From Mesorhizobium shangrilense (GTDB lineage Bacteria; Pseudomonadota; Alphaproteobacteria; Rhizobiales; Rhizobiaceae): DNA of 64,000 nucleotides. This document shows positions 1-64,000 of this stretch, piece after piece. The DNA lies in assembly GCF_028826155.1 (NCBI RefSeq), contig NZ_JAQGPN010000001.1, forward strand, positions 1,369,501 through 1,433,500, given 5' to 3'. Position 1 is the first letter of the stretch, and each line of letters opens with the position of its first letter. A program made the translations under genes and the position numbers. The notes beneath the pieces were generated by a model. That model saw only the letters and a program-made list of their open reading frames with translations. It had not been told where the DNA came from and searched no databases.

Positions 1-236
1 AGCGCGGCGGACTGCTCGTCGTCAAGCGCTTCGCCGCGGGCAGCCTCGATCCAGTCGGCGATCTCGGGTGCAGTGGCCTGGCGGTGGTGCATCCCGGCCA
101 GCACGGCCATCGCCTCGGCGCGCTTCTCGCCGCCGCCGACAGCCATGTGGGTCGCCTCGTCGGCGCCGAGGATTGAGAGGGCATGCTCCAGCGCTTCGAG
201 CTTGCGGCAAAGTTCGTCGAGTTTCTGGAAGGACAT
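1..236 (-). CDS. M32 (Taq-type) metallocarboxypeptidase, N-terminal 78 residues only
   Basis: Partial gene running off the left edge; only the first 78 codons are visible. The start ATG (complement of 234-236) is preceded by GGAGG five bases upstream, which favours it over an in-frame ATG at 311. The visible protein begins MSFQKLDELCRKLEALEHAL and continues with a GGGEKRAEAMAVLAGMHH stretch at about residues 34-51. This matches the conserved N-terminal region of M32 carboxypeptidases, where a Pro/Gly-rich turn is followed by RAEQLATLAGLxH. The HExxH zinc site lies beyond the window, so activity cannot be judged. Family members are cytoplasmic zinc carboxypeptidases of broad specificity. Confidence 0.72.
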   Translation of the reverse strand, partial: MSFQKLDELCRKLEALEHALSILGADEATHMAVGGGEKRAEAMAVLAGMHHRQATAPEIADWIEAARGEALDDEQSAA

Positions 237-498
237 GGGACCTCCGATAGGCAGTTCGGTCGGAGAGGACACGATGTCAGGCAGCTTGGCAAGCGCGGGG
301 TCAGTTTCCATGGCGCGGCCTCCGTCGACAGGAAGATCCTCTTGGTGCTGCGCCTGCGAGATGCCATCGGCCGGCGACCGCTCGCGGGGTGAGGCGTGCG
401 TTGCCGTCGTGGCTAACATTCGCGTGATCCGCCAGAGCCAGTGAAATAAACCGCATTCGGCGAGCGTACTCCTAGGCAGTGGACCATATGCGGAGGCC

Positions 499-996
499 AT
501 GGCCATGCTCAGCCGACGATACTTCCTGCTTGGCGCCACCGGCAGTGCGGCGCTGGCGTCCGTATTGCTCATGCGTTCGTCGCCCGGCCGGGCCACCGGC
601 GTATTCGCCGTAGCGCACACGGACGACGAGTGGAGAAAGCTGCTGACACCGGAACAGTATTCGGTGCTCCGCCAGGGAGGCACGGAGTATCCGTTCACCA
701 GCCCGCTCAATTCCGAGCATCGAAAGGGCGTATTCGCCTGCGCAGGATGTACGCTTGAACTCTTCTCGTCGGACACCAAGTTCGACAGCGGCACCGGCTG
801 GCCGAGCTTCTGGGCACCGCTGCACGGGGCGATCGGCACCGAACAGGACACGTCCTTCGGAATGGTTCGCAATGCTGTGCATTGCAGCCGCTGCGGCGGA
901 CATCTTGGCCACGTCTTCGATGACGGGCCAAAGCCCACCGGACTCAGATACTGCATCAACGGCGTTGCGATGACGTTCAAGGCCGCGGCCGCGTGA
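499..996 (+). CDS. msrB: Peptide methionine-R-sulfoxide reductase MsrB, exported (Tat-like signal)
   Basis: 165 residues. Reduces the R-epimer of methionine sulfoxide. The N-terminus carries a twin-arginine-like signal (SRRYFLLGA, residues 5-13) followed by a hydrophobic stretch to about residue 25, so the enzyme should work outside the cytoplasm. Zinc ligands are C81/C84 (CAGC) and C129/C132 (CSRC), then GGHLGHVFDDGP and the catalytic C152 in RYCING. The usual resolving-cysteine position in the SGxGWPSF motif holds Thr, so this is a 1-Cys type. GGAGG lies just before ATG 499; the in-frame ATG at 505 has better spacing and may be the true start. msrA follows 51 bases downstream, suggesting a two-gene operon. 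Confidence 0.93.
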   Translation: MAMLSRRYFLLGATGSAALASVLLMRSSPGRATGVFAVAHTDDEWRKLLTPEQYSVLRQGGTEYPFTSPLNSEHRKGVFACAGCTLELFSSDTKFDSGTGWPSFWAPLHGAIGTEQDTSFGMVRNAVHCSRCGGHLGHVFDDGPKPTGLRYCINGVAMTFKAAAA

Positions 997-1047
997 GCGT
1001 AGGATGCGCAAGCAACCTCGCCTTCTCAAGGAAAAGGGAGAACATCG

Positions 1048-1773
1048 ATGAGCTTCCTGCTTCGCAAAGTTCGGCCTGCCCACGGGGCGTGGGCCACCAT
1101 CATCGCGATAGGCATGCTGGCCTTCGGCGCGTCGACCGCAATGACCGAGGAAGGCATAGCCATCCCTGCGCCCAGCCTGGACGAGCCGGCAAGCCAAAGT
1201 GCGACGGAGACCGCCGTATTGGCCGGCGGGTGTTTCTGGGGCGTGCAGGGTGTCTTCCAACGCGTGCGCGGCGTGGAGAACGCAGTCTCCGGTTATGCCG
1301 GCGGTGCGCAGCAAACTGCCGTCTACGAAATCGTCGGCAGCGGCGCGACTGGTCACGCGGAGGCGGTCAAAATCAGCTACGATCCTCAGAAGATCAGCTA
1401 CGGCAAGCTGCTGCAGGTCTATTTTTCGGTCGCTCACGATCCGACCCAGCTGAACCGCCAAGGTCCGGACAAAGGCACACAGTACCGCTCGACGATCTTC
1501 GCGCAGAACGCCGCGCAGGCGAAGATCGCGGAGGCGTATATCGCCCAACTCGAGAAGGCAAAGACGTTCAAGATGCCGATCGTGACGACGATCGAATCGG
1601 GAAAGGCGTTCTATGCCGCCGAGGACTATCATCAGGATTTCCTGACGCTGCACCCGGACTATCCGTACATCGTCTATGTCGATCTACCGAAGGTGGAGAA
1701 CCTGAAGCGGCTGTTCCCGAAGCACTACAGTGACGACCCGGCACTGGTGTCGGAAGCGAGCGCCTCGAACTGA
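1048..1773 (+). CDS. msrA: Peptide methionine-S-sulfoxide reductase MsrA, membrane-anchored or exported
   Basis: 241 residues; reduces the S-epimer of methionine sulfoxide. A hydrophobic segment at residues 14-32 (ATIIAIGMLAFGAST) precedes a roughly 20-residue linker and the MsrA core. The catalytic C62 lies in the GGCFWG signature, with GYAGG, GTQYRS and EDYHQ motifs following in family order. C62 is the only cysteine in the whole protein, so it has no internal resolving cysteine and must be recycled by an external thiol. The ATG follows AAAGGGAGAA. The gene pairs with the exported MsrB upstream and probably repairs oxidised envelope proteins with it. Whether the hydrophobic segment is cleaved or stays as an anchor is uncertain. 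Confidence 0.93.
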   Translation: MSFLLRKVRPAHGAWATIIAIGMLAFGASTAMTEEGIAIPAPSLDEPASQSATETAVLAGGCFWGVQGVFQRVRGVENAVSGYAGGAQQTAVYEIVGSGATGHAEAVKISYDPQKISYGKLLQVYFSVAHDPTQLNRQGPDKGTQYRSTIFAQNAAQAKIAEAYIAQLEKAKTFKMPIVTTIESGKAFYAAEDYHQDFLTLHPDYPYIVYVDLPKVENLKRLFPKHYSDDPALVSEASASN

Positions 1774-1796
1774 CCACACGCCGGTTGGCCGCTAGA

Positions 1797-2828
1797 CTAG
1801 CGCTCTGTCAGCTTCAGCTCGATGCGGCGGTTCTTGTTGCGGGCCTCGTCGGTGTCGGTCGCGTCGAGCGGCTGGTGCTCGCCGAAGCCTGCGGCGACCA
1901 GACGGTTGGCCGGCACGCCGTTGGCGATCAGGAATTTTACCACGGACGTTGCGCGGGCGGACGAGAGCTCCCAGTTGTCGCGGTAGCGGCCGGAGCCGGA
2001 GAGGGGGCGGTTGTCCGTGTGGCCGTCGACGCGCAGGACCCAGTTGATCTCCGGCGGGATCTCGCGCTGCAGCTCGATGATGGCTGCGGCGAGCTTCTTC
2101 ATCTCCTGCTGCCCCGCCTCGTTGATCTGCTCGGAGCCGACGGGAAAAAGCACTTCCGACTGGAAGACAAAACGGTCGCCGACGATGCGGATGTTCTCGC
2201 GGTCGGACAGGATTTCGCGCAGGCGGCCGAAGAAGTCCGAGCGATAGCGGTTGAGCTCCTGCACACGCTGAGCCAGCGCCACGTTCAGGCGGCGGCCGAG
2301 ATCGGCGATCTTGGTGTTCGATTCGCGGTCGCGCTCCTCGGAAACCTCGAGGGCGGATTCAAGGGCCCCGATCTGCTTGCGCAGCGCGGCGATCTGCTGG
2401 TTCAGGAGCTCGACCTGCGACAGCGCCCGCTGGCTGATCTGGCGCTCGCTGTCCAGTTCGCCGGTCAATGAGCCGATGCGCTGGCTGGCCTCGTCGCTGG
2501 CGCCGGCCCCGCGCGAGAGCAGTTGCTCGAGCCGGGACTTCTCGGATTCGGCCTCGCTGAGGGACGCCTGCAGGTTGGCGAGCTGGTCCTGGACGTCCTG
2601 GGTGTTGGTGCGCTCCAGCGCGAGCAACTGCGTCAGTTCGTTGATCTGCGAGTTGAGGCGCGTCAGCACCTCGTCCTTGCCGGAGATCTCGCGGCTGAGC
2701 AGGAACTGCGCCAGCACGAAGACCGACAGCAGGAACATGATGGCGAGCAGCAAGGTCGACAGCGCGTCGACGAAGCCCGGCCAGTAGTCGATGGAACGCT
2801 GGGAGCGCCGTCCCCTGGCTAGCGCCAT
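1797..2828 (-). CDS. OmpA/MotB-like peptidoglycan-binding protein with long coiled coil
   Basis: 343 residues. One transmembrane helix (about 21-43) follows a short basic N-terminus. A long Gln/Glu/Leu-rich coiled coil runs from about 48 to 200, and a C-terminal OmpA-family domain contains LFPVGSEQIN and VDGHTDNRPL, the peptidoglycan-contact region. The layout is that of MotB or TolR-like stator partners with an extended periplasmic arm. The ATG lies one base past the stop of the MotA/TolQ-like gene upstream, so the pair is almost certainly co-translated and forms one complex. No flagellar genes are nearby, so an envelope role coupled to the proton gradient is more likely than motility. The specific function is unknown. 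Confidence 0.85.
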   Translation of the reverse strand: MALARGRRSQRSIDYWPGFVDALSTLLLAIMFLLSVFVLAQFLLSREISGKDEVLTRLNSQINELTQLLALERTNTQDVQDQLANLQASLSEAESEKSRLEQLLSRGAGASDEASQRIGSLTGELDSERQISQRALSQVELLNQQIAALRKQIGALESALEVSEERDRESNTKIADLGRRLNVALAQRVQELNRYRSDFFGRLREILSDRENIRIVGDRFVFQSEVLFPVGSEQINEAGQQEMKKLAAAIIELQREIPPEINWVLRVDGHTDNRPLSGSGRYRDNWELSSARATSVVKFLIANGVPANRLVAAGFGEHQPLDATDTDEARNKNRRIELKLTER

Positions 2829-2829
2829 C

Positions 2830-3852
2830 TCAGGAGCGCTCGCGTTGCTTCAAGGCCTCGGTCAGCCTGTCCAGCGTCGAGCGCATCGCCTTCTGCTCCT
2901 CAGCCTGGGCCTCGACCCAATCGCGCATCAGCTGCTGCTCGTTGCGCATGTTCTTCACCAAGCCCGAGATGCCGTCGGCGAGATTGGCCATGGCGGTCGC
3001 GACCCGCGGATTGGAGCCGCCGGTCTCCTGCAGGCTGTGCAGGCGCTCCGAAAGGATGCGGATCTCCTCCGCCGACTGCGCCTTGGAAGGGTCGACCATC
3101 AGCATGTCGGAGGAGAGGTCCGTGAGCGAGGAAAGCCAGTTCTCGAGTTCGGTATAGAAGCGCGTCTGCGCGCGCCCGGCCTGCAGGTCGAGGAAGCCCA
3201 CCACCAGCGAGCCGGCGAGGCCGAACAGCGACGACGAGAATGCCGTGCCCATGCCCGAGAGCGGCGCCGAGAGCCCTGATTTCAGGCTGTTCAGGACGTC
3301 GTTGGCGTCGCCTGAGCCGGGATCGAGAGACTGGATCGTGTCGCCGATCGAGCCGATCGTCTGCAACAGGCCCCAGAAGGTGCCGAGCAGGCCGAGGAAA
3401 ACGAGCAGCCCGACGAGATAGCGCGTGATGTCGCGTGTTTCGTCCAGGCGATTCGCAATCGAATCGAGGATGGTGCGCGTCGCGTTCGTCGAAAGGGAGG
3501 TGGCCGAGGCGCGGCTGAGCAGCGCCTTCATGGGCGCCAGCAGCACGGGTTCTGCGGATTGCGTGCCAGCCCGGAAGGAGTTGACCCAGCGTATCTCGCG
3601 GAAGAGCCGGACCACCTGCGCAAATGCGAGCAGGATGCCGACCGCCAGAACGCCGAGAATTATGCCGTTGAGGCCCGGATTGGTGACGAAAGCCGCGGAA
3701 ATCTGCCTGTAGAGGATTGCGGCGATGAAGCCGGCGATGGCCAGGAAGATCAGCATCGACAGCAGGAAAAACTGCGGGCTGGAAAGCTTGCCGGGATCAT
3801 AGATCTGTTCCTCGGCCGTCATCTCCGGTCCGGAACCTGCCACCACTGCCAT
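2830..3852 (-). CDS. MotA/TolQ/ExbB-family inner-membrane protein
   Basis: 340 residues from the ATG at 3852, which has GGAGAGG upstream; a longer in-frame ORF to 3996 lacks that support. Hydrophobic segments lie near residues 30-50 and 63-83, with a third and fourth near 140-160 and 205-225. The pair GLLGTFWGLLQTIGSI and PLSGMGTAFSSSLFGLAGSL are the two conserved TolQ/ExbB channel helices. The soluble C-terminus contains a predicted coiled coil. It sits one base from the OmpA-like gene that follows, and together they resemble a proton-driven stator pair. This is the second TolQ-like gene in the window; the genuine tolQ is at 22324-23034. Confidence 0.82.
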   Translation of the reverse strand: MAVVAGSGPEMTAEEQIYDPGKLSSPQFFLLSMLIFLAIAGFIAAILYRQISAAFVTNPGLNGIILGVLAVGILLAFAQVVRLFREIRWVNSFRAGTQSAEPVLLAPMKALLSRASATSLSTNATRTILDSIANRLDETRDITRYLVGLLVFLGLLGTFWGLLQTIGSIGDTIQSLDPGSGDANDVLNSLKSGLSAPLSGMGTAFSSSLFGLAGSLVVGFLDLQAGRAQTRFYTELENWLSSLTDLSSDMLMVDPSKAQSAEEIRILSERLHSLQETGGSNPRVATAMANLADGISGLVKNMRNEQQLMRDWVEAQAEEQKAMRSTLDRLTEALKQRERS

Positions 3853-4005
3853 CCGTTCGCCTCTCCGGCCGCCTGATACTTGCGCTGCGACTCTAAACGG
3901 AATTGTGACTAAATTGAAAGGCGCTTGGGCGCGGGGCCGCCATCGTTTCGTCCTTCCGTCCGCGCAATCGCGCCTCGGCGGGGGCAGCTTCGCCATAGCA
4001 GACGC

Positions 4006-4695
4006 TCAAAGCCGGTCGATCACCATGCAGTCGATGACGGCGGCCAGATGCAGCCCCGCGCCGGTGACGACAAAGCCGTGCCACAGAGCCGTCTGGAACT
4101 TCAGATTCTGCCAGATGAAGAAAATCACGCCGCACGAATAGACCACGCCGCCCGCGAGGATCAGCCAGAGAGTGGTCGCGGGCAGGCTGGACAGCAGCGT
4201 GGCGAAGATGGCGGCGCCGCTCCAGCCGATGCCCAGATAGAACACGATCGACAGCCGGTCGAAGCGACCCGGCAGGAAGAGCTTTGTCGCGATGCCCACG
4301 GCGGCTGCTCCCCAGACGAGCGCGAGCAGGGTCGCGGCGGTGCGCCGGTCGTCGAGCTGCGCCAGGAACGGCGTGTAGGTGCCGGCGATCAGCGCGTAGA
4401 TGGCGGCATGGTCGAAACGGCGCAGGATCCATTTCGCCGGCGTCGGCGGCCAGAGATTGTAGGCGCAGGAGATCGAAAGCACGGTGAGCAGCGAGACCAC
4501 ATAGAAGACGGCCGCCACATACTCGCCGGTGGCGGTGTGGAAGGCCGCAACGGCAAGAAATGCCGAACCGGCCGCGATCGCCAGCACGATGCCGACCGCA
4601 TGAACGACGCCATCTGCAATGAGTTCGGCGCGCGAGTAGGAATATCGCCCGAAATAGGGGGCGGACAGATCGCTATGTTGCTTCGTCCCCGGCAT
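4006..4695 (-). CDS. Hemolysin III / PAQR-family membrane protein
   Basis: 229 residues from MPGTKQHSD (start 4695); an in-frame ATG at 4710 and a longer ORF to 4803 are alternatives, and none has a strong ribosome binding site. Seven hydrophobic segments are visible. Family motifs are ELIADGVVHAVG in helix 1, FDHAAIYALIAGTYTPF in the middle and ALWHGFVVTGAGLHLAAV near the end, which supply the Asp and His residues of the PAQR metal site. Bacterial members (YqfA/HlyIII) are inner-membrane proteins linked to lipid homeostasis; hemolytic activity is rarely shown. No operon partner is evident. Confidence 0.85.
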   Translation of the reverse strand: MPGTKQHSDLSAPYFGRYSYSRAELIADGVVHAVGIVLAIAAGSAFLAVAAFHTATGEYVAAVFYVVSLLTVLSISCAYNLWPPTPAKWILRRFDHAAIYALIAGTYTPFLAQLDDRRTAATLLALVWGAAAVGIATKLFLPGRFDRLSIVFYLGIGWSGAAIFATLLSSLPATTLWLILAGGVVYSCGVIFFIWQNLKFQTALWHGFVVTGAGLHLAAVIDCMVIDRL

Positions 4696-4831
4696 GATCC
4701 CTGATCGCATGTTCACATGACAATTCGATTGAGCGCCAGCCGCAAATTGCGAGCGGCATGGCGACCAATCGTCAGGAAATAGGGAACGGGCGCGGAACCG
4801 CAACCTCGCGCGATAGGGCGAGACGCCCGAG

Positions 4832-4850
4832 GGCCGGACAAAGTCCGGCC
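4832..4850 (-). terminator. Strong inverted repeat downstream of the phosphatase gene
   Basis: GGCCGGAC-AAA-GTCCGGCC is a perfect 8-bp stem with a 3-base loop, 13 bases past the minus-strand stop at 4864. A second hairpin (GGGCG-AGA-CGCCC, about 4817-4829) is next to it. There is no T-run, so intrinsic termination is only a guess. Confidence 0.35.
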
Positions 4851-4863
4851 AATGCCCAAGCTG

Positions 4864-5664
4864 TCAGCGGGCGGGCAGGGGCTTCTTCAGCGTCTTGAGA
4901 AGCACGCCGTGGATGGCCTCGTTGCCGGCGACGATCGAGCCGTGGTCGAGCATCTTCTGGCCGCCCTCCATGTCGGAGACGAAGCCGCCGGCCTCGCGCA
5001 CCAGCAGAATGCCGGCGCCGAGATCCCAGGGGTTCAGCGCGGCTTCCCAGAAGCCGTCCATGCGTCCCGCGGCCACATAGGCAAGATCGAGCGCGACGGA
5101 GCCGAGACGGCGGACGCCAGCCACTTCGCCCATGACATTGCGCAATTCGATCAGGAACTTGCCATGGTTCGGACGGCCGAGATGAGGGACGCCGGTGCCA
5201 ACCACCGCATCGGTCAGCTTGGAGCGCGCCGCAACCCGGAGACGCCGGTCATTCAGGAAGGCGCCGCCGCCGCGCTCGGCAGTGAAGAGCTCGTCCATGG
5301 CCGGATTGTAAACGACGCCGGCGACGAGCTGGCCCTGCCGCTCCAGTGCGATCGAGATCGAGAAGATCGGGATGCCGTGGAGGAAGTTGGTGGTGCCGTC
5401 GAGCGGGTCGATCAGCCAGCGGTGCTGGCCGTCATCGCCTTCGACAGGCCCGCGTTCCTCCATGAGGAAGGAATAGCCAGGTCGCGCCCGGCTGAGCTCG
5501 TTGTAGAGGATCTCTTCGGCCTTGCGGTCGGCCTGGCTGACATAGTCGCCCGGCCCCTTGAGCGAGACCTGGAGGTTCTGCACCTCGCCGAAATCGCGCG
5601 ACAGCGAGCGGCCCGCCTTGCGAGCCGCATCGACCATGACCTTCATAAGTGCGGAGTAAGCCAT
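4864..5664 (-). CDS. Inositol monophosphatase family phosphatase (SuhB-like)
   Basis: 266 residues, normal length for the family. Hydrolyses inositol phosphates or related phosphomonoesters using Mg2+. Metal-site motifs appear in order: EERGP (Glu, near residue 70), WLIDPLDGTTNFLHG (Asp/Asp cluster, near 83-97) and NPWDLGAGILLVREAGG near the C-terminus. All expected acidic residues are present. It starts 18 bases after the efp stop on the same strand, so it is probably the last gene of a ThiE-like, Sel1, efp, phosphatase run. The start ATG lacks a clear Shine-Dalgarno; an in-frame ATG six codons in is an alternative. In other bacteria SuhB also acts in rRNA antitermination; whether this copy does is unknown. 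Confidence 0.9.
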   Translation of the reverse strand: MAYSALMKVMVDAARKAGRSLSRDFGEVQNLQVSLKGPGDYVSQADRKAEEILYNELSRARPGYSFLMEERGPVEGDDGQHRWLIDPLDGTTNFLHGIPIFSISIALERQGQLVAGVVYNPAMDELFTAERGGGAFLNDRRLRVAARSKLTDAVVGTGVPHLGRPNHGKFLIELRNVMGEVAGVRRLGSVALDLAYVAAGRMDGFWEAALNPWDLGAGILLVREAGGFVSDMEGGQKMLDHGSIVAGNEAIHGVLLKTLKKPLPAR

Positions 5665-5682
5665 CCGAGCGACCCTGCGCGT

Positions 5683-6249
5683 CTAGTCTGCGCGACGCAG
5701 ATAGGTGAGTTCGTTGGTGTCGACCAGCACGCGCTCGCCCGTTTCGATGAAAGGCGGGACGAGGATGCGGATGCCGTTCTCGAGAACCGCCGGCTTGTAG
5801 GAGGAAGCGGCCGTCTGGCCCCTTACGACGGGATCAGCCTCGACGATGGACAGGGTCACCTGGTCGGGCAGCGAGATGCCGATCGGCTTCTCCTCGTAAA
5901 GCTGGACCGTCACCATCATGCCGTCCTGCAGGAACGCGGCGCGCTCGCCCACGAATTCCTTCTGCAGTTCGAGTTGCTCGTAGGTTTCGGTGTCCATGAA
6001 GACGAGAGCGTCCCCCTGCTCGAAGAGATAGGAGAAATCCTTCTGTTCGAGGCGGACGCGCTCCACCGTCTCTGCCGAGCGGAAGCGCTCGTTGAGCTTG
6101 GTCCCGTTGAGGAGATTCTTCAGTTCGACCTGGTTGTAGGCGCCGCCCTTGCCGGGCTTCACCGCGTTCGTCTTCACCGCGACCCAGAGGCCGCCATCGT
6201 GCTCGATGACGTTGCCGGGACGGATTTCGTTGCCGTTGATCTTGGCCAT
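5683..6249 (-). CDS. efp: Translation elongation factor P
   Basis: 188 residues starting [10 protein letters not shown], with GGAAG upstream; a 21-codon in-frame extension to 6312 is rejected because EF-P starts here. Relieves ribosome stalling at consecutive prolines. The tip loop reads KPGKGGAY, with Lys34 at the residue modified by EpmA-type beta-lysylation in the lysine-type EF-P class. Three beta-barrel domains are covered, ending [10 protein letters not shown]. No epmA or epmB gene is seen in this window. It lies between the Sel1-repeat gene and the inositol phosphatase on the same strand. Confidence 0.96.
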
Positions 6250-6340
6250 AGTTGTTCTTCCGGAAGGAAAATTGTCGCCCAAAGGGGCCGATATCGGGGC
6301 TCCCAAGACCACAATTTGCCCGGAGAGGCAAGACCGGGCG

Positions 6341-7465
6341 TCAGCGCAGGCGGTTGGCCCGCTCCAGCGCCGCCTGCTTCTCCTCGTCGGTCAGGCCGTC
6401 CATGAAGTCGTCCATCTCTCGATCGATAAGGCCTGCGCGGCGCGCAAGGATGTACCACGCAGCCGCGAGGATGGAATCCGGCTCGGTGCCAAGACCCGCC
6501 ATGTAGAGCTTGGCGAGGCGGTTCTGCGCGGCGACATTGCCGCTGTCGGCCGCCCGCTTCATCCAGTTGAAGCCGGAATCCAGATCTCTCGCACCGCCGC
6601 GGCCTTCGACGAGCCAGGTGCCGAGCTCGAGCTGCGCCGTGTCGTAGTTCTGGCGCGCCGCCAGCGTCAGCCATCTGCGCGCTTCCCTGAGGTCGGCCTT
6701 CTTGCCGCCGACCCCGTTGAGATAGACCTGCGCCATCGCATACTGGGCATCGGCGAGGCCGGCGCTTGCAGCGCGTTCGTAATAGGCCACGGCCTTCGTC
6801 ATGCCGACTTCGCCGGTCTCGCGGTCGACAATCATCTGAGCGAGGTTGAACTGCGCCAGTCGGTTGCCCGCCTCCGCGGCGGCCTGCATCAGCGCATAGG
6901 CGGCCTTGAGGTCCTTGGCGACATATTTGCCGTCGATGAGCATCAGAGCGTACTGGAACTGCGCCTCGGGGACGCCCTGTTCGGCCGCCCGTGCATACCA
7001 GGTCGCGGCCGACTTGTCGTCGCGCTTCATGCCCAGGCCGCGCGACAGGATCTCGGCCACCAGGGTCTGGGCGGCCGGGTCGCCGTTCTGCGCGCGCGTC
7101 AGCGCCAGATTATAGGCCGTCTTGTAGAGCCCGCGCTGAAAAGCGCCGTAGGCGGCGTCGCCGGGTCTCTCGCCGAAACGCTGCGGATCGAGGCCGTCGT
7201 GCGGCTTTGCATCCGCCGGCGGTCGATTTTCATCCGCCTTCGGCGTCACGTCCCTAGGCTTCAGGATCTTGACGGGAGGCTCTCCGATCGCGTCGCGCGG
7301 TTCCATGGGCGCGCCGAAGCGGGAGGGATCGATCTGCAGCGGAGCCGCATCCGTGCGGGTTTCCTCTGGGCTCTCGGACGCGTTTGATGCCGCCGAGGCG
7401 GCGCCGGAGCTCACCGACAGGAGGCCGACGAGGGCCAGCATAGGGAATCCAAGCGCCGCCCGCAT
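6341..7465 (-). CDS. Secreted or periplasmic Sel1-repeat (TPR-like) protein
   Basis: 374 residues. A signal peptide (about 1-26, ending SGAASA) is followed by a low-complexity Pro/Asp-rich stretch and then, from about residue 100, at least six Sel1 repeats of roughly 36 residues. Recognisable units include [26 protein letters not shown] and [14 protein letters not shown]. Sel1 repeats form alpha-solenoids used as scaffolds; in rhizobia related proteins include exopolysaccharide and envelope regulators, but no specific function can be assigned. It starts three bases from the ThiE-like stop at 7469 and is thus probably co-transcribed with it and with efp. Confidence 0.85.
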
Positions 7466-7468
7466 CGA

Positions 7469-8125
7469 TCAGGCCTCGAAACGCGGTGCGCGCTCATCAA
7501 GCAGCGCGTTGGCGCGCTGGATTGCATCGCGCGGTTCGATACCGTCGCCGAAAACGGCGTTCGACAGCGCGACGAATTCGGCCCCGGTGGCCGCGACCTG
7601 GATAACGGAGTCGAGGTCGCTGCCGGCCATGACGATGCACGGGATCTCGATCATCTCGGCCCACCACTGGCCAAGAGCAAGGTTGCGGGAATGCGGCTCG
7701 GGGCGGGTGTCGTAGCCGAAGCGGCCGAAGAAGATGTAGTCGGGGCGGAGCTCGCCGAGTTCGAGCGCGTCGTCACGGGTCTTGGCGCCGCCGACGCCGA
7801 CCATCATGCGCGCCTGCAGCCGCTCGATGTCGTTTGCGATCTCCGTGACGCCGGTCTCGAGGTGTACGCCATCCGCGCCGACGCGGCCCGCAATGCGTGT
7901 GTCGCCTTCGACGATCACGGCGAGGCCGGCTTCGTGCGCGATGGGAACCACGTGCTCACAGAAGTGCTGGAAGGAGGCGTCGTCGAGGCCGTTTGCGGGC
8001 AGCATCAGGGACGCCACGTCGCCGCCCTGAACCGCCTGGTGCAGCCGCGCGCCGAAACGCTCGGCGGACAGGCCGGCGGGTGCGATCAGGACAATACGGC
8101 AGCGGTTGGGATCAGCAGCAGTCAT
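7469..8125 (-). CDS. ThiE/TenI-like thiamine-phosphate synthase family protein
   Basis: 218 residues, a single TIM-barrel domain. Conserved barrel elements are GLAVIVEGDTRIAGRVGADG, where ThiE has the DD/GVHL phosphate region (here ADGVHLETG), RLQARMMVGVGG, and PDYIFFGRFG where the family reads ADYxGxGPxF. It keeps the fold but departs from canonical ThiE at several active-site positions: the usual VGxSxH motif is VGVGGAKT. Either it makes thiamine phosphate with altered specificity or it is a TenI-like paralogue. No other thi genes are adjacent; instead it heads the Sel1/efp run. Confidence 0.72.
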   Translation of the reverse strand: MTAADPNRCRIVLIAPAGLSAERFGARLHQAVQGGDVASLMLPANGLDDASFQHFCEHVVPIAHEAGLAVIVEGDTRIAGRVGADGVHLETGVTEIANDIERLQARMMVGVGGAKTRDDALELGELRPDYIFFGRFGYDTRPEPHSRNLALGQWWAEMIEIPCIVMAGSDLDSVIQVAATGAEFVALSNAVFGDGIEPRDAIQRANALLDERAPRFEA

Positions 8126-8325
8126 TCTTCAACAATCCAGTCCTTGGCCGCTATGCGGGCCGATCGTGTTGGCAATGGGGCATAAAGGAAAGGCGTCGGG
8201 TTGAACAGGCGCAGTCGCCATGGACCCGGGTCGAGGCGGCCGTTCCGGTGCGTAGCCAGTTTGCTGTCGCCTTGCGCGCGTTTTGCGGCTATGGCGGCGT
8301 CGAACGCCTCTGACTGCCTCAAGCC

Positions 8326-9102
8326 ATGCCCACCTTGCTTTTCGATCCGCTTTTCTATGCGGCCGCCATTCCCGCTGTCGTGCTCGTGGGCCTGTCAAAG
8401 GGCGGCCTCGGCGGCGCGATGGGCTTTGCAGGCGTGCCGTTGATGGCGCTGGTGGTGTCGCCGGTGCAGGCGGCCGCCATTCTGTTGCCGATCCTTCTGC
8501 TCATGGACCTGGTCTCCTTGTGGACGTGGCGCGGCGTCTATGATCGCAGCCTGCTCCGCTCGATGATGCCCGGCTCGATTGTGGGCATCGGGATTGGCTG
8601 GATCACGGCCGCGATGGTAACCGCGCCGATGATCCGCTTCATCGTCGGAGCGGTGGCGATCGTGTTCGTCGGGCGCTGGGTGTTCATGAAAATCCGCGAC
8701 AGGCTACCGCAACCGAAGAAGCCCAACCTCGTCGCTGCATCGATCTGGGGCACAGTGACCGGCTTCACCAGTTTCGTGGCCCATGTCGGCGGACCCCCCT
8801 TCCAGTTCTATGCGCTGCCGCTCAGGCTCGATCCGAAGGTGCTCACCGGGACCAGCGTGATCTTCTTCGCCATCACGAACGCGGTGAAGCTGGTGCCGTA
8901 TTCCATGCTCGGCCAGTTCGACGCCACGAACCTGCTTGCCGCCGCGGTGCTGATGCCGCTGGCGCCGGTTGCGACGCTCGCCGGGGCCTGGGTGGTAAGG
9001 CGCCTGCGGCCCGAGACCTTCTACAACCTCTCCTACGCGACGGTTGGGTTGATTGCGATAAAGCTCGTCTATGACGGGGTGATCGACTGGCTGGCCCTGT
9101 GA
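8326..9102 (+). CDS. TauE/SafE (TSUP) family anion permease
   Basis: 258 residues with seven to eight hydrophobic segments. The two TSUP half-repeats are visible as GLSKGGLGGAMGFAGVPLMA near residues 22-42 and GFTSFVAHVGGPPFQFYALP near 145-164. Members export or import sulfite, organosulfonates or C2 acids across the inner membrane; the substrate cannot be told here. It stands alone, with about 200 bases of non-coding DNA before it and the acyl-CoA synthetase gene 75 bases after it on the same strand. Confidence 0.88.
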   Translation: MPTLLFDPLFYAAAIPAVVLVGLSKGGLGGAMGFAGVPLMALVVSPVQAAAILLPILLLMDLVSLWTWRGVYDRSLLRSMMPGSIVGIGIGWITAAMVTAPMIRFIVGAVAIVFVGRWVFMKIRDRLPQPKKPNLVAASIWGTVTGFTSFVAHVGGPPFQFYALPLRLDPKVLTGTSVIFFAITNAVKLVPYSMLGQFDATNLLAAAVLMPLAPVATLAGAWVVRRLRPETFYNLSYATVGLIAIKLVYDGVIDWLAL

Positions 9103-9177
9103 CCAGGCGTGATTAATACTAGCCCAAGGGCTGCCAGAGCCACTATGTGAACGGTGCCGTGCTAACCGGAGGATGAC

Positions 9178-10818
9178 TTGGTCAATCCCTACGAAGAAAA
9201 CCTCGACAAGAACGCCGCCAACTACCAGCCGCTGACGCCGCTCACCTATCTCGAGCGTGCGGCGAAGACATTCCCGGACCAGGTGGCGATCATCCACGGA
9301 AGCAGCCATGTCAGCTACCGCGATTTCTGGCGGCGCTCGCTGAAGCTCGCCTCGGCGCTGGCGACGCGCGGCATCGGCAAGGGCGACACGGTGACGGTGA
9401 TGCTATCGAACACGCCGCCCATGCTGGAGGCGCATTTCGGCGTGCCCATGGTCAAGGCGGTGCTTCACAGTCTCAACACGCGGCTCGACGCGGCCATCAT
9501 CGCCTTCCAGCTCGACCACGCGGATTCGAAGGTGCTGATCGTCGACCGCGAATTTTCAGGCGTCGTGAAGGAGGCGCTGGCGATCGCTAAGGCGAAGCCG
9601 CTGGTGATCGATTTCGACGATCCCGAGTATGGCTCCGACGCGCCGTATGCGAAGGGTGAGCGGATCGGCGAACTTGACTATGAGGACTTCGTCGCCTCGG
9701 GCGAGGAGGACTTCACCTGGGCTATGCCCGACGATGAGTGGGATGCGATCTCGCTGAACTATACGTCCGGCACCACCGGCAATCCCAAGGGTGTCGTCTA
9801 TCACCATCGCGGCGCCGCGCTGATGGCCTACACGAACACCATCCACGCCGGCATGGGCAAGCATCCGGTCTATCTCTGGACGCTGCCGATGTTCCACTGC
9901 AACGGGTGGTGCTTCCCGTGGACGCTGGCCGTGCAGGCCGGCACGCATGTGTGCCTGCGCTGGGTGCGGGCCAAGGCGATGTACGACGCGATCGCGGATC
10001 ACAGCGTCACGCACCTGTGCGGCGCGCCGGTGGTGATGTCGTCGTTGATCAACGCCAAGGACGAGGAGAAGAGGGAGTTCCCGCAGACGGTGACCTTCAA
10101 CACGGCGGCCGCGCCGCCGCCGGAGGCGGTGCTGTCGGGGATGGGGGATGCCGGCTTCGCGGTAACGCATCTCTACGGCCTGACGGAAACCTACGGTCCG
10201 GCGGTCGTCAACGAATGGCACAGCGACTGGGACCAACTCGACAAGAACGCACGCGCTGCGAAGAAGGCGCGGCAGGGCGTTCGCTATGCCGCACTGGAAG
10301 ACCTCACCGTCATGAACCCCGAGACGATGGAGAAGACGCCGGCCGATGGCGAGACCATCGGCGAGGTCATGTTCCGCGGCAACATCGTAATGAAGGGCTA
10401 TTTGAAGAACGAGAAGGCCACGGACGAGGCGTTTGCCGGCGGATGGTTCCATTCGGGCGACCTCGGCGTCATGCATGCGGACGGGTACATCCAGCTCAAG
10501 GACCGTTCCAAGGACATCATCATCTCCGGCGGCGAGAATATCTCCTCGATCGAGGTCGAGGATGCGCTCTACAAGCATCCGGCCGTCGCCTCGTGCGGGG
10601 TGGTGGCGCGGCAGGACGACAAATGGGGCGAGGTGCCGGTCGCCTATGTCGAACTGAAGCCCGGCCGCACCGCAACCGAGACCGAGATCATCGAGCATTG
10701 CCGTACGCTGCTGGCGCGCTTCAAGTGTCCGAAGGCGGTGATCTTCGCCGAGATACCCAAGACGTCCACCGGCAAGATCCAGAAGTTCCGGTTGCGGGAC
10801 ATGGCAAAGGGCGGTTGA
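9178..10818 (+). CDS. Acyl-CoA synthetase (AMP-binding family), TTG start
   Basis: 546 residues. Activates a carboxylic acid to its acyl-AMP and then acyl-CoA. The P-loop motif YTSGTTGNPKGVVYHH lies near residue 197; LYGLTETYGP and the WFHSGDLGVMHADGYIQLKD hinge region follow, and the catalytic Lys sits in KTSTGKIQKF near the C-terminus. The start is TTG at 9178 behind CCGGAGG; the nearby ATG at 9173 is out of frame. The layout is that of medium/long-chain fatty acid or dicarboxylate ligases common in rhizobia. The acid substrate is not determined. Confidence 0.92.
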   Translation: MVNPYEENLDKNAANYQPLTPLTYLERAAKTFPDQVAIIHGSSHVSYRDFWRRSLKLASALATRGIGKGDTVTVMLSNTPPMLEAHFGVPMVKAVLHSLNTRLDAAIIAFQLDHADSKVLIVDREFSGVVKEALAIAKAKPLVIDFDDPEYGSDAPYAKGERIGELDYEDFVASGEEDFTWAMPDDEWDAISLNYTSGTTGNPKGVVYHHRGAALMAYTNTIHAGMGKHPVYLWTLPMFHCNGWCFPWTLAVQAGTHVCLRWVRAKAMYDAIADHSVTHLCGAPVVMSSLINAKDEEKREFPQTVTFNTAAAPPPEAVLSGMGDAGFAVTHLYGLTETYGPAVVNEWHSDWDQLDKNARAAKKARQGVRYAALEDLTVMNPETMEKTPADGETIGEVMFRGNIVMKGYLKNEKATDEAFAGGWFHSGDLGVMHADGYIQLKDRSKDIIISGGENISSIEVEDALYKHPAVASCGVVARQDDKWGEVPVAYVELKPGRTATETEIIEHCRTLLARFKCPKAVIFAEIPKTSTGKIQKFRLRDMAKGG

Positions 10819-10827
10819 GGCAGGTCG

Positions 10828-10860
10828 CCACGCCCCTTCTGCAACCCCACGCCCCTTCTG
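10828..10860 (+). repeat. Short direct repeat CCACGCCCCTTCTG, two copies
   Basis: The 14-mer occurs at 10828-10841 and again at 10847-10860, immediately after the acyl-CoA synthetase stop. It may be a small local duplication. No dyad or T-run makes it a terminator. Confidence 0.6.
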
Positions 10861-10994
10861 TAACGATTGTATCGGCTACGCGTCCCGAGCGACACGGAGC
10901 CGAAACGATGCCGTGCCACACGTGACTTCCGGCCGGCGCCACGCAGCAAGCTTGCAGCGGCGCGAGGGGCCGTCAAAGGGGAGGGGTAGGAACA

Positions 10995-11444
10995 ATGCAC
11001 GGGGTTGCACGGAATTTCTTCATACTGGCGATCGTCTACGCGCTGTGCGGCATGGCGCTCGGGCTGTCCATGTCCATCACGCACGACCATACGCAGATGC
11101 CCGTCCACGCCCACACGATGGTGGCTGGATGGCTGATGTCGGCGGTGTTCGCCTTCTTCTATCACCTCGTGCCGGCCGCCAGCGCATCGCGTCTCGCGCT
11201 GGTTCATTTCTGGCTGACCACGGTGAGCGGCGTCTTGCTGCTGGTCGGCCTGTACTTCCTGCTGGCAGGCAATACGGCCATCGAGCCGGTCGTGGCCATC
11301 GGCTCGCTTGGTTTCTATGCGGGCATGATCCTGTTCGCCGTCATCGCCATTCCGGCGATGCGCAAGCCGATCCAATCCGGGGCAGGGGTGTATCCATACG
11401 AGACAGCTGCGGCCGCGCCGCTCAAAAATAGCGCGGCGCTTTAA
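10995..11444 (+). CDS. Four-helix membrane protein resembling part of heme-copper oxidase subunit I
   Basis: 149 residues with four hydrophobic segments (about 7-27, 40-60, 70-92 and 99-121). The sequence HAHTMVAGWLMSAVFAFFYH near residues 39-58 recalls the helix of cbb3-type oxidase subunit I and NnrS-like proteins, in which a His precedes a GW turn and a YHLVP end. An additional His-rich loop, HDHTQMPVHAH, precedes it. It could bind heme or copper, but it is far too short to be an oxidase subunit. No oxidase genes are nearby. The ATG follows GGGGAGGGG. Its stop codon overlaps the first TTAA of a CtrA-like box. Confidence 0.7.
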   Translation: MHGVARNFFILAIVYALCGMALGLSMSITHDHTQMPVHAHTMVAGWLMSAVFAFFYHLVPAASASRLALVHFWLTTVSGVLLLVGLYFLLAGNTAIEPVVAIGSLGFYAGMILFAVIAIPAMRKPIQSGAGVYPYETAAAAPLKNSAAL

Positions 11445-11455
11445 CCCCGCGTTAA
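11441..11455 (+). promoter_or_regulatory. CtrA-type box TTAA-N7-TTAA upstream of the small RNA
   Basis: TTAA at 11441-11444, seven bases, TTAA at 11452-11455: the exact CtrA full-site spacing. It lies about 45-60 bases upstream of the first hairpin of the small RNA, a plausible position for promoter control. A third TTAA follows at 11468-11471. Confidence 0.6.
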
Positions 11456-11496
11456 GCCTTACGCGTGTTAACTGTGGGCATCCAGTGATCTGGATT

Positions 11497-11578
11497 CTTA
11501 CCGAGTGGTGGAGCCACTCTGTTTGACGCCTCCCTGTTAAACTCCTGAGAGCCGCCCAATTCGCGGCTCTTTTTTTTG
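11497..11578 (+). ncRNA. Small RNA resembling the alphaproteobacterial suhB/mmgR (alpha-r8) family
   Basis: A two-hairpin unit lies between protein genes. Hairpin 1 is GAGTGG (11503-11508), loop TGGAG, CCACTC (11514-11519). A single-stranded spacer with GACGCCTCCCTGTTAAACTC carries a CCUCCC anti-Shine-Dalgarno-like core. Hairpin 2 is AGAGCCGC (11548-11555), a 7-base loop, GCGGCTCT (11563-11570), ending in a run of eight T. This architecture and the spacer resemble the conserved rhizobial MmgR/suhB RNA, which controls carbon storage in Sinorhizobium. The 5' end is estimated, and the family assignment is from memory of the motif. Confidence 0.66.
11548..11577 (+). terminator. Rho-independent terminator of the small RNA
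   Basis: An 8-bp GC-rich stem (11548-11555 with 11563-11570) is followed directly by eight T residues (11570-11577): a textbook intrinsic terminator. Confidence 0.9.
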
Positions 11579-11628
11579 TTTCCGGGGCAAAACGCGGTCT
11601 TCAGGTCGGGAAAATCCCCTTCATCGCG

Positions 11629-11643
11629 TTAACCTTCTGTTAA
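11629..11643 (+). promoter_or_regulatory. CtrA-type box TTAA-N7-TTAA upstream of rcdA
   Basis: TTAA (11629-11632), seven bases CCTTCTG, TTAA (11640-11643), about 130 bases before the rcdA start. RcdA is an adaptor in CtrA proteolysis, and its gene is known to belong to the CtrA regulon in other alphaproteobacteria, so a feedback loop is plausible. Confidence 0.68.
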
Positions 11644-11771
11644 ACATATGCTTGCCTTCGAAGCAGGACCGGCGCATTTTTTGCTGGGCGCTGGCATAGA
11701 GTGCAATCGGCACCGGACTGACGACTCGGCGAGAGTCGGTCCGGCCGCGAGGGTTAGGGGCTTTCGGAGTT

Positions 11772-12305
11772 ATGAGTGAGCTTTTCATGAGCGCCGGCAA
11801 CACGGTCAAGCTGGCGGAACGGCGCGTCTTTTCCGATTCCTTCAAGCCGCTCTACAACGAGGGCATGGGTCTGGTGGAGCAGACGGCCGCCTATCTCGAC
11901 GGTCCGGGCCGCGCCGAGGCGAAGAAGCTGTCGCGCATGGCGGCGACGCTCTATGCGGCGGAGTCGATGCGGCTGACCACGCGGCTGATGCAACTGGCGT
12001 CATGGCTGCTGCTGCAGCGGGCGGCCAACGCGGGCGAGATGACGCGCGAGCAGGTCGCTTCCGAAAAGTCCAAGGTGCGTCTGGACACGGCGTCGGCCAG
12101 CCAAGACGTCGCCGGCTGGATCGAATTGCCTGACGAGTTTCGTGACCTCGTGGCCCGTTCGCTGCGGCTGCAGACGCGTGTGCGCCATATGGACGACCAG
12201 ATCTATGGTTCCGGGGACGCGCCGGCGCTGTCGCTGGCTGCCCACCGCACCAATGCGGTGTCGGAACAGATCAGGCTTCTCAACACCGCCTTCGCCCGGG
12301 GCTGA
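11772..12305 (+). CDS. rcdA: RcdA, regulator of CtrA degradation (DUF1465 family)
   Basis: 177 residues, all alpha-helical in character with no membrane segment. Conserved family regions include [20 protein letters not shown] (about 24-43), [20 protein letters not shown] (about 66-85) and [18 protein letters not shown]. In Caulobacter RcdA is an adaptor that helps deliver CtrA and other clients to ClpXP in cell-cycle-timed proteolysis. ATG 11772 is followed by a second in-frame ATG five codons later. A full CtrA box lies upstream. It precedes ruvC by about 75 bases, the usual order in Rhizobiales. Confidence 0.86.
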
Positions 12306-12379
12306 CACGGGCTCCACCCGCATCTCCCGCGCCGTCGGGTCGCTGTGGTGAAGGATGCCGTCGACGGGTAGTGTCGGCC

Positions 12380-12886
12380 ATGGCAGAAGCGATTCGCATC
12401 ATCGGTATCGATCCCGGACTACGGCAGACCGGATGGGGCGTCGTCGAGACGCTCGGCAACTCGTTGCGCTTCATCGCTGCCGGCACAGTGTCGTCGGATG
12501 GCAAGGCGGAACTGGCGACGCGGCTTTGCCAGTTGCACGACGGGCTGGTCGAGGTCATCGACTTCCATCAGCCGCTGGAGGCCGCAGTGGAGCAGACCTT
12601 CGTCAATAAAGACGCGGTGGCGACGCTGAAGCTCGGGCAGGCGCGCGGCATCGCGATGCTGGTGCCTGCGCGCGCCGGCCTGGCCGTCGCGGAGTATGCG
12701 CCGAATGCGGTGAAGAAGGCGGTCGTCGGCGTCGGCCATGGCGACAAGCGGCAGATCCACATGATGGTGAAGGTGCTGATGCCGAAGGCGGTGTTCAACA
12801 CGGAGCACGCCGCCGACGCGCTGGCGATCGCCATCTGCCACGCCCATCACCGACAGAGCGCAGCCCGGCTGGCACGGGTGGGCTGA
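12380..12886 (+). CDS. ruvC: Holliday junction endodeoxyribonuclease RuvC
   Basis: 168 residues from ATG 12380 ([13 protein letters not shown]); a GTG at 12371 would add three codons. RuvC resolves Holliday junctions after RuvAB branch migration. Catalytic acidic residues are visible: Asp11 in IIGIDPGL, Glu in AVEQTFVN near residue 71, and the C-terminal pair in [16 protein letters not shown]. Length is normal for the family. It is the first ruv gene, but unlike the usual tight ruvCAB order it is separated from ruvA by a VapBC toxin-antitoxin pair. Confidence 0.95.
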
Positions 12887-12909
12887 GCCGCACCCAGTCG
12901 CGGATGTTC

Positions 12910-12957
12910 TTGACATGTTCCGCTCTGGCCCGTAGGTAATACTGCGGAGGTATTACC
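12910..12957 (+). promoter_or_regulatory. Promoter and palindromic operator of toxin-antitoxin pair 1
   Basis: TTGACA at 12910-12915 makes a good -35 element; a weak TAGGTA follows 17 bases later. An inverted repeat GGTAATAC (12935-12942), 7-base spacer, GTATTACC (12950-12957) covers the Shine-Dalgarno GGAGG and ends right at the antitoxin ATG. AbrB/VapB-VapC complexes typically bind such palindromes to autorepress. Confidence 0.75.
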
Positions 12958-13206
12958 ATGCGCGTGACGGAAAAAGGCCAGGTGACCATACCGAAGAACG
13001 TTCGTCGGCATCTCGATATCCGACCCGGAAGCGAGGTTGAATTCACCTTCGCCGGCGACGGAGCGCTGCTGAGGAAGGTCGAGGTTTCCAGCGAGGAGCG
13101 AAGCCGCGAGGTGCGCGAACTCCTTGATCACATACGCAAGCACAAGGGATCGATGAACTTGGCGGGCATGACCTCGGACGAGTTCTACAAGATGCTGCGC
13201 GACTGA
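12958..13206 (+). CDS. AbrB/MazE-fold antitoxin (VapB-like), pair 1
   Basis: 82 residues. The swapped-hairpin DNA-binding domain covers residues 1-45 (MRVTEKGQVTIPKNVRRHLD, then IRPGSEVEFTF), the hallmark of SpoVT/AbrB proteins. The C-terminal half is charged and ends in DEFYKMLRD, the likely toxin-wrapping segment. The stop overlaps the toxin ATG (TGATG), giving translational coupling. It presumably neutralises the PIN ribonuclease and represses its own promoter through the palindrome at the start codon. Confidence 0.9.
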   Translation: MRVTEKGQVTIPKNVRRHLDIRPGSEVEFTFAGDGALLRKVEVSSEERSREVRELLDHIRKHKGSMNLAGMTSDEFYKMLRD

Positions 13207-13619
13207 TGGGAACGCTGGTCGACACCAACGTTCTCGTCGATCTGTTCGACGTCGGGGGACAGTGGGAGGAATGGTCCGTAGCCCAGATAGCGGCGGCCCG
13301 CGAGGCAGGACCCATCGTGATCAATCCGCTGATCTATGCGGAAATGGCCGCAGGTTACGACTTCGAATCCGAGCTCGAGGCGAGCCTCTCTCCAACGCAG
13401 TTCCTGCGGGAGGATCTGCCGTGGAACGCGGCTTATCTGGCAGGCCGGGCGTTTGCCGTCTATCGCCGGTCGGGAGGCGTCAAGCGGTCTCCCTTGCCCG
13501 ACTTCTACATAGGCGCCCATGCACTCGTCGGCGGCCATACCTTGTTGACCAGAGACAGAGGCCGCTACGCGTCTTACTTCCCGATGTTGCGGATCATTTC
13601 TCCGGACACGCATCCATGA
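13206..13619 (+). CDS. PIN-domain ribonuclease toxin (VapC-like), pair 1
   Basis: 137 residues, one PIN domain. The acidic catalytic set is complete: Asp6 (LVDTNVLVD), Glu46 (IYAEM), Asp99 ([10 protein letters not shown]) and Asp117 (TRDRGRY). VapC toxins cleave tRNA or rRNA in an Mg2+-dependent way when released from the antitoxin. Nothing suggests decay: the reading frame is intact and coupled to the antitoxin. The ruvA start is only 10 bases past this stop, so ruvA transcription may depend partly on read-through from this operon. Confidence 0.92.
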
Positions 13620-13629
13620 GGACATTGGC

Positions 13630-14250
13630 ATGATCGGCAAGCTGAAGGGCGTGATCGACGAGATCGGCGAGGACCATTGCATCGTCGACGTGCATGGCGT
13701 CGGCTACGTCGCCCATTGCTCGACGCGCACGCTGTCGCACCTGCCGGGAGAGGGCGTCGCGGTCACGCTGTTCATCGAGACCTATGTGCGCGAGGACATG
13801 ATCCGCCTCTACGGCTTCGAGTCGGCGCTCGAGCGCGAATGGTTCCGGCTGTTGATGGGCAACGTCCAGGGGGTCGGCGCCAAGGTGGCGCTGGCGGTGC
13901 TGTCGACGCTGTCGCCGTCCGACCTCGCCAACGCCATCGCGCTGCGCGACATCGCCATGGTTTCCCGCGCGCCCGGCGTCGGCAAGAAGGTGGCGGAACG
14001 CATCGTCACCGAGCTGAAGAACAAAGCGCCCGCCTTCGCGGGCGAGGCGTCCGGCACGATCGGCCTGAAGCAGGAACTCGGCGAGGGCGTCGCACCCGCG
14101 CCGATCGCCGACGCGGTCTCGGCGCTGACCAATCTCGGCTACTCGCGTGACATCGCGGCGAACGCCATCGCCGCGGCGCTGAAGACGGCCGGCGAGGGGG
14201 CGGATTCGGCGAAGCTGATACGCCTCGGGCTGAAGGAGCTGGCGCGGTAA
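13630..14250 (+). CDS. ruvA: Holliday junction branch migration protein RuvA
   Basis: 206 residues. Tetrameric DNA-binding subunit that targets RuvB to four-way junctions. Begins [20 protein letters not shown], the OB-fold domain. Helix-hairpin-helix motifs follow around [15 protein letters not shown] (residues 78-92) and [19 protein letters not shown] (about 115-133). A flexible linker and the C-terminal RuvB-binding domain end in [14 protein letters not shown]. It starts 10 bases after the VapC1 stop, and another toxin-antitoxin pair separates it from ruvB. Confidence 0.95.
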
Positions 14251-14269
14251 TCATTGATAGCTGCAGGTA

Positions 14270-14312
14270 TCCTTACTATTGTTATAGGTAAGGACGTTGT
14301 AGGAGGTAAGGA
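14270..14312 (+). promoter_or_regulatory. Inverted and direct repeats at the start of toxin-antitoxin pair 2
   Basis: TCCTTAC (14270-14276) and GTAAGGA (14288-14294) form an inverted repeat with an 11-base AT-rich spacer. A third copy of GTAAGGA (14306-14312) overlaps the ribosome binding site and the antitoxin ATG. Likely an autoregulatory operator. It differs in sequence from the operator of pair 1. Confidence 0.65.
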
Positions 14313-14596
14313 TGGGCGTCTTGGCGACGATAACTGCCAAAGGGCAGATCACGCTGCCCAAAGAAGTGCGCGTCCGCCACGGATTAAAGCCCGGCGATTC
14401 CGTCGAGTTCGTCGAAGAGGATGGACGGACATATGTCCAACCGCGGAAGATACGGGCGATCGACCTCGCGGGAATTCTTGGAAGGCCGCCGTCGGGCGAA
14501 AGCCTGGCGATCGAAGATTTCGACGATGCGATCATGGATGCAGTTGCGGAAGACTGGGACGAGTTCGAGCGACGGAATCGGGAGTCGGAAACTTGA
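14312..14596 (+). CDS. AbrB-fold antitoxin (VapB-like), pair 2
   Basis: 94 residues. The AbrB domain is at residues 1-45: LATITAKGQITLPKEVRVRH then LKPGDSVEFVEEDG. The C-terminal segment (about 50-94) is acidic and holds a DFDDAIMDAVAEDWDEFERR stretch that should wrap the PIN toxin. The ATG follows AGGAGG. The stop overlaps a TTG start for the toxin (TTGA). It shares only the domain type with the antitoxin at 12958, so the two pairs are not a recent duplication. Confidence 0.9.
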   Translation: MGVLATITAKGQITLPKEVRVRHGLKPGDSVEFVEEDGRTYVQPRKIRAIDLAGILGRPPSGESLAIEDFDDAIMDAVAEDWDEFERRNRESET

Positions 14597-14991
14597 TAGG
14601 CGTGGACACGAACGTGCTCCTGCGCCTGCTCATCGAGGAGGATTCCGAACAGTGCGCGCGATCCCGCGCGTTCTTCTCTCAGCGGACCGCCCGCGATCCG
14701 GCATTTGTCAGCAGCATCGTTCTCGCGGAACTGATCTGGCACTTGCGGCGCCGCTTTCGGTACACGAACGACACCATCTTGCGGGTGCTGGGGACAATGA
14801 CGCAAAGCGCGGAGTTTCGGTTCGAGCATGGCGACAAACTGCGGGCATTCCTTGCGGAGCAGACGAGAACGCCATCCGACGTCGCCGACGCGATGATCGC
14901 CTGGTCCAGTCTTGCGGCGAACTGCGATCAGATCGTCACTTTCGACAAGCGCTCAGCCAAGAAGATCCCCTCCATGGAGTTGCTTGCGTGA
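14593..14991 (+). CDS. PIN-domain ribonuclease toxin (VapC-like), pair 2, TTG start
   Basis: 132 residues from TTG 14593, which overlaps the antitoxin stop by four bases (TTGA). The PIN residues are present: Asp5 ([11 protein letters not shown]), Glu46 (VLAELIWHL), Asp99 ([10 protein letters not shown]) and Asp118 (VTFDKR). A longer in-frame ORF back to 14254 would overlap the antitoxin and is rejected. Like pair 1 it appears intact. It lies between ruvA and ruvB with about 100 bases before the ruvB GTG. Confidence 0.9.
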
Positions 14992-15094
14992 GCGCAACAA
15001 CATTGACATCGGCGACGCTCGGCGTCGCAACGATCATGAATTCATCCTCGGGTTTCCCTGCGGTTGCCTCCAGATTTCTTGCGCCGAGGCTCAC

Positions 15095-16132
15095 GTGAGC
15101 CTTTCCCCGCGCCTCATCTCTTCCGAAAAGCGCGGCGAGGACGCCGACCAGACGCTCAGGCCGCAGACGCTGGACGACTTCGTCGGCCAGCAGGCGGCGC
15201 GCGCCAACCTGAAAGTGTTCATCGAGGCGGCCAAGGGCCGCGGCGAGGCGCTCGACCACGTGCTCTTCGTCGGCCCGCCGGGGCTCGGCAAGACGACGCT
15301 CGCCCAGATCATGGCGCGCGAGATGGGGGTGAACTTCCGCTCGACCTCCGGCCCGGTGATCGCCAAGGCGGGCGACCTTGCGGCGCTGCTGACCAATCTG
15401 GAGGAACGCGACGTCCTCTTCATCGACGAGATCCACCGCCTCAACCCGGCGGTCGAGGAAATCCTCTATCCGGCGATGGAAGATTTTCAGCTCGACCTCA
15501 TCATCGGCGAGGGGCCGGCGGCGCGCTCGGTGAAGATCGACCTCGCCCGCTTCACGCTGGTGGCCGCGACCACGCGGCTGGGGCTGCTGACCAACCCGCT
15601 GCGAGACCGTTTCGGCATTCCGGTGCGGTTGAACTTCTACACGGTCGAGGAACTGGAACTGATCGTACGGCGCGGGGCGCGCATCCTCGGCATGCCGCTT
15701 GGCGACGACGGCGCCACCGAGATCGCGCGCCGGGCGCGCGGCACGCCGCGCATTGCCGGGCGCCTGCTCAGACGGGTACGCGACTTCGCGACGGTGGCCG
15801 GCGCCGACAGCGTGTCGCGGAAGGTGGCCGACGAGGCGCTGTCCAGGCTGGAGGTGGATTCGCTCGGGCTCGATCAACTCGACCGCCGCTATCTCTCGAT
15901 GATCGCGCAGAATTTCGGCGGTGGTCCGGTGGGTGTCGAAACCATCTCGGCGGCGCTGTCGGAGCCGCGCGACGCCATTGAGGACATCATCGAGCCCTAT
16001 CTCATCCAGCAGGGCTTTATCCAGCGCACGCCGCGCGGGCGGGTGCTGACCGCGAACGCCTGGCGGCATCTCGGGCTGGAGGCGCCGCGCGACCTGGCGC
16101 AGCAGCAGTTCGGGCTGTTCCAGGAGGAGTGA
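15095..16132 (+). CDS. ruvB: Holliday junction branch migration helicase RuvB, GTG start
   Basis: 345 residues from GTG 15095, behind CGAGG. AAA+ motor of the RuvAB complex. Walker A is [11 protein letters not shown] (about residue 63), Walker B FIDEIH (near 109), sensor 1 [18 protein letters not shown], and the arginine-rich C-terminal winged helix contains [11 protein letters not shown]. Family length is usual (about 345). A longer ORF upstream to 14912 has no start support and overlaps toxin gene 2. The two toxin-antitoxin pairs mean ruvC, ruvA and ruvB probably no longer rely on one promoter. Confidence 0.96.
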
Positions 16133-16135
16133 GTT

Positions 16136-16576
16136 TTAGAGCCAGCGGCGGGTCCGGCTCGCATAGGCGTCGTAGGCGGCGCCGAATTTCTGGCGCATCG
16201 CATTCTCCTCGAAGCGCACGTACCAGCGGTCGGCGATGACCGCGAAGGCGGCGGCGAGGAGGAGCGGAAGCAGCGTGCCGACCAGGATCGCCAGGCCCAG
16301 GAGCAGGACGCACATGCCGAGATACATCGGGTTGCGCGTCCAACGGAACATGCCATCGGTGACCATCACGGTCGGCTCGTTGAATGTCTTGATGTTGGTC
16401 CTGACCCGTTCGAAATGCCGGGCGGCAGGGATGCCGATGCCCAGACCGGCGATCATCAGGACGATGCCGAGAAGGTTGTAGGGCGGCGGCGCGAAGGTCG
16501 GTCCCCCGGCCACCGCGTCGACGATCACCATCGCCACGATGAAGATGAGCAGAAGTATCGGAGGCAGGATTCTCAT
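16136..16576 (-). CDS. Isoprenylcysteine carboxyl methyltransferase (ICMT)-like membrane protein
   Basis: 146 residues from ATG 16576 with GGAGATCC upstream; a 39-codon extension to 16693 is not supported. Four hydrophobic segments. The SAM/phospholipid-methyltransferase-type signature is GMFRWTRNPMYLGMC (about 76-90) and the C-terminal EENAMRQKFGAAYDAYASRT. Bacterial members of this superfamily are small membrane methyltransferases whose acceptors are mostly unknown. It converges on ruvB with three bases between the stops. Confidence 0.85.
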   Translation of the reverse strand: MRILPPILLLIFIVAMVIVDAVAGGPTFAPPPYNLLGIVLMIAGLGIGIPAARHFERVRTNIKTFNEPTVMVTDGMFRWTRNPMYLGMCVLLLGLAILVGTLLPLLLAAAFAVIADRWYVRFEENAMRQKFGAAYDAYASRTRRWL

Positions 16577-16722
16577 ATTGGATCTCCGTTCCAGACCCTC
16601 CACCTTCAATGCCGGCCGTTCGATGGCGGCGACCGGCGCCCCGCGCCTGTTGCGAGCATAGCCCGGATACCGGCCCGAACGAAAAGAAAGCAACGGGCGG
16701 CGGGACGGGTCGGCTCAGGGGG

Positions 16723-17982
16723 CTATCGCGAACTGCCCGCGAGTTCCCGCACCATCTCGATGACGTCCGGCTCGGCGGGGCGCTGGTCGAACTCCTCGAC
16801 GACGCCGAACGCACCGCCGTAGCTCCAGATCGACCAGGCGAAGCCATGCTGCTCGGCGATTTCGATCATGTCCTTCACATACAAGGCGCGCCATTTCGGA
16901 TTCATGAGGAAGGGGCTTCCGTAGTCCTGCCGGATCATGCCGAATTCGCCGAGGAAGATTTTTTCGGGCGCAATGCCGTGCTGCTTCGCCCAGGCATCGA
17001 CCGTCTTGAAGGGTGCTGCCATCGCCGTGCGCAGCTTATCGGGCGTGTCTATCTCGGCGAACTGCTCGCCGAGATAGGCGACCATGCCTTCGCGCCTCAG
17101 CATCGGCGCCTCGTCGCGCATCCTCTCTCGGATCGATTGCAGGATACGCTCCATCTCTTCCGCAGACACGCTGTCGGGCGGATAGGGGATGCCGGCGACG
17201 TAGGGGATGAAATCACCGGCCCAGCTCGCGCCCTGATGCGTCAACAGGAAAGGCGAATAGGAGTGGAAGGTCCAGACCAGATTGTCGTCGGGGAATTCGG
17301 ACGGGTTGATTGCGGCGAGGCCTTCGGCGGAGCCCCAGCAGGCGCCCGGCAGCACGAGCGTGAGCCGCGTCGCGGAGGCGCGGGCGGCGGCAAAAAGGCG
17401 CTTCAGCCGGTCGGGCCAGATGGGGTCGCCTCCTTCGCAGCCGGCGGTCGGCTCGTTCATCACCTCGAGCGCGACGCGCGACGGATCTTCGTCGGCGAGC
17501 AATCGCGCCACGCTGCGCACCATCTCGACATAGTCCTCGAAGAGGGCGTCGTCCTCCATCAGCTTGCCGGTGCTGACCGAACGGCCGTCGCCCCAGGGGA
17601 TCGCATGAAGGTCGACGACCGCCTTGAGGCCGGCGGCGTTGACCAACCTGACCGATTCCAGAACGTTCTCGAAAAGCTCCTCACGCAGGCCGGCTGCGGC
17701 CGGCGACAGCAGCGGGGCGGGATCGACCGGCATGCGGACGAAGTCGAAGCCAGCCTCGCGCAGCGTCTTCAGTTCGCGCTCGCCGACGGTGCGGCGCCAT
17801 TCCGGAAAGGGCAGCAGAACAGAGGGATCGCTCCAGCGGTCTTCGCCGGGCCAGGTGGACCACGCGTCGAGGTTGATGCCGCGCTTCATATCGAAGCTGG
17901 TCGCCGACGCGGGCAACGTGCAGGCGGCGAGGAGCGCCAGCAAAAGGAGCGCGCGCTTGATCGCGGCGGTCAATAGTGCCAT
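16723..17982 (-). CDS. Secreted glycoside hydrolase family 5 (cellulase-like) protein
   Basis: 419 residues from ATG 17982 behind GGAGGG. A signal peptide occupies about 1-27 (LLLLALLAACTLPASA). The GH5 barrel follows: FDFVRMPVDPAPL (beta-strand with substrate Arg), AVVDLHAIPWG, the acid/base Glu in EVMNEPTAG and the nucleophile Glu in KIFLGEFGMIR. Both catalytic glutamates are present. GH5 enzymes cleave beta-1,4 or beta-1,3 glucans and mannans; the subfamily and substrate are not resolved. It may process an exported polysaccharide. It diverges from ybgC. Confidence 0.85.
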   Translation of the reverse strand: MALLTAAIKRALLLLALLAACTLPASATSFDMKRGINLDAWSTWPGEDRWSDPSVLLPFPEWRRTVGERELKTLREAGFDFVRMPVDPAPLLSPAAAGLREELFENVLESVRLVNAAGLKAVVDLHAIPWGDGRSVSTGKLMEDDALFEDYVEMVRSVARLLADEDPSRVALEVMNEPTAGCEGGDPIWPDRLKRLFAAARASATRLTLVLPGACWGSAEGLAAINPSEFPDDNLVWTFHSYSPFLLTHQGASWAGDFIPYVAGIPYPPDSVSAEEMERILQSIRERMRDEAPMLRREGMVAYLGEQFAEIDTPDKLRTAMAAPFKTVDAWAKQHGIAPEKIFLGEFGMIRQDYGSPFLMNPKWRALYVKDMIEIAEQHGFAWSIWSYGGAFGVVEEFDQRPAEPDVIEMVRELAGSSR

Positions 17983-18044
17983 GCCGTCGGCCCTCCGAAC
18001 ATCCCGGTTCCAAGTGTCAGGCAACCCGATAAAAGGAAAGCGCA

Positions 18045-18512
18045 ATGGCGGATCATGGTGAATCTGCGCGGCTGCTCACGGGCATCGCCGGAGAACTCAC
18101 GCCGTTCGGCCATCGCATCATGGCGCGGGTCTACTATGCCGACACGGATTTTTCCGGCGTCGTCTACCACGCGCGCTATCTCGAATTCTTCGAGCGCGGA
18201 CGTTCGGATTTCCTGCGGCTGGCCGGCGTGCACCACACCGAACTGGCCGACGGCAAGCATGGCGAGAAGCTTGTCTGGGTGGTGCGGCGCATGGAGATCG
18301 ACTTTCGCGGCCCGGCAAGGATCGACGACATCCTGACCGTCGACACGCATGCAGAGGATATCTCCGGAGCCCGCATCGTCATGGCGCAGCAGCTCAAGCG
18401 CGGCCACGAGGTGCTGGTGGAGGCGCGAGTCGAGGCGGCGATCATCGGCGCAAACGGCCGCCCCCGGCGGTTTCCGAAGGAATGGATCGCGGCGTTCATG
18501 CCCAAAGGATGA
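18045..18512 (+). CDS. ybgC: YbgC-type acyl-CoA thioesterase (tol-pal associated)
   Basis: 155 residues. Hot-dog-fold 4-hydroxybenzoyl-CoA thioesterase-like enzyme. The YYADTDFSGVVYHARYLEFF motif (about residues 29-48) contains the catalytic Asp and His. YbgC hydrolyses short acyl-CoAs and in enterobacteria associates with phospholipid-synthesis enzymes; its gene normally stands directly before tolQ. Here tolQ begins 3.8 kb further on, with three opposite-strand genes in between. Confidence 0.92.
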   Translation: MADHGESARLLTGIAGELTPFGHRIMARVYYADTDFSGVVYHARYLEFFERGRSDFLRLAGVHHTELADGKHGEKLVWVVRRMEIDFRGPARIDDILTVDTHAEDISGARIVMAQQLKRGHEVLVEARVEAAIIGANGRPRRFPKEWIAAFMPKG

Positions 18513-18544
18513 AGGCCGCCAGCCGAGCCTGGTTGCGCTACGCG

Positions 18545-18850
18545 TCAGTCGCGGCCTGCCGGCACCGACCTGATGCACCTGTACACGCGGCAAGATCTGG
18601 TGTCGGAGGTCGGAATGCTCCTTGACTGCATCGCCTCGCCCAGGTCGCAGTACGACTGGTTGCGCACGGCCTTGCCGTAGATCGGCACGCCTGCCGATCC
18701 GGTGAAGCGCACGATCGCCGCGCCGTCGCGCTTGATGACGGCCTGCAGCCTGGCGCAGGTCATGCTGGTCGAGGTGTAGCGCTCGATGGCCGATGCTTCA
18801 GATGAAACAACGACCAGAACGAGCGTCGTGAAAGCGGCCTTGGTGAGCAT
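18545..18850 (-). CDS. Small secreted cysteine-containing protein of unknown function
   Basis: 101 residues. A signal peptide (about 1-22, ending SEASA) precedes a mature part with four cysteines: TCARLQAVIKRDGAAIV, RNQSYCDLGEA and RSCRVYRC. Homologous small exported proteins with the CARLQ...C...C..YxC pattern are common in Rhizobiales, but I know of no function. Even cysteine number suggests disulfides in the periplasm. The ATG follows GGAGGGAGAC. It could be a surface or periplasmic stress protein, but this is a guess. Confidence 0.68.
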   Translation of the reverse strand: MLTKAAFTTLVLVVVSSEASAIERYTSTSMTCARLQAVIKRDGAAIVRFTGSAGVPIYGKAVRNQSYCDLGEAMQSRSIPTSDTRSCRVYRCIRSVPAGRD

Positions 18851-18918
18851 GTCTCCCTCCGCAAGCCGAACTGCGCCATGATAGACCCTTCAGCGCAACA
18901 ACGACTAGTGCCGCGGCG

Positions 18919-20454
18919 CTATTCCCGTTCGACGTCCGGGAACGCATACTTGTCCTTGAGGATCGCCTCGCTCGGCACGTAGGCCCTGATGATCAGCGCG
19001 AATTGCCCTTCCGGGGCCGGTAGCCAGTTCGCCCGGGCGTCGGCCTCGGTGGGTTCGGCATGCGACATGACCAGCATCAGCGTCCCATCCGGGCCGAATT
19101 TCAGCTCGTCCGCATCGAGGCTGACCGTGCCGATGTTCGTCCGCCCGTTGGGCGAATTCGGCAGCATGAAGTATTCCTTGTCGTAGATGGTGAGCGACCA
19201 GAACCCACCCTTCGAACGGTCGACCGGCGGCAGGGCATCCTTGGCGAAGGTCATGGTGTAGGCGTGCTTGCCGTCGAGCAGCCCGCCCTTGGCGTCCGTC
19301 CCCCGGATCAGGTAGACGGCCTCGTGATAGTCGTTGACGAGAATGTAGGCGACCGCGGCCTGCGCCCGGCCGAACCAGTCGGCCCCCCACAGGCCGCCAT
19401 TCAGCTGGCGCTGCCATCCATTGCCCACGTCGACGCCGATCTGCTCGTACCGGGCCGACGCGTGCAGGTCCGCGTCGGCCTTGGCCACGGCCTTGTCGAG
19501 CAGGGTCTTCCATGCGGGATCTGATTTGCCGAGGGCGACCAGAACCTTCGCCTGCTTGGCCATCGCCTCGTCGTCCGGCCCGACCATCGGGTTTGCCGCC
19601 AGCACATGCTCGAGGTCCTGCCAGAAGCGGGACGGGACCACCCATTGGGTGCGCGCGACGTCGGGGTCGGCCGCGATCAGCTCGGCGGTGACGCCGCCGA
19701 CGAAGATGTGGTTCCTGCTGTAGGCCTCGCAGTCGAACTGCTTGCGGCCGCTCTCGTTCTTGCTGAGCGGATAGACGCCCATCTGGTTCTGCACGGCGAT
19801 GGCGCGGGCCGTCGCCTCGGGCGTGCGGGCGGCGAAACTGCGCGGGAAGACGCCGCCGACATTCGTGCTGAGCCGGATGACGTCGATGAAGCCGTCCGGC
19901 TTTTCGCCCAGCCAGTCGGGTCCGACCAGCAGGAACTTCCCGCCGGGCGTGCCCCAGGCCGAGCCCAGCGTGCGCACGACGTTGGTGAAGACGTCGGTGA
20001 CCTGCATCACCCAGTAGTGTCCCTCCGGCACGTCCGTCGGCGTCTGGATCACCACCGGCTCGCGGCCGAGATCGAGGAAGGCTTCGCCGTAGAAGGTGTC
20101 GTTGTTGGGCGTAACGACGATGCGCTGCGACGGCGGCAGATATCCGGCGATGCAGCCGCTCTCGTTGACCGGCGAACCGGGCCCCACCCCGAACATCAGG
20201 CCAGGTCCGTCCTTCATGAGCTCCCACATGCTGGTTCGCGAGGTGACGTCGATGGCCGGATAGGCCCAGTAGTAGACGAGGCGCGCGAGCGCCTCGACAT
20301 ACTGCTCGTTGGCGAGCTGCGCCGGCATGCCGGCCGACCTTGCCAGGTCGGCATGGGCCGCGTTGAAGGCGCGGGAGAGATAGTCCGCGTCCTCGGCCGA
20401 GGCAGGCATCGCGAAGGCACTCACGAAGGCGAGAGCGGCAAGAGCGCGTTTCAT
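18919..20454 (-). CDS. Exported DUF1254/DUF1214 protein, copy 2
   Basis: 511 residues from ATG 20454 behind GGGAGAA. A signal peptide (1-20, ending PASA) is followed by the DUF1254 region (about 50-180, with TPNNDTFYGEAFLDL) and a C-terminal DUF1214 region with GGFWSLTIYDKEYFML and AYVPSEAILKDKYAFPDVE. An in-frame run of codons upstream to 21159 lies inside the neighbouring gene and is not part of it. DUF1254 proteins are widespread exported proteins of unresolved function. The gene begins 17 bases after the stop of a second DUF1254 gene; the two are related but clearly diverged. Confidence 0.88.
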   Translation of the reverse strand: MKRALAALAFVSAFAMPASAEDADYLSRAFNAAHADLARSAGMPAQLANEQYVEALARLVYYWAYPAIDVTSRTSMWELMKDGPGLMFGVGPGSPVNESGCIAGYLPPSQRIVVTPNNDTFYGEAFLDLGREPVVIQTPTDVPEGHYWVMQVTDVFTNVVRTLGSAWGTPGGKFLLVGPDWLGEKPDGFIDVIRLSTNVGGVFPRSFAARTPEATARAIAVQNQMGVYPLSKNESGRKQFDCEAYSRNHIFVGGVTAELIAADPDVARTQWVVPSRFWQDLEHVLAANPMVGPDDEAMAKQAKVLVALGKSDPAWKTLLDKAVAKADADLHASARYEQIGVDVGNGWQRQLNGGLWGADWFGRAQAAVAYILVNDYHEAVYLIRGTDAKGGLLDGKHAYTMTFAKDALPPVDRSKGGFWSLTIYDKEYFMLPNSPNGRTNIGTVSLDADELKFGPDGTLMLVMSHAEPTEADARANWLPAPEGQFALIIRAYVPSEAILKDKYAFPDVERE

Positions 20455-20471
20455 GATCTTCTCCCTTCGGA

Positions 20472-21881
20472 TCACCCGGCACGCTCGACGTCGGGCAGGG
20501 TCCAGGTCTTTTCGAAGAGGGCCTTGGTCGGGGCGTAGAGGCGGAACATCAGCTCGAACCGACGGTCCGGGTCGGTCGGGACCCAGTTGCCCTCCTTGCC
20601 TTCGGGCGCCTTCGGCCCGAACCAGATGTCGACTGAGCCGTCGCCGTTCTTCTGCAGGTCGGCGGCGTTGGAGGCGCGACTGGCGCGGTCGACGCCCTTG
20701 ATCAGGGCGTGCGTCTCGCGGTCGTAGGCGGTGACGGACCAGTACTGCTCCACCGGCACGTCGGGGGGCACGCGCAGATGATAGGTGCTGGCGCCGTCGT
20801 AGCCGGCGCCGTTCCTGTCCTTGATGTTGATCAGGTAGAACTGGCCGACGCCGAGGCGCTTGATGGAGATGTAGGCGTAGCTGTAGGCGATGCCGCGCGC
20901 ATCGACGGCATATGTCTCCGGGTCGGCGTAGGTGGTCGACTGGCCTTCCACCGCATCGGGCAAGGAAGGCATGGTCCAGTGCGTCCCCTCGAAGAAGACG
21001 GGAAAGCCGGCGTCGTAGCGGGCCTCGAGCCACGCCCGCGCGTCGGCGATGCCGGCCTCGAGGGATTGCTTCGTCGCGTCGTCGGGCTCGAAGGGCTTGC
21101 CCCTCTCGATGCCGATCGACCGCAGCTGGTCGATCATCGCCCGGTCGCGGGCAAGCCACGGCTCGGCTTGCACGACGCGGTCGAGAAGCGTGAAGAAGCT
21201 GAGGTCGTACCTGATCGTGGAGTCGAACTCGCTGTCCTTGACGTCCTTGAAAACGGTTTCCGGCGGGCTGTCGATCTTCGCCAGCGGATAGAATTTCACC
21301 CGCTTGCCGTAGGCGAGCGACGCCTGGACGTCGGCATCGCCGTGGCTCTTGAGGTTCGAGCGGACCAGGAAATAGCCGGTGAAGGTGTCGGGCTGGAGCT
21401 GCTCGAACCCGTCGGGCACCTTGCCGTCGAAGCCGGGCGGCGTGATGACGAACTTGACGCCGGCGCCCTTGTCGACACCGTGCAGCCCGGCATCCTCGAG
21501 CGAGGTCTGCCAGAGCGTCACGAAATTGCCGTTGAGCGAGCCATCGTCCCCGGCCGGCGGGATCTCCACCACCATCGCCCCGTCGGCCTTGGTGTCGTAG
21601 AAACCCATGAAGTAGAGCGTGTCGGGGTTGGGGGTCAGCGTCTGGTTGCGCCAGTCGAGCGGCTTGCCCCAGTAGATGATCTCGCCGGGCTTGCCGCCAG
21701 CCTTCAGCATCTGGTCGTACATCAGGAGCATGTTGACCGCCGGCATGCCCCAGATCACCGCCTCGGCGGCCCGGCTGTGGACGAACCGCTGGCTGAGCTC
21801 GTCGGCGCTGCGGGCGTCCTGGGCGAGAGCTGTCCCCGCCGACATCAGGGCTACCGCAAACGCAAGCGCCATCCGGATCAT
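20472..21881 (-). CDS. Exported DUF1254/DUF1214 protein, copy 1
   Basis: 469 residues from ATG 21881 (MIRMALAFAVALM), which has GGAGG eight bases upstream; an 8-codon extension is less likely. A signal peptide ends near GTALAQ. The N-terminal DUF1254 part includes LTPNPDTLYFMGFYDTKADG and the C-terminal DUF1214 part includes QYWSVTAYDRETHALIKG and LYAPTKALFEKTWTLPDVER. Similar end motifs appear in the downstream gene, so the pair is an old tandem duplication. The substrate or partner is not known. The placement splits ybgC from tolQ. Confidence 0.88.
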   Translation of the reverse strand: MIRMALAFAVALMSAGTALAQDARSADELSQRFVHSRAAEAVIWGMPAVNMLLMYDQMLKAGGKPGEIIYWGKPLDWRNQTLTPNPDTLYFMGFYDTKADGAMVVEIPPAGDDGSLNGNFVTLWQTSLEDAGLHGVDKGAGVKFVITPPGFDGKVPDGFEQLQPDTFTGYFLVRSNLKSHGDADVQASLAYGKRVKFYPLAKIDSPPETVFKDVKDSEFDSTIRYDLSFFTLLDRVVQAEPWLARDRAMIDQLRSIGIERGKPFEPDDATKQSLEAGIADARAWLEARYDAGFPVFFEGTHWTMPSLPDAVEGQSTTYADPETYAVDARGIAYSYAYISIKRLGVGQFYLINIKDRNGAGYDGASTYHLRVPPDVPVEQYWSVTAYDRETHALIKGVDRASRASNAADLQKNGDGSVDIWFGPKAPEGKEGNWVPTDPDRRFELMFRLYAPTKALFEKTWTLPDVERAG

Positions 21882-22323
21882 CTCGCCCTCCAAGGTGCGG
21901 GCCAAGTTGCGCCTATTGTCGCGACAGGGAGAGGCGATGGAAGTACGTTACGGTAAACAGGGCATCTGGCGGTCACCCTTTGCCGATCCAAAGGGCGCAT
22001 GGTTCCAGCGAGCCGGCGACGGCCCCCCGCCATGGCTCAGGGCGTCCGGACCGGTCGAAAGATCCACATGACCATTCAATTCGCCTGCGGCGAACCGGAC
22101 CCCCGCCCCTTCACCCATCCTTAACCATAACGGTCCATGAACGAACTGATGAAAGACTGCATGGAATCCGGGTGCCTTCGTTTCACCAAATTTCGCCCCG
22201 ACAAGGCCGGCAAACATGCGTTTCGGGGACGGATCGGGTGCCGCTGAGGAACCTGGTTACGACGGGATAGACGCGCGAGGGCTAGCCGCAAGCCATGCCC
22301 GTTGATCTTTAAGGACCGCAAGA
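21882..22323. other. 442-base region between DUF1254 copy 1 and tolQ
   Basis: Must contain the divergent promoters for the DUF1254 pair and for the tol operon. I see no repeat or terminator. One short ORF with a good ribosome binding site lies inside it (listed separately). A single TTAACC half-site occurs near 22111. Confidence 0.5.
21937..22071 (+). CDS. Candidate small ORF, 44 residues, unknown
   Basis: Starts at ATG 21937 with GGGAGAGGCG immediately upstream, one of the better ribosome binding sites nearby. The product begins MEVRYGKQGIWRSPFADPKG and ends VERST. It has no membrane segment and is basic and Trp/Pro-rich. It is divergent from DUF1254 copy 1. It may be real or a chance ORF in the promoter region; codon use cannot decide at this length. 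Confidence 0.3.
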   Translation: MEVRYGKQGIWRSPFADPKGAWFQRAGDGPPPWLRASGPVERST

Positions 22324-23034
22324 ATGGAAAGTACCGCACTCGCCGAACCGGGCGTGCAACTGTCAATCTGGCACCTGTTCATGCAGGCAGGCTGGGTGGT
22401 GAAACTGGTGATGATCGGCTTGCTCGTGGCGTCGATCTGGACCTGGGCCATCATCATCGACAAGCTCATCGCTTTTCAGCGCATGCGCGCTTCGCTCAGC
22501 AGGTTTGAACAGATCTTCTGGTCTGGTCAGTCGCTGGAGGAACTCTACCGGACGCTCGCCGACCGTGCGACGACCGGCATGGGTTCGATCTTCGTCGCCG
22601 CCATGCGCGAGTGGAAGAAGAGTTTCGAGAAGGGCGCAAAATCGCCGCTCGGCCTCCAGACCCGCATCGACAAGGCGATGGACTTGGCGCTGACGCGCGA
22701 GATGGAACGTCTCGAGGGCCGTCTGGGCTTCCTGGCCACCATCGGCTCGGCCGGTCCGTTCATCGGCCTGTTCGGCACGGTGGTGGGCATCATGACGTCG
22801 TTCCAGGCGATCGCCGGATCGAAGTCGACCAGCCTCGCCGTCGTCGCGCCAGGCATCGCCGAAGCGCTGCTGGCTACCGCAATCGGCCTGCTCGCCGCCA
22901 TTCCCGCGGTCGTGGCCTACAACAAGCTGTCATCGGACGCCGGCAAGCTGGCGGTGCGCATGGAAGGGTTCGCGGACGAGTTCTCCGCCATACTGTCGCG
23001 CCAAATCGATGAAAAGGTCGCCCAGAAGGGCTGA
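22324..23034 (+). CDS. tolQ: Tol-Pal system inner-membrane channel protein TolQ
   Basis: 236 residues, typical length. Three transmembrane helices at about 24-46, 136-158 and 172-192. The conserved channel motif GFLATIGSAGPFIGLFGTVV and the final LLATAIGLLAAIPAVVAYN are present. With TolR it converts proton-motive force into TolA movement, driving outer-membrane invagination at division. It is the first gene of tolQ-tolR-tolA-tolB-pal; the TolR start is 9 bases past this stop. The ATG follows AAGGACC. Confidence 0.97.
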   Translation: MESTALAEPGVQLSIWHLFMQAGWVVKLVMIGLLVASIWTWAIIIDKLIAFQRMRASLSRFEQIFWSGQSLEELYRTLADRATTGMGSIFVAAMREWKKSFEKGAKSPLGLQTRIDKAMDLALTREMERLEGRLGFLATIGSAGPFIGLFGTVVGIMTSFQAIAGSKSTSLAVVAPGIAEALLATAIGLLAAIPAVVAYNKLSSDAGKLAVRMEGFADEFSAILSRQIDEKVAQKG

Positions 23035-23043
23035 GGTCAAGAG

Positions 23044-23499
23044 ATGGGGATGTCGGTTAGTTCAGGCGGCCGCGGCGGGCGCGGCCACAGGCGGCGCGGG
23101 CGGCATCACGGCCTGATGTCGGAAATCAACGTGACGCCGTTCGTCGACGTCATGCTGGTGCTGCTCATCATCTTCATGGTGGCGGCGCCGCTGTTGACGG
23201 TCGGCGTGCCGATCGAGCTCCCGGAGACGCGGGCCAAGGAAATGAACGCGGAAACGCAGCCCATCACGGTGTCGATCAATCGCGACGGTCAGATCCATCT
23301 GCAGGAGACCGAGATCCCGATCGACGAGGTGGTGCCGAAGCTGCAGGCGATTTCGAAGACCGGCTATGAAGAGCGCATTTTCGTACGCGGCGACAAGGAC
23401 GCCGACTACGGTACCGTCATGCAGGTGATGGCGCGCGTCTCGGCGGCGGGATTCAAGAATCTCGGCCTCGTCACCCTCCAGGAACAGAACACCCAGTAG
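23044..23499 (+). CDS. tolR: Tol-Pal system protein TolR
   Basis: 151 residues. A Gly/Arg/His-rich cytoplasmic tail (residues 5-23) precedes one transmembrane helix with the proton-path Asp35 (TPFVDVMLVLLIIFMVAAP). The periplasmic ExbD/TolR domain runs from about 60 to 150. Works with TolQ as the stator. The basic tail (GGRGGRGHRRRGRHH) is longer than in enterobacterial TolR but is seen in other rhizobia. A downstream ATG at residue 25 is an alternative start. tolA follows after 9 bases. Confidence 0.96.
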   Translation: MGMSVSSGGRGGRGHRRRGRHHGLMSEINVTPFVDVMLVLLIIFMVAAPLLTVGVPIELPETRAKEMNAETQPITVSINRDGQIHLQETEIPIDEVVPKLQAISKTGYEERIFVRGDKDADYGTVMQVMARVSAAGFKNLGLVTLQEQNTQ

Positions 23500-23508
23500 T
23501 CCCGCCCG

Positions 23509-24654
23509 ATGAAAGCTGGCCTGACGACATCGGTGATATTGCACGTGGCGGTGCTGGGCTTCGGCCTGGTGTCGCTGTCGGCGCCGCGCCCGTTCGAACT
23601 GCAGCAGGAATCGCTGCCGGTCGACATCATCCCGGTCGAGGAATTCAGCCAGGCGACGCAGGGTGACGAGAAGGCGCCGATGGCCGAACGCTCGGCTCCG
23701 CTGCCGACGCGACGTCCCGACATCGTGGCCGACGCACAGAAGGTCGGCGAGAATTCGGTCGATACCGAAGCGCCGGTGACGCCGGATGCCAAGCCGCGGC
23801 CGGTCGAAACGGCGGCCGCGCCTGCGCCGCAGCCCAAGCCGGTCGAGAAGCCGAAGGACGAAGAGACGCCGAAGCCCGCCGAGGAGCCGACGCCGGTGCC
23901 AGCCACCGAGGCGGCGCCGACGCCAGCGCCCAAGCAGGAGGTCAAGCCCGATCCGGTGAAAGAAACGCCGAAGCCCGAACCGGTCAAGCAGCCTGAGCCC
24001 GCGCCCGCGCCTGAACCGGAGCAGACGGCAGCCATCGAGCCGACCCCGGAGGATTCCATCGCCGAGGCGATCGAGGCCGAGCAGCCGCCGAAGGAAGAGG
24101 CCGCGCAGCTTCCCGACTCCGCGCCGACGCCGGAATCGCGGCCGCGCCCGGCCGAAGCGCAGACCGCCAAGGCGCCTGACCGCAAGGCGGCAGAGAAGCC
24201 GGTGAAGGAAGCTGCGTCGAAGCCGAAGTCGGACGAGCAGGAATTCAGCGAGGACAAGGTCGCCGCGCTGCTCAACAAGCAGAAAGCCTCGGGCGGCGGC
24301 GCCAAGCGTTCGACCGAGACGGCCGCACTCGGCGGCAAGAAGAAGACGGGCGAAAAGCTGTCCAACAGCGAGATGGGCGCCTTGTCCGACCAGTTGAGCA
24401 ATTGCTGGGCGATTCCGGCCGGCGCAGAAGGCGGCGACGGCCTGCGTGTGTCCGTGAAGTTCCGCGTCGATTCGTCCGGCAAGCTCGACGGCCGGCCAGA
24501 GATCGCGTCGTCAAGCGGCAATCGTCCGTTCGACGAAAGCGCGGTGCGCGCGGTGCAGAAATGCGACCGCGACGGCCTGATCCTGCCCGCGGGCAAAGAA
24601 GAAATCTGGGCTGAGGTGGTCGTGAATTTCGATCCCACCGAGATGGGGATGTGA
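23509..24654 (+). CDS. tolA: Tol-Pal system protein TolA
   Basis: 381 residues. One N-terminal transmembrane helix (about 5-26). A long low-complexity periplasmic arm (about 40-270) is rich in Pro, Glu, Lys and Ala, with repeated KP and EP units replacing the usual Ala/Lys helix. A C-terminal TonB/TolA-like domain begins near 275 and includes [14 protein letters not shown] and [11 protein letters not shown], whose two cysteines probably form the conserved disulfide. It bridges inner and outer membrane and is energised by TolQR. Sequence conservation is limited to the ends, as usual for this protein. Confidence 0.92.
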
Positions 24655-24686
24655 CGCCGCCCGGCCACAGCACACAAGGAATAGCG

Positions 24687-26003
24687 ATGAAGAACCTTCT
24701 CAAGGCCATTCTGCTCGTTGGCACGGTTGTCGTTGGCGGTACGCTTGGCATGATGCCCTCCGCCCACGCGCTGGTGGAGATCGACGTCAACCGCGGCAAC
24801 ATCGAACCGCTTCCGATCGCGATCACGGACTTTTTGTCCTCCGGCGGCATCGGCACCGAGATCTCGGACATTGTTTCGGCAGACCTGAAGCGGTCGGGCC
24901 TGTTCGCGCCGATCGACAAGGGAGCCTTCATCGAGAAGATCTCCAACACCGACCAGGCGCCGCGCTTCGAGGACTGGAAGGTGATCAACGCCCAGGCGCT
25001 GGTGACCGGTCGCGTCAGCCAGGAGGCGGATGGCCGGCTGCGCGCTGAGTTTCGCCTGTGGGACACGTTCGGCGGCCAGCAGATGATCGGCGAGCAGTTT
25101 TTCGCGAACCCGCAGAATTCGCGCCGTATTGCGCACCTGATCGCCGATGCGATCTACGAACGGCTGACCGGCGAGAAGGGGTATTTCGACACCCGCGTCG
25201 TCTACATCGACGAATCCGGACCCAGGAACGATCGGAAGAAGCGGTTGGCGATCATGGACCAGGACGGCGCCAACACGCGCTACCTGTCCGATGGCCGCGC
25301 CATCGTGCTGACGCCGCGCTTCTCGCCGACCCGGCAGGAAATCACCTACATGTCCTACGAGAGCGGTGAGCCGCAGGTCTACCTGCTGCAGATCGAGACT
25401 GGACAGCGCGAACTGGTCGGCAAGTTTCCTGGCATGACCTTTGCGCCGCGCTTCTCGCCCGATGGCCAGAAGGTGATCATGAGCCTGATGCGGGACGACG
25501 GTAACTCCAACATCTTCGCCATGGACCTGCGTAGCCGCAACACGAGTCGGCTGACAAATTCCAACGCGATCGACACCTCCCCCTCTTATTCGCCCGACGG
25601 CAGCCAGGTGGTGTTCACATCGGACCGCGGCGGACAGCCTCAAATCTACGTGATGGGCGCCGACGGCTCGGGCCAGACCCGCATCTCCTTCGGCGGTGGT
25701 TCCTACTCGACGCCGGTGTGGTCGCCGCGCGGCGATCTGATCGCCTTCACCAAGCAGTCGGGCGGCCAGTTCTCCATCGGCGTCATGAAGACGGACGGGT
25801 CGGGCGAACGCATCCTGTCGACCGGCTTTTCCCAGGAAGGACCGACCTGGGCCCCGAACGGCCGCGTGCTGATGTTCTTCAACCAGGAGGCCGGTACGGG
25901 CGGACCGCGGCTGAAGACAATCGACCTGACGGGCCGCAACGAACAGTCGATCCCGAGCAAGAATTTTGCGTCGGATCCCGCCTGGTCGCCGTTGCTCGAA
26001 TAG
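24687..26003 (+). CDS. tolB: Tol-Pal system periplasmic protein TolB
   Basis: 438 residues from ATG 24687 behind AAGGA; a 12-codon extension to 24651 would overlap tolA and is not favoured. The signal peptide is cleaved after AHA (residue 28). The N-terminal domain (about 30-160) carries the TolA-binding region, and a six-bladed WD40-like propeller (PD40 repeats such as [13 protein letters not shown] and [17 protein letters not shown]) fills the C-terminal part. It binds Pal and cycles between Pal and TolA. About 200 bases separate it from pal, so pal may have its own promoter. Confidence 0.96.
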
Positions 26004-26201
26004 CGGCAAAGCGACTCGGTCCGGCAGAAATTGGCGCAAACGCCGTGTTTGCGCCGCATTTCGGCCTAGGCATCCATACTTCGAATCGACCGTGGACGGC
26101 GGTCAGAAACCAAACCTTAACCATGTTCCTTGAAAGCCAGTTAACCGAAACGTGGTTACTGGTTGCTCAACGAAACCTTTAAAATGCGAAGGAGAGGCGG
26201 G

Positions 26202-26708
26202 ATGCGCCGCATCGCGAAACTGGCAACTAACCCTGTGGCAATCGCGCTGATGGCCGGCCTGGCCCTGGCGGGCTGCGCCTCGAAGAAGACCCCGAACAGC
26301 GCTGCCGACCTTGGCCTCAATGGCGCCGGCGCGGCGACGCCCGGCTCGGCGCAGGACTTCACGGTCAATGTCGGCGACCGCATCTTCTTCGACCTCGACT
26401 CCTCCGCGATCCGGGCAGATGCCCAGGCGACGCTGGCCAAGCAGGCCCGCTGGCTGAACCAGTATCGCAACTACGCCATCACCATCGAAGGCCACGCCGA
26501 CGAGCGCGGCACGCGCGAATACAACATCGCGCTCGGCGCCCGCCGCGCCGCCGCCACCCGCGACTTCCTGGTCGGCCAGGGCGTGGCGAGCAACCGTCTG
26601 CGCACGATCTCCTACGGCAAGGAGCGCCCGGTGGCCGTCTGCGACGACATCTCGTGCTGGTCGCAGAACCGCCGCGCCGTCACCGTGCTCGGCGGCGCCG
26701 GCAGCTAA
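26202..26708 (+). CDS. pal: Peptidoglycan-associated lipoprotein Pal
   Basis: 168 residues from ATG 26202 behind AAGGAGAGG; in-frame ATGs at 26163 and 26184 give longer, unlikely versions. The lipoprotein signal has lipobox ALAGC with Cys25 as the lipidated residue. The OmpA-like domain from about 60 includes FFDLDSSAIRADAQ and the diaminopimelate-contact motif IEGHADERGTREYN. It tethers the outer membrane to peptidoglycan and interacts with TolB. A rho-independent terminator follows the stop. Confidence 0.97.
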   Translation: MRRIAKLATNPVAIALMAGLALAGCASKKTPNSAADLGLNGAGAATPGSAQDFTVNVGDRIFFDLDSSAIRADAQATLAKQARWLNQYRNYAITIEGHADERGTREYNIALGARRAAATRDFLVGQGVASNRLRTISYGKERPVAVCDDISCWSQNRRAVTVLGGAGS

Positions 26709-26735
26709 GCCGGCCTTCAATGACGCAGGTTTTGC

Positions 26736-26763
26736 AACGGCGGCCCTCGGGCCGCCGTTTTGC
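26736..26763 (+). terminator. Rho-independent terminator after pal
   Basis: AACGGCGGCC (26736-26745), loop CTCG, GGCCGCCGTT (26750-26759), then TTTT with one interruption. A perfect 10-bp stem. Confidence 0.82.
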
Positions 26764-26826
26764 TTTGCGGAGGATGCCGCCCCTGGCGGATTGTGTTGCT
26801 CCCGCGCACTGTGGTAACAATGCAAC

Positions 26827-27177
26827 ATGAACGACGAGCCCGAGAGCCTGATCCTGCGCATGCTGCGCGAGATGCGCGCCGAGATGGGCGACATCCGTAC
26901 CGAGATGGCGACGAAGACGGATCTCTCCGGGTTGCGGGCAGATCTCGCATCCGAGATACGTTCGCTGCGGGCAGATGTAGCGTCGGACATCGCCAGGTTG
27001 CAGGTCGAGGACAAGAAGACCCGCAAGGAACTGGGCGAGCAAATCGTGGGCCTCCGTCGCGCAGTGATGGAATACCACACCTCGGTGGTCGGGCACGGCA
27101 TAATCCTCAGCGACCTCGAGGCGCGGGTGCGGCGGGTCGAGCAGCACCTGAACCTGCCTTCGGTGGACCCGAACTGA
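26827..27177 (+). CDS. Small coiled-coil protein of unknown function
   Basis: 116 residues, hydrophilic, no signal or membrane segment. Several heptad-like repeats lie between residues 9 and 60: LREMRAEMGDIRTEMATKTD, then LRADLASEIRSLRADVASDI, with an 11-residue periodicity of RADLAS/RADVAS. This pattern is common in short rhizobial ORFs of unknown role. The ATG is not preceded by a strong ribosome binding site. It sits between the pal terminator and cpoB, an odd position for a housekeeping operon. Confidence 0.58.
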   Translation: MNDEPESLILRMLREMRAEMGDIRTEMATKTDLSGLRADLASEIRSLRADVASDIARLQVEDKKTRKELGEQIVGLRRAVMEYHTSVVGHGIILSDLEARVRRVEQHLNLPSVDPN

Positions 27178-27381
27178 AGCTGCAGCCTTCGGACCGCTGA
27201 AACCGTCACGTCTCCGGAACGATGTGTTGCAGATGCGGCGCACCGCCACGCGTTTTGCATGTCCAGCGACGGTGAAACAAAATTTGGCCGAAGTCTCGGG
27301 CCCTGCTATCTGGGAAATGCGTCGCTCCGCTCGCGGTCCGGCGTCGTACATGGGATTCACGCAATTGGCGGTGAGACACGA

Positions 27382-28416
27382 ATGCACTTTCGATCAATCC
27401 TGAGCGGCACGCTTGCGCTGCTGCTCGTTTCCGGCGCAGCGGTCGCTGCGCAGCACGACGGCGGCCTGCTTGAGCGGATGCCTGGCGCCGGTCTGCCCGG
27501 CGTCTTCGAGACTCGGACAGACGAAATCCGGGTCGCGCAAGTCAGCGATCCGCGCGTTATGCAGCTCGAGGAACAGATCCGCTCGCTCAACGGCAAGCTG
27601 GAGGAATTGAACTTCCAGATCCTGCAGATGCAGGAGCAGATGCGCAAGATGCAGGAAGACAACGAGTTCCGACTGCAGGAACTGGAGAAGAAGGCCGGCA
27701 ACGCAGGCGGTTCCAAGAACCGCAATGTGGCGGAGTCGCCTTCGGCGAAGCCGGCCGACAGGGCAGGCGCAACAGCCGGCGGCGCGCCGGCGACGACAAC
27801 CAACGACACCTCGCTGGCGGAACTTCCGCCAGCCGATGCCGGCGGAAGTTCGGCTTCCGGCGGTGCCAGCGGAACCGTGAAGACCGGCGAAGCCCCGCGC
27901 AACTTCGGCACCATCACGGTGGACAAGGACGGCAACGTCACCTCCAGCACCACCGATCCGGTCGATCTGCTGCCGCAGGCCAACGGCAACAATCCGTCCG
28001 CGGGCGTCGATGTCGCCGCGCTGCCCAAGACGGACGATCCGGAGGAGCTTTACCGCAACTCCTACCAGTTCGTGCTGTCGGGTGACTATGCGAATGCCGA
28101 AGCGGGTTTCCGCGATCACATCGCGCACTTCCCGTCAGATGCCAAGGCTGCTGATTCCAACTACTGGCTCGGCGAGTCCCTGCTTGGGCAGCAAAAGTAC
28201 AGCCAGGCGGCTGAGGTCTTCCTGGCCGCAGGCAAGAACTACCCGAAGGCCAAGAAGGCCCCGGACATGCTGCTCAAGCTCGGCGTGTCGCTGGCAGGCA
28301 TGAACCAGAAGGACGTCGCCTGCGCCACCTTCGCCGAGGTCGGCAAGCGCTTTCCCAACGCTCCCGATGCACTGAAGCAGCGCGTCAAGCAGGAACAGGC
28401 GCTCGCCGCGTGCTGA
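27382..28416 (+). CDS. cpoB: Cell division coordinator CpoB (YbgF)
   Basis: 344 residues from ATG 27382; the longer ORF to 27259 has no start support. Signal peptide about 1-23. A trimerising coiled coil at about 55-95 (QLEEQIRSLNGKLEELNFQI then QMQEQMRKMQEDNEF) is followed by a Gly/Ser/Ala-rich linker (100-210) and C-terminal TPRs (about 225-340) with YRNSYQFVLSGDYANAEAGF and SNYWLGESLLGQQKYSQAAE. It links Tol-Pal constriction with peptidoglycan synthesis in other bacteria. Its stop overlaps the tilS GTG. Confidence 0.9.
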   Translation: MHFRSILSGTLALLLVSGAAVAAQHDGGLLERMPGAGLPGVFETRTDEIRVAQVSDPRVMQLEEQIRSLNGKLEELNFQILQMQEQMRKMQEDNEFRLQELEKKAGNAGGSKNRNVAESPSAKPADRAGATAGGAPATTTNDTSLAELPPADAGGSSASGGASGTVKTGEAPRNFGTITVDKDGNVTSSTTDPVDLLPQANGNNPSAGVDVAALPKTDDPEELYRNSYQFVLSGDYANAEAGFRDHIAHFPSDAKAADSNYWLGESLLGQQKYSQAAEVFLAAGKNYPKAKKAPDMLLKLGVSLAGMNQKDVACATFAEVGKRFPNAPDALKQRVKQEQALAAC

Positions 28417-29726
28417 GCCACCGGTCGGACTTCGATCCGGACCAGATTTTTTCCCCCTTCGACCTGACGCGCCGCCCGGCGCTGATCGCCGCCGTATCAG
28501 GCGGCAGCGACTCGCTCGCCATGCTGCTGCTCCTGCAACGATGGCTGGAGCGTCGCGAAGCTACCCCGCGGCTTATCGCCGTCACCATCGATCACCAACT
28601 GCGTCCGGAATCCCGCCTCGAAGCCGAGACGGTCGGCCGGATCTGCGCGGCGCGCGGCATTGCCCACAGGACGCTGAACTGGACCGGCGACAAGCCGTCC
28701 CGGGGCGTCTCTGCAGCGGCACGGCTGGCGCGCTACGGTCTGCTGTCGGACGCAGCGCGTAGCGAGAACTCGGATATCGTCGTCACCGGGCATACGGCCG
28801 ACGACCAGGCGGAAACGGTCGCCATGCGCCAGGCGCGAGGCGACGGCCGCGGACTGGCGGGGATGGCTCCCGCGACGCTGTTCGACGGCCAGACCTGGCT
28901 CGTGCGGCCGCTGCTGGCTACGCGGCGCGATGCGCTGCGGCGATTTCTGACCCAGAATGAGGTGGCCTGGATCGACGATCCGACCAACCTCGACACGACC
29001 TATGAACGGGCGCGGATGCGGCGCGACCTGCTATGCGACCCCGCCGGGCACCGGGTGGGCGCCCTGCTCGAGGCCGCGACGCGCGCCGGAGTCGCGCGAG
29101 AGGCGCTCGGCGGCCGTGCCGCGGCATTGATCGAGGCCCATGCCGATCGCCCGATGCAAGGCCTGGTACGCCTTGCATCCGATTTTGCCGGGGGAGGGGA
29201 TGAAGAGGGGGCGCTGCTTGCCCTTCGTGCTCTGATGGCGGTCGTCGGCGGCGTCGAGCATCTGCCCGACGCCGGGAGGGTGGCGGACATGCTGCGCCGG
29301 CTGCGCGAGGGTGCGTTCCGGGCAACGCTTTCCCGGACGGTGATCGACGCTCGAAAGACGGGCGTGTTCCTCTACCGGGAGCGTAGAGGGGCGCCGGCGG
29401 GACCTGCGCTGCCCGGGACGATCTGGGACGGGCGTTATGCCGTCCTCGAGGAAGACAGTGCGCCGAACGCGCGGGTACATGGAGCGCCGGCCGATCAGGA
29501 GGTCGCCGGGCCATCGCCAACGCTCCCCCCCAGCATCGTCAAGGCCGCGCGCGCCACCATGCCGCAGAGCGAGGGGCCGAATGTGCGGGCGCTCCCGGTG
29601 CTCGCACCCTGGCGAAGGTTCCTGCCCTCGTTTGATGTGGAACTCGCGCAGACATTGGCCCGGCTAATCGATGCGGCGAATTTTCCGAACCCGCCATTTG
29701 CGGGCCACAATGGGGAAGAAGCTTAA
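28410..29726 (+). CDS. tilS: tRNA(Ile)-lysidine synthase TilS, GTG start
   Basis: 438 residues, GTG start overlapping the cpoB stop by seven bases. Adds lysine to C34 of the minor isoleucine tRNA so that it reads AUA. The PP-loop ATP motif SGGSDSLAML is at about residues 30-39. Further N-type ATPase residues follow at TGHTADDQAETVAMR (about 126-140) and IDDPTN. The C-terminal half is weakly conserved, as in other alphaproteobacteria. It is essential in most bacteria; the coupling to cpoB is a usual rhizobial arrangement. Confidence 0.93.
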   Translation: MLSHRSDFDPDQIFSPFDLTRRPALIAAVSGGSDSLAMLLLLQRWLERREATPRLIAVTIDHQLRPESRLEAETVGRICAARGIAHRTLNWTGDKPSRGVSAAARLARYGLLSDAARSENSDIVVTGHTADDQAETVAMRQARGDGRGLAGMAPATLFDGQTWLVRPLLATRRDALRRFLTQNEVAWIDDPTNLDTTYERARMRRDLLCDPAGHRVGALLEAATRAGVAREALGGRAAALIEAHADRPMQGLVRLASDFAGGGDEEGALLALRALMAVVGGVEHLPDAGRVADMLRRLREGAFRATLSRTVIDARKTGVFLYRERRGAPAGPALPGTIWDGRYAVLEEDSAPNARVHGAPADQEVAGPSPTLPPSIVKAARATMPQSEGPNVRALPVLAPWRRFLPSFDVELAQTLARLIDAANFPNPPFAGHNGEEA

Positions 29727-29831
29727 CCGCTACCGTGGTCTAGTTCTTGGCAAGGGGGCGACCCCCACCTATGTTAGACCCATCCAAACTCATGCAGCAG
29801 GGGCGCACATCCGGCGCCCGCGGGACACCTG

Positions 29832-31772
29832 ATGAATCCGAACTATCGCAACCTGGCGCTGTGGGCGATCATAGCCGTTCTCTTGATCGCTCTGTTCAAT
29901 CTGTTCCAGACGCCGCAGCAGCGGGGCGCCTCGCGCGAGATCGCCTATTCGGAGTTCCTCACCGAGCTTGACGCCGGACGCATCAAGTCCGTGACGATCG
30001 CAGGCGACCGCATCTCGGGCACCTACGCCGACAACGCCAGCGGCTTCCAGACCTATTCGCCGGGCGACAACACGCTGGTTTCGCGCCTCGAGGAGAAGAA
30101 CGTCACCATCAACGCCCGGCCGGAGACCGACGGCTCCAACACGCTGTTCGGCTACCTGATCTCGTGGCTGCCGATGATCCTGATCCTCGGCGTCTGGATA
30201 TTCTTCATGCGCCAGATGCAGTCCGGGTCGGGCCGCGCGATGGGCTTCGGCAAGTCCAAGGCCAAGCTGCTCACGGAAGCGCATGGCCGTGTCACCTTCC
30301 AGGACGTCGCCGGCGTCGATGAGGCCAAGGAAGACCTGGAGGAGATCGTCGAGTTCCTGCGCGATCCTCAAAAATTCCAGCGGCTGGGCGGCAAGATTCC
30401 GCGCGGTGTCCTTCTCGTAGGCCCTCCCGGCACCGGTAAGACGCTGATCGCGCGCGCCGTCGCAGGCGAAGCCAACGTGCCGTTCTTCACGATTTCCGGT
30501 TCCGACTTCGTCGAGATGTTCGTCGGCGTGGGCGCGAGCCGCGTCCGCGACATGTTCGAGCAGGCCAAGAAGAACGCGCCCTGCATCATCTTCATCGACG
30601 AGATCGACGCGGTCGGCCGCCATCGCGGCGCCGGCCTCGGCGGCGGCAACGACGAGCGCGAGCAGACGCTGAACCAGTTGCTGGTCGAGATGGACGGTTT
30701 CGAGCCGAACGAATCCATCATCCTGATCGCCGCGACCAACCGTCCGGACGTTCTCGACCCGGCTCTGCTGCGTCCCGGCCGCTTCGACCGTCAGGTCGTG
30801 GTGCCCAATCCGGACATCATCGGCCGCGAGAAGATACTCAAGGTGCACGTCCGCAACGTGCCGCTGGCGCCGAACGTCGACCTCAAGGTCATCGCGCGTG
30901 GGACGCCGGGCTTCTCGGGCGCCGACCTGATGAACCTCGTCAACGAGGCCGCGCTGATGGCGGCGCGCCGCAACAAGCGGCTGGTCACCATGGCAGAGTT
31001 CGAGGACGCCAAGGACAAGATCATGATGGGCGCGGAGCGCCGCTCCTCTGCCATGACCCAGGCGGAGAAGGAACTGACCGCCTATCACGAGGCCGGTCAT
31101 GCCATCCTGGCGCTGAACGTGCCGTCGGCCGATCCGCTCCACAAGGCGACCATCATCCCGCGCGGCCGTGCGCTGGGCATGGTCATGCAGCTCCCCGAGG
31201 GCGACCGCTACTCGATGAGCTACAAGTACATGATCTCGCGCCTGGCGATCATGATGGGCGGCCGCGTCGCCGAGGAGATCAAGTTCGGCAAGGAGAACAT
31301 CACCTCCGGCGCCTCCTCCGACATCGAGCAGGCCACCAAGCTGGCGCGCGCCATGGTCACGCGCTGGGGCTTCTCCGACAAGCTCGGCCAGGTGGCCTAT
31401 GGCGAGAACCAGGAAGAGGTGTTCCTCGGCCACTCGGTGGCTCGCACTCAGAATGTCTCGGAAGAAACCGCGCAGATCATCGACGCCGAGGTGCGCCGCC
31501 TGATCGACGAGGCCTACAACACCGCCAAGTCCGTTCTGACCAAGAAGAAGAAGGAATGGATCGCGCTCGCCGAAGGGCTGCTCGAATACGAGACGCTCTC
31601 GGGCGAGGAGATCAAGCAGCTGATCGCCGGCAACAAGCCGGCGCGCGACATGGGCGACGACACGCCGCCGAGCCGCGGCTCGGCCGTGCCGAAGGCCGGC
31701 GCCTCCGGCGGCCGCCGCAAGAAGGGCGGCGAAGAGCCGGAAGGCGGCATGGAGCCCCAGCCGCAAGGCTGA
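29832..31772 (+). CDS. ftsH: ATP-dependent zinc metalloprotease FtsH
   Basis: 646 residues. Two transmembrane helices (about 8-24 and 101-121) flank a periplasmic domain. The AAA+ domain has Walker A GPPGTGKT at about 197-204, Walker [10 protein letters not shown] and the second region of homology [20 protein letters not shown]. The zinc site HEAGH is at about 419-423. It degrades unassembled membrane proteins and regulators such as LpxC or sigma-32. The tail is Gly/Glu/Pro-rich and ends in EPQPQG. A strong terminator follows 50 bases downstream. Confidence 0.97.
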
Positions 31773-31821
31773 GGACCAGGCCGGTCCAGGCGAGCGGGCT
31801 CGCCACAGGTAAATGTTTGTG

Positions 31822-31849
31822 CGCCGCGCGGGAGACCGCGCGGCGTTTT
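31822..31849 (+). terminator. Rho-independent terminator after ftsH
   Basis: CGCCGCGCGG (31822-31831), loop GAGA, CCGCGCGGCG (31836-31845), then TTTT. A perfect 10-bp stem with a GNRA-type tetraloop. Confidence 0.86.
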
Positions 31850-32042
31850 CCTTTCGCGCGGCGCTGTCGGGGCTGTTTCGCGAGCTGGTCCACTCGATCG
31901 AGACGAGCGATGCCGGTCCGGCAGCTGGCCGGGAAGAGAGGAAGAGGCCTGCCCGCGGTGAGATAGCGGCCCGGCGTTCTGCGGGCTTCATTGACATGCC
32001 GAACACGTGGTGTTCATCCTCGCCGCAGGGGGAGGAACTAAA

Positions 32043-33332
32043 ATGCACTTCAAGCGGGATGGGAAGGGTTTCGTCCGGCAGGCAGCGGACCGGCTGGCGC
32101 GCATCGGCGCGATCGGCCTGTCCGTTATGACGATCTATGGCGCGCTGTCGGGCGCAGCCCAGGCCGCCGAGCGCCTCGTCGAAGCCGGCGAAGGGGCGGC
32201 CGAGCGTCTGGTCGAGACGTTGATCATGGCCGAGCCGGGAGACATTGTGCGCATCGGGGAGGGTCGCATCGAGCTCACCGAGGGGCTGTCGCTGGACGTC
32301 GACGACGTGACCGTGAAGGGGGTGGGGAACGACAAGACGATCCTGTCCTTCAAGGGCCAGAGCGGATCGGGGGAGGGGCTGCTGGTGACCTCCGACCGGG
32401 TCGTGCTGGAGGATTTCGCGGTCGAGGACACCAGGGGCGACGGCGTCAAGGCGAAGGGGTCGGACCAGATCACCTTCCGCAATCTCCGCGTCGAGTGGAC
32501 AAACGGTCCCGACGCGAACAACGGCGCTTACGGCGTCTATCCGGTGTCGTCGAGGAACGTGCTGGTCGAAGGCGTAATCGTGAAGGGCGCGGCAGACGCC
32601 GGCATCTATGTCGGCCAGAGCGAGGACATCGTCGTGCGCAACAGCCGCGCCGAGTTCAACGTCGCCGGCATCGAGATCGAGAATTCCATGCGCGCCGACG
32701 TCTATGGCAATGTCGCGACGCGCAACACAGGCGGCATCCTGGTGTTCGACCTGCCGAACCTTCCGGTGCAGGGCGGCCGCGACGTACGTGTGTTCGACAA
32801 TGACGTCCACGACAACGACACGCCGAATTTCGCGCCGAGGGGCAATACGGTGGCGATGGTGCCGAAGGGCATGGGCATCATGGTGATGGCCAACCGCAAC
32901 GTGCACGTGTTCGGCAACCGGCTCGCCGGCAACGGTACGACGCATGTGCTCATCGCGGCCTACCCGAACGAGTATGACGACGACAGTTACATGTTCGTGC
33001 CGCGCGGGGTCTACGTGCACGACAACGTCTACGGCGAGGGCGGCGGCGCACCCGACGGCGAGGTCGGCAGCATCATCAGCGAAATCTCCGGGACACCGGT
33101 TCCGGACATCGTGTGGGATGGTGCGACGAAGCTGACCGAGTATGCATCCTGGGTCGCGGCGGAGGACCGCATCTATGTCGCGGAGCCGGAAGGCACGACT
33201 TTCGCCAACCTGAAGATCATCTCGAACATGCTCCTGCCCTGGGGCTGGTGGCCCGACAAGGATATCTCGGCCTATGCGGGCAGTCTGCCGGAGCCCGCGC
33301 CGGTCAAGCTTCCGCAGGACGGCGGGGCGTAG
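32043..33332 (+). CDS. Exported parallel beta-helix repeat protein (TIGR03805-like)
   Basis: 429 residues from ATG 32043, preceded by GGGGGAGGAAC. A basic N-terminus and hydrophobic segment (about 18-38, ending AAQA) look like a signal peptide. Right-handed beta-helix rungs run from about 75 to 330: DDVTVKGVGNDKTILSF, SRNVLVEGVIVKGAADAGIY and NVHVFGNRLAGNGT, with a pectate-lyase-like fold. No catalytic set is evident. The next gene encodes a diheme cytochrome of the family that regularly accompanies this one, so the two probably act together in the periplasm; the substrate is unknown. Confidence 0.85.
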   Translation: MHFKRDGKGFVRQAADRLARIGAIGLSVMTIYGALSGAAQAAERLVEAGEGAAERLVETLIMAEPGDIVRIGEGRIELTEGLSLDVDDVTVKGVGNDKTILSFKGQSGSGEGLLVTSDRVVLEDFAVEDTRGDGVKAKGSDQITFRNLRVEWTNGPDANNGAYGVYPVSSRNVLVEGVIVKGAADAGIYVGQSEDIVVRNSRAEFNVAGIEIENSMRADVYGNVATRNTGGILVFDLPNLPVQGGRDVRVFDNDVHDNDTPNFAPRGNTVAMVPKGMGIMVMANRNVHVFGNRLAGNGTTHVLIAAYPNEYDDDSYMFVPRGVYVHDNVYGEGGGAPDGEVGSIISEISGTPVPDIVWDGATKLTEYASWVAAEDRIYVAEPEGTTFANLKIISNMLLPWGWWPDKDISAYAGSLPEPAPVKLPQDGGA

Positions 33333-33339
33333 GCGCACG

Positions 33340-34407
33340 ATGCGCTGGTTGGCGGAAGGCTTCGCGGCCGGCGCAGCGGCCGCCCTCTTGTGCATCGCCG
33401 CGGCCATGAGCGCGGATGCGGCACCGGCTGACGATCTCATTCTCGCCAAATCGCCGCCAAAGTCGCTGTCGGAGTTCGGCTTCTTCGGCGACCTGCGGGG
33501 CCAGGCGCCCGCCGCCGGCGTCGTCCCCTTCGATCTCAACACGCCGCTCTTTTCCGACGGCGCGATGAAAACTCGATTTGTCTATGTGCCAGCCGGCAAG
33601 CAGGCCATCTACGACGAGGTCGAGGCGTTCGCGTTTCCGGTCGGGTCGGCGTTGATCAAGACCTTTGCCTTCCCTGCGGACTACCGGCAGCCCGACCAGA
33701 ACCTGCGGCTGGTGGAGACGAGGGTGCTGCTGCGTCAGCAAACGGGGTGGCAGGCCTGGGCCTATCTCTGGAACGACGCGCAGACGGACGCGGTGCTGAA
33801 GATCGCCGGGGCGAAGGTGGACATTGCGACAACGACCGCCGACGGAACGCCGCTTCAGTTCAGCTATTCGGTGCCGAACAAGAACCAGTGCAAGGGGTGC
33901 CACGCCTTGGGCGGGGAGATCGTGCCGCTGGGGCCGAAGGCGCGCAACCTGAACCGGAACCATTCATATGCCGGCGTGGAAGAGAACCAGCTCGGGCACT
34001 GGGCGGCCGCGGGCGTTCTCGTGGGCGCGCCGGAGCCTGCCGCCGCGCCGGCCGTGCCGGACTGGCGCGATGCGGCCGCATCGCTCGATCTGCGGGCGCG
34101 GGCCTGGCTCGACGTCAATTGCGCGCATTGCCATCGCCGCGAGGGCCCGGCCAGCAATTCGGGTCTTTTCCTGACATGGGGCGAACAGGACCCTGTGGCC
34201 TACGGCATCCGCAAACGGCCGGTGGCGGCAGGCAAGGGCTCGGGCGGCCGCGACTTCGACATCGCGCCGGGCGAGCCGGAGAGGTCGATCCTACTCTATC
34301 GCGTGGAGAGCACGGAAGCCGGCGTCATGATGCCGGAGCTCGGCCGCCATCTCGCCGATCCCGATGCCGTGGCGCTGCTGAGCGCGTGGATTTCATCCCT
34401 CAAGTAG
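33340..34407 (+). CDS. SO2930-family diheme c-type cytochrome (TIGR03806-like)
   Basis: 355 residues from ATG 33340. A signal peptide (about 1-27) ends SADA-AP. Two CxxCH heme c motifs are present: CKGCH near residue 186 and CAHCH near 266. Between them is the conserved segment PLGPKARNLNRNHSYAG. Intact heme sites imply periplasmic maturation and electron transfer. The gene starts 8 bases after the beta-helix stop, so the two are co-translated. Electron donor and acceptor are not known; one possibility is oxidation of a polysaccharide bound by the beta-helix protein. Confidence 0.87.
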   Translation: MRWLAEGFAAGAAAALLCIAAAMSADAAPADDLILAKSPPKSLSEFGFFGDLRGQAPAAGVVPFDLNTPLFSDGAMKTRFVYVPAGKQAIYDEVEAFAFPVGSALIKTFAFPADYRQPDQNLRLVETRVLLRQQTGWQAWAYLWNDAQTDAVLKIAGAKVDIATTTADGTPLQFSYSVPNKNQCKGCHALGGEIVPLGPKARNLNRNHSYAGVEENQLGHWAAAGVLVGAPEPAAAPAVPDWRDAAASLDLRARAWLDVNCAHCHRREGPASNSGLFLTWGEQDPVAYGIRKRPVAAGKGSGGRDFDIAPGEPERSILLYRVESTEAGVMMPELGRHLADPDAVALLSAWISSLK

Positions 34408-34532
34408 GGATTAACCCTGTTGCAAATGCACGCTTTTCTAAGGTTTCGTAATAAATAATCACACAAAGTGATGCCTGACGGCGCGGCCGATATGGCATAT
34501 GCGCTGACTGAGATTCGGTGGGACGCCCATAG

Positions 34533-35885
<1,353 letters not shown>

Positions 35886-35979
35886 CCAGCGTTCCTCCGG
35901 GAACTCCAAGCCCTGATCGCGACGCCGGCGGCAGCGCCGCGCGGTTGCGCGGCGCGTCCACAGCAGTGTCGCGCAAGAA

Positions 35980-37188
35980 TCAGGTGCGCGGGACCGCCTG
36001 CCTTTTGCCGCTGATGTGGAACAGCGCCATCAGTGTGAGCGCCGACATGGTTGCGACATTGGCGATCAGCGGCCACACGGTATCGCCGCCAAGGGCGACG
36101 ACGAACGCCGTCCCCACCACACCGACAATGATGCTCTGGATGCAGAAGTGCAGGCCGACCGCCGAGCCCGCGATGTCGCCGAACTCGGCCAGCGCTCCGT
36201 TCGCGGTGACGGACGTCGTCACGACGATGCCGACGGCAACCAGCCACATGGGGGCGACGAACGTCCAGAGCGAAGGCCCGCCCGCCAGCGCGCCAGCAAG
36301 CAGCAGGCCAGCGCCGGCGAGCAGCAGCGCGGCGCCCCGCATGGCGCTGCCGGCCGTTCCCCAGCGATCGATCATGCGCCTCGCGAAGCGCGTGGTCGCT
36401 ATCATGGCGACCGCTACCGTCGCAAAGCCAAGGCTGAAGGTGATTTCCGACCAGCCGGCCTTCTCGATCAAGACGCGCGGCGCGGTGGAAAAGAACACGA
36501 AGAACGAGCCCATGGCTGTACCGAACGTGAAGGTATAGGCCCAGAAGGACGCGCTGCGCAGAACCTTGCCGAATGCCATCCTGCGTGGCCCTGCGCTCAC
36601 CGCCCGTGTCTCATGCCAGGCGGGAAGCACCAGCACGAGCATCGCCAGCGCAGGAATGCCGAGCGCGACGAAGACGCCGCGCCAGCCGAACCATTCGGCG
36701 ATCAGCGCGCCGGCTATCGGTCCGAGCGCCGGTACGAAGGCCAGCATGGCGTTCATCAGGCTGTAGATGGTGGCGCCTTCCGGCTGTTCCGCGTAGACGT
36801 CCCGGATTGTGGCGAAGAGCGCCACAAGCATCGCCGAAGCGCCGATTGCCTGGAAGAGCCGAAGGCCGAGGAACAGGCCTGCGGAGGATGTCGCCGCGAG
36901 GCCGAGCGAGGCTGCCGCAAAGACAAGTGCGCCGCCGATCAGCACGGGCCGGCGGCCCAGCCGGTCCGAGATCGGCCCGAACAGAAGCTGCCCTACGCCG
37001 AGCAAGACCATGTAGAGGGTCAGGGTCATCTGGATCATCGCCGGCGTGGCGCCGAGAATTCCCGGCATCGCCGGCACGACCGGCAGGTAGATGTCCATGC
37101 CTAGAGAGGCGAGAAGGTTGAAGGGGGCCAGAAGCGCCAGCGCGCAGGGAAGCGTGTAGGTCCAAGGACGGACCGGAAAAGTGGGCAT
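35980..37188 (-). CDS. CmlA/FloR-like MFS drug efflux permease
   Basis: 402 residues from ATG 37188; a longer ORF to 37452 is not supported. Twelve hydrophobic segments. The first part closely follows the CmlA/FloR phenicol exporters of the DHA1 family: APFNLLASLGMDIYLPVVP, QMTLTLYMVLLGVGQLLFGP, SDRLGRRPVLIGG and GSFFVFFSTAPRVLIEKAG. Proton-driven export of phenicols is the family function; whether this chromosomal copy gives resistance is unknown. No integron or insertion sequence is nearby, so it looks resident rather than newly acquired. Confidence 0.85.
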   Translation of the reverse strand: MPTFPVRPWTYTLPCALALLAPFNLLASLGMDIYLPVVPAMPGILGATPAMIQMTLTLYMVLLGVGQLLFGPISDRLGRRPVLIGGALVFAAASLGLAATSSAGLFLGLRLFQAIGASAMLVALFATIRDVYAEQPEGATIYSLMNAMLAFVPALGPIAGALIAEWFGWRGVFVALGIPALAMLVLVLPAWHETRAVSAGPRRMAFGKVLRSASFWAYTFTFGTAMGSFFVFFSTAPRVLIEKAGWSEITFSLGFATVAVAMIATTRFARRMIDRWGTAGSAMRGAALLLAGAGLLLAGALAGGPSLWTFVAPMWLVAVGIVVTTSVTANGALAEFGDIAGSAVGLHFCIQSIIVGVVGTAFVVALGGDTVWPLIANVATMSALTLMALFHISGKRQAVPRT

Positions 37189-37562
37189 GACGAAGCATCC
37201 GCTCAAATGAATGACATTCGACGGCGGTCTACTCCGCTCTCCCGGGACGGAACCGGACAGACTGCCGCAACAACGTGGAAGGTTGCTGCGGCCTAGCGAT
37301 CTGCTTTCTTGGAACCCATGGCGCGTGTCCGATTTCATTGCCGGCCGGGCCGGCGAGACGGTTCCGATACCAGCCGCCCCAGCAACGCACAACCCTCGGG
37401 CACAGCAACCGGCAGTCGATGTCCGAACGTCGGCGTTTGCGGCGGTAAACAAGTGTGGTTAAGCGTTAGGGTTAAGTGCGATTTAACTTTTCCCCTCAAT
37501 ACTCGCCCGCGAGTACAACTATCCCGGGGGGGCTCCTGCCGGGTCGGCAGAGGGTGACGTTC
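37189..37562. other. 374-base divergent intergenic region before the first outer-membrane barrel
   Basis: Contains the promoters for the CmlA-like pump (minus) and the barrel gene (plus). A CtrA-type box (listed separately) lies near the right end, in an AT-rich patch from 37445 to 37505. The rest shows no repeats or hairpins that I can support. Confidence 0.6.
37472..37486 (+). promoter_or_regulatory. CtrA-type box TTAA-N7-TTAA upstream of the first barrel gene
   Basis: TTAA (37472-37475), GTGCGAT, TTAA (37483-37486), 77 bases before the start codon. An additional TTAA at 37459-37462 stands nine bases upstream of the pair. Confidence 0.68.
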
Positions 37563-38402
37563 ATGCAGAAATTTGCGAAGCGGCTCGCATATGCCGCATT
37601 GATGGCGGGCATCGCCGCGCCGGCATACGCTGCCGACGCTTTCGAACCCGCTCCGTACGAGCCGGCCCCCGTGGTCGTCGAGCAGCCGGCCTACAACGGC
37701 TGGTACATCCGCGGCGACATCGGATACGCATGGTCCGACCTGCGCGGCGTCGACTACATCACCTACGGTGGCGGCATTCCGGGGGAGAAGTCGTTCGACT
37801 CTTACGACCTGAAGGGCGCGATGACGCTCGGCGCGGGCGTGGGCTACCAGGTCACCAACTACTTCCGCACCGACCTTACCGCAGACTACTTCTTCGATTC
37901 CGACTTCGACGGGCAGACGTCGGATCCGTTCTCGGTGTCGGTGGACACGTCGTCCTACTCGGCGTTCCTGCTGCTCGCCAACGCTTATGTGGATCTCGGC
38001 ACCTATGCCGGCTTCACGCCCTATGTGGGCGCCGGCATCGGCGGCGCCTACGTGAAGTGGGACGACCTGCGCAACACGATCGATCCCGGCATCGACAACC
38101 TGCACAAGGGCGCGGCGGGCTGGCGCTTTGCCTGGTCGCTGATGGCCGGCGCTTCCTACTGCCTGACGGATCGTCTCGCGCTGGACGGCGGCTATCGCTA
38201 CACCAATGTCGAGGGTGGCCGCATGTTCGAGGAATACTCGTCGTCGGGCGTCTCGCTCGGCGCGGGTCCGGGTTTCGACGACGGCTTCAACATCCACGAA
38301 GTGCGCGCCGGCCTGCGCTACAGCTTCGGCGGCAACAGCAACTGCTACGTGCCGCAGACGGTCGCCTACGAACCGCCGCCGGAGCCGGTGGTCTACAAAT
38401 AG
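37563..38402 (+). CDS. Omp25/Omp31-like outer-membrane beta-barrel, copy 1
   Basis: 279 residues from ATG 37563 behind GAGGGTGACG. Signal peptide about 1-23 (APAYA-AD). A Pro/Glu-rich region (25-43) is followed by an eight-stranded barrel of alternating aromatic strands: GWYIRGDIGYAWSD, LGAGVGYQVTNYFRTDLTADY, TPYVGAGIGGAYVKW and EVRAGLRYSFG. Family members are major surface proteins of Rhizobiales and Brucella. The C-terminus is extended past the last strand (PPPEPVVYK), which is unusual for barrels that normally end in Phe. A CtrA box upstream suggests cell-cycle control. Confidence 0.87.
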   Translation: MQKFAKRLAYAALMAGIAAPAYAADAFEPAPYEPAPVVVEQPAYNGWYIRGDIGYAWSDLRGVDYITYGGGIPGEKSFDSYDLKGAMTLGAGVGYQVTNYFRTDLTADYFFDSDFDGQTSDPFSVSVDTSSYSAFLLLANAYVDLGTYAGFTPYVGAGIGGAYVKWDDLRNTIDPGIDNLHKGAAGWRFAWSLMAGASYCLTDRLALDGGYRYTNVEGGRMFEEYSSSGVSLGAGPGFDDGFNIHEVRAGLRYSFGGNSNCYVPQTVAYEPPPEPVVYK

Positions 38403-38426
38403 ACCTGCCTCACACCGAGATTGCGG

Positions 38427-38453
38427 ACCGCCCGGCCTGTGCCGGGCGGTTTT
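38427..38453 (+). terminator. Rho-independent terminator after barrel copy 1
   Basis: ACCGCCCGGC (38427-38436), loop CTGT, GCCGGGCGGT (38441-38450), then TTTT ending at 38453. A perfect 10-bp stem. Confidence 0.88.
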
Positions 38454-38504
38454 CGTTTGGGCGACGCTCCCTTTCGCACTTCCCTAGACAACCCTTGGTT
38501 ATCC

Positions 38505-38519
38505 TTAACCCGGGCTTAA
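38505..38519 (+). promoter_or_regulatory. CtrA-type box TTAA-N7-TTAA upstream of the second barrel gene
   Basis: TTAA (38505-38508), CCCGGGC, TTAA (38516-38519), 72 bases before the start codon. A further TTAA follows after nine more bases (38529-38532), the mirror image of the arrangement at barrel copy 1. Confidence 0.7.
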
Positions 38520-38590
38520 CTACTATGGTTAACAATGCTCAGGACAAGCGATCCCGCAACAGGATCGCCGCTTCCGGGGAGCTGGGCGAA

Positions 38591-39430
38591 ATGAATTTCG
38601 GAAAGCGCATTGCTGTTTCGCTGCTGGGCGCAGCATTGATGCCCTTTGGCGTCGCGATGGCGGCCGACTACGAGCCGCCGATCATCATCGACGAGGCTCC
38701 CGAAGTGGTGCCGGTCGAGGTGGGCTCGGGATGGTATCTGCGCGGCGACATCGGCTATGTCTTCTCGCAAAAGACGGACAGCTATACGTACCGGACCTTT
38801 GATGCAGGCACCGGCACCTATGGCTCGGCGCGTTTCGACGAGGTCGACCTGAAGGAGCCGTTCACCTTCGGCGCGGGTTTCGGCTACCATTTCAACGACC
38901 TCCTGCGGGCCGACTTCACCGTCGACGGCATGCGGACGCGCATGAACGGCCAGACCTTCAGCGCGCTGCCGTGCACGCCGATGCTGGCCGGGACCGGCTG
39001 CCGCTCGGAGGACCGGGCGGACGTTTCGGCCATCAGCTTCATGGCGAACGGCTATGTCGATCTCGGTACGGTTGCGGGCTTCACGCCCTATGTCGGCGCC
39101 GGCGCTGGCTACACCTATGTCAGCTGGAGCGAGCTCGACAGCAAGTTCTACTGCGTCGGCGGCAACTGCCCCGGAAGCTATCTCGGCCTGTCGGAAAACG
39201 GCGGGGCCAAGGAGTGGCGGTTCACGTGGCAGGCGATGGCCGGCGTCGCCTACGCAATCAACAAGAACCTGAAGGTCGACCTGGGCTACCGTTACCGCCA
39301 GATCGAGAAGGGCGACATGTTCGACTGGGATGCGGGCTCGGCGGCTGTCGGGGCCACCGGCATCCAGGGGCGCGACGGCGACCTGGAGCAGCATGAGGTG
39401 CGGATCGGCTTGCGTTACGACCTCTGGTAG
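38591..39430 (+). CDS. Omp25/Omp31-like outer-membrane beta-barrel, copy 2
   Basis: 279 residues from ATG 38591 behind GGGGAGCTGG. Signal peptide about 1-25 (GVAMA-AD). It has the same plan as copy 1: GSGWYLRGDIGYVFS, FTFGAGFGYHFNDLLRADFTVDG, VAGFTPYVGAGAGYTYVSW and a last strand HEVRIGLRYDLW ending in an aromatic residue. Two cysteine pairs (LPCTPMLAGTGC and YCVGGNC) sit in predicted extracellular loops and may form disulfides. It lies about 190 bases after copy 1 with its own CtrA box and terminator, so the two are separate transcription units from an old duplication. Confidence 0.87.
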   Translation: MNFGKRIAVSLLGAALMPFGVAMAADYEPPIIIDEAPEVVPVEVGSGWYLRGDIGYVFSQKTDSYTYRTFDAGTGTYGSARFDEVDLKEPFTFGAGFGYHFNDLLRADFTVDGMRTRMNGQTFSALPCTPMLAGTGCRSEDRADVSAISFMANGYVDLGTVAGFTPYVGAGAGYTYVSWSELDSKFYCVGGNCPGSYLGLSENGGAKEWRFTWQAMAGVAYAINKNLKVDLGYRYRQIEKGDMFDWDAGSAAVGATGIQGRDGDLEQHEVRIGLRYDLW

Positions 39431-39453
39431 GCTGGATAGACATTCTGTTATCG

Positions 39454-39480
39454 AAAGGGCGGGCTTCGGTCCGCCCTTTT
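39454..39480 (+). terminator. Rho-independent terminator after barrel copy 2
   Basis: AAAGGGCGG (39454-39462), loop of eight bases with TTCG at its centre, CCGCCCTTTT (39471-39480). A strong GC stem ending in a T-run. Confidence 0.86.
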
Positions 39481-39574
39481 CCGTTGTGGCCCTGCCGCCA
39501 CGCGACGCTTTTGTCCCAGTGGCAGCCGCATAATTTTCTTGACGTGAGCGGGCTGCCCGCATATCGCCGTCCGT

Positions 39575-39620
39575 GGGACACCCCTCCCCAACGAGGGGCT
39601 TTCTATCTGGAAGGATAGCC
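39575..39620 (+). promoter_or_regulatory. serC-type structured leader before serC
   Basis: Two consecutive hairpins lie directly before the start codon: CCCCTC (39581-39586) with GAGGGG (39593-39598), and CTATC (39603-39607) with GATAG (39614-39618). The second encloses the Shine-Dalgarno sequence GGAAGGA. This fits the conserved alphaproteobacterial serC RNA motif, a proposed cis-regulator of serC; its ligand is unknown. The assignment is by memory of the motif. Confidence 0.62.
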
Positions 39621-39623
39621 ACG

Positions 39624-40799
39624 ATGACGAGTACTACGAAGCCCGGACTCCGTCCGGCAAACCCCAATTTCTCTTCTGGACCTTGCGCGAAGCGACCCGG
39701 CTGGTCGCTCGAGGGGCTCGCTGATGCCCCGCTCGGCCGTTCGCACCGCGCCAAGATCGGCAAGGACAAGCTCGCGCTTGCGATCGACCTGACCCGCGAG
39801 GTTCTTCAAGTTCCCGCTGACTACCGGATCGGCATCGTGCCGGCCTCGGACACCGGCGCGGTCGAGATGGCGCTTTGGTCGCTGCTCGGCGAGCACGGCG
39901 TCGACATGGTCGCCTGGGAAAGCTTTGGCGCCGGCTGGGTGACCGATGTGGTCAAGCAGCTGAAGCTGGCCGACGTGCGCACGTTCGAAGCGCCCTATGG
40001 CGAGCTGCCGGACCTCTCCAAGATCGACTTCGACCGCGATGTCGTGTTCACCTGGAATGGAACCACCTCCGGCGTGCGCGTCGCCGATGCCGATTTCATC
40101 CCGGCCGACCGCAAGGGCCTCACCATCTGCGACGCCACCTCCGCGGCGTTCGCCCAGCGGCTCGATTTCGCCAAGCTCGACGTGGTGACCTACTCCTGGC
40201 AGAAGGCGCTGGGCGGCGAGGGGGCGCATGGCGTGCTGATCCTCAGCCCGCGTGCCGTCGAGCGGCTGCTGACCTACAAGCCGGCCTGGCCGCTGCCCAA
40301 AATCTTCCGGCTGACCTCGGGCGGCAAGCTGATCGAGGGCATCTTCAAGGGCGAGACCATCAACACGCCTTCGATGCTTTGCGTCGAGGACTATATCGAT
40401 GCGCTCAACTGGGCGAAATCCATCGGCGGCCTGGACACGCTGATCGCACGGGCTGACGCGAATGCGGCCGTTGTCGAGAAGCATGTCGCGCAGAGCGACT
40501 GGCTGGGCAACCTCGCCATCGATCCGGCGACCCGGTCGAATACCTCGGTGTGCCTGTCCATCGTCGATCCTGCGGTGACGTCGCTTGGCGCGGAAGCGTT
40601 GGCGGCCTTCGCCAAGGCCATGGTCTCGGCGCTGGACAAGGAAGGGGTTGCCTATGACATTGGCGCCTATCGCGATGCGCCTCCCGGCCTGCGCATCTGG
40701 TGCGGAGCGACCGTCGAGACGTCCGATCTCGAAGCGCTGATGCCCTGGCTCGACTGGGCCTTCGAGACCCAGAAAGCCGCGCTGAAGGCAGCGGCCTGA
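39624..40799 (+). CDS. serC: Phosphoserine aminotransferase SerC
   Basis: 391 residues from ATG 39624 with GGAAGGA upstream; the longer ORF to 39573 would cross the leader hairpins. PLP enzyme converting 3-phosphohydroxypyruvate and glutamate to phosphoserine in serine synthesis. The N-terminal [15 protein letters not shown] motif is that of the alphaproteobacterial SerC branch. The PLP lysine is K194 in [13 protein letters not shown]. It is followed by serA, the preceding pathway enzyme, on the same strand after 165 bases. The hairpin leader probably controls translation. Confidence 0.95.
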
Positions 40800-40808
40800 T
40801 TTTATCGT

Positions 40809-40935
40809 GGGTGTTCCATGGAACACCCCCCATCCGACCTCGCTTCGCTCGGCCACCTTCTCCCGTAGGGGAGAGGGGACGGCGCCCTCCCTTCTCCCCT
40901 TGTGGCAGAAGGTGTCGCCGACGGCGACGGGTGAG
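40809..40935. repeat. Palindrome-rich intergenic repeat between serC and serA
   Basis: Begins with a perfect 20-base palindrome (40809-40828, centred on CCATGG), followed by CCTTCTCCC / GGGGAGAGGGG and CCTTCTCCCC / GCAGAAGG inverted segments and a GTCGCCGACGGCGAC hairpin. It resembles the RIME-like and other short interspersed repeats common between genes in Mesorhizobium and related genomes. Only one copy is seen in this window, so the repeat identity is inferred from style. Confidence 0.5.
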
Positions 40936-40964
40936 GGGTCTGCAAACTTGATAGGATTGAAGAA

Positions 40965-42563
40965 ATGCCTCGCGTTCTCGTTTCCGACAAACTCTCCCCC
41001 ACCGCCGTTCAGATCTTCAAGGATCGCGGCGTCGACGTCGACTACCTGCCGGATCTGGGCAAGGACAAGGACAAGCTGCTCGAGGTGATCGGCCAGTACG
41101 ACGGCCTGGCCATCCGCTCGGCCACCAAGGTCACCGAGAAGCTGATCAACGCAGCGACGAACCTCAAGGTGATCGGACGCGCCGGCATCGGCGTCGACAA
41201 TGTCGACATCCCGGCAGCCAGCCGCAAGGGCATCATCGTGATGAACACGCCCTTCGGCAACTCGATCACGACGGCGGAGCACGCCGTCGCCATGATCTTC
41301 GCGCTCGCCCGCCAGATCCCCGAGGCGAACGCCTCGACCCATGCCGGCAAATGGGAGAAGAACCGCTTCATGGGCGTCGAGATCACCAGCAAGACGCTCG
41401 GCGTGATCGGCTGCGGCAACATCGGCTCGATCGTGGCCACCCGGGCCGTCGGCCTGAAGATGCACGTCGTCGCCTTCGACCCCTTCCTCTCGGAGGACAG
41501 AGCCGAGGAACTGGGCGTGCAGAAGGTGGAGCTGGACGAGCTCCTCGCCCGGGCCGATTTCATCACGCTTCACACGCCGCTGACCGACAAGACCCGCAAC
41601 ATCATCAACGCCGATTCCATCGCCAAGATGAAGGACGGCGTGCGCATCATCAACTGCGCGCGCGGCGGACTGATCGTCGAAGCCGACCTGCTGGCCGCCC
41701 TGAAGAGCGGAAAGGTGGCGGGAGCCGGCATCGACGTCTTCGAGACGGAGCCGGCGACGGAAAGCCCGTTCTTTGGCCTGGAGAATGTCGTGGCGACGCC
41801 GCATCTCGGCGCCTCCACCACGGAGGCGCAGGAGAATGTCGCGTTGCAGGTCGCCGAGCAGATGTCGGACTACCTGATCAAGGGCGCGGTCACCAACGCC
41901 ATCAACATGCCCTCGATCACTGCCGAGGAAGCGCCGCGCCTGAAGCCGTTCGTCAAGCTGGCCGAGGTGCTGGGCGCGTTCGTCGGACAGGTGACGGAGG
42001 ACCCGATCAAGGAGGTCGAGATCCTGTTCGACGGCTCGACCGCCCAAATGAACACGCGGGCGCTGATCAGCGCGGCGCTCGCCGGACTGATCCGTCCCCA
42101 GGTTTCCGACGTCAACATGGTGTCGGCGCCGATCATGGTGAAGGAGCGCGGTATCATCGTCGCCGAGATCAAGCGCGACAAGTCGGGCGTGTTCGACGGC
42201 TACATCAAGCTGACGGTCAAGACCGAGCACATGACGCGCTCGATCGCCGGCACGTGTTTCTCCGACCACAAGCCGCGCTTCATCCAGATCAAGGGCATCA
42301 ACCTCGATGCCGAGGTCGGCGAGCACATGCTCTACACGACGAACCCCGACGCGCCGGGCATCATCGGCCTGCTTGGCTCGATCTGCGGCACCCACGGCGT
42401 CAACATCGCCAACTTCCAGCTTGGACGTGACCGGCCTGGCGGCGACGCGATCGCGCTGCTCTATCTCGACGCACCGTTCCCCGAGAACGTGCTGGCCGAA
42501 CTCCAGGCGCATGCCAAGATCGACTCAGCAAAGCGGCTGCGCTTCGACGTGGCGACTGCTTGA
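40965..42563 (+). CDS. serA: D-3-phosphoglycerate dehydrogenase SerA
   Basis: 532 residues, the long PGDH form. Oxidises 3-phosphoglycerate, the first step of serine synthesis. The NAD-binding GxGxxG is LGVIGCGNIGSIVA (about 147-160). Catalytic Arg lies in INCARGGLIVE and catalytic His in TPHLGASTTEAQ. Residues from about 320 to 455 form the allosteric substrate-binding domain and the last 75 or so an ACT domain (NPDAPGIIGLLGSICGTHGV). The ACT domain suggests serine feedback control. It lies downstream of serC with a palindrome-rich repeat between. Confidence 0.97.
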   Translation: MPRVLVSDKLSPTAVQIFKDRGVDVDYLPDLGKDKDKLLEVIGQYDGLAIRSATKVTEKLINAATNLKVIGRAGIGVDNVDIPAASRKGIIVMNTPFGNSITTAEHAVAMIFALARQIPEANASTHAGKWEKNRFMGVEITSKTLGVIGCGNIGSIVATRAVGLKMHVVAFDPFLSEDRAEELGVQKVELDELLARADFITLHTPLTDKTRNIINADSIAKMKDGVRIINCARGGLIVEADLLAALKSGKVAGAGIDVFETEPATESPFFGLENVVATPHLGASTTEAQENVALQVAEQMSDYLIKGAVTNAINMPSITAEEAPRLKPFVKLAEVLGAFVGQVTEDPIKEVEILFDGSTAQMNTRALISAALAGLIRPQVSDVNMVSAPIMVKERGIIVAEIKRDKSGVFDGYIKLTVKTEHMTRSIAGTCFSDHKPRFIQIKGINLDAEVGEHMLYTTNPDAPGIIGLLGSICGTHGVNIANFQLGRDRPGGDAIALLYLDAPFPENVLAELQAHAKIDSAKRLRFDVATA

Positions 42564-42627
42564 CGCGCCGATGGGGTCGTCGCAGCGAGCGGCGGCCCGG
42601 ATGTTGGACGGTTTTTCCTTGAAGGAG

Positions 42628-42656
42628 GCGCGGTTGCGGGAACGGAGCCGCGCTTT
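42628..42656 (+). terminator. Possible weak terminator after serA
   Basis: GCGCGG (42628-42633) and CCGCGC (42648-42653) with a 14-base loop, followed by TTT. The short stem and T-run leave this doubtful. Confidence 0.35.
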
Positions 42657-42765
42657 CCTGTTAACGAACAACTGGTATTTACAGCGCACGGCCAGATGTA
42701 GGGCTCCATCGCTCCGCCAAAGTGCTAATGGCGAGGCGTAGTGCATTGCTTTGGAAGACGCTCGA

Positions 42766-43476
42766 ATGGATGATCGAATTGCGTCGCCCTCGCTCCCGCA
42801 GGAGCCGGCGAAGCCCAATCCGCACGCGAATCGCGACAGCCTCGAATTCGGCTTCCGTTCCAAGCGCTTCGTCGCCGTGCAGCGCCTGATCCAGAAGGTG
42901 CTGGACGAACGCGGGTCGTGCGACATCGTCGACCTGGGCGGCACCGAACTCTACTGGCTGATCGGCGACGAGTTCCTGCAGCGCAATCGCGGCCGGATCA
43001 ACATAACGCTCGTGAACCTGGAACTGGAGGCGGTGGACGATCAAGCCATGTTCGCCTCGATGGTTGGGAACGCCACCGATCTCAGCCTCATGGCCGGCAG
43101 GACCTTCGACCTCGTTCATTCGAACTCGACGATCGAGCATGTCGGCAACCTCGACGACATGGCGCGCTTCGCGTCCAATGTCAGGCGGCTTGCGCCGCGC
43201 TATTACGTGCAGACGCCCAACTTCTGGTTCCCCTACGAACCGCATTTCCGCTTTCCCGGCTTCCAATACCTGCCCGAGTTCGTGCGCGTGGCGTTGTTGC
43301 GCCGCTTCTCGCTGGGCTTCTTCCACAAGGTGCCCGATCGCGCGGAAGCGACGGATATCATCCAGCACCATCGGCTGATCGGCGCCGGCCAGATGCGCTC
43401 GCTTTTCCCCGACGCAACTGTGACGTTCGAGAAGGTGATGACGCTCAACAAGTCGATCATCGCCATCCGCGGATAG
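42766..43476 (+). CDS. Class I SAM-dependent methyltransferase-like protein
   Basis: 236 residues from ATG 42766 with GGAAG upstream; a TTG at 42751 is an alternative. A Rossmann-type SAM-binding core is suggested by CDIVDLGGTELYWLIGDEF, then an acidic loop INITLVNLELEAVDD, then TFDLVHSNSTIEHVGNLDDM, matching the DLVxSxxxxEHV motif common in sugar or small-molecule methyltransferases. The C-terminal QTPNFWFPYEPHFRFPGFQY fits related proteins found near surface-polysaccharide genes. Acceptor unknown. Confidence 0.8.
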   Translation: MDDRIASPSLPQEPAKPNPHANRDSLEFGFRSKRFVAVQRLIQKVLDERGSCDIVDLGGTELYWLIGDEFLQRNRGRINITLVNLELEAVDDQAMFASMVGNATDLSLMAGRTFDLVHSNSTIEHVGNLDDMARFASNVRRLAPRYYVQTPNFWFPYEPHFRFPGFQYLPEFVRVALLRRFSLGFFHKVPDRAEATDIIQHHRLIGAGQMRSLFPDATVTFEKVMTLNKSIIAIRG

Positions 43477-43567
43477 TGACTGGCCAGCCCGAACCGGCGT
43501 TGCCGCGGACCCGACGCGGCAAGGTCGAGCGTGGTTGGAGGAGGAGCGTCGAAAGACGCATCCCGGT

Positions 43568-44464
43568 TCAATGTTTCGTCGTGGACGCCTCGAAGATCTG
43601 GTCGATCGAGCGCGCCAGCGCCGCCTGGAACTCGGCATCGGACATGCTTGCCCGCAGATCCTCCACGAGCGCGCGGGAGAAACTGGCGATCATGCCGCGG
43701 TTCCGGGCGAGCAGGCGGGACGCCTCGTCGCGGGAATAGCCGCCGGAAAGCGCCACGACGCGGGCGACACGGTCGTGATCGACGAGCGGCCCATAGAAGT
43801 TCGCCTCGCTGGGAATCGTCAGCTTCAGCATCACCTTGCGGTCGCCTGGGACCTTTTCAAGCCGGCGCAGGATCTCGTCGCGCATGATGGCTTCGGCAGC
43901 CGCCTTGTCGGGGCTCTTGATCGATACCTCGGGCTCGATGATCGGAACGAGGCCATGGTCCCCGATCTGCCCGGCTACGTCGAACTGCTGGTCGACGACG
44001 GCCGCGATGCCCTTCCTGTCGGCCAGGTTGATGACCGAGCGCATCTTGGTGCCGACCACACCGAGTGAAGAGGCCCGCCTCAGCAGGCTGTCCAGATCCG
44101 GCATCGGCTTCATCAGGCTGACGCCGTCCGCTTCGGGCAGCAGCCCCTTGTCAACCTTGAGGATGGGAAGAACGCCGCGATCTTCCCGGAGATAGGTCGG
44201 GACCGGCTTGCCGTTGGCCAGGCCGTCCATGGTGCGCTCGAACAGGATCGCGGCGAGGATCTTGTCTCCGGTGAAGGAGGGCGCGCCCATGATGCGCAGG
44301 CGCATCTCGTGAACAAGGCGGAACATCTCGTCCTCGCCGCTGTAGGCGTCTTCCTTGACGCCGTACTGGCGCAGAGCGCCGGGCGTCGAGCCGCCGCTCT
44401 GGTCGAGTGCGGCGATGAACCCCGGCTTCGAGGACAATTGCGTGATCACGGCGGCGTCGACCAT
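43568..44464 (-). CDS. Class I fructose-bisphosphate aldolase
   Basis: 298 residues, the short bacterial class I form. Cleaves fructose-1,6-bisphosphate to DHAP and G3P through a Schiff-base lysine. Family motifs: AALDQSGGSTPGALRQYG at about 19-36, ILFERTMDG, PILKVDKGLLPEADGVSLMK, PIIEPEVSI and KVMLKLTIPSEANFYGPL, which probably contains the Schiff-base Lys. The ATG is preceded by AAGGAGGAAG. It ends 91 bases from the methyltransferase gene on the opposite strand. The next gene upstream on this strand is an EamA permease. Confidence 0.92.
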   Translation of the reverse strand: MVDAAVITQLSSKPGFIAALDQSGGSTPGALRQYGVKEDAYSGEDEMFRLVHEMRLRIMGAPSFTGDKILAAILFERTMDGLANGKPVPTYLREDRGVLPILKVDKGLLPEADGVSLMKPMPDLDSLLRRASSLGVVGTKMRSVINLADRKGIAAVVDQQFDVAGQIGDHGLVPIIEPEVSIKSPDKAAAEAIMRDEILRRLEKVPGDRKVMLKLTIPSEANFYGPLVDHDRVARVVALSGGYSRDEASRLLARNRGMIASFSRALVEDLRASMSDAEFQAALARSIDQIFEASTTKH

Positions 44465-44548
44465 CTGTCTTCCTCCTTGTCAGCGTGTGACGGGAATAGT
44501 GTCACGGGGGTCCGCCCTCGCACAACTGCCCTGCAGTCGCAGGCCTGC

Positions 44549-45436
44549 TCAGGCTCGCGGGCGGCCGTGCTCTGCCAGCCATATGCCGCCAAGAACCATG
44601 ACGAGGGCGGCCGCATGATAGAGATGGAACTCCTCTCCGAGGATCACGATGGACAGCAGGGTCCCGAAGATCGGCACGAGATTCACGAAGACGCCGGCGC
44701 GATTGCTGCCGATGAGCTCGACGCCGCGGATGTAGAACACCTGCGCGAGAATCGACGGAAAGATGACCGTGTAGGCGACGATGAGCCAGCCGGATGCATC
44801 GGGGAGCTTCGCAGTTCCATAGGTTGCTTCGGCGATCACGAAGGGCAGCGAGGTCACGAAGGCCGCGAAGGTGAGCGAGATCATCAGACTTTTCCAATGG
44901 ATTTCGGGCCTGAATCGCAGCGCCACCGTGTAGGCGCCATAGACGAGAACCGCGACCAGCATCAGTGCGTCACCGAAATTGAGGTCGAGTTCGAGCAGGC
45001 GGGCCGGGTTGCCGTGACTCGCTGTGAGCGCAACGCCGACGATCGAGATAAGGAAACCGAGCACCTGCGCGCCGGTCACGCGCATGCCGAATAGCAGGAA
45101 GTTGGCGACGAAGATCACCAGCGGCATGCCGGCCTGCTCGATGCTGGTGTTGATGGCCGTCGTGAAGAGCAGTGCGGTATAGAGCGCAACGTTGAATATG
45201 GTGAAGCCGAGCGCGCCCAGAATGGCGAGCAGCAGCCATTGCGACCGGATCTTCGGCCAATCCTGGCGCAGCTTGGGCCAGCCGATCGCCAGCAGGACGA
45301 GGAAGGCAAACCCCCAGCGGGCTGCAGTGAGCACCATCGGCGATATGTGGCCGATGGCGAGCTTGCCGGCGACGGCATTGCCGCCCCAGAAGAGCGCGGT
45401 GAGCAGCAGGAGGATGTAGGCGTTTCGGCTGGGCAA
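44549..45436 (-). CDS. EamA/DMT-family inner-membrane permease
   Basis: 295 residues with ten hydrophobic segments in two five-helix repeats (about 1-140 and 150-290). EamA features are ALFWGGNAVAGKLAIGH at the start and the second repeat opening at LMLVAVLVYGAYTVALR. Substrate class includes amino acids, nucleobases and drugs; not resolvable here. The strand agrees with the aldolase gene 84 bases downstream. No other transporter subunit or regulator is adjacent. Confidence 0.87.
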   Translation of the reverse strand: MPSRNAYILLLLTALFWGGNAVAGKLAIGHISPMVLTAARWGFAFLVLLAIGWPKLRQDWPKIRSQWLLLAILGALGFTIFNVALYTALLFTTAINTSIEQAGMPLVIFVANFLLFGMRVTGAQVLGFLISIVGVALTASHGNPARLLELDLNFGDALMLVAVLVYGAYTVALRFRPEIHWKSLMISLTFAAFVTSLPFVIAEATYGTAKLPDASGWLIVAYTVIFPSILAQVFYIRGVELIGSNRAGVFVNLVPIFGTLLSIVILGEEFHLYHAAALVMVLGGIWLAEHGRPRA

Positions 45437-45644
45437 TAGATCGGTCCGGTATGTAATGGATCATGCCTAGGACGACGACGCTCGGCTGTAAATGCACGCA
45501 GGCGGCAATCCCGTGTCGCTCGGGGCGACCGGCTTGTCTCCTGCACCAGGATGGCGGGGTTTCGACGAGCCTTCAGGGCGGCGGCAAGATGGCCGCCGAT
45601 GGGGCGCAGCGCGACGGCAGCCGACAGGGAATTGCGCGATCCGC

Positions 45645-46961
45645 TCAATCCGCCTGCGCTTCCAGCCAGCCACCGCGAAAACCGGCAGCCGCGAGGCCGC
45701 GTTTGACGATCGGCGAAGCGCGCATCAGACGCCAGCAGAGGCCGCTGCGGAAGTTCTCGATCGACATCACGAGCAGGCCCTGGTCGATGCCGGTGCAGCG
45801 GCGCGCAACCCAGCCTTCGGGGCCGTCGCCGCGTATGCTCGGATTGAAGCTGTCGGGAAAGCGGTCGTCGCTCAACACAGCCGGATAGGCGGCGAGGAGG
45901 TGGCGAAGCGCTCGCGCCGCCTCCGCGGGCGCGAAGGGCAGGCAGGACAGTGTCGCCCACGGCGCCAGCGTCCCGTCGTCGGGGCCGAAGGGAGCGCCGC
46001 GCGCCGCGTATCCCGCTATCGAGACACGACGGCCGTTCCTCAAAGTGAGCCGCGCCTTGGCGCCGTTGCAGGCGGTCAGCCCCCAGAGGTCGTCGCAGTA
46101 GCCGCTGAAGCGATGGGGGTTGTCGGCCGCATAGACCCGATGCGTGCGGATCGCTGTCCGGGTGTTCTCGCAATAGTCGGTCGCGTGGCGTCTGGTCAGG
46201 CGATCAGCAATGCCGCGGAAGTCGATCCACGCGTGTGGGAAGAGATGAATGAACAAAGGGCCGGCATAGACATAGCCGCCTGCGGGGCCTTCGTACCAGT
46301 CGCATGTGTCGAGCCACGTCTCGTAGCTCGCCGGCGACAGCGGAGAGGTCTCGGAGCCCAGCCCGAGCACGAACATGAGCAAGGATTCGCTGAAGCCGGT
46401 CCACCTGTCGGGCAGGAAACCGCGGCGCGGCTTCCAGCCCATGTGGACCGCGTGTCCGCGTGTCTCGGTCCAGCGCCAGTCCACGCGGCCGAAGATGCGG
46501 GCTGCCCTCTCTCGGATCTCGGCTTCGACGGCATCCGGGCCGTCAAGAAAGGCGGAGGCCGAGAGAACGCCGGCCATCAGGATCGCGGTGTCCATGAACG
46601 ACAGCTCGGAGTTCCAGACGCGCAGGCCGGTCGCCATATCCAGGAAATGGTAGAAGAAGCCGCGGTGGCTGGTCTCGCCAGCGGCGTCGGTCTGGGCGTC
46701 GTCGAGGAAACGCAGAGTCGCCGCCACGATGCAGCCCGCCTCCGCCCGATCAATCCAGCCGCGCGTCACCGCGACGGGATAGCAGGACAGGGCGAAACCG
46801 ACTGCGGCGATGCTGCAGGGCCAGTCCGGCAGCGAGGTGTCGGCTACAAGTCCGTTCGCCTCGTTGGTGAACAGGCGGAAATAGCCGAAGGCGGCGCGCT
46901 GCAAGCGGTCGATCAGGCCTGCATCGATCGTTTCGTGTTCCGTGGCCCGTGCGTCCATCAC
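45645..46961 (-). CDS. Glucoamylase-like (PF10091; GH144-type) protein
   Basis: 438 residues, no signal peptide. Conserved stretches of the glycoamylase-like family: AAFGYFRLFTNEANGLVADT, PCSIAAVGFALSCYPV, RGFFYHFLDMATGLRVWNSE, GWKPRRGFLPDRWTGFSESL and GLTACNGAK. PF10091 contains bacterial endo-beta-1,2-glucanases (GH144) and the transglycosylase part of cyclic beta-1,2-glucan synthases. As rhizobia make cyclic beta-1,2-glucans, a role in glucan turnover is plausible, but the lack of a signal peptide would place the enzyme in the cytoplasm unless the start lies elsewhere. Neighbours give no clue. Confidence 0.82.
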   Translation of the reverse strand: MMDARATEHETIDAGLIDRLQRAAFGYFRLFTNEANGLVADTSLPDWPCSIAAVGFALSCYPVAVTRGWIDRAEAGCIVAATLRFLDDAQTDAAGETSHRGFFYHFLDMATGLRVWNSELSFMDTAILMAGVLSASAFLDGPDAVEAEIRERAARIFGRVDWRWTETRGHAVHMGWKPRRGFLPDRWTGFSESLLMFVLGLGSETSPLSPASYETWLDTCDWYEGPAGGYVYAGPLFIHLFPHAWIDFRGIADRLTRRHATDYCENTRTAIRTHRVYAADNPHRFSGYCDDLWGLTACNGAKARLTLRNGRRVSIAGYAARGAPFGPDDGTLAPWATLSCLPFAPAEAARALRHLLAAYPAVLSDDRFPDSFNPSIRGDGPEGWVARRCTGIDQGLLVMSIENFRSGLCWRLMRASPIVKRGLAAAGFRGGWLEAQAD

Positions 46962-47071
46962 AATTCGGCTTGGTCATCATGCGGTGTCATTGTAGTCAGA
47001 AAAAGCATCGCACCCTCCTCATAGTGCGGTGCGACCGCTCTGCAAGCCATTCGTCTCGAGGATCCTCCCAG

Positions 47072-48241
47072 ATGTCAGCGTCCTTTGCCATCCAACGGAC
47101 GCCGCGCGTCGCCGTGTCGGCATTCTTCCTGGCGGCGGGCGCAGGCATCGGCGCGTGGGCCGCCAGCCTGCCCGCGCTGAGCGCCAGGGCCGACCTCGAC
47201 AAGGGCGAACTCGGCATCGTCCTGCTGTGCTTCGCGCTTGGCGCCATCGCGACGATGACGAGCGTCGGCCGGATCCTGCCCAGATATGGCACTGCGGCGA
47301 TCTGTTTGCTGAGCGCGGTCGTCTTCGGCGGCGTGCTGATCGCGGTTCCCCACTCGGGCAACATGGCGCTGCTCGCCGTTCTCGTGTTCGTCGGGGGCGG
47401 CGGCTTCGGCGCGCTCGACGTGGCGATGAACACCGAGGCTTCGTTCCTCGAGAGGCAAAGCGGACGACACATCATGTCGTCCTTCCATGCGGTGTTCAGC
47501 GTCGGCAGCCTCGCCGGGGCCGGCATCTGCGGTCAGTTGCTGCGCATGGGGGGCGACCTCGCGCTGTGCCTTGGCGTGGCGGGCGCGGCGGCGATCGCGC
47601 TGGCGCTGATTGCGCGATTCTGGTCGGACCTGCCCGAGGAACCGGACGACGCGCAGGTTTCCGCGACGTCAGATCCGAGGCTCGGGGGGGCGCAGAAGCG
47701 GCATCTGTGGCTGCTGGGCGGGGTCGCGTTCCTCGCCCTGTTCACCGAGGGCGCGCTGATGGACTGGAGCGCCATCTATCTCGTCGGCACGGTCGGCGCA
47801 TCCGAGAGCACCGGCGCTTTCGGCTTCGCCGTCTTTGCAGCCACGATGGCGATCGGGCGGGCGGTCGGCGACATGATCATGCGCGTGCTCGGACCAGCGC
47901 TGGCGCTGCGCCTTGGAGCCGGTCTCGTCGCCGGTTCCCTGGCGTTCGCGCTGACCTTCAGCAATGTTCCCGTGGTCTTCGCCGCGCTGGCGCTCTGCGG
48001 GATCGGCATCGCCAACGTGGTGCCAGCGATCTTCTCGGCGGCGGGGCGCATCGGCGGAGACGCGGCGGGCGCGGCGATGTCGCGCGTCACGACCATGGGA
48101 TACGCCGGCCTGCTGGTCGGCCCGCCCTTCATCGGCTTCCTCGCGGAAGGGACGACGCTGGCCGCCAGCCTGTTCGCCGTCGTGGTCGCAGCCGTCATCG
48201 TCGCTGCGGGCGCGAGCCTGGTCAGCGTGCGGGGCAAATAG
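47072..48241 (+). CDS. MFS permease
   Basis: 389 residues from ATG 47072 (MSASFAIQRTPRVAVS) with GAGGATCC upstream; longer ORFs lack support. Twelve hydrophobic segments. The conserved loop reads LERQSGRHIMSSFHAVFSVG between helices 4 and 5, as in the FucP/YbjJ-like branch of MFS, and LPRYGTAAICLL carries the MFS loop 2-3 position. These transporters carry sugars or unknown metabolites. It diverges from the glucoamylase-like gene, leaving about 110 bases as a shared promoter. It could export or import a glucan breakdown product, which is inference. Confidence 0.83.
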   Translation: MSASFAIQRTPRVAVSAFFLAAGAGIGAWAASLPALSARADLDKGELGIVLLCFALGAIATMTSVGRILPRYGTAAICLLSAVVFGGVLIAVPHSGNMALLAVLVFVGGGGFGALDVAMNTEASFLERQSGRHIMSSFHAVFSVGSLAGAGICGQLLRMGGDLALCLGVAGAAAIALALIARFWSDLPEEPDDAQVSATSDPRLGGAQKRHLWLLGGVAFLALFTEGALMDWSAIYLVGTVGASESTGAFGFAVFAATMAIGRAVGDMIMRVLGPALALRLGAGLVAGSLAFALTFSNVPVVFAALALCGIGIANVVPAIFSAAGRIGGDAAGAAMSRVTTMGYAGLLVGPPFIGFLAEGTTLAASLFAVVVAAVIVAAGASLVSVRGK

Positions 48242-48361
48242 CCGTTCCGGTGGCCGGGCATGAAGTCGGCCACTATAGTATCTCCCGGGAGTATCGCCGG
48301 CCGCGCGCAAGCGGAGCATCAGCTCGCTGCGCGGCAAGGGCGGTACAAGGAGAAAGGCGAC

Positions 48362-49429
48362 ATGAGCAGCGTCGAACCCTTCGTGTTTGCCGGGCTGCGG
48401 GCGCGCGTGATCTTCGGTCATGGGACGATTTCCCAGACGGCAGCCGAGATCGAAAAACTGGGGCGCAAGCGGGCGCTGGTGCTCTGCACGCCGAACCAGG
48501 CAAAGGCGGGCGAGAGGCTGGCGGCCGAGCTGGGAGCGCTGTCGGCCGGCGTTTTTGCCGAAGCAGCCATGCACACGCCAGTCGAGGTGACGGAAAGGGC
48601 GCTGAGGGTGTTCGAGGCCAGCGGCGCCGATTGCGTCGTCTCGCGGGGCGGTGGCTCCACGATCGGGCTGGGCAAGGCGATCGCAACCCGCACGGGAGCC
48701 GATCAGGTGGCGATTCCCACCACCTATGCCGGCTCCGAGATGACCGACGTGCTGGGAGAGACCTTTGGGGGCGAGAAGACGACCCGGCGCGACGCCTCGA
48801 TCCTGCCGGAGACGGTCATCTACGACGTCGACCTGACGCGTCGTCTGCCCGTCGCGCTGACGGTCGCCTCCGGCCTCAACGCGATGGCGCATGCGGCCGA
48901 AGCACTCTATGCGCGCGACCGGAACCCCGTCATCTCGCTGCTGGCGAGCGAGGCGCTGCGGGCGCTTTGCGAAGCCCTGCCGGCGCTCGTCAGCAACCCG
49001 GACGATCGCGAAGCGCGTGCGGCTGCGCTCTACGGGGCCTGGTTGTGCGGAGCGTCGCTCGGCGGCGCATCCATGGCGCTGCACCACAAACTCTGCCACA
49101 CGCTGGGCGGCAGCTTTGGCACGCCGCATGCGCATACCCACGCGATCCTGCTGCCGCATACGATAGGCTTCAACGCCGCGGCGGTCCCTGAACTGCTCGC
49201 CCCGGTCTCGCGCGTGCTGAATGGCGCGCCGGGGGGCGCATTGTTCGACTTCGCCTCTTCGCTCGGCGCGCCGACGAGGCTCAAGGAGCTCGACTTGAGC
49301 GAAGCGGATCTCGACAGGGCCGCGGGCATCGCCGTGACGAAACCCTACTGGAATCCGCGGCCCTTCGACCGCGACGCAATCCGCGCGCTGCTCCAGGATG
49401 CCTGGGAAGGGCGTCGCCCGCAGCAATGA
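48362..49429 (+). CDS. Maleylacetate reductase (iron-containing alcohol dehydrogenase family)
   Basis: 355 residues from ATG 48362 with AAGGAGAAAGG upstream; the longer ORF to 48260 is rejected. Reduces maleylacetate to 3-oxoadipate with NAD(P)H, the last step of the hydroxyquinol/chlorocatechol routes. Family motifs: CVVSRGGGSTIGLGKAIA (about 80-97), AIPTTYAGSEMTDVLGET and the metal-site region NAMAHAAEALYARDRNP with LHHKLCHTLGGSFGTPHAHTH. No ring-cleaving dioxygenase is in the window, so it stands alone. An adjacent MFS permease and a peptidase provide no pathway link. Confidence 0.87.
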   Translation: MSSVEPFVFAGLRARVIFGHGTISQTAAEIEKLGRKRALVLCTPNQAKAGERLAAELGALSAGVFAEAAMHTPVEVTERALRVFEASGADCVVSRGGGSTIGLGKAIATRTGADQVAIPTTYAGSEMTDVLGETFGGEKTTRRDASILPETVIYDVDLTRRLPVALTVASGLNAMAHAAEALYARDRNPVISLLASEALRALCEALPALVSNPDDREARAAALYGAWLCGASLGGASMALHHKLCHTLGGSFGTPHAHTHAILLPHTIGFNAAAVPELLAPVSRVLNGAPGGALFDFASSLGAPTRLKELDLSEADLDRAAGIAVTKPYWNPRPFDRDAIRALLQDAWEGRRPQQ

Positions 49430-49578
49430 TGGCGATGCTGGCTGCGGAGAGCCGGCGAAACACGCGCTGCATCCCGCTGCGCCTTCGCAAAAGCGGGGCA
49501 CGAGCCTTTTTCGTCGGCCGCGCTATTATTTGGAGCGAGAGGATGAGCAAGCAAGGTCTCGCGACGTCTGGAGGTCCG

Positions 49579-50571
49579 ATGCCCCGCGTTTTTCTCGCGC
49601 TGTTTATGCTGGCGGCTTCCCTGTGCTGGGCTGCCGGGGATGAGGGTGTTCTTGACCGGGGACGCGAGCAGTCCGAATCATTTCTTCGCGGGAGCATGAC
49701 CGGGATCTGGGAAAACATGACGCCGGAAATGCAGGAAAGTCTTGGCGATGAGGACGCTCTTGCCCGGCTACGCAACGACCTTCGCCGCAGCGCTGGTTCC
49801 GAGACGGAAATCCTTGAGGAGACGACCGAAAGCCGGGGTGGGCAGACGCTTTATCTCCGGACGTCGCGTTGGACCGGGATCGACGCGCCTATACTGATGC
49901 GGTGGGCCTTCAACGAGGATGGGCAGATCTCAGGCTTCTTCGTCCAGCCTAAGCCTGCGCTCGCCGAATCCCGCTTCCTCGACTACCAGACGAAGGCCAC
50001 GCTGCGGCTGCCCTTCGACGGCGAGTGGCTGGTTTTCTGGGGCGGCCGGACGCTCGAGCAGAACTACCACGCGGCCGACAGGGCGCAGCGCTTCGCGACC
50101 GATTTCGTGGTGCGCGAGAACGGCGTCACCTTCCGGGGCGACGGCACGATCCTCGGAAACTACTATTGCTGGGACCGGCCAATTCTTGCGCCGGCGGCCG
50201 GCAAGGTGGTCTCCGCGGTGAGGGACCTGCCCGACCAGCCGATCGGTCAAGCCGACCGCGACAACCCGGCGGGCAACCACGTCGTGCTCGACCTCGGCAA
50301 CAACGAGTTCGCCTTCCTCGCCCATTTCAGGCAGGGCAGCGTGCCCGTTTCGGCGGGCGACACGGTGACGGCCGGACAGATGCTCGGTCGTTGCGGCAAC
50401 AGCGGAAACTCCTCCGAGCCCCACTTGCATTTCCATCTGCAGAACACGCCGGACCTGAAGGACGGCGAGGGGCTGCCCGCCTTCTTCGAGGATTTTCTCG
50501 CCGACGGCGTCGCCATCGGGCGCGGCGAGCCGGTCAAGGGCCAGGTGGTGGCGCCGGACGGCGCCGGTTGA
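49579..50571 (+). CDS. Exported M23-family peptidase-like protein
   Basis: 330 residues from ATG 49579 with GGAGGTCCG upstream; an ORF start at 49426 would overlap the reductase gene. Signal peptide about 1-20 (AASLCWAAG). A DUF3887-like N-terminal part (about 30-120, FLRGSMTGIWENMTPEMQES) precedes the LytM/M23 domain (about 200-310). Zinc-site candidates are GNHVVLDLGNNEFAFLAHF and EPHLHFHLQN (HxH), while the first His of canonical HxxxD is not clear, as the sequence shows NYYCWDRPILAPAAGKVV. It may be a catalytically weak endopeptidase or regulator. It ends 40 bases from the ABC permease gene on the other strand. Confidence 0.82.
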   Translation: MPRVFLALFMLAASLCWAAGDEGVLDRGREQSESFLRGSMTGIWENMTPEMQESLGDEDALARLRNDLRRSAGSETEILEETTESRGGQTLYLRTSRWTGIDAPILMRWAFNEDGQISGFFVQPKPALAESRFLDYQTKATLRLPFDGEWLVFWGGRTLEQNYHAADRAQRFATDFVVRENGVTFRGDGTILGNYYCWDRPILAPAAGKVVSAVRDLPDQPIGQADRDNPAGNHVVLDLGNNEFAFLAHFRQGSVPVSAGDTVTAGQMLGRCGNSGNSSEPHLHFHLQNTPDLKDGEGLPAFFEDFLADGVAIGRGEPVKGQVVAPDGAG

Positions 50572-50611
50572 GGCCGGGCGCCAGTGGCGACAGTCCTGCC
50601 CGTGACTGGGG

Positions 50612-51598
50612 TCAGCGGTCCTCGACGATGCGCAGGTAGGCCGCGGTGACCAGAAGCACGATCGCGCCGAACAGCATACGCCGCGCGCCTTCGGGCATCT
50701 GCAGGATGGTCAGCAGCGTGGTCAGCACGGTGAGGATGAGGGCGCCGATGATGGTGCCGGTGTAGCCGCCGCGGCCGCCGAAGATCGATGTGCCACCGAT
50801 GACGGCCGCCGCCACCGAGGGCAGTACCAGCGGCTCGACCAGGGACAGCGACGGCGCCTTGATCAGGCCGACATAGAGCAGCCCGGTGATGCCCGCGAGC
50901 AGGCCGGAAAGCCCATAGAGCGCGACGATGACCTGCCAGTAGGACACGCCGGAGAGCCGCGCCGCGTGCTCGTTGTCGCCGACGGCGTAGAGCAGCCGCC
51001 CGAAGCCGGTCCGCCGCAGGGTGAAGATGATGAGCGCGGCAAGCGGCACGAAGAGCAGCAGCGCGTTGGGAACGCCGTAGGTGAGCCCTGTGCCGAGCCA
51101 CGCCAAAAACTCCGGAACCTTGGTGCCCGACGCGATCACCGTGCGCTGGTAGACCTGCAGGCAGCCGATGCCGATGAGGCTGGTGCCGAGCGTCATGATG
51201 AGCGGATGCACGCGAAAGACACCGACGCCGATGCCGTTGGCGAGGCCGATGAGCAGCGGCGGCGCCATGGCGATCAGGAAGGCCACCGCCGGGTCCTGGT
51301 TGACCCACTGCGTCGAGATGATGAAGGCGCTCATGGTGGCGGCGGTGCCGACAGAGAGGTCGATGCCGCCGGTCAGCATCGTCATCGTCTGGCAGCCCGC
51401 CAGAATCGCCAACGGAATCGCGAACTTGATGGTGTTGGCGATCCAGCGCTCGTTGACGATGCCGGGCCGCAGGATCTGCAGGGCCACGACCAGCGCGATC
51501 AGCAGGATGATCAGCGGCACGAGCGGATAGTCGCTCATGAAGCGCCTGATGCGGCGGCCGAGGGGGACCGGCTGAGGGATGGTCGCAGTGCTGCTCAT
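50612..51598 (-). CDS. RbsC-type ABC transporter permease, second subunit
   Basis: 328 residues from ATG 51598; its start overlaps the previous permease stop (ATGA). Eight to ten hydrophobic segments. The BPD_transp_2 motif TGGIDLSVGTAATMSAFIIS and VIGGTSIFGGRGGYTGTIIGA place it in the CUT2 family with RbsC. It pairs with the 51595 permease to form a heterodimeric channel. Substrate specificity follows the binding protein at 54175. An ORF running to 52615 is an upstream continuation through the first permease in another frame and is rejected. Confidence 0.92.
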   Translation of the reverse strand: MSSTATIPQPVPLGRRIRRFMSDYPLVPLIILLIALVVALQILRPGIVNERWIANTIKFAIPLAILAGCQTMTMLTGGIDLSVGTAATMSAFIISTQWVNQDPAVAFLIAMAPPLLIGLANGIGVGVFRVHPLIMTLGTSLIGIGCLQVYQRTVIASGTKVPEFLAWLGTGLTYGVPNALLLFVPLAALIIFTLRRTGFGRLLYAVGDNEHAARLSGVSYWQVIVALYGLSGLLAGITGLLYVGLIKAPSLSLVEPLVLPSVAAAVIGGTSIFGGRGGYTGTIIGALILTVLTTLLTILQMPEGARRMLFGAIVLLVTAAYLRIVEDR

Positions 51599-52569
51599 GA
51601 CTTGCGCCCCCGCATGACGATGAAGGCTCCGAGCATCACGACGGCGACCATGATGACGCCCTCGATGATGGTGGTGACGTTGGGATCGACGGCCAGAAGC
51701 GTCAGATCCGTGCGCACGAGGCGCAGCACAAAGACGGCGATGATCGGGCCGAGCAGTCCGCCGCGGCCGCCGCCGAGCGCGACGCCGCCGAGCACGACCG
51801 CCGCCACGCTGGCCAGAAGGTAGGGACCAGGAATGGGCGCGCCGATGCCGGTGCTCATGGTGAGCGCGAGCCCGCCCATCGCGCCGAACAGGCCGGCGAT
51901 GGCGTAGGCGAGGATCTTGGTGCGCGCCACCGGAACGCCGCTGCGGAACGCCGCCAGCTCGCTGCTGCCGATCGCATAGATGGACAGTCCGAGCCGCGAG
52001 CGCTTCAGCGGTATCCAAACGATGCAGAGGCAGACGACCAGCACGACGAGCGCCTTCGGGATCCAGGAGGTCACGGCCTCCGGCAGGCCGGGAATGGGCA
52101 CGGTTCCCACCAGCAGCCCCTTCAGCCACTCGGCGGCAGCGCCGCCGGGCGCGCCCAGCACGAGCAGGGCCGCGCCCTGGAAGACGAACAGCATGGCCAG
52201 CGTGACCACGATGTCGGGCACGCGGGTGACCACGATGAGGATGCCGTTCAGCGCGCCGAGCGCCATGCCCATGGCAAGCACGAAGGGCACGACGAACAGC
52301 GCATACTGCTCGGTCGCACCGTTCATCATGGCCGCTGCTGTCACGCTGGTGAGGGCCATCATGGAGGCGACCGACAGGTCGATGCCGCCGGCGATGACCA
52401 CCACAGTCTGTGCGGCGACGGCGAAGGCGTAAGGCAACACCGCCCGGACCAGCGAGCCGAAGTCGCCGGCGCCGTAGCTCGGCTGAATGATCTTGGTGGC
52501 GACCAGCAGGACAGCGAAGAGCGCCACGAGGCCGAGGGTCCAGCCATTCTGTCGGACGAGGCGCATCAT
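51595..52569 (-). CDS. RbsC-type ABC transporter permease, first subunit
   Basis: 324 residues. The ATG at 52569 overlaps the ATPase stop (ATGA). CUT2 permease signature: VIAGGIDLSVASMMALTSV (about 59-77) and VVLGGVALGGGRGGLLGPII near 255. About nine hydrophobic segments. Two different permeases in one operon are less common than the single RbsC type, but occur in several rhizobial CUT2 systems. Gene order is binding protein, ATPase, permease, permease. Confidence 0.92.
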   Translation of the reverse strand: MMRLVRQNGWTLGLVALFAVLLVATKIIQPSYGAGDFGSLVRAVLPYAFAVAAQTVVVIAGGIDLSVASMMALTSVTAAAMMNGATEQYALFVVPFVLAMGMALGALNGILIVVTRVPDIVVTLAMLFVFQGAALLVLGAPGGAAAEWLKGLLVGTVPIPGLPEAVTSWIPKALVVLVVCLCIVWIPLKRSRLGLSIYAIGSSELAAFRSGVPVARTKILAYAIAGLFGAMGGLALTMSTGIGAPIPGPYLLASVAAVVLGGVALGGGRGGLLGPIIAVFVLRLVRTDLTLLAVDPNVTTIIEGVIMVAVVMLGAFIVMRGRKS

Positions 52570-54098
52570 GAAGTACTCGCCGGTTGGCTGGGCAGTTCTG
52601 CGAGCACGCCCGCATTCTCGGCGTCGCGCGGGAGCCCGTAGGCGGCGCGCGTCAATGCGGCTTCGTCGGCGATCTCGACGGGCAGAACGTCGACCACCCG
52701 CCCGCCGAAGATGACGATGGCGCGGTCACACACTTGCTGCACCTCCTCGAGTTCAGATGTGTAGAAAAGTACGGACTTGCCCTGCGCGGCGAGCTCGCGC
52801 AGCAGCTTGTAGATCTCCTGCTTGGTGCGCACGTCGATGCCGCGCGTCGGGTCGAAGCAGAGGATGGTCTGCGCATCGGCGGCGATCCAGCGGGCGATGG
52901 TCACCTTCTGCTGGTTGCCGCCCGAAAGTCGCTGCACCTCGCGCTGGGCGCGCGTGTCGATCTGCAGGCGCTCGATGGCGCTGACGACCCGGTTGCGCTC
53001 CCGCTTCACGTCGATCGGCCCCCAGCTGCGCGGTCGCGCGCTGAATGGAAGGGCGATGTTCTCGCGAACAGAGCGCTGCATCAGCAACGCCTCGGTGCGG
53101 TCGCCTGGCACATAGGCGATGCCGGCGGCGATGGCGTCGGCGGGGTGGCCGAAGCGGGTCTGCTCGCCATCCACCTCGATGGTCCCGCCCGCGGGGGGGA
53201 TGGCGCCGGACAGCGCGGCGAAGAGTTCGTCCTGGCCCTGACCCTCGAGCGCCACGACGCCCGCGACCTCGCCGTTGCCAAGATCGAACGAGACGTCCTG
53301 CAGCTTGGTCCCGACCGCAAGGTTGCGGACACGCAGCCGCGCCGGACCAGCTTCAACGGCCGCGTCGCTGGCGCGGGCGGCGGCGACGCGCGTCTTCACG
53401 ATACGGGCGCCGAGCATCAGCTCGACGATACGTTCCTCGACGCCGGGGGCGATGTCGACGACGCCGACCGTCTCGCCGTCCCGCAGCACGGTCGCGCGAT
53501 CGCACAGGGCGGAGATCTCGACAAAGCGATGCGAGATGAAGATGACGGAGCGGCCGGCCCTGCTCTGGCGCTTGACGACGTCGAGCACGCGCTCGGCGAG
53601 GTTCGCCGGCAGCGCGGCCGTCATCTCGTCGAGCAGCAGCACGTCGGGCTCGATGGCCAGCGCGCGCGCAAGGTCGAGCACGCGCAGGATGGCAAGGGGG
53701 ATGTCACGGGCGAGGTCGCGGATGTCCAGATCGGGGACGCCGAGTTCACGGACCCATTCGCGGAACGGTTCGACCGGGGTCTGCGTCAGGCGGAGATTGG
53801 ACGCGACGTCGAGGTCGGGGATAAGCGCGGGCTCCTGGTAGACCGAGACCAGTCCGGCGCGGCGGGCTTCAGCCGGGGAATGGATAGGGCGCGTTTCGCC
53901 GCGGATCAGGATGCGTCCGGCATCGTGCTTGACGGCGCCGGTGAGGATCTTCACAAGCGTGGATTTGCCGGCGCCGTTCGCGCCCATGAGCGCATGCACC
54001 TCGCCGGGCAAGACGGACAGGGACGCGTTCCGCAGTGCGGCTACGGCGCCGTAGTTCTTGGCGACGCCCGAGGCGTCAAGTAGGGGTTTCGTCGTCAC
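52566..54098 (-). CDS. RbsA-type ABC transporter ATPase (two nucleotide-binding domains)
   Basis: 510 residues with two ABC domains. Domain 1: Walker A GANGAGKSTLV (about 38-48), Q-loop VSVYQEP, Walker B LLLDEMTAAL. The usual LSxAxxQ signature is replaced by DIPLAILRVLDLARAL. Domain 2: degenerate Walker A (ALEGQGQDELFAALSG) but an intact signature LSGGNQQKVTIARWI. Thus only the composite site built from domain 1 Walker A and domain 2 signature looks fully functional, a more extreme form of the asymmetry known in RbsA/MglA. It overlaps the permease downstream by four bases. Confidence 0.93.
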   Translation of the reverse strand: MTTKPLLDASGVAKNYGAVAALRNASLSVLPGEVHALMGANGAGKSTLVKILTGAVKHDAGRILIRGETRPIHSPAEARRAGLVSVYQEPALIPDLDVASNLRLTQTPVEPFREWVRELGVPDLDIRDLARDIPLAILRVLDLARALAIEPDVLLLDEMTAALPANLAERVLDVVKRQSRAGRSVIFISHRFVEISALCDRATVLRDGETVGVVDIAPGVEERIVELMLGARIVKTRVAAARASDAAVEAGPARLRVRNLAVGTKLQDVSFDLGNGEVAGVVALEGQGQDELFAALSGAIPPAGGTIEVDGEQTRFGHPADAIAAGIAYVPGDRTEALLMQRSVRENIALPFSARPRSWGPIDVKRERNRVVSAIERLQIDTRAQREVQRLSGGNQQKVTIARWIAADAQTILCFDPTRGIDVRTKQEIYKLLRELAAQGKSVLFYTSELEEVQQVCDRAIVIFGGRVVDVLPVEIADEAALTRAAYGLPRDAENAGVLAELPSQPASTS

Positions 54099-54174
54099 GG
54101 GCAGGATGCGTCCGGATTGAAGTTCGGGCGGGGATGCCGCGAACCGACGCCCCCGCCCGCATGACTGCCTGTGG

Positions 54175-55215
54175 TTACTCGCCCGGGCCCTTGCAGGCGA
54201 CGATCTGTTCCTTGGTGTAGGTGGTCCAGTCCGGGATCGAGATCGAAACCGGCCACTCGGGGCTCAGCGACGGATCGGCGGCCGTCTTCAGCTTGGCCTT
54301 GCCGTCGTCGCTGGCGTTCTCCCAGAGCTCGGGATTGACCAGCACGGTCTGCTCGGCCGGCTTCTTCCCCTCGAGGATCTGCAGGGCGAGCGTCACGCCG
54401 GCGCCGCCGATCGAACCGGGATTGGTGACCGCCGCGCCCTTCAGCCCCTCGACCGAGTTGAGCTGGCCGACGAAGCCAGCGTTGTCGGCGCCGACGACCG
54501 GCACCAGCGGGGTCTGCGACTCGACCAGCGCGTCGACGATCACGTTGTCGATGCCGGAGGTCCAGATGCCGTTGAACGGCGTCCCGGTGGCGATGAAGTC
54601 GAGGATCTGCTGCTTGCCCTGGTCCTGCTGCCAGCCGGTGAACACCTCATGCGCGACCTTGATGTCGGGGAACTCGGCAAGCGCCTTCTTGAAGCCCTTG
54701 TCGCGGTCGCTGTCGGCGGACGCGCCGGCTGCGCCGCGCATGTAGACGACGTCGCCCTTGCCGCCCAATGTCTCGAAGAGCCACTTGGCGCCGAGATAGG
54801 CGTACTGCTCCTGGTTGTTGGAGATGATGTAGGCCGACGGCTCGGTCACCGCCTGGTCGACGGCGACGACGACGATGCCGGCCTTGGTCGCCTCGGCCAG
54901 AGCCGCCTGGATGCCGGCCGGGTCGGCCGGATTGACGACGATGGCGTTGACCTTGGCGCTGATCAGGTTGCGGATATCCTCCAGCTGACCGGCAGCATCG
55001 GTGTTGCGGTGGGCGATGTTGAGCTTGGCGACCTTGCCCGAGGCGAGCGCCTGCGCCTTGATCGCGCAGATCATCTCCTCGCGCCAGCCGTTGCCCTGCA
55101 CGGTGTTGGACACGCCGATGGTGTAGCTGCCCTGCGCGCCCGCAGTGAGAGCCGACGCCATGAAGGCGGCGCCCGCCAGCAGCGGAAGCATTGCCAGTTG
55201 CCTTACCTTACGCAT
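54175..55215 (-). CDS. Periplasmic sugar-binding protein of the CUT2 importer
   Basis: 346 residues. Signal peptide about 1-27 (ASALTAGAQ). Peripla_BP_4 (RbsB-like) fold: YTIGVSNTVQGNGWREEMIC, VNAIVVNPADPAGIQAALAE, IISNNQEQYAYLGAKWL and VYMRGAAGASADSDRDKGFK. The Trp, Arg and Asn residues in these motifs probably make up the ligand pocket. It is the first transporter gene and should set the substrate of the ABC system. The C-terminal half is related to binding proteins for pentoses and sugar alcohols, but I cannot name the ligand. It stands 76 bases before the ATPase gene. Confidence 0.92.
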   Translation of the reverse strand: MRKVRQLAMLPLLAGAAFMASALTAGAQGSYTIGVSNTVQGNGWREEMICAIKAQALASGKVAKLNIAHRNTDAAGQLEDIRNLISAKVNAIVVNPADPAGIQAALAEATKAGIVVVAVDQAVTEPSAYIISNNQEQYAYLGAKWLFETLGGKGDVVYMRGAAGASADSDRDKGFKKALAEFPDIKVAHEVFTGWQQDQGKQQILDFIATGTPFNGIWTSGIDNVIVDALVESQTPLVPVVGADNAGFVGQLNSVEGLKGAAVTNPGSIGGAGVTLALQILEGKKPAEQTVLVNPELWENASDDGKAKLKTAADPSLSPEWPVSISIPDWTTYTKEQIVACKGPGE

Positions 55216-55274
55216 GAGAACTTCCTTTCCTCCCAGATGATGAAGCCTGTGTCAGTCGAGGGCGTTTTGCGCCC

Positions 55275-56189
55275 TCATTTCACGAAGGGGCGCAAAACGT
55301 CGCGCGCCAGCAGGAAGCCGCGCTTGACCAGTTCGTCGGCCCCTTCGAATTTCCGGTCCTCGTGCTCGATGATGACCGGGCCGTCATAGCCCGCCCGGTA
55401 GAGCGCCGAGAACGTCGCGCCCCAATCGACCTCGCCGAGGCCCGGCATGCGCGGAACCTGCCAGCCCATGCCCGCCGACATGATGCCCCGCTCGTAGAGG
55501 CCGTCGCGGTCGATCATCAGATCCTTGGCGTGGACGTGCAGCATGTGCGGCCCGAACTCGCGGATGAAGCGGCCCTGGTCGATCATCTGCCAGACCAGAT
55601 GCGAGGGATCGTAGTTCATCCCGACATAGCCGTCCCACGCCTCGAGGATGCGACGCCAGACATAGGGCGAGTAGGCGATGTTGTGCCCGCCCGGCCACTC
55701 GTCGTAGCTGAAGATCATCGGGCAGTTCTCGAAGGCGAGGCGCACACCGTTGTCGCGCGCGTGGGCGACGATGTCGGGCCAGACCTTCAGCGCCTCCTCC
55801 CAGTTGGCGTCGACATGCTTCGACGCGTCGCCGCCGCAGAAGGTGTTGACGAGCGGCACGCCCATGCGGCCGGCCGCGACGATCACCTTCTTCAGGTGCT
55901 CGATGACGGCCTGGCGGTGGGCAGCGTCCGGATGGAGGGGGTTCGGGTAGTAACCGAGCGCCGAAATCGTCTGGTTTTTCTCGGCGAGCGCGGCGACGAT
56001 CTCCTTGCCCTCCGAGGCCGAAAGGCTGGCGACGTCGATGTGGCTGGTTCCGGCATAGCGACGCGTCGGTCCCGTCGCCCTGGGCCAGCAGGCGATCTCC
56101 AGCGCCTCGAAGCCGACCGAATTCGCCCACTCCGCGACCTGCGCGAGCGGCGTTTCAGGAAACGGCGCTGTCAGAATTCCGAGCCTCAT
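55275..56189 (-). CDS. Sugar phosphate isomerase/epimerase (TIM-barrel, AP endonuclease 2 family)
   Basis: 304 residues. Xylose-isomerase-like TIM barrel: MRLGILTAPFPETPLAQVAE, VNTFCGGDASKHVDANWEEA, GVRLAFENCPMIFSYDEWPG, and the metal-ligand regions MNYDPSHLVWQM and HMLHVHAKDLMID ending with GPVIIEHEDRKFEG. Members are sugar or inosose epimerases, isomerases and dehydratases. In this operon it lies between the binding protein (60 bases away) and the mannitol-dehydrogenase-type enzyme, so it probably interconverts the catabolic intermediate. Reaction not assigned. Confidence 0.88.
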   Translation of the reverse strand: MRLGILTAPFPETPLAQVAEWANSVGFEALEIACWPRATGPTRRYAGTSHIDVASLSASEGKEIVAALAEKNQTISALGYYPNPLHPDAAHRQAVIEHLKKVIVAAGRMGVPLVNTFCGGDASKHVDANWEEALKVWPDIVAHARDNGVRLAFENCPMIFSYDEWPGGHNIAYSPYVWRRILEAWDGYVGMNYDPSHLVWQMIDQGRFIREFGPHMLHVHAKDLMIDRDGLYERGIMSAGMGWQVPRMPGLGEVDWGATFSALYRAGYDGPVIIEHEDRKFEGADELVKRGFLLARDVLRPFVK

Positions 56190-56209
56190 ACATCCTCCCC
56201 CAGTCCGTA

Positions 56210-57745
56210 CTATGCCGTATGCGTCGCGTGATTCAACTGCGCAGCTAGCGGCAGGCCGCAGACATGCCTCAGATGGCCCATGGGATCCTCCAGCAATCCC
56301 TCAAGATGGGCAACCACAGCCTGCCTGAACGCGGCGTTCGCGGAAAGCTCGCGATCGAAGATCGCGTCGATTGACAGTATCTCCCTAACCAGCGCCGGCG
56401 CGTCGCTGCCGACACGGTCGGCAATCGCCGCTATGCGCGCCGCATGCGGATCGTCGACCGTCCACTGCCGGCCGAAACGGTCGGACGCCTTGACGAGATA
56501 GACCATCCAGGCGGCGACGGGCAGCGTCAGCAGCCTGACTGCCTCTCCGCGGCGCAGGCGCTCCAGGATCGGATTGAGCAGGCGCTGCACGATCTTCTGC
56601 GAGCCGTCGGTCGCGATCTGATGGTTGCGGTGGCGGATCGCGGTGTTGCGCAGCCGCTCCAGGCTCTGCTCGACATAGGCCTCGGGCGATATCCCCGGAA
56701 CCGGGCCGAGCGTGGGTAGGCTCTCTTCCAGCAGCATGCGGCGCACGAAGCCGACCAGAAGCGGATCCTTCATGTCGTCGCAGGTGTGCTCGTGGCCGGC
56801 GAGGACACCGAGATAGGACAGCGTCGTCTGGGCGCCGTTGAGAACCCGCATTTTCAGGTGCTCGAATGGCGTGACGTCGTCGACGAACGTCACCCCGACC
56901 TCATCCCAGCGCGGAAACCTTCCGGCGAAACGGTTCTCCAGCACCCACTGGCGGAAGGGTTCGCCGGTCACGACGGCGCGGTCGCGGTAGCCGAAGCCCC
57001 GCTCGACCGTCTCGAAATCCGCCTGTGACGTTGCCGGTGCGATGCGATCCACCATCGTTGAAGGGAAGGCTGCGTTGGCCGCGATCCAGTCCTCCAGACC
57101 GTTGCCGCGCCTATGTGTAATCGATTGCACAACGTTTTGCAAAAGGGCGCCGTTACCCGGAATATTGTCGCAACTGACGAGCGTCAGCGGGCGCCCGTGC
57201 GTGCTCATGCGAAGCTCCAGGGCACGTGCGATGAGGCCCGGCACGCTGCGCGGCGCATGGGGGTTGGAGAGGTCGTGGACGATGTCGGGGTGCGCGGTAT
57301 CGAGGTCGCCGCTCGCCGGCCGATGGCAATAGCCCTTCTCGGTGATCGTCAGCGTCACGACGTCGATGTCGGACGAGGCCAGCACCTCCAGCGCCGGCTC
57401 GGGGCTCGCCTGGCTGTCGACCACCGACACGATGCTGCCGATGACGCGCGCCTCGGCGCGGTCGTTCTCGCGGATCAGGCGCGTGTACAAGCCTGCCTGG
57501 CGACCGAGCGTGCCGGCGAGGTCCGGGCTGCGAATGTTGATGCCGACCACGCCCCAGCGATCGAAGTGCTTCGCGAGGAGATCGTCCGTGTATTCGGCCT
57601 GGTGGCAGCGGTGGAATGCGCCGACGCCGATGTGAGCCATGCCGACGCGCAGGCGCGTGCGATCATAGGCCGGCCTCTGCACGGCCTCGGGAAGGCGATT
57701 GAGCGACACGGGGCCGAGCAGCGGGTTGCGGGCGACGGCGGACAT
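56210..57745 (-). CDS. Mannitol dehydrogenase family oxidoreductase (polyol or uronate type)
   Basis: 511 residues. N-terminal Rossmann domain with VGMAHIGVGAFHRCHQAEY (about 34-52), then TLTITEKGYC and VSCDNIPGNGALLQN. The helical C-terminal domain carries RVLNGAQTTLSYLGVLAGHEH and the catalytic Lys in the family's KxxxxNxxH region. The family includes mannitol, fructuronate, mannonate and tagaturonate dehydrogenases; all oxidise or reduce a C2 or C5 hydroxyl of a linear polyol or sugar acid with NAD(P). The start overlaps the SDR stop (TGATG). The substrate should match the importer. Confidence 0.9.
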   Translation of the reverse strand: MSAVARNPLLGPVSLNRLPEAVQRPAYDRTRLRVGMAHIGVGAFHRCHQAEYTDDLLAKHFDRWGVVGINIRSPDLAGTLGRQAGLYTRLIRENDRAEARVIGSIVSVVDSQASPEPALEVLASSDIDVVTLTITEKGYCHRPASGDLDTAHPDIVHDLSNPHAPRSVPGLIARALELRMSTHGRPLTLVSCDNIPGNGALLQNVVQSITHRRGNGLEDWIAANAAFPSTMVDRIAPATSQADFETVERGFGYRDRAVVTGEPFRQWVLENRFAGRFPRWDEVGVTFVDDVTPFEHLKMRVLNGAQTTLSYLGVLAGHEHTCDDMKDPLLVGFVRRMLLEESLPTLGPVPGISPEAYVEQSLERLRNTAIRHRNHQIATDGSQKIVQRLLNPILERLRRGEAVRLLTLPVAAWMVYLVKASDRFGRQWTVDDPHAARIAAIADRVGSDAPALVREILSIDAIFDRELSANAAFRQAVVAHLEGLLEDPMGHLRHVCGLPLAAQLNHATHTA

Positions 57746-58527
57746 CAGCGCTTCGCCCCGATGACGACCTGCTCCTGGTCGATGACCGCTCCGGTCATCG
57801 GAACGGACGCATCGCTCAGCAGGAAAACGGCCAGGTTCGCGACGTCCTGCGGCGCGAGCAGGCGGCCGAACGGTTGCGCGGCATTCGCCTCGTCGAGCCA
57901 GCCGGGGCCGAGTCCCAGCGTCTCGGATTGCATGATCCTTTCCGCAGGCGTGTCGGCCCAGCCGACGTTGATGCCATTGACGCGGATGCGATCGAAGCCG
58001 TGCGCGTTGGCGGCGTTCTTCGTCAGCACTGCAAGCGCCGCCTTGGTCGCCGAATAGACGGCAAGCTCCGGCGCGCCGCAGTGCACGTTGATGGACAGGA
58101 TGTTGACGATCGCTCCGCCTTGCCCGCGCTGCCGCATCGCCCGGATCGCGCCCTGCATGAGGAAGAAGGGCGCGCGTGCGTTGACGTCGAACAGCCTGGT
58201 CCAGTCGTCAGGCGTGGCGTCGACCAGGGAGGCGCGGTCGGTGAGTGCGCCGGCGTTCACCAGGGCGTCGATGCGGCCGAAACGCGCCAGGCATTCCGCG
58301 ACGAGGCGGTCCGGCGTTGCGGGGTCGCCAAGATCGGCGGCCACAAACTGGGTGGGGACGCCTTGCTCCGACAGCTCGTCGGCGACAGCCTTGCCGCGGC
58401 TGGCATTGCGGCCGGTAATCAGGAGGCCTGCGGCGCCGCTTGCCGCGAGCGTCGCGGCGATGGCGCGGCCGATGCCCTGCGTCGCGCCGGTGACCAGCGC
58501 CACTTTCCCGTCGACCCGCGCTTCCAC
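57745..58527 (-). CDS. Short-chain dehydrogenase/reductase, GTG start
   Basis: 260 residues from GTG 58527 behind GGGAGGGGAC; the longer ORF to 58701 crosses the operator-like region and is rejected. Classical SDR: NAD-binding GATQGIG (about 14-20), NAG replaced by NAGAL, Ser in the catalytic loop near ILSINVH and the YxxxK pair in YSATKAAL. The C-terminus ends IDQEQVVIGAKR. It is the first of the tightly packed downstream genes and overlaps the mannitol-dehydrogenase-type gene by one base. It probably oxidises the imported compound or its product. Substrate unknown. Confidence 0.9.
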   Translation of the reverse strand: MEARVDGKVALVTGATQGIGRAIAATLAASGAAGLLITGRNASRGKAVADELSEQGVPTQFVAADLGDPATPDRLVAECLARFGRIDALVNAGALTDRASLVDATPDDWTRLFDVNARAPFFLMQGAIRAMRQRGQGGAIVNILSINVHCGAPELAVYSATKAALAVLTKNAANAHGFDRIRVNGINVGWADTPAERIMQSETLGLGPGWLDEANAAQPFGRLLAPQDVANLAVFLLSDASVPMTGAVIDQEQVVIGAKR

Positions 58528-58585
58528 GTCCCCTCCCGGAACAGGGTTTCTATTTTTCCAAATATGGAATGAAAATTCTGCGCAG
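58528..58585 (-). promoter_or_regulatory. AT-rich gap with inverted repeat before the SDR gene
   Basis: TTCCA-AATA-TGGAA (58556-58569) is a perfect dyad in an otherwise GC-rich region, followed by TGAAAATTC. It is just upstream of the SDR GTG and just after the RpiR stop. A likely promoter/operator, possibly for the RpiR-family protein encoded next door. Confidence 0.5.
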
Positions 58586-59539
58586 TCAATCGACCGGACG
58601 CCGCCTGCTGGCGGCGCGCCGCGCGACGACGCCATGGACGACGGCCATCGCAATCGCCAGCGACGCCGAGAGAGAACGAAATCCTGCGAAGTCCGATTCA
58701 ACGACTTCCAGCGAGATTTCAGAGAGGGCGATCAGCGGACTGAAGGTGCTGTCGGTGATCGAGGCCACCCGCGCGCCGCGTTCGAGCGCGACCGCCACGA
58801 GGTCCGGGGTGATGGAGTTATAGGGGCTGAAGCTGACCGCCAGCACGGCGTCGCCCTCGCCGACGCAACCCACCTGGTCGAATGCGGTGGACCCGACGTT
58901 GTCGACCAGGATGTTGCGCACGCCCTGCTGCGAGAGGGTGAGCGAGACATAGGCGGTCACGGGAAAGGCGCGCTTGCTGCCGATGACGTAGACGAGGTCG
59001 GCGTGGGCCAGGAGATCGACCACCCGCTCGAAGCCCTCGATGTCGAAGCTCTCGCCGACGCGATTGAGCGAGGTCTGCGAGGCGGCAATCAACCCGTGCA
59101 TGAACTGGAGGCTGGCTTTGGCTTCATCCGCCCCGACGCCATCGGGCTCGTCCCGCGCACGCCCCTCGGGCCAGGCGCCCTTCATATGTTCCTTGAACAG
59201 TGCCTGGAGATCTGAGAACCCCGAGTAGCCGAAGATCTGGGCGAAGCGGACCAGGGTCGAGGGTTGTACGTCCGCCTTCTCGGCGACCTGCACAATGGTG
59301 CCGAGTGCGACCTCGCCCGGGTGCTGCCACAGGAAGATGGCCGCCTGTCGCAGACGCTTGGGGAAATGGATCGTGCCCGAAGAGAGTACGGCTCGCAGTT
59401 CCTCGTATGTCCTCGGCTTGGTGTATCCGAGCGCGGCGGCGCGGCCGCGCGCGTTGCCTTGCTTGTCGGGCGCCACCTTGGCGGGCGTCTTCCTCCTTGC
59501 GCCCGTCCGGGCGGCGCCTGTGGCGTCGAGCTTGCTCAT
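58586..59539 (-). CDS. RpiR/MurR-family transcriptional regulator (HTH plus SIS)
   Basis: 317 residues. An N-terminal tail rich in Ala/Lys/Arg (1-38) is followed by the HTH_6 domain (about 40-115; LGTIVQVAEKADVQPSTLVR and FAQIFGYSGFSDLQALFKEH). The SIS sugar-phosphate domain (about 150-300) contains YVIGSKRAFPVTAYVSLTLS and AVSFSPYNSITPDLVAVALE. RpiR proteins bind a phosphorylated sugar and repress catabolic operons. It overlaps the upstream Gfo/Idh stop (ATGA). The candidate site at 58556-58569 and an AT-rich patch at 60669-60705 are possible targets. Confidence 0.91.
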   Translation of the reverse strand: MSKLDATGAARTGARRKTPAKVAPDKQGNARGRAAALGYTKPRTYEELRAVLSSGTIHFPKRLRQAAIFLWQHPGEVALGTIVQVAEKADVQPSTLVRFAQIFGYSGFSDLQALFKEHMKGAWPEGRARDEPDGVGADEAKASLQFMHGLIAASQTSLNRVGESFDIEGFERVVDLLAHADLVYVIGSKRAFPVTAYVSLTLSQQGVRNILVDNVGSTAFDQVGCVGEGDAVLAVSFSPYNSITPDLVAVALERGARVASITDSTFSPLIALSEISLEVVESDFAGFRSLSASLAIAMAVVHGVVARRAASRRRPVD

Positions 59540-60612
59540 GACACCAATGGCACCGTGCGTTTGCTGGCGGCGGACAGCACCGCACTGTCGATGATCCTCT
59601 GGCCGACAAGGCTGAGTTCAGGATCGAGCGGCCCGGTGATCGGCCCATCATCGGCAATGCGCGCGAGCACATAGTCGACCGCGCCGCGGCGGCCGGGCGG
59701 CAGGGTGTCGACGGGTATCTGGGCGGGGAGGGGCGCGCTGCGCGTCTGCAGCGTCACGTACGGCTCGTAGTCGTAGCACGAGACCGTGCCCTTTGTTCCG
59801 GCCAGCACGAAGCCGCATTTCGGCTGCGTCTGCTGCGTCCATGGATCGGTGAGCGTGCCCCAGCGCGTCTCGAATTTGGAGAGCCCGCGCCGATACCGGC
59901 AGACGGTGATGGAATGCTGGTCGACCTCGATGCCGGGCGTCTCATCGACGATGCATGTCACCTCGACCGGCGCCTCGCCGCCCATGAACCATGTGCCGAG
60001 GGTGGCGCCATAGCCAAGATAGTCGAGAAGGCTGCCGCCGCCGCTGGCCTTCCGGTACCACCAGGAATGCGGTTTCTGGGCTTCGACCTCCTCGGGCGAA
60101 ACCTCGACCTTGTCGGCGAGGTGGAAGAGGGGGCCGCGATTGCCGCCGTAGTAATGGATCTCGACCAGGTCGCCGATGCAGCCCTCATCGACCAGGCGCT
60201 TGGCCGTGTTGTGGGGGCGCGACCATGCGGCCGGCCAGTTGATCGCAAGCTTCCGACCGCTCCCACTCATGGCGTCGATCATGCGACGCGCGTCGGCAAG
60301 GTTGGCTGCGAACGGCTTCTCCACCATGACATGCAGCCGATGCGGCGCGATCCTCTCGACAATGCTTGCATGCTCGGAGGTCGCCGCACAGACGATGGCA
60401 AGGTCGGCCGCGGTTGAGGCAAGACAGGCCTCGAGCTCGGTGAACACGCGCTTATCGGGGATGCCGAACCGGCTGATCGCGGCCTCCATGCGCGCCCGGT
60501 CGGGGTCGAACACGCCGGCAATCTCGGCTTGCGGATGCTCGGCCACCTCGCGCAGGAGGTCGCCCATGTGCATGTGGTCGAAGCTGATGCCGAGGACGCC
60601 GTATTTCGCCAC
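59536..60612 (-). CDS. Gfo/Idh/MocA-family oxidoreductase (first gene of the catabolic operon)
   Basis: 358 residues from GTG 60612 with AGGGGGATCGG upstream; an ATG at 60651 would add 13 codons and is an alternative. N-terminal Rossmann fold with YGVLGISFDHMHMGDLLREV, then the EKPFAANLADARRM motif of the family. The C-terminal half includes GGGSLLDYLGYGATLGTWFM. Members oxidise sugars, inositols or their acids with NAD(P). The GISFDHMHMGDL start differs from the usual GxGxxG. It overlaps the RpiR start by four bases. Confidence 0.88.
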   Translation of the reverse strand: MAKYGVLGISFDHMHMGDLLREVAEHPQAEIAGVFDPDRARMEAAISRFGIPDKRVFTELEACLASTAADLAIVCAATSEHASIVERIAPHRLHVMVEKPFAANLADARRMIDAMSGSGRKLAINWPAAWSRPHNTAKRLVDEGCIGDLVEIHYYGGNRGPLFHLADKVEVSPEEVEAQKPHSWWYRKASGGGSLLDYLGYGATLGTWFMGGEAPVEVTCIVDETPGIEVDQHSITVCRYRRGLSKFETRWGTLTDPWTQQTQPKCGFVLAGTKGTVSCYDYEPYVTLQTRSAPLPAQIPVDTLPPGRRGAVDYVLARIADDGPITGPLDPELSLVGQRIIDSAVLSAASKRTVPLVS

Positions 60613-60777
60613 CCGATCCCCCTGGTCAACGTCACGCTTCGGTGCGCGCATCCACGCTAGCGCGGCACGAAAATTTCACAATCTAAAAAATGGAAATCTG
60701 CTTCGAAAACGAACGAGGGCAGGCTAAGCTCCGACATACACCGAGGTGGTGTGGTCTTGACGGAGGAGTTTCGGGAC
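60613..60777. promoter_or_regulatory. Divergent promoter region between the two Gfo/Idh genes
   Basis: A 165-base gap between genes on opposite strands. An AT-rich patch at 60669-60705 contains GAAAATTTC (60669-60677, a dyad about a central A) and TGGAAATC, similar in sequence to the AT-rich motif before the SDR gene. Plausible common operator for both directions. No -35/-10 pair stands out. Confidence 0.5.
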
Positions 60778-61962
60778 ATGGTTTACGCGACAGCCGATGG
60801 TTCCGCGCGCGCCCGTCTGCGGGTCGGCATGGTCGGCGGCGGGCGAAACGCGTTCATCGGGGCCGTCCACCGCTTCGCGATGCGTCTCGACGACCAGATC
60901 GAACTGGTTGCCGGCGCTCTCTCGTCCGATCCCGCCAATGCAGCCGCTTCCGCAGCCGAGATCGACATTGCGCCCGACCGCAGCTATGCCGACTACCGCG
61001 AGATGGCGCGCGCCGAAGCGGCAAGGCCCGATGGCATCGAGGCCGTCGTCATCGTGACGCCCAATCACCTGCACGCCCCGATCGCGACCGCCTTCCTCGA
61101 GGCAGGCATCGACGTTATCTGCGACAAGCCGCTTTCGACGACGCTTGCCGAGGCGGAGGCGCTTGTAGCGCTGGCGCGCGCCAGGCAGCGCAGGTTCGTC
61201 GTCACGCTCAACAACACCGGCTACGCCATGGTGCGGCAGGCGCGGGAGATGGTGGAGGCGGGCGATCTGGGCAGGATCGTCGCCGTTCATGCGTCCTACA
61301 TACAGGACTGGCTGACGTTGCCGATCGACGCCGAGGGACAGAAGCAGGCCGAGTGGCGCACGGATCCGGCGCGCGCTGGCCAGTCGGCGGTTCTGGCCGA
61401 CATCGGCGTGCACGCCTTCAATCTCGCCTGCTTCATCTCAGGTTGCCAGGCCGAGGCGGTCGCGGCAGACCTGTTCACCGCTGTACCCGGGAGGCGTCTC
61501 GACGACAATGCGCATGTGCTGGTGCGCTGGTCGGGCGGGGCGCGCGGCACAATCGTCGCCAGCCAGACCTCGCCGGGCCACTACAACGACCTGTCGGTCC
61601 GTATCTACGGCGACAAGGCGGGCCTGGAATGGCACGGAACGCGCCCCGAAGAGCTGCGCTTCACGCCCTATGGCGAGGAGACGCGCACCATCATCCGCGG
61701 CGGGCCGGGCTCGTCGCCCGAGAGCCGGCGCGTCTCGCGCATGCCCGCAGCGCACCCGGAAGGCTACATCGAAGCGTTCGGAAATTTCTATCGGGACGCG
61801 GCGGACATCATCCGCGTCCATCGAAGCGGCGCGGCGGTCGATCCCGCACGCGCCTTGCTGGTTCCCGACGTGGTCGATGGCGCGCGCGGCGTGAAGTTCG
61901 TTGCGGCGGCCGTCGCCTCGCAGGCGGCGGGCGGTGCGTGGACGCCTGCGCTGCTCGACTGA
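60778..61962 (+). CDS. Gfo/Idh/MocA-family oxidoreductase, divergent partner
   Basis: 394 residues from ATG 60778 with GGAGGAG upstream; a GTG at 60751 is an alternative. Rossmann fold: LRVGMVGGGRNAFIGAVHRF (about 14-33), the VIVTPNHLHAPIATAFLEAG loop and the catalytic family motif CDKPLSTTLAEAEAL. The C-terminal domain carries the conserved His in DIGVHAFNLACF and HYNDLSVRIYGDKAGLEW. It is expressed divergently from the operon at 50612-60612 and presumably belongs to the same pathway. The two oxidoreductases share only family features. Confidence 0.91.
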   Translation: MVYATADGSARARLRVGMVGGGRNAFIGAVHRFAMRLDDQIELVAGALSSDPANAAASAAEIDIAPDRSYADYREMARAEAARPDGIEAVVIVTPNHLHAPIATAFLEAGIDVICDKPLSTTLAEAEALVALARARQRRFVVTLNNTGYAMVRQAREMVEAGDLGRIVAVHASYIQDWLTLPIDAEGQKQAEWRTDPARAGQSAVLADIGVHAFNLACFISGCQAEAVAADLFTAVPGRRLDDNAHVLVRWSGGARGTIVASQTSPGHYNDLSVRIYGDKAGLEWHGTRPEELRFTPYGEETRTIIRGGPGSSPESRRVSRMPAAHPEGYIEAFGNFYRDAADIIRVHRSGAAVDPARALLVPDVVDGARGVKFVAAAVASQAAGGAWTPALLD

Positions 61963-61972
61963 CGGGACGGCT

Positions 61973-62386
61973 TCAGAAGCGGCAGCGCTGATACCCGAAG
62001 GCGAAATCCGGGAAGTTCGGGTCGAACCGCTCGAAGTGGTCCTCGTCGATCACGCGGAAGGAGACCGGGATAGTGTCGAACAGGATGGTGTCGGAGCAAC
62101 TGAGCAGTGCGGTCATGCGATCGCCGTCGGCCTTGGTGCGCTGTGCTGTGCAGGATGCGTTCGGACCGCTGATCTTGTTGCCGGCGATGATGATGCCCGT
62201 TGTAACCGAGCCTCCCTTGTCGACGAACTCCACGCCGTTGCCGGTCTTGCGGAAGGTCTGGTCGCACTCGGTGCCTTCCATGGTCCACGCGCCCTGCAGT
62301 TCGTCGAGCGTCGCGGCGAGCACCGGATAGACGGCCGCGCCCGCCATCACTGCAACAACGGCCGCAACAATTCTTCGAGGTAGCAT
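61973..62386 (-). CDS. Small secreted protein of unknown function
   Basis: 137 residues from ATG 62386, preceded by GAGG; the longer ORF to 62428 has two other Met choices. Signal peptide about 1-24 (VYPVLAA). The mature part has a Trp (QGAWTMEGTECDQTF), four cysteines (two likely pairs), and ends FGYQRCRF. No domain is recognised; related small rhizobial exported proteins exist without assigned function. It is separated from the Gfo/Idh stop by 10 bases on the opposite strand. Confidence 0.72.
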   Translation of the reverse strand: MLPRRIVAAVVAVMAGAAVYPVLAATLDELQGAWTMEGTECDQTFRKTGNGVEFVDKGGSVTTGIIIAGNKISGPNASCTAQRTKADGDRMTALLSCSDTILFDTIPVSFRVIDEDHFERFDPNFPDFAFGYQRCRF

Positions 62387-62748
62387 CGACATCCTCTTCG
62401 GAAACCGGCGCTTGCTGGCCGGGAACACAACAACAGCAGACTATCGCCAATACGCGCCCGGAAGAAGCTACGATACGGTTACGAGGCGCATCGATCATGC
62501 GTGGAGATCGCCTTTCTATCGATCCCTGCGATGCGAGGTCGGGCGCGGAGTACGGGCGAACAGCTGGCGCAACGTCCGCACCAACTCCATGGCGGCAATG
62601 TAACCGTTACGTACTGTGATTTCGGCCGCCCTGGGACGAACGTGGGCGCAGCAGGCAGCCATCCTGTCGCTCCACAGTCGAGGTGTTGCATGAGTTCGGC
62701 GACCGAGGACGCATCCACCAGGTTGATCGTCGCCTCGCGAGGCTGGTC
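62387..62748. other. 362-base divergent intergenic region
   Basis: Lies between the small secreted protein gene (minus) and the formylglycine-generating enzyme gene (plus). Open frames in it are short and lack ribosome binding sites. No clear repeat or terminator was seen. Confidence 0.5.
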
Positions 62749-63732
62749 ATGAACAAGCCGATGCGAAACCCAGTCGGCCACGCCGCGGAGCATGACGGGC
62801 CGACTGGGCTGGCGTTCATTCCGGGCGGCGACTTCACCATGGGCTCGGACGCGCACTATCGCGAGGAAGCGCCTGCCCACAGGGTCCACGTCGACGATTT
62901 CCTGATCGACATAGCGCCGGTGACCAACCGCAAGTTCAAGGAGTTCGTCAAGGACACCGGCTATGTGACCCTAGCCGAGCGCACACCCGACGCGAAGGAT
63001 TATCCCGGAGCGCTTCCGGAGATGCTGTTCGCCGGTTCCATGGTGTTCCAGAAATCATCGGGACCGGTCGATCTGGGCAACCCCAACAACTGGTGGGATT
63101 TTGTCCGGGGCGCCAATTGGCGGCATCCGGCTGGCGCGAACAGCGGGCTGTTCAAGCGCGACGCCCACCCGGTCGTGCATGTCGCCTACGAGGATGCGCT
63201 GGCCTATGCCCAGTGGGCCGGCAAGGACCTGCCGACCGAGGCCGAATGGGAATACGCGGCGCGCGGTGGGCTCGACGCCGCCGAATACGCCTGGGGCGAC
63301 GAGTTCGCGCCCGGCGGCCGGCAGATGGCCAACACCTGGCAGGGAGCGTTCCCCCACGAGAACCTGCTGGCCGACGGCTTCGAGCGGACTTCGCCGGCCG
63401 GGACGTTTCCGCCGAACGGTTACGGCCTCCACGACATGATCGGCAATGTCTGGGAATGGACCTCCGACTGGTGGAGCGACGGCCACACGGCCGACCCTGC
63501 CAGCCCGTGCTGCATTCCGCGCAACCCGCGGGGGGCGGACGAGGCGGGGAGCCATGATCCGCGCCTGCCCGGAATCCGCATACCCCGCAAGGTGATCAAG
63601 GGCGGTTCGCATCTCTGCGCGCCGAACTATTGCCGGCGCTACCGCCCGGCGGCGCGCCATGCGCATCCCGTCGACACGTCGACCAGCCATCTCGGATTCC
63701 GCTGCGTCATGAGGAAACGGTCGGGAATATGA
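62749..63732 (+). CDS. Formylglycine-generating enzyme (SUMF1 family) with both active-site cysteines
   Basis: 327 residues from ATG 62749 with GAGG upstream. FGE fold: FIPGGDFTMGSDAHYREEAP at about 23-42, IAPVTNRKFKEFVKDTGYVT, LPTEAEWEYAARGG, GNVWEWTSDWWSDG and KGGSHLCAPNYCRRYRPAAR. Cys290 and Cys295 (CxxxxC) match the copper-binding active-site pair of true FGEs, unlike many SUMF1-domain paralogues that lack them. It oxidises a Cys in a sulfatase to formylglycine. No sulfatase gene is seen within the window; one may lie just downstream. A partial gene of unknown family follows. Confidence 0.92.
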   Translation: MNKPMRNPVGHAAEHDGPTGLAFIPGGDFTMGSDAHYREEAPAHRVHVDDFLIDIAPVTNRKFKEFVKDTGYVTLAERTPDAKDYPGALPEMLFAGSMVFQKSSGPVDLGNPNNWWDFVRGANWRHPAGANSGLFKRDAHPVVHVAYEDALAYAQWAGKDLPTEAEWEYAARGGLDAAEYAWGDEFAPGGRQMANTWQGAFPHENLLADGFERTSPAGTFPPNGYGLHDMIGNVWEWTSDWWSDGHTADPASPCCIPRNPRGADEAGSHDPRLPGIRIPRKVIKGGSHLCAPNYCRRYRPAARHAHPVDTSTSHLGFRCVMRKRSGI

Positions 63733-63774
63733 ACGAAGAGCGACCATGCCGCATCGCACACGCGATGAACCCGG

Positions 63775-64000
63775 TTGGCCGGGGCTTTGGCGGCGCTGCT
63801 GCTCCGGGTCGGTGTTTCCACGCACGGCCTCTCGTTCGAAGTCCAGCAGCGCTTGTGGGACGACATTCTTGGCCGGCTTCACGGGCCGATGACGTCCCGC
63901 CTCTTCCTGCAGCCCGGCCTGGCGTTTCTCGTCGCCCTGTTCAAGGAATACCCGCCGGCCCAGCATACGGGCAGCTTCACCGTAGAGGATGTGCACGCGT
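63775..64000 (+). CDS. Start of an unidentified protein, truncated by the window edge
   Basis: An open frame runs from a TTG near 63775 (or the TTG at 63853) to the end. The conceptual product contains WDDILGRLHGPMTSRLFLQP followed by the hydrophobic LAFLVALFKEY, which suggests a membrane protein N-terminus. Other reading frames are also open here, so the call is tentative. Neither start has a convincing ribosome binding site. It directly follows the formylglycine-generating enzyme gene by about 40 bases. Confidence 0.4.
   Translation, partial: MAGALAALLLRVGVSTHGLSFEVQQRLWDDILGRLHGPMTSRLFLQPGLAFLVALFKEYPPAQHTGSFTVEDVHA

Follow-up and report, generated by a model that had tools for sequence, protein, structure and literature searches.

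Why chromosomal toxin-antitoxin (TA) pairs persist is a long-standing question, and the ruv locus of Mesorhizobium shangrilense bears on it. Open reading frame and domain analysis of the window, the whole 64,000-nucleotide stretch of DNA analysed here, showed that both gaps of the ruvC-ruvA-ruvB cluster are occupied by intact AbrB/PIN (VapBC-type) pairs, in a genome with 23 PIN genes. The main point, unnoticed in the preliminary description of this DNA, is an exact LexA box lying over the -35 element of the vapBC1 promoter. Our preferred reading, to which we give a probability of about 0.7, is that vapB1-vapC1 would make up the first half of a vapBC-ruvAB transcription unit inducible by SOS; LexA binding, co-transcription, toxin activity, a benefit and the route of allele exchange are what we infer from the box, promoter geometry, operator-like repeats, gene order, conservation, presence or absence of the pairs and allele swaps seen in the sequences. 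The genes of the locus are:

12371-12886, + strand: ruvC, GTG start (PF02075, E 8e-44)
12958-13206, + strand: vapB1, AbrB/MazE-fold antitoxin, 82 aa (PF04014, E 2e-12)
13206-13619, + strand: vapC1, PIN toxin, 137 aa (PF01850, E 2e-8)
13630-14250, + strand: ruvA (PF01330, PF07499)
14312-14596, + strand: vapB2, AbrB/MazE-fold antitoxin, 94 aa (PF04014, E 8e-12)
14593-14991, + strand: vapC2, PIN toxin, 132 aa, TTG start (PF01850, E 2e-13)
15095-16132, + strand: ruvB, GTG start (PF05496, E 3e-80)

The PF04014 and PF01850 matches bear out the earlier claim of intact AbrB-antitoxin/PIN-toxin pairs in both gaps, and in each pair the DNA-binding antitoxin gene lies directly 5' of the toxin gene and overlaps it, by one base in pair 1 and four in pair 2 as had been described. 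Both toxins have a conserved acidic PIN site (D6, E46, D99 and D117 in VapC1, kept in 81-82 of 82 ruv-locus homologues; D5, E46, D99 and D118 in VapC2, kept in 60-63 of 63 homologues), the residues of which we take to be the catalytic acids. The best NCBIfam matches scored below the curated VapC family cut-offs (NF047959, 34.6 of 80 bits; TIGR00028, 28.7 of 73.6) and the pairs are therefore named VapBC-type by domain and architecture only; a search of solved structures with the VapC1 and VapC2 alignments gave weak matches only, to VapC15 (a VapC) and to a chain named PcrIIC1. The two pairs had been called unrelated beyond domain type, which fits the toxins, the VapC2 frame having no match to VapC1 at E 1e-3, but not the antitoxins, which share their AbrB end (52% identity, E 1e-7).

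An intact vapC without vapB was found in 0 of 82 loci for VapC1 and 0 of 63 for VapC2, and vapB without any vapC match occurred in 7 loci, a pattern expected of active toxins. This bears on the idea that VapC1 and VapC2 have been domesticated, either as enzymes that process RNA and are no longer toxins or, together with VapB, purely as regulators that adjust ruvA and ruvB. Occupation of the same gaps across the family and near-constant spacing to ruvA and ruvB would suit such a role, but the retention of all four PIN acids, the constant pairing of intact toxin with antitoxin, the antitoxins left without toxin and the repeated loss of the pairs make it very improbable.

Between ruvC and vapB1 the following features were found:

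12904-12920, + strand: LexA (SOS) box ATGTTC-TTGACA-TGTTC, with core GTTCN7GTTC = GTTCTTGACATGTTC at 12906-12920
12910-12915, + strand: -35 TTGACA inside the LexA box, with -10 TAGGTA at 12933-12938 after a 17-nt spacer
12935-12957, no strand assigned: putative VapBC1 operator, inverted repeat GGTAATAC-N7-GTATTACC, arms 12935-12942 and 12950-12957

The box is an exact copy of the alphaproteobacterial LexA motif as given in PMC3323433 and PMC13384398, and is the single match to (A/T)TGTTC-N6-TGTTC in the 64-kb window, where the short LexA motif is not rare (2 found, 1.8 expected). The genome has lexA, preceded by an exact and a one-mismatch box, and the same scan found no such box in its recA stretch. 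The -35/-10 spacing of the vapBC1 promoter is the same in the consensus of 46 relatives and its -10 is weak; a generic sigma-70 scan of 12200-15300 did not list this promoter and listed only a weak site before vapB2. The inverted repeat, probably the VapBC1 operator, spans the -10 and the ribosome site (GGAGG, 12946-12950), and arms of at least 8 were found in 58 of 82 filled loci as against 10 of 1640 shuffles. Operator-like repeats had been claimed for each pair, and inverted repeats are indeed present before both, with relatives alike at the sequence level.

Downstream, ruvA begins 10 bases past the vapC1 stop, as had been described. Across the 82 filled loci the distance from vapC1 to ruvA ranged from -4 to 59 (median 10), being at most 30 bases in 80 of them and a 4-base overlap in 23. 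A ruvA promoter hardly has room in this interval, and no forward terminator between vapC1 and ruvA was found in the scan of 12200-15300. The suggestion that ruvA is transcribed partly from the TA promoter is supported by this lack of room and extended by the SOS-type box, and ruvA is very likely expressed from the vapBC1 promoter.

Identical loci were counted once, giving 199 distinct loci of 210, with the ruvC-ruvA gap measurable in 194. Exact GTTCN7GTTC was present in this gap at 81 of the 82 loci with an intact vapC1 (L153 being the single filled locus without it), at 15 of 23 others and at 0 of 89 loci with a gap of at most 60 bp, the last value being partly forced because such gaps leave little room for a box. 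The 15-mer was identical in 74 of the 81 filled loci. Conservation of the LexA site across relatives was also seen genome-wide, as 62 of 65 matches to GTTCTTGACNTGTTC in 151 family genomes sit 68-1520 bp upstream of ruvA on the same strand, against one match to the reversed control pattern in those genomes; VapC1 homologues encoded elsewhere in family genomes had the exact box at 0 of 20 loci. A LexA-like box also lies some 50 bp before ruvC in 164 of 192 loci. This outer box is absent in the window (best match with 5 mismatches) and is also kept in 67 of the 81 filled loci, so that SOS control of ruvAB there need not depend on the inner promoter. We do not claim that ruvC tends to lose its own box where an inner one is present (14 of 81 loci, as compared with 6 of 89 lacking the inner box; p 0.054).

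The box was likewise found upstream of ruvA in 15 loci without vapB1 or vapC1, 4 of which have no ruvC within 3 kb upstream, and the SOS promoter may therefore serve ruvAB alone, with vapBC1 only riding on it. This can be interpreted as an inner SOS promoter that belongs to ruvAB and a selfish vapBC1 pair lying between them, retained through addiction and because disrupting the operon is costly, and sharing the promoter without functional benefit. Patchy presence and swapped alleles, both set out below, also favour such a passenger. In some loci, however, the box is followed by a decayed module (L036, L038 and L076 have vapB1 but no intact vapC1, and L148 has a vapB1 remnant), so that the box there may be a leftover of the module, and vapB1 and vapC1 are under purifying selection of about the same strength as ruvA (median dN/dS about 0.10 for each of the two TA genes, 0.09 for ruvA). 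We place this reading at slightly less than an even chance.

A census of 149 family genomes, which form an even sample (the locus counts are uneven, 80 named loci being the closest of 512 relatives), showed VapBC1 in the ruvC-ruvA gap of 47, VapBC2 in the ruvA-ruvB gap of 51 and both in 26, with 102 genomes lacking vapBC1. Pairs in the last 19 genomes were scored by match and gap length only; G066, with ruvA at a contig end, was left out, and G001 had no ruvA match. The contiguous ruv genes that had been taken as normal are found in about half of the family only, 77 of 149 genomes having no intact pair at either position; this number also takes in remnants and a few gaps truncated at contig ends. 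Presence of the pairs is very patchy, and the Ruv tree (167 rows; loci without complete ruvB left out) needs at least 39 changes of state. An assembly artefact was rejected, as the same arrangement recurs in many named genomes. The preliminary description had set its regulatory idea against an arrangement fixed in many relatives in which ruvA and ruvB each have a promoter of their own; the arrangement did prove widespread, but loci with vapBC1 gave no indication of a separate promoter for ruvA.

Occupancy and pairing across relatives form a pattern that goes beyond a simple hotspot, in which the ruv cluster would draw repeated independent TA landings, as had been proposed earlier. Different modules in adjacent gaps and tandem second copies at L161 (vapBC1) and L195 (vapBC2) are in keeping with such landings. 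Co-occurrence of VapBC1 and VapBC2 was above expectation (odds ratio 3.8, p 0.0004 for the 26 of 149 genomes), but the signal of travelling together (Fisher p 0.025, 123 rows) was gone when rows were paired by descent (median p 0.69). Within the family, trees and searches pointed to a single lineage in each gap that is specific to ruv. One branch (SH-aLRT 100) divided the 82 VapC1 proteins of the ruv gap from 19 other family VapC1 homologues, the short frame of L253 being left out of the tree; 20 loci were taken for the non-ruv matches, leaving out G043 and G045 (near contig ends) and weak or partial matches. The 50 best VapC2 matches in 151 genomes were all in the ruvA-ruvB gap.

A class-wide search (289 genomes including its own, with at most 14 candidates scored per genome) identified VapC1 or VapC2 homologues in other families, the VapC2 profile finding strong non-ruv relatives of up to 142 bits, and among the matches listed only the window's own of 47 loci had ruv genes within 1.5 kb on each side. 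With these distant homologues added (L217 and L219, on long branches, left out), 2 label changes were needed for VapC1 and 3 for VapC2, of which starred branches force 1 each, and a second entry per gap may have taken place. Many independent lineages at one site were not found in the family, a result less settled with the distant rows. Repeated landings are also at odds with the single orientation throughout (no antisense vapB or vapC match among 199 distinct loci), with the lack of target duplication seen by eye at the compared junctions (12 pairs), and with the lack of any other TA family recognised among the identified gap ORFs, a set outside which many ORFs fall; we consider a hotspot improbable. 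A mobile element was rejected on the same junctions, and a recent double insertion was also rejected. Near-identical ruv loci may differ by clean absence of a pair or by a swapped toxin allele (44-47% identical). The two modules differ from each other and thus represent two entries, which are apparently old, with loss and allele replacement in place afterwards.

Ahead of vapB2 the window holds:

14254-14282, + strand: weak promoter-like site without a LexA box (sigma-70 scan; one match against a shuffle mean of 0.5)
14270-14312, no strand assigned: putative VapBC2 operator, repeats TCCTTAC at 14270-14276 and GTAAGGA at 14288-14294 and 14306-14312

These repeats are probably the VapBC2 operator. 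A 4-base overlap between vapC2 and ruvB is the arrangement in 37 of 43 relatives; the window has a 103-bp interval instead, because of which a separate ruvB promoter may exist here.

Returning to the SOS-inducible vapBC-ruvAB unit, LexA bound at 12906-12920 in a resting cell would cover the -35 and a VapB1-VapC1 complex on the inverted repeat would cover the -10, leaving the promoter closed twice. DNA damage would remove LexA, and loss of VapB would open the second lock. The transcript would then supply antitoxin, toxin and, via read-through and tight spacing, RuvA and probably RuvB, so that VapC1, a predicted PIN ribonuclease, would be produced together with the Holliday-junction machine in a single burst and may restrain growth during repair. 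VapBC2 would be a second, autoregulated and SOS-free pair ahead of ruvB. Each module probably entered its own gap once, early in the family. Loss, decay or exchange in place would have followed, for which recombination through the conserved flanks in ruv is the simplest route. A more speculative extension, which we put forward tentatively and rather doubt, is that the ruv cluster serves as a two-slot docking site where TA alleles are swapped between species like cassettes and the SOS promoter stays, the VapBC of slot 1 acting as a LexA-independent second repressor of ruvAB, so that Holliday-junction processing and an RNA-cleaving growth brake would be both deployed and shut down jointly in the SOS response.

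If the proposed unit is real, a single promoter may drive both repair and a toxin that slows growth, and across the family the sequence would tie a TA pair to the promoter of a core repair machine. Close relatives provide natural controls (pair present, absent, box only, antitoxin only, swapped allele), and it is therefore directly testable whether the pair is kept for host-gene control, for SOS toxin action or as a passenger.

A close published parallel is HigBA-HigX of Caulobacter crescentus, where a type II TA pair carrying a high-affinity LexA site has inserted ahead of a chromosomal gene unrelated to it and has brought that gene under SOS control (PMC13384398). As far as the available part of that paper describes it, the LexA site occurs only in genomes having the TA pair there, and HigBA, which precedes higX in four of the 68 genomes aligned, was judged a recent arrival. 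The window box fits that paper's consensus (T/A)TGTTC-N6-TGTTC; in contrast to HigBA, the family here is PIN/AbrB, the downstream genes are the repair genes ruvAB, and the spread is family-wide with allele exchange. In Vibrionaceae, genes are inserted into ruvCAB and separate LexA sites precede ruvC and ruvAB in some species, but those inserts are not described as TA pairs in the sections available and the gammaproteobacterial LexA motif differs (PMC3323433). VapBC10 of Sinorhizobium meliloti, a related genus, resembles the window in being a chromosomal pair with overlapping genes (by one nucleotide), and its toxin was shown to cut tRNA; its locus differs, and ruv and SOS are absent from the text available (PMC10945364).

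In Rhizobium leguminosarum 3841, RL3987-RL3990 are vapB-vapC-ruvA-ruvB, the gene order of the window, and the VapBC pair was noted immediately upstream of ruvA; the SOS box, insertion, second gap and evolutionary pattern are not discussed in the available portion of that report (PMC11406972). For rhizobial genetics, transposon insertions in vapBC pairs of this kind may in fact be reporting a loss of ruvAB. All four R. leguminosarum genes are listed as needed for attachment at every pH, which is what polarity would produce, but vapB fell in a stage class other than that of vapC, ruvA and ruvB, which polarity alone does not explain (PMC11406972).

Gene order and Pfam domains in the window agreed with the preliminary description, which had placed a toxin-antitoxin pair in each ruv gap. 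On one strand the order is ruvC, vapB1-vapC1, ruvA, vapB2-vapC2 and ruvB, where VapB1 and VapB2 have the AbrB/MazE fold and VapC1 and VapC2 are PIN-domain proteins. As both toxins score below the cut-offs of the curated NCBIfam VapC models, the pairs (vapBC1 and vapBC2) are named VapBC by domain and architecture; the 5.5 Mb genome has 23 PIN genes. That description overlooked an exact LexA motif before vapB1, listed here with the gene preceding ruvC:

11772-12305: rcdA, the gene preceding ruvC, a protease-adaptor family member
12906-12920: LexA-type box GTTCTTGACATGTTC, 19 bases past the ruvC stop, exact GTTC-N7-GTTC

Passages of PMC3323433 give GTTC-N7-GTTC as the alphaproteobacterial LexA motif. 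With its preceding bases the box also matches the Caulobacter consensus (T/A)TGTTC-N6-TGTTC, as it appears in passages of PMC13384398, and is the sole such match in the 64-kb window. The shorter motif alone is not rare in the window (2 observed against 1.8 expected), and the argument for a putative LexA box stands on conservation and position, not on motif rarity. The -35 hexamer sits within the box spacer, the -10 follows after 17 nt, and the operator-like repeat of vapBC1 overlaps the -10 and the ribosome site. Upstream of lexA in the same genome are one exact and one one-mismatch box; the scan used there found no box in the recA stretch, where a variant GAAC-N7-GTAC is readable. The outer box before ruvC is absent from the window (best match 5 mismatches), which leaves the vapBC1 promoter as the cluster's only scan-recognised SOS site there. 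In eight compared loci (L085, L097, L099, L105, L125, L127, L130 and L132) rcdA and ruvC lie about 1.4-1.5 kb apart.

The family survey searched 151 genomes from 109 genera, of which 150 had a ruvA match and 149 gave ruv loci for comparison; a further 80 named loci were the closest 80 of 512 found. An exact box was present in the ruvC-ruvA gap of 81 of the 82 distinct loci with intact vapC1 (exception L153), in none of the 89 with a gap of at most 60 bp, and in 15 of the remaining 23. The 15-mer was GTTCTTGACTTGTTC in 74 of the 81. Across the 151 whole genomes GTTCTTGACNTGTTC occurs 65 times, in 63 genomes; 62 of these copies are 68-1520 bp upstream of ruvA on the same strand, and the reversed control pattern matched once in the same genomes. 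The three matches outside ruv (G092:C1:442204, G085:C1:3012917 and G149:C15:518151) are possible other SOS promoters.

This distribution indicates that the predicted LexA box goes with the ruv site rather than with the VapC1 toxin family. Within 420 bp before vapC, none of 20 non-ruv VapC1-type loci from the family's genomes has an exact box, although most of them retain, by eye, a similar operator; four had one-mismatch boxes (L234, L243, L245 and L252). Likewise, 0 of 12 further homologues in the class-wide sample had an exact box, and in all 68 regions upstream of vapB2 even the closest site differed from the longer consensus at 3 or more positions. A less perfect box about 50 bp upstream of ruvC, seen in 164 of 192 loci, fits the SOS control that passages of PMC3323433 ascribe to alphaproteobacterial ruvCAB. 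Seven of the 20 non-ruv loci (L241, L243, L246, L247, L249, L251 and L252), the window genome's second copy among them, directly follow a glyA-like gene end (by eye; Pfam check for L243), perhaps another fixed docking site.

A serious rival to a promoter belonging to vapBC1 is that the inner SOS promoter belongs to ruvAB and that vapBC1 merely rides. In its favour, a box stands 68-206 bp before ruvA in 15 loci with no vapB1 or vapC1 called, and therefore an SOS promoter can precede ruvAB alone. These include L032 in G074, the sole sampled genome of the window's genus, and L148, which retains a vapB1 remnant. Four of them (L191, L208, L213 and L215) have no ruvC within 3 kb upstream, and ruvC is therefore elsewhere or missing there. 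Three further loci have the box and vapB1 but no intact vapC1.

The regulatory idea first proposed, which links the vapBC1 promoter to ruvA, points the right way and is stronger than could be seen at that stage. Over 82 loci the spacing between vapC1 and ruvA ranges from -4 to 59 bases, with a median of 10, and is at most 30 in 80 of them; the terminator scan found no forward terminator-like site in this interval of the window. Of 43 loci, 37 show a 4-base overlap between vapC2 and ruvB, but the two genes are 103 bp apart in the window. What the comparison shows is sequence anatomy and evolutionary pattern; LexA binding, vapBC1-ruvA co-transcription and toxicity are predictions, and any benefit is putative. 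VapBC adjoining ruvA was already noted in one strain, in passages of PMC11406972 on R. leguminosarum, where vapB, vapC, ruvA and ruvB are all among the genes needed to attach to roots at each pH; vapC, ruvA and ruvB were also required at every stage, while vapB fell in a different stage class. Its authors took the attachment phenotype as a toxin-antitoxin role; for this strain, known from the paper's text, a polar effect on ruvAB would explain it just as simply and is consistent with a single transcript. The closest parallel to the vapBC1-ruvA arrangement is Caulobacter higBA, which passages of PMC13384398 describe as inserted with a strong LexA site before the chromosomal gene higX, rendering it SOS-induced. 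Vibrio ruvCAB operons have inserted genes and separate LexA sites (passages of PMC3323433). Among the matches listed from openly licensed literature, titles and abstract openings described no SOS-controlled VapBC in a ruv cluster.

PIN acidic residues were kept in 81-82 of 82 VapC1 and 60-63 of 63 VapC2 proteins. Median dN/dS values from close, non-independent pairs were 0.096 (vapC1), 0.102 (vapB1), 0.091 (vapC2) and 0.070 (vapB2), with ruvA at 0.08-0.09. Intact vapC never occurred without its own vapB (0/82 and 0/63), and vapB lacked a vapC match in two loci (vapB1) and five loci (vapB2), an asymmetry that would be the trace expected of an active toxin.

The hotspot suggested earlier was not supported, as each gap has a single ruv lineage when set against in-family homologues. 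All 82 ruv-gap VapC1 proteins fell on one side of a branch (SH-aLRT 100) from 19 non-ruv family homologues, and the best 50 VapC2 matches in the 151 genomes searched (at least 54 bits, 49 genomes) all lay just downstream of ruvA. One entry per gap is the probable reading. A second entry is less probable. Adding 8 distant class homologues required 2 changes for VapC1 (1 forced by starred branches) and 18 class homologues required 3 for VapC2 (1 forced); in other families the VapC2 profile also picks up strong relatives at non-ruv loci.

After a probable single entry, pair presence is highly labile. Across 149 genomes, 26 had both pairs, 21 VapBC1 only, 25 VapBC2 only and 77 neither. On the Ruv tree VapBC1 presence required at least 39 changes (149 rows; 30 shuffles gave mean 48, minimum 42) and VapBC2 at least 26 (136 rows). 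L091 and L109 have Ruv proteins 99% identical, one gap being empty and the other filled. VapC1 alleles were 47% identical in L186 and L188 (Ruv 99%) and 44% identical in L085 and L130 (Ruv 98%), with a box in each and a differing operator in L085. Such alleles in near-identical loci amount to replacement in place, most simply through recombination via the ruv flanks. Tandem vapBC1 pairs, each with a LexA-type box, share one gap in L161, as do tandem vapBC2 pairs in L195, and L039 and L090 carry an additional vapB1 and box upstream of a complete vapBC1. An ORF of about 300 codons lies in the ruvC-ruvA gap of L217, L226 and L231, in L217 upstream of vapBC1.
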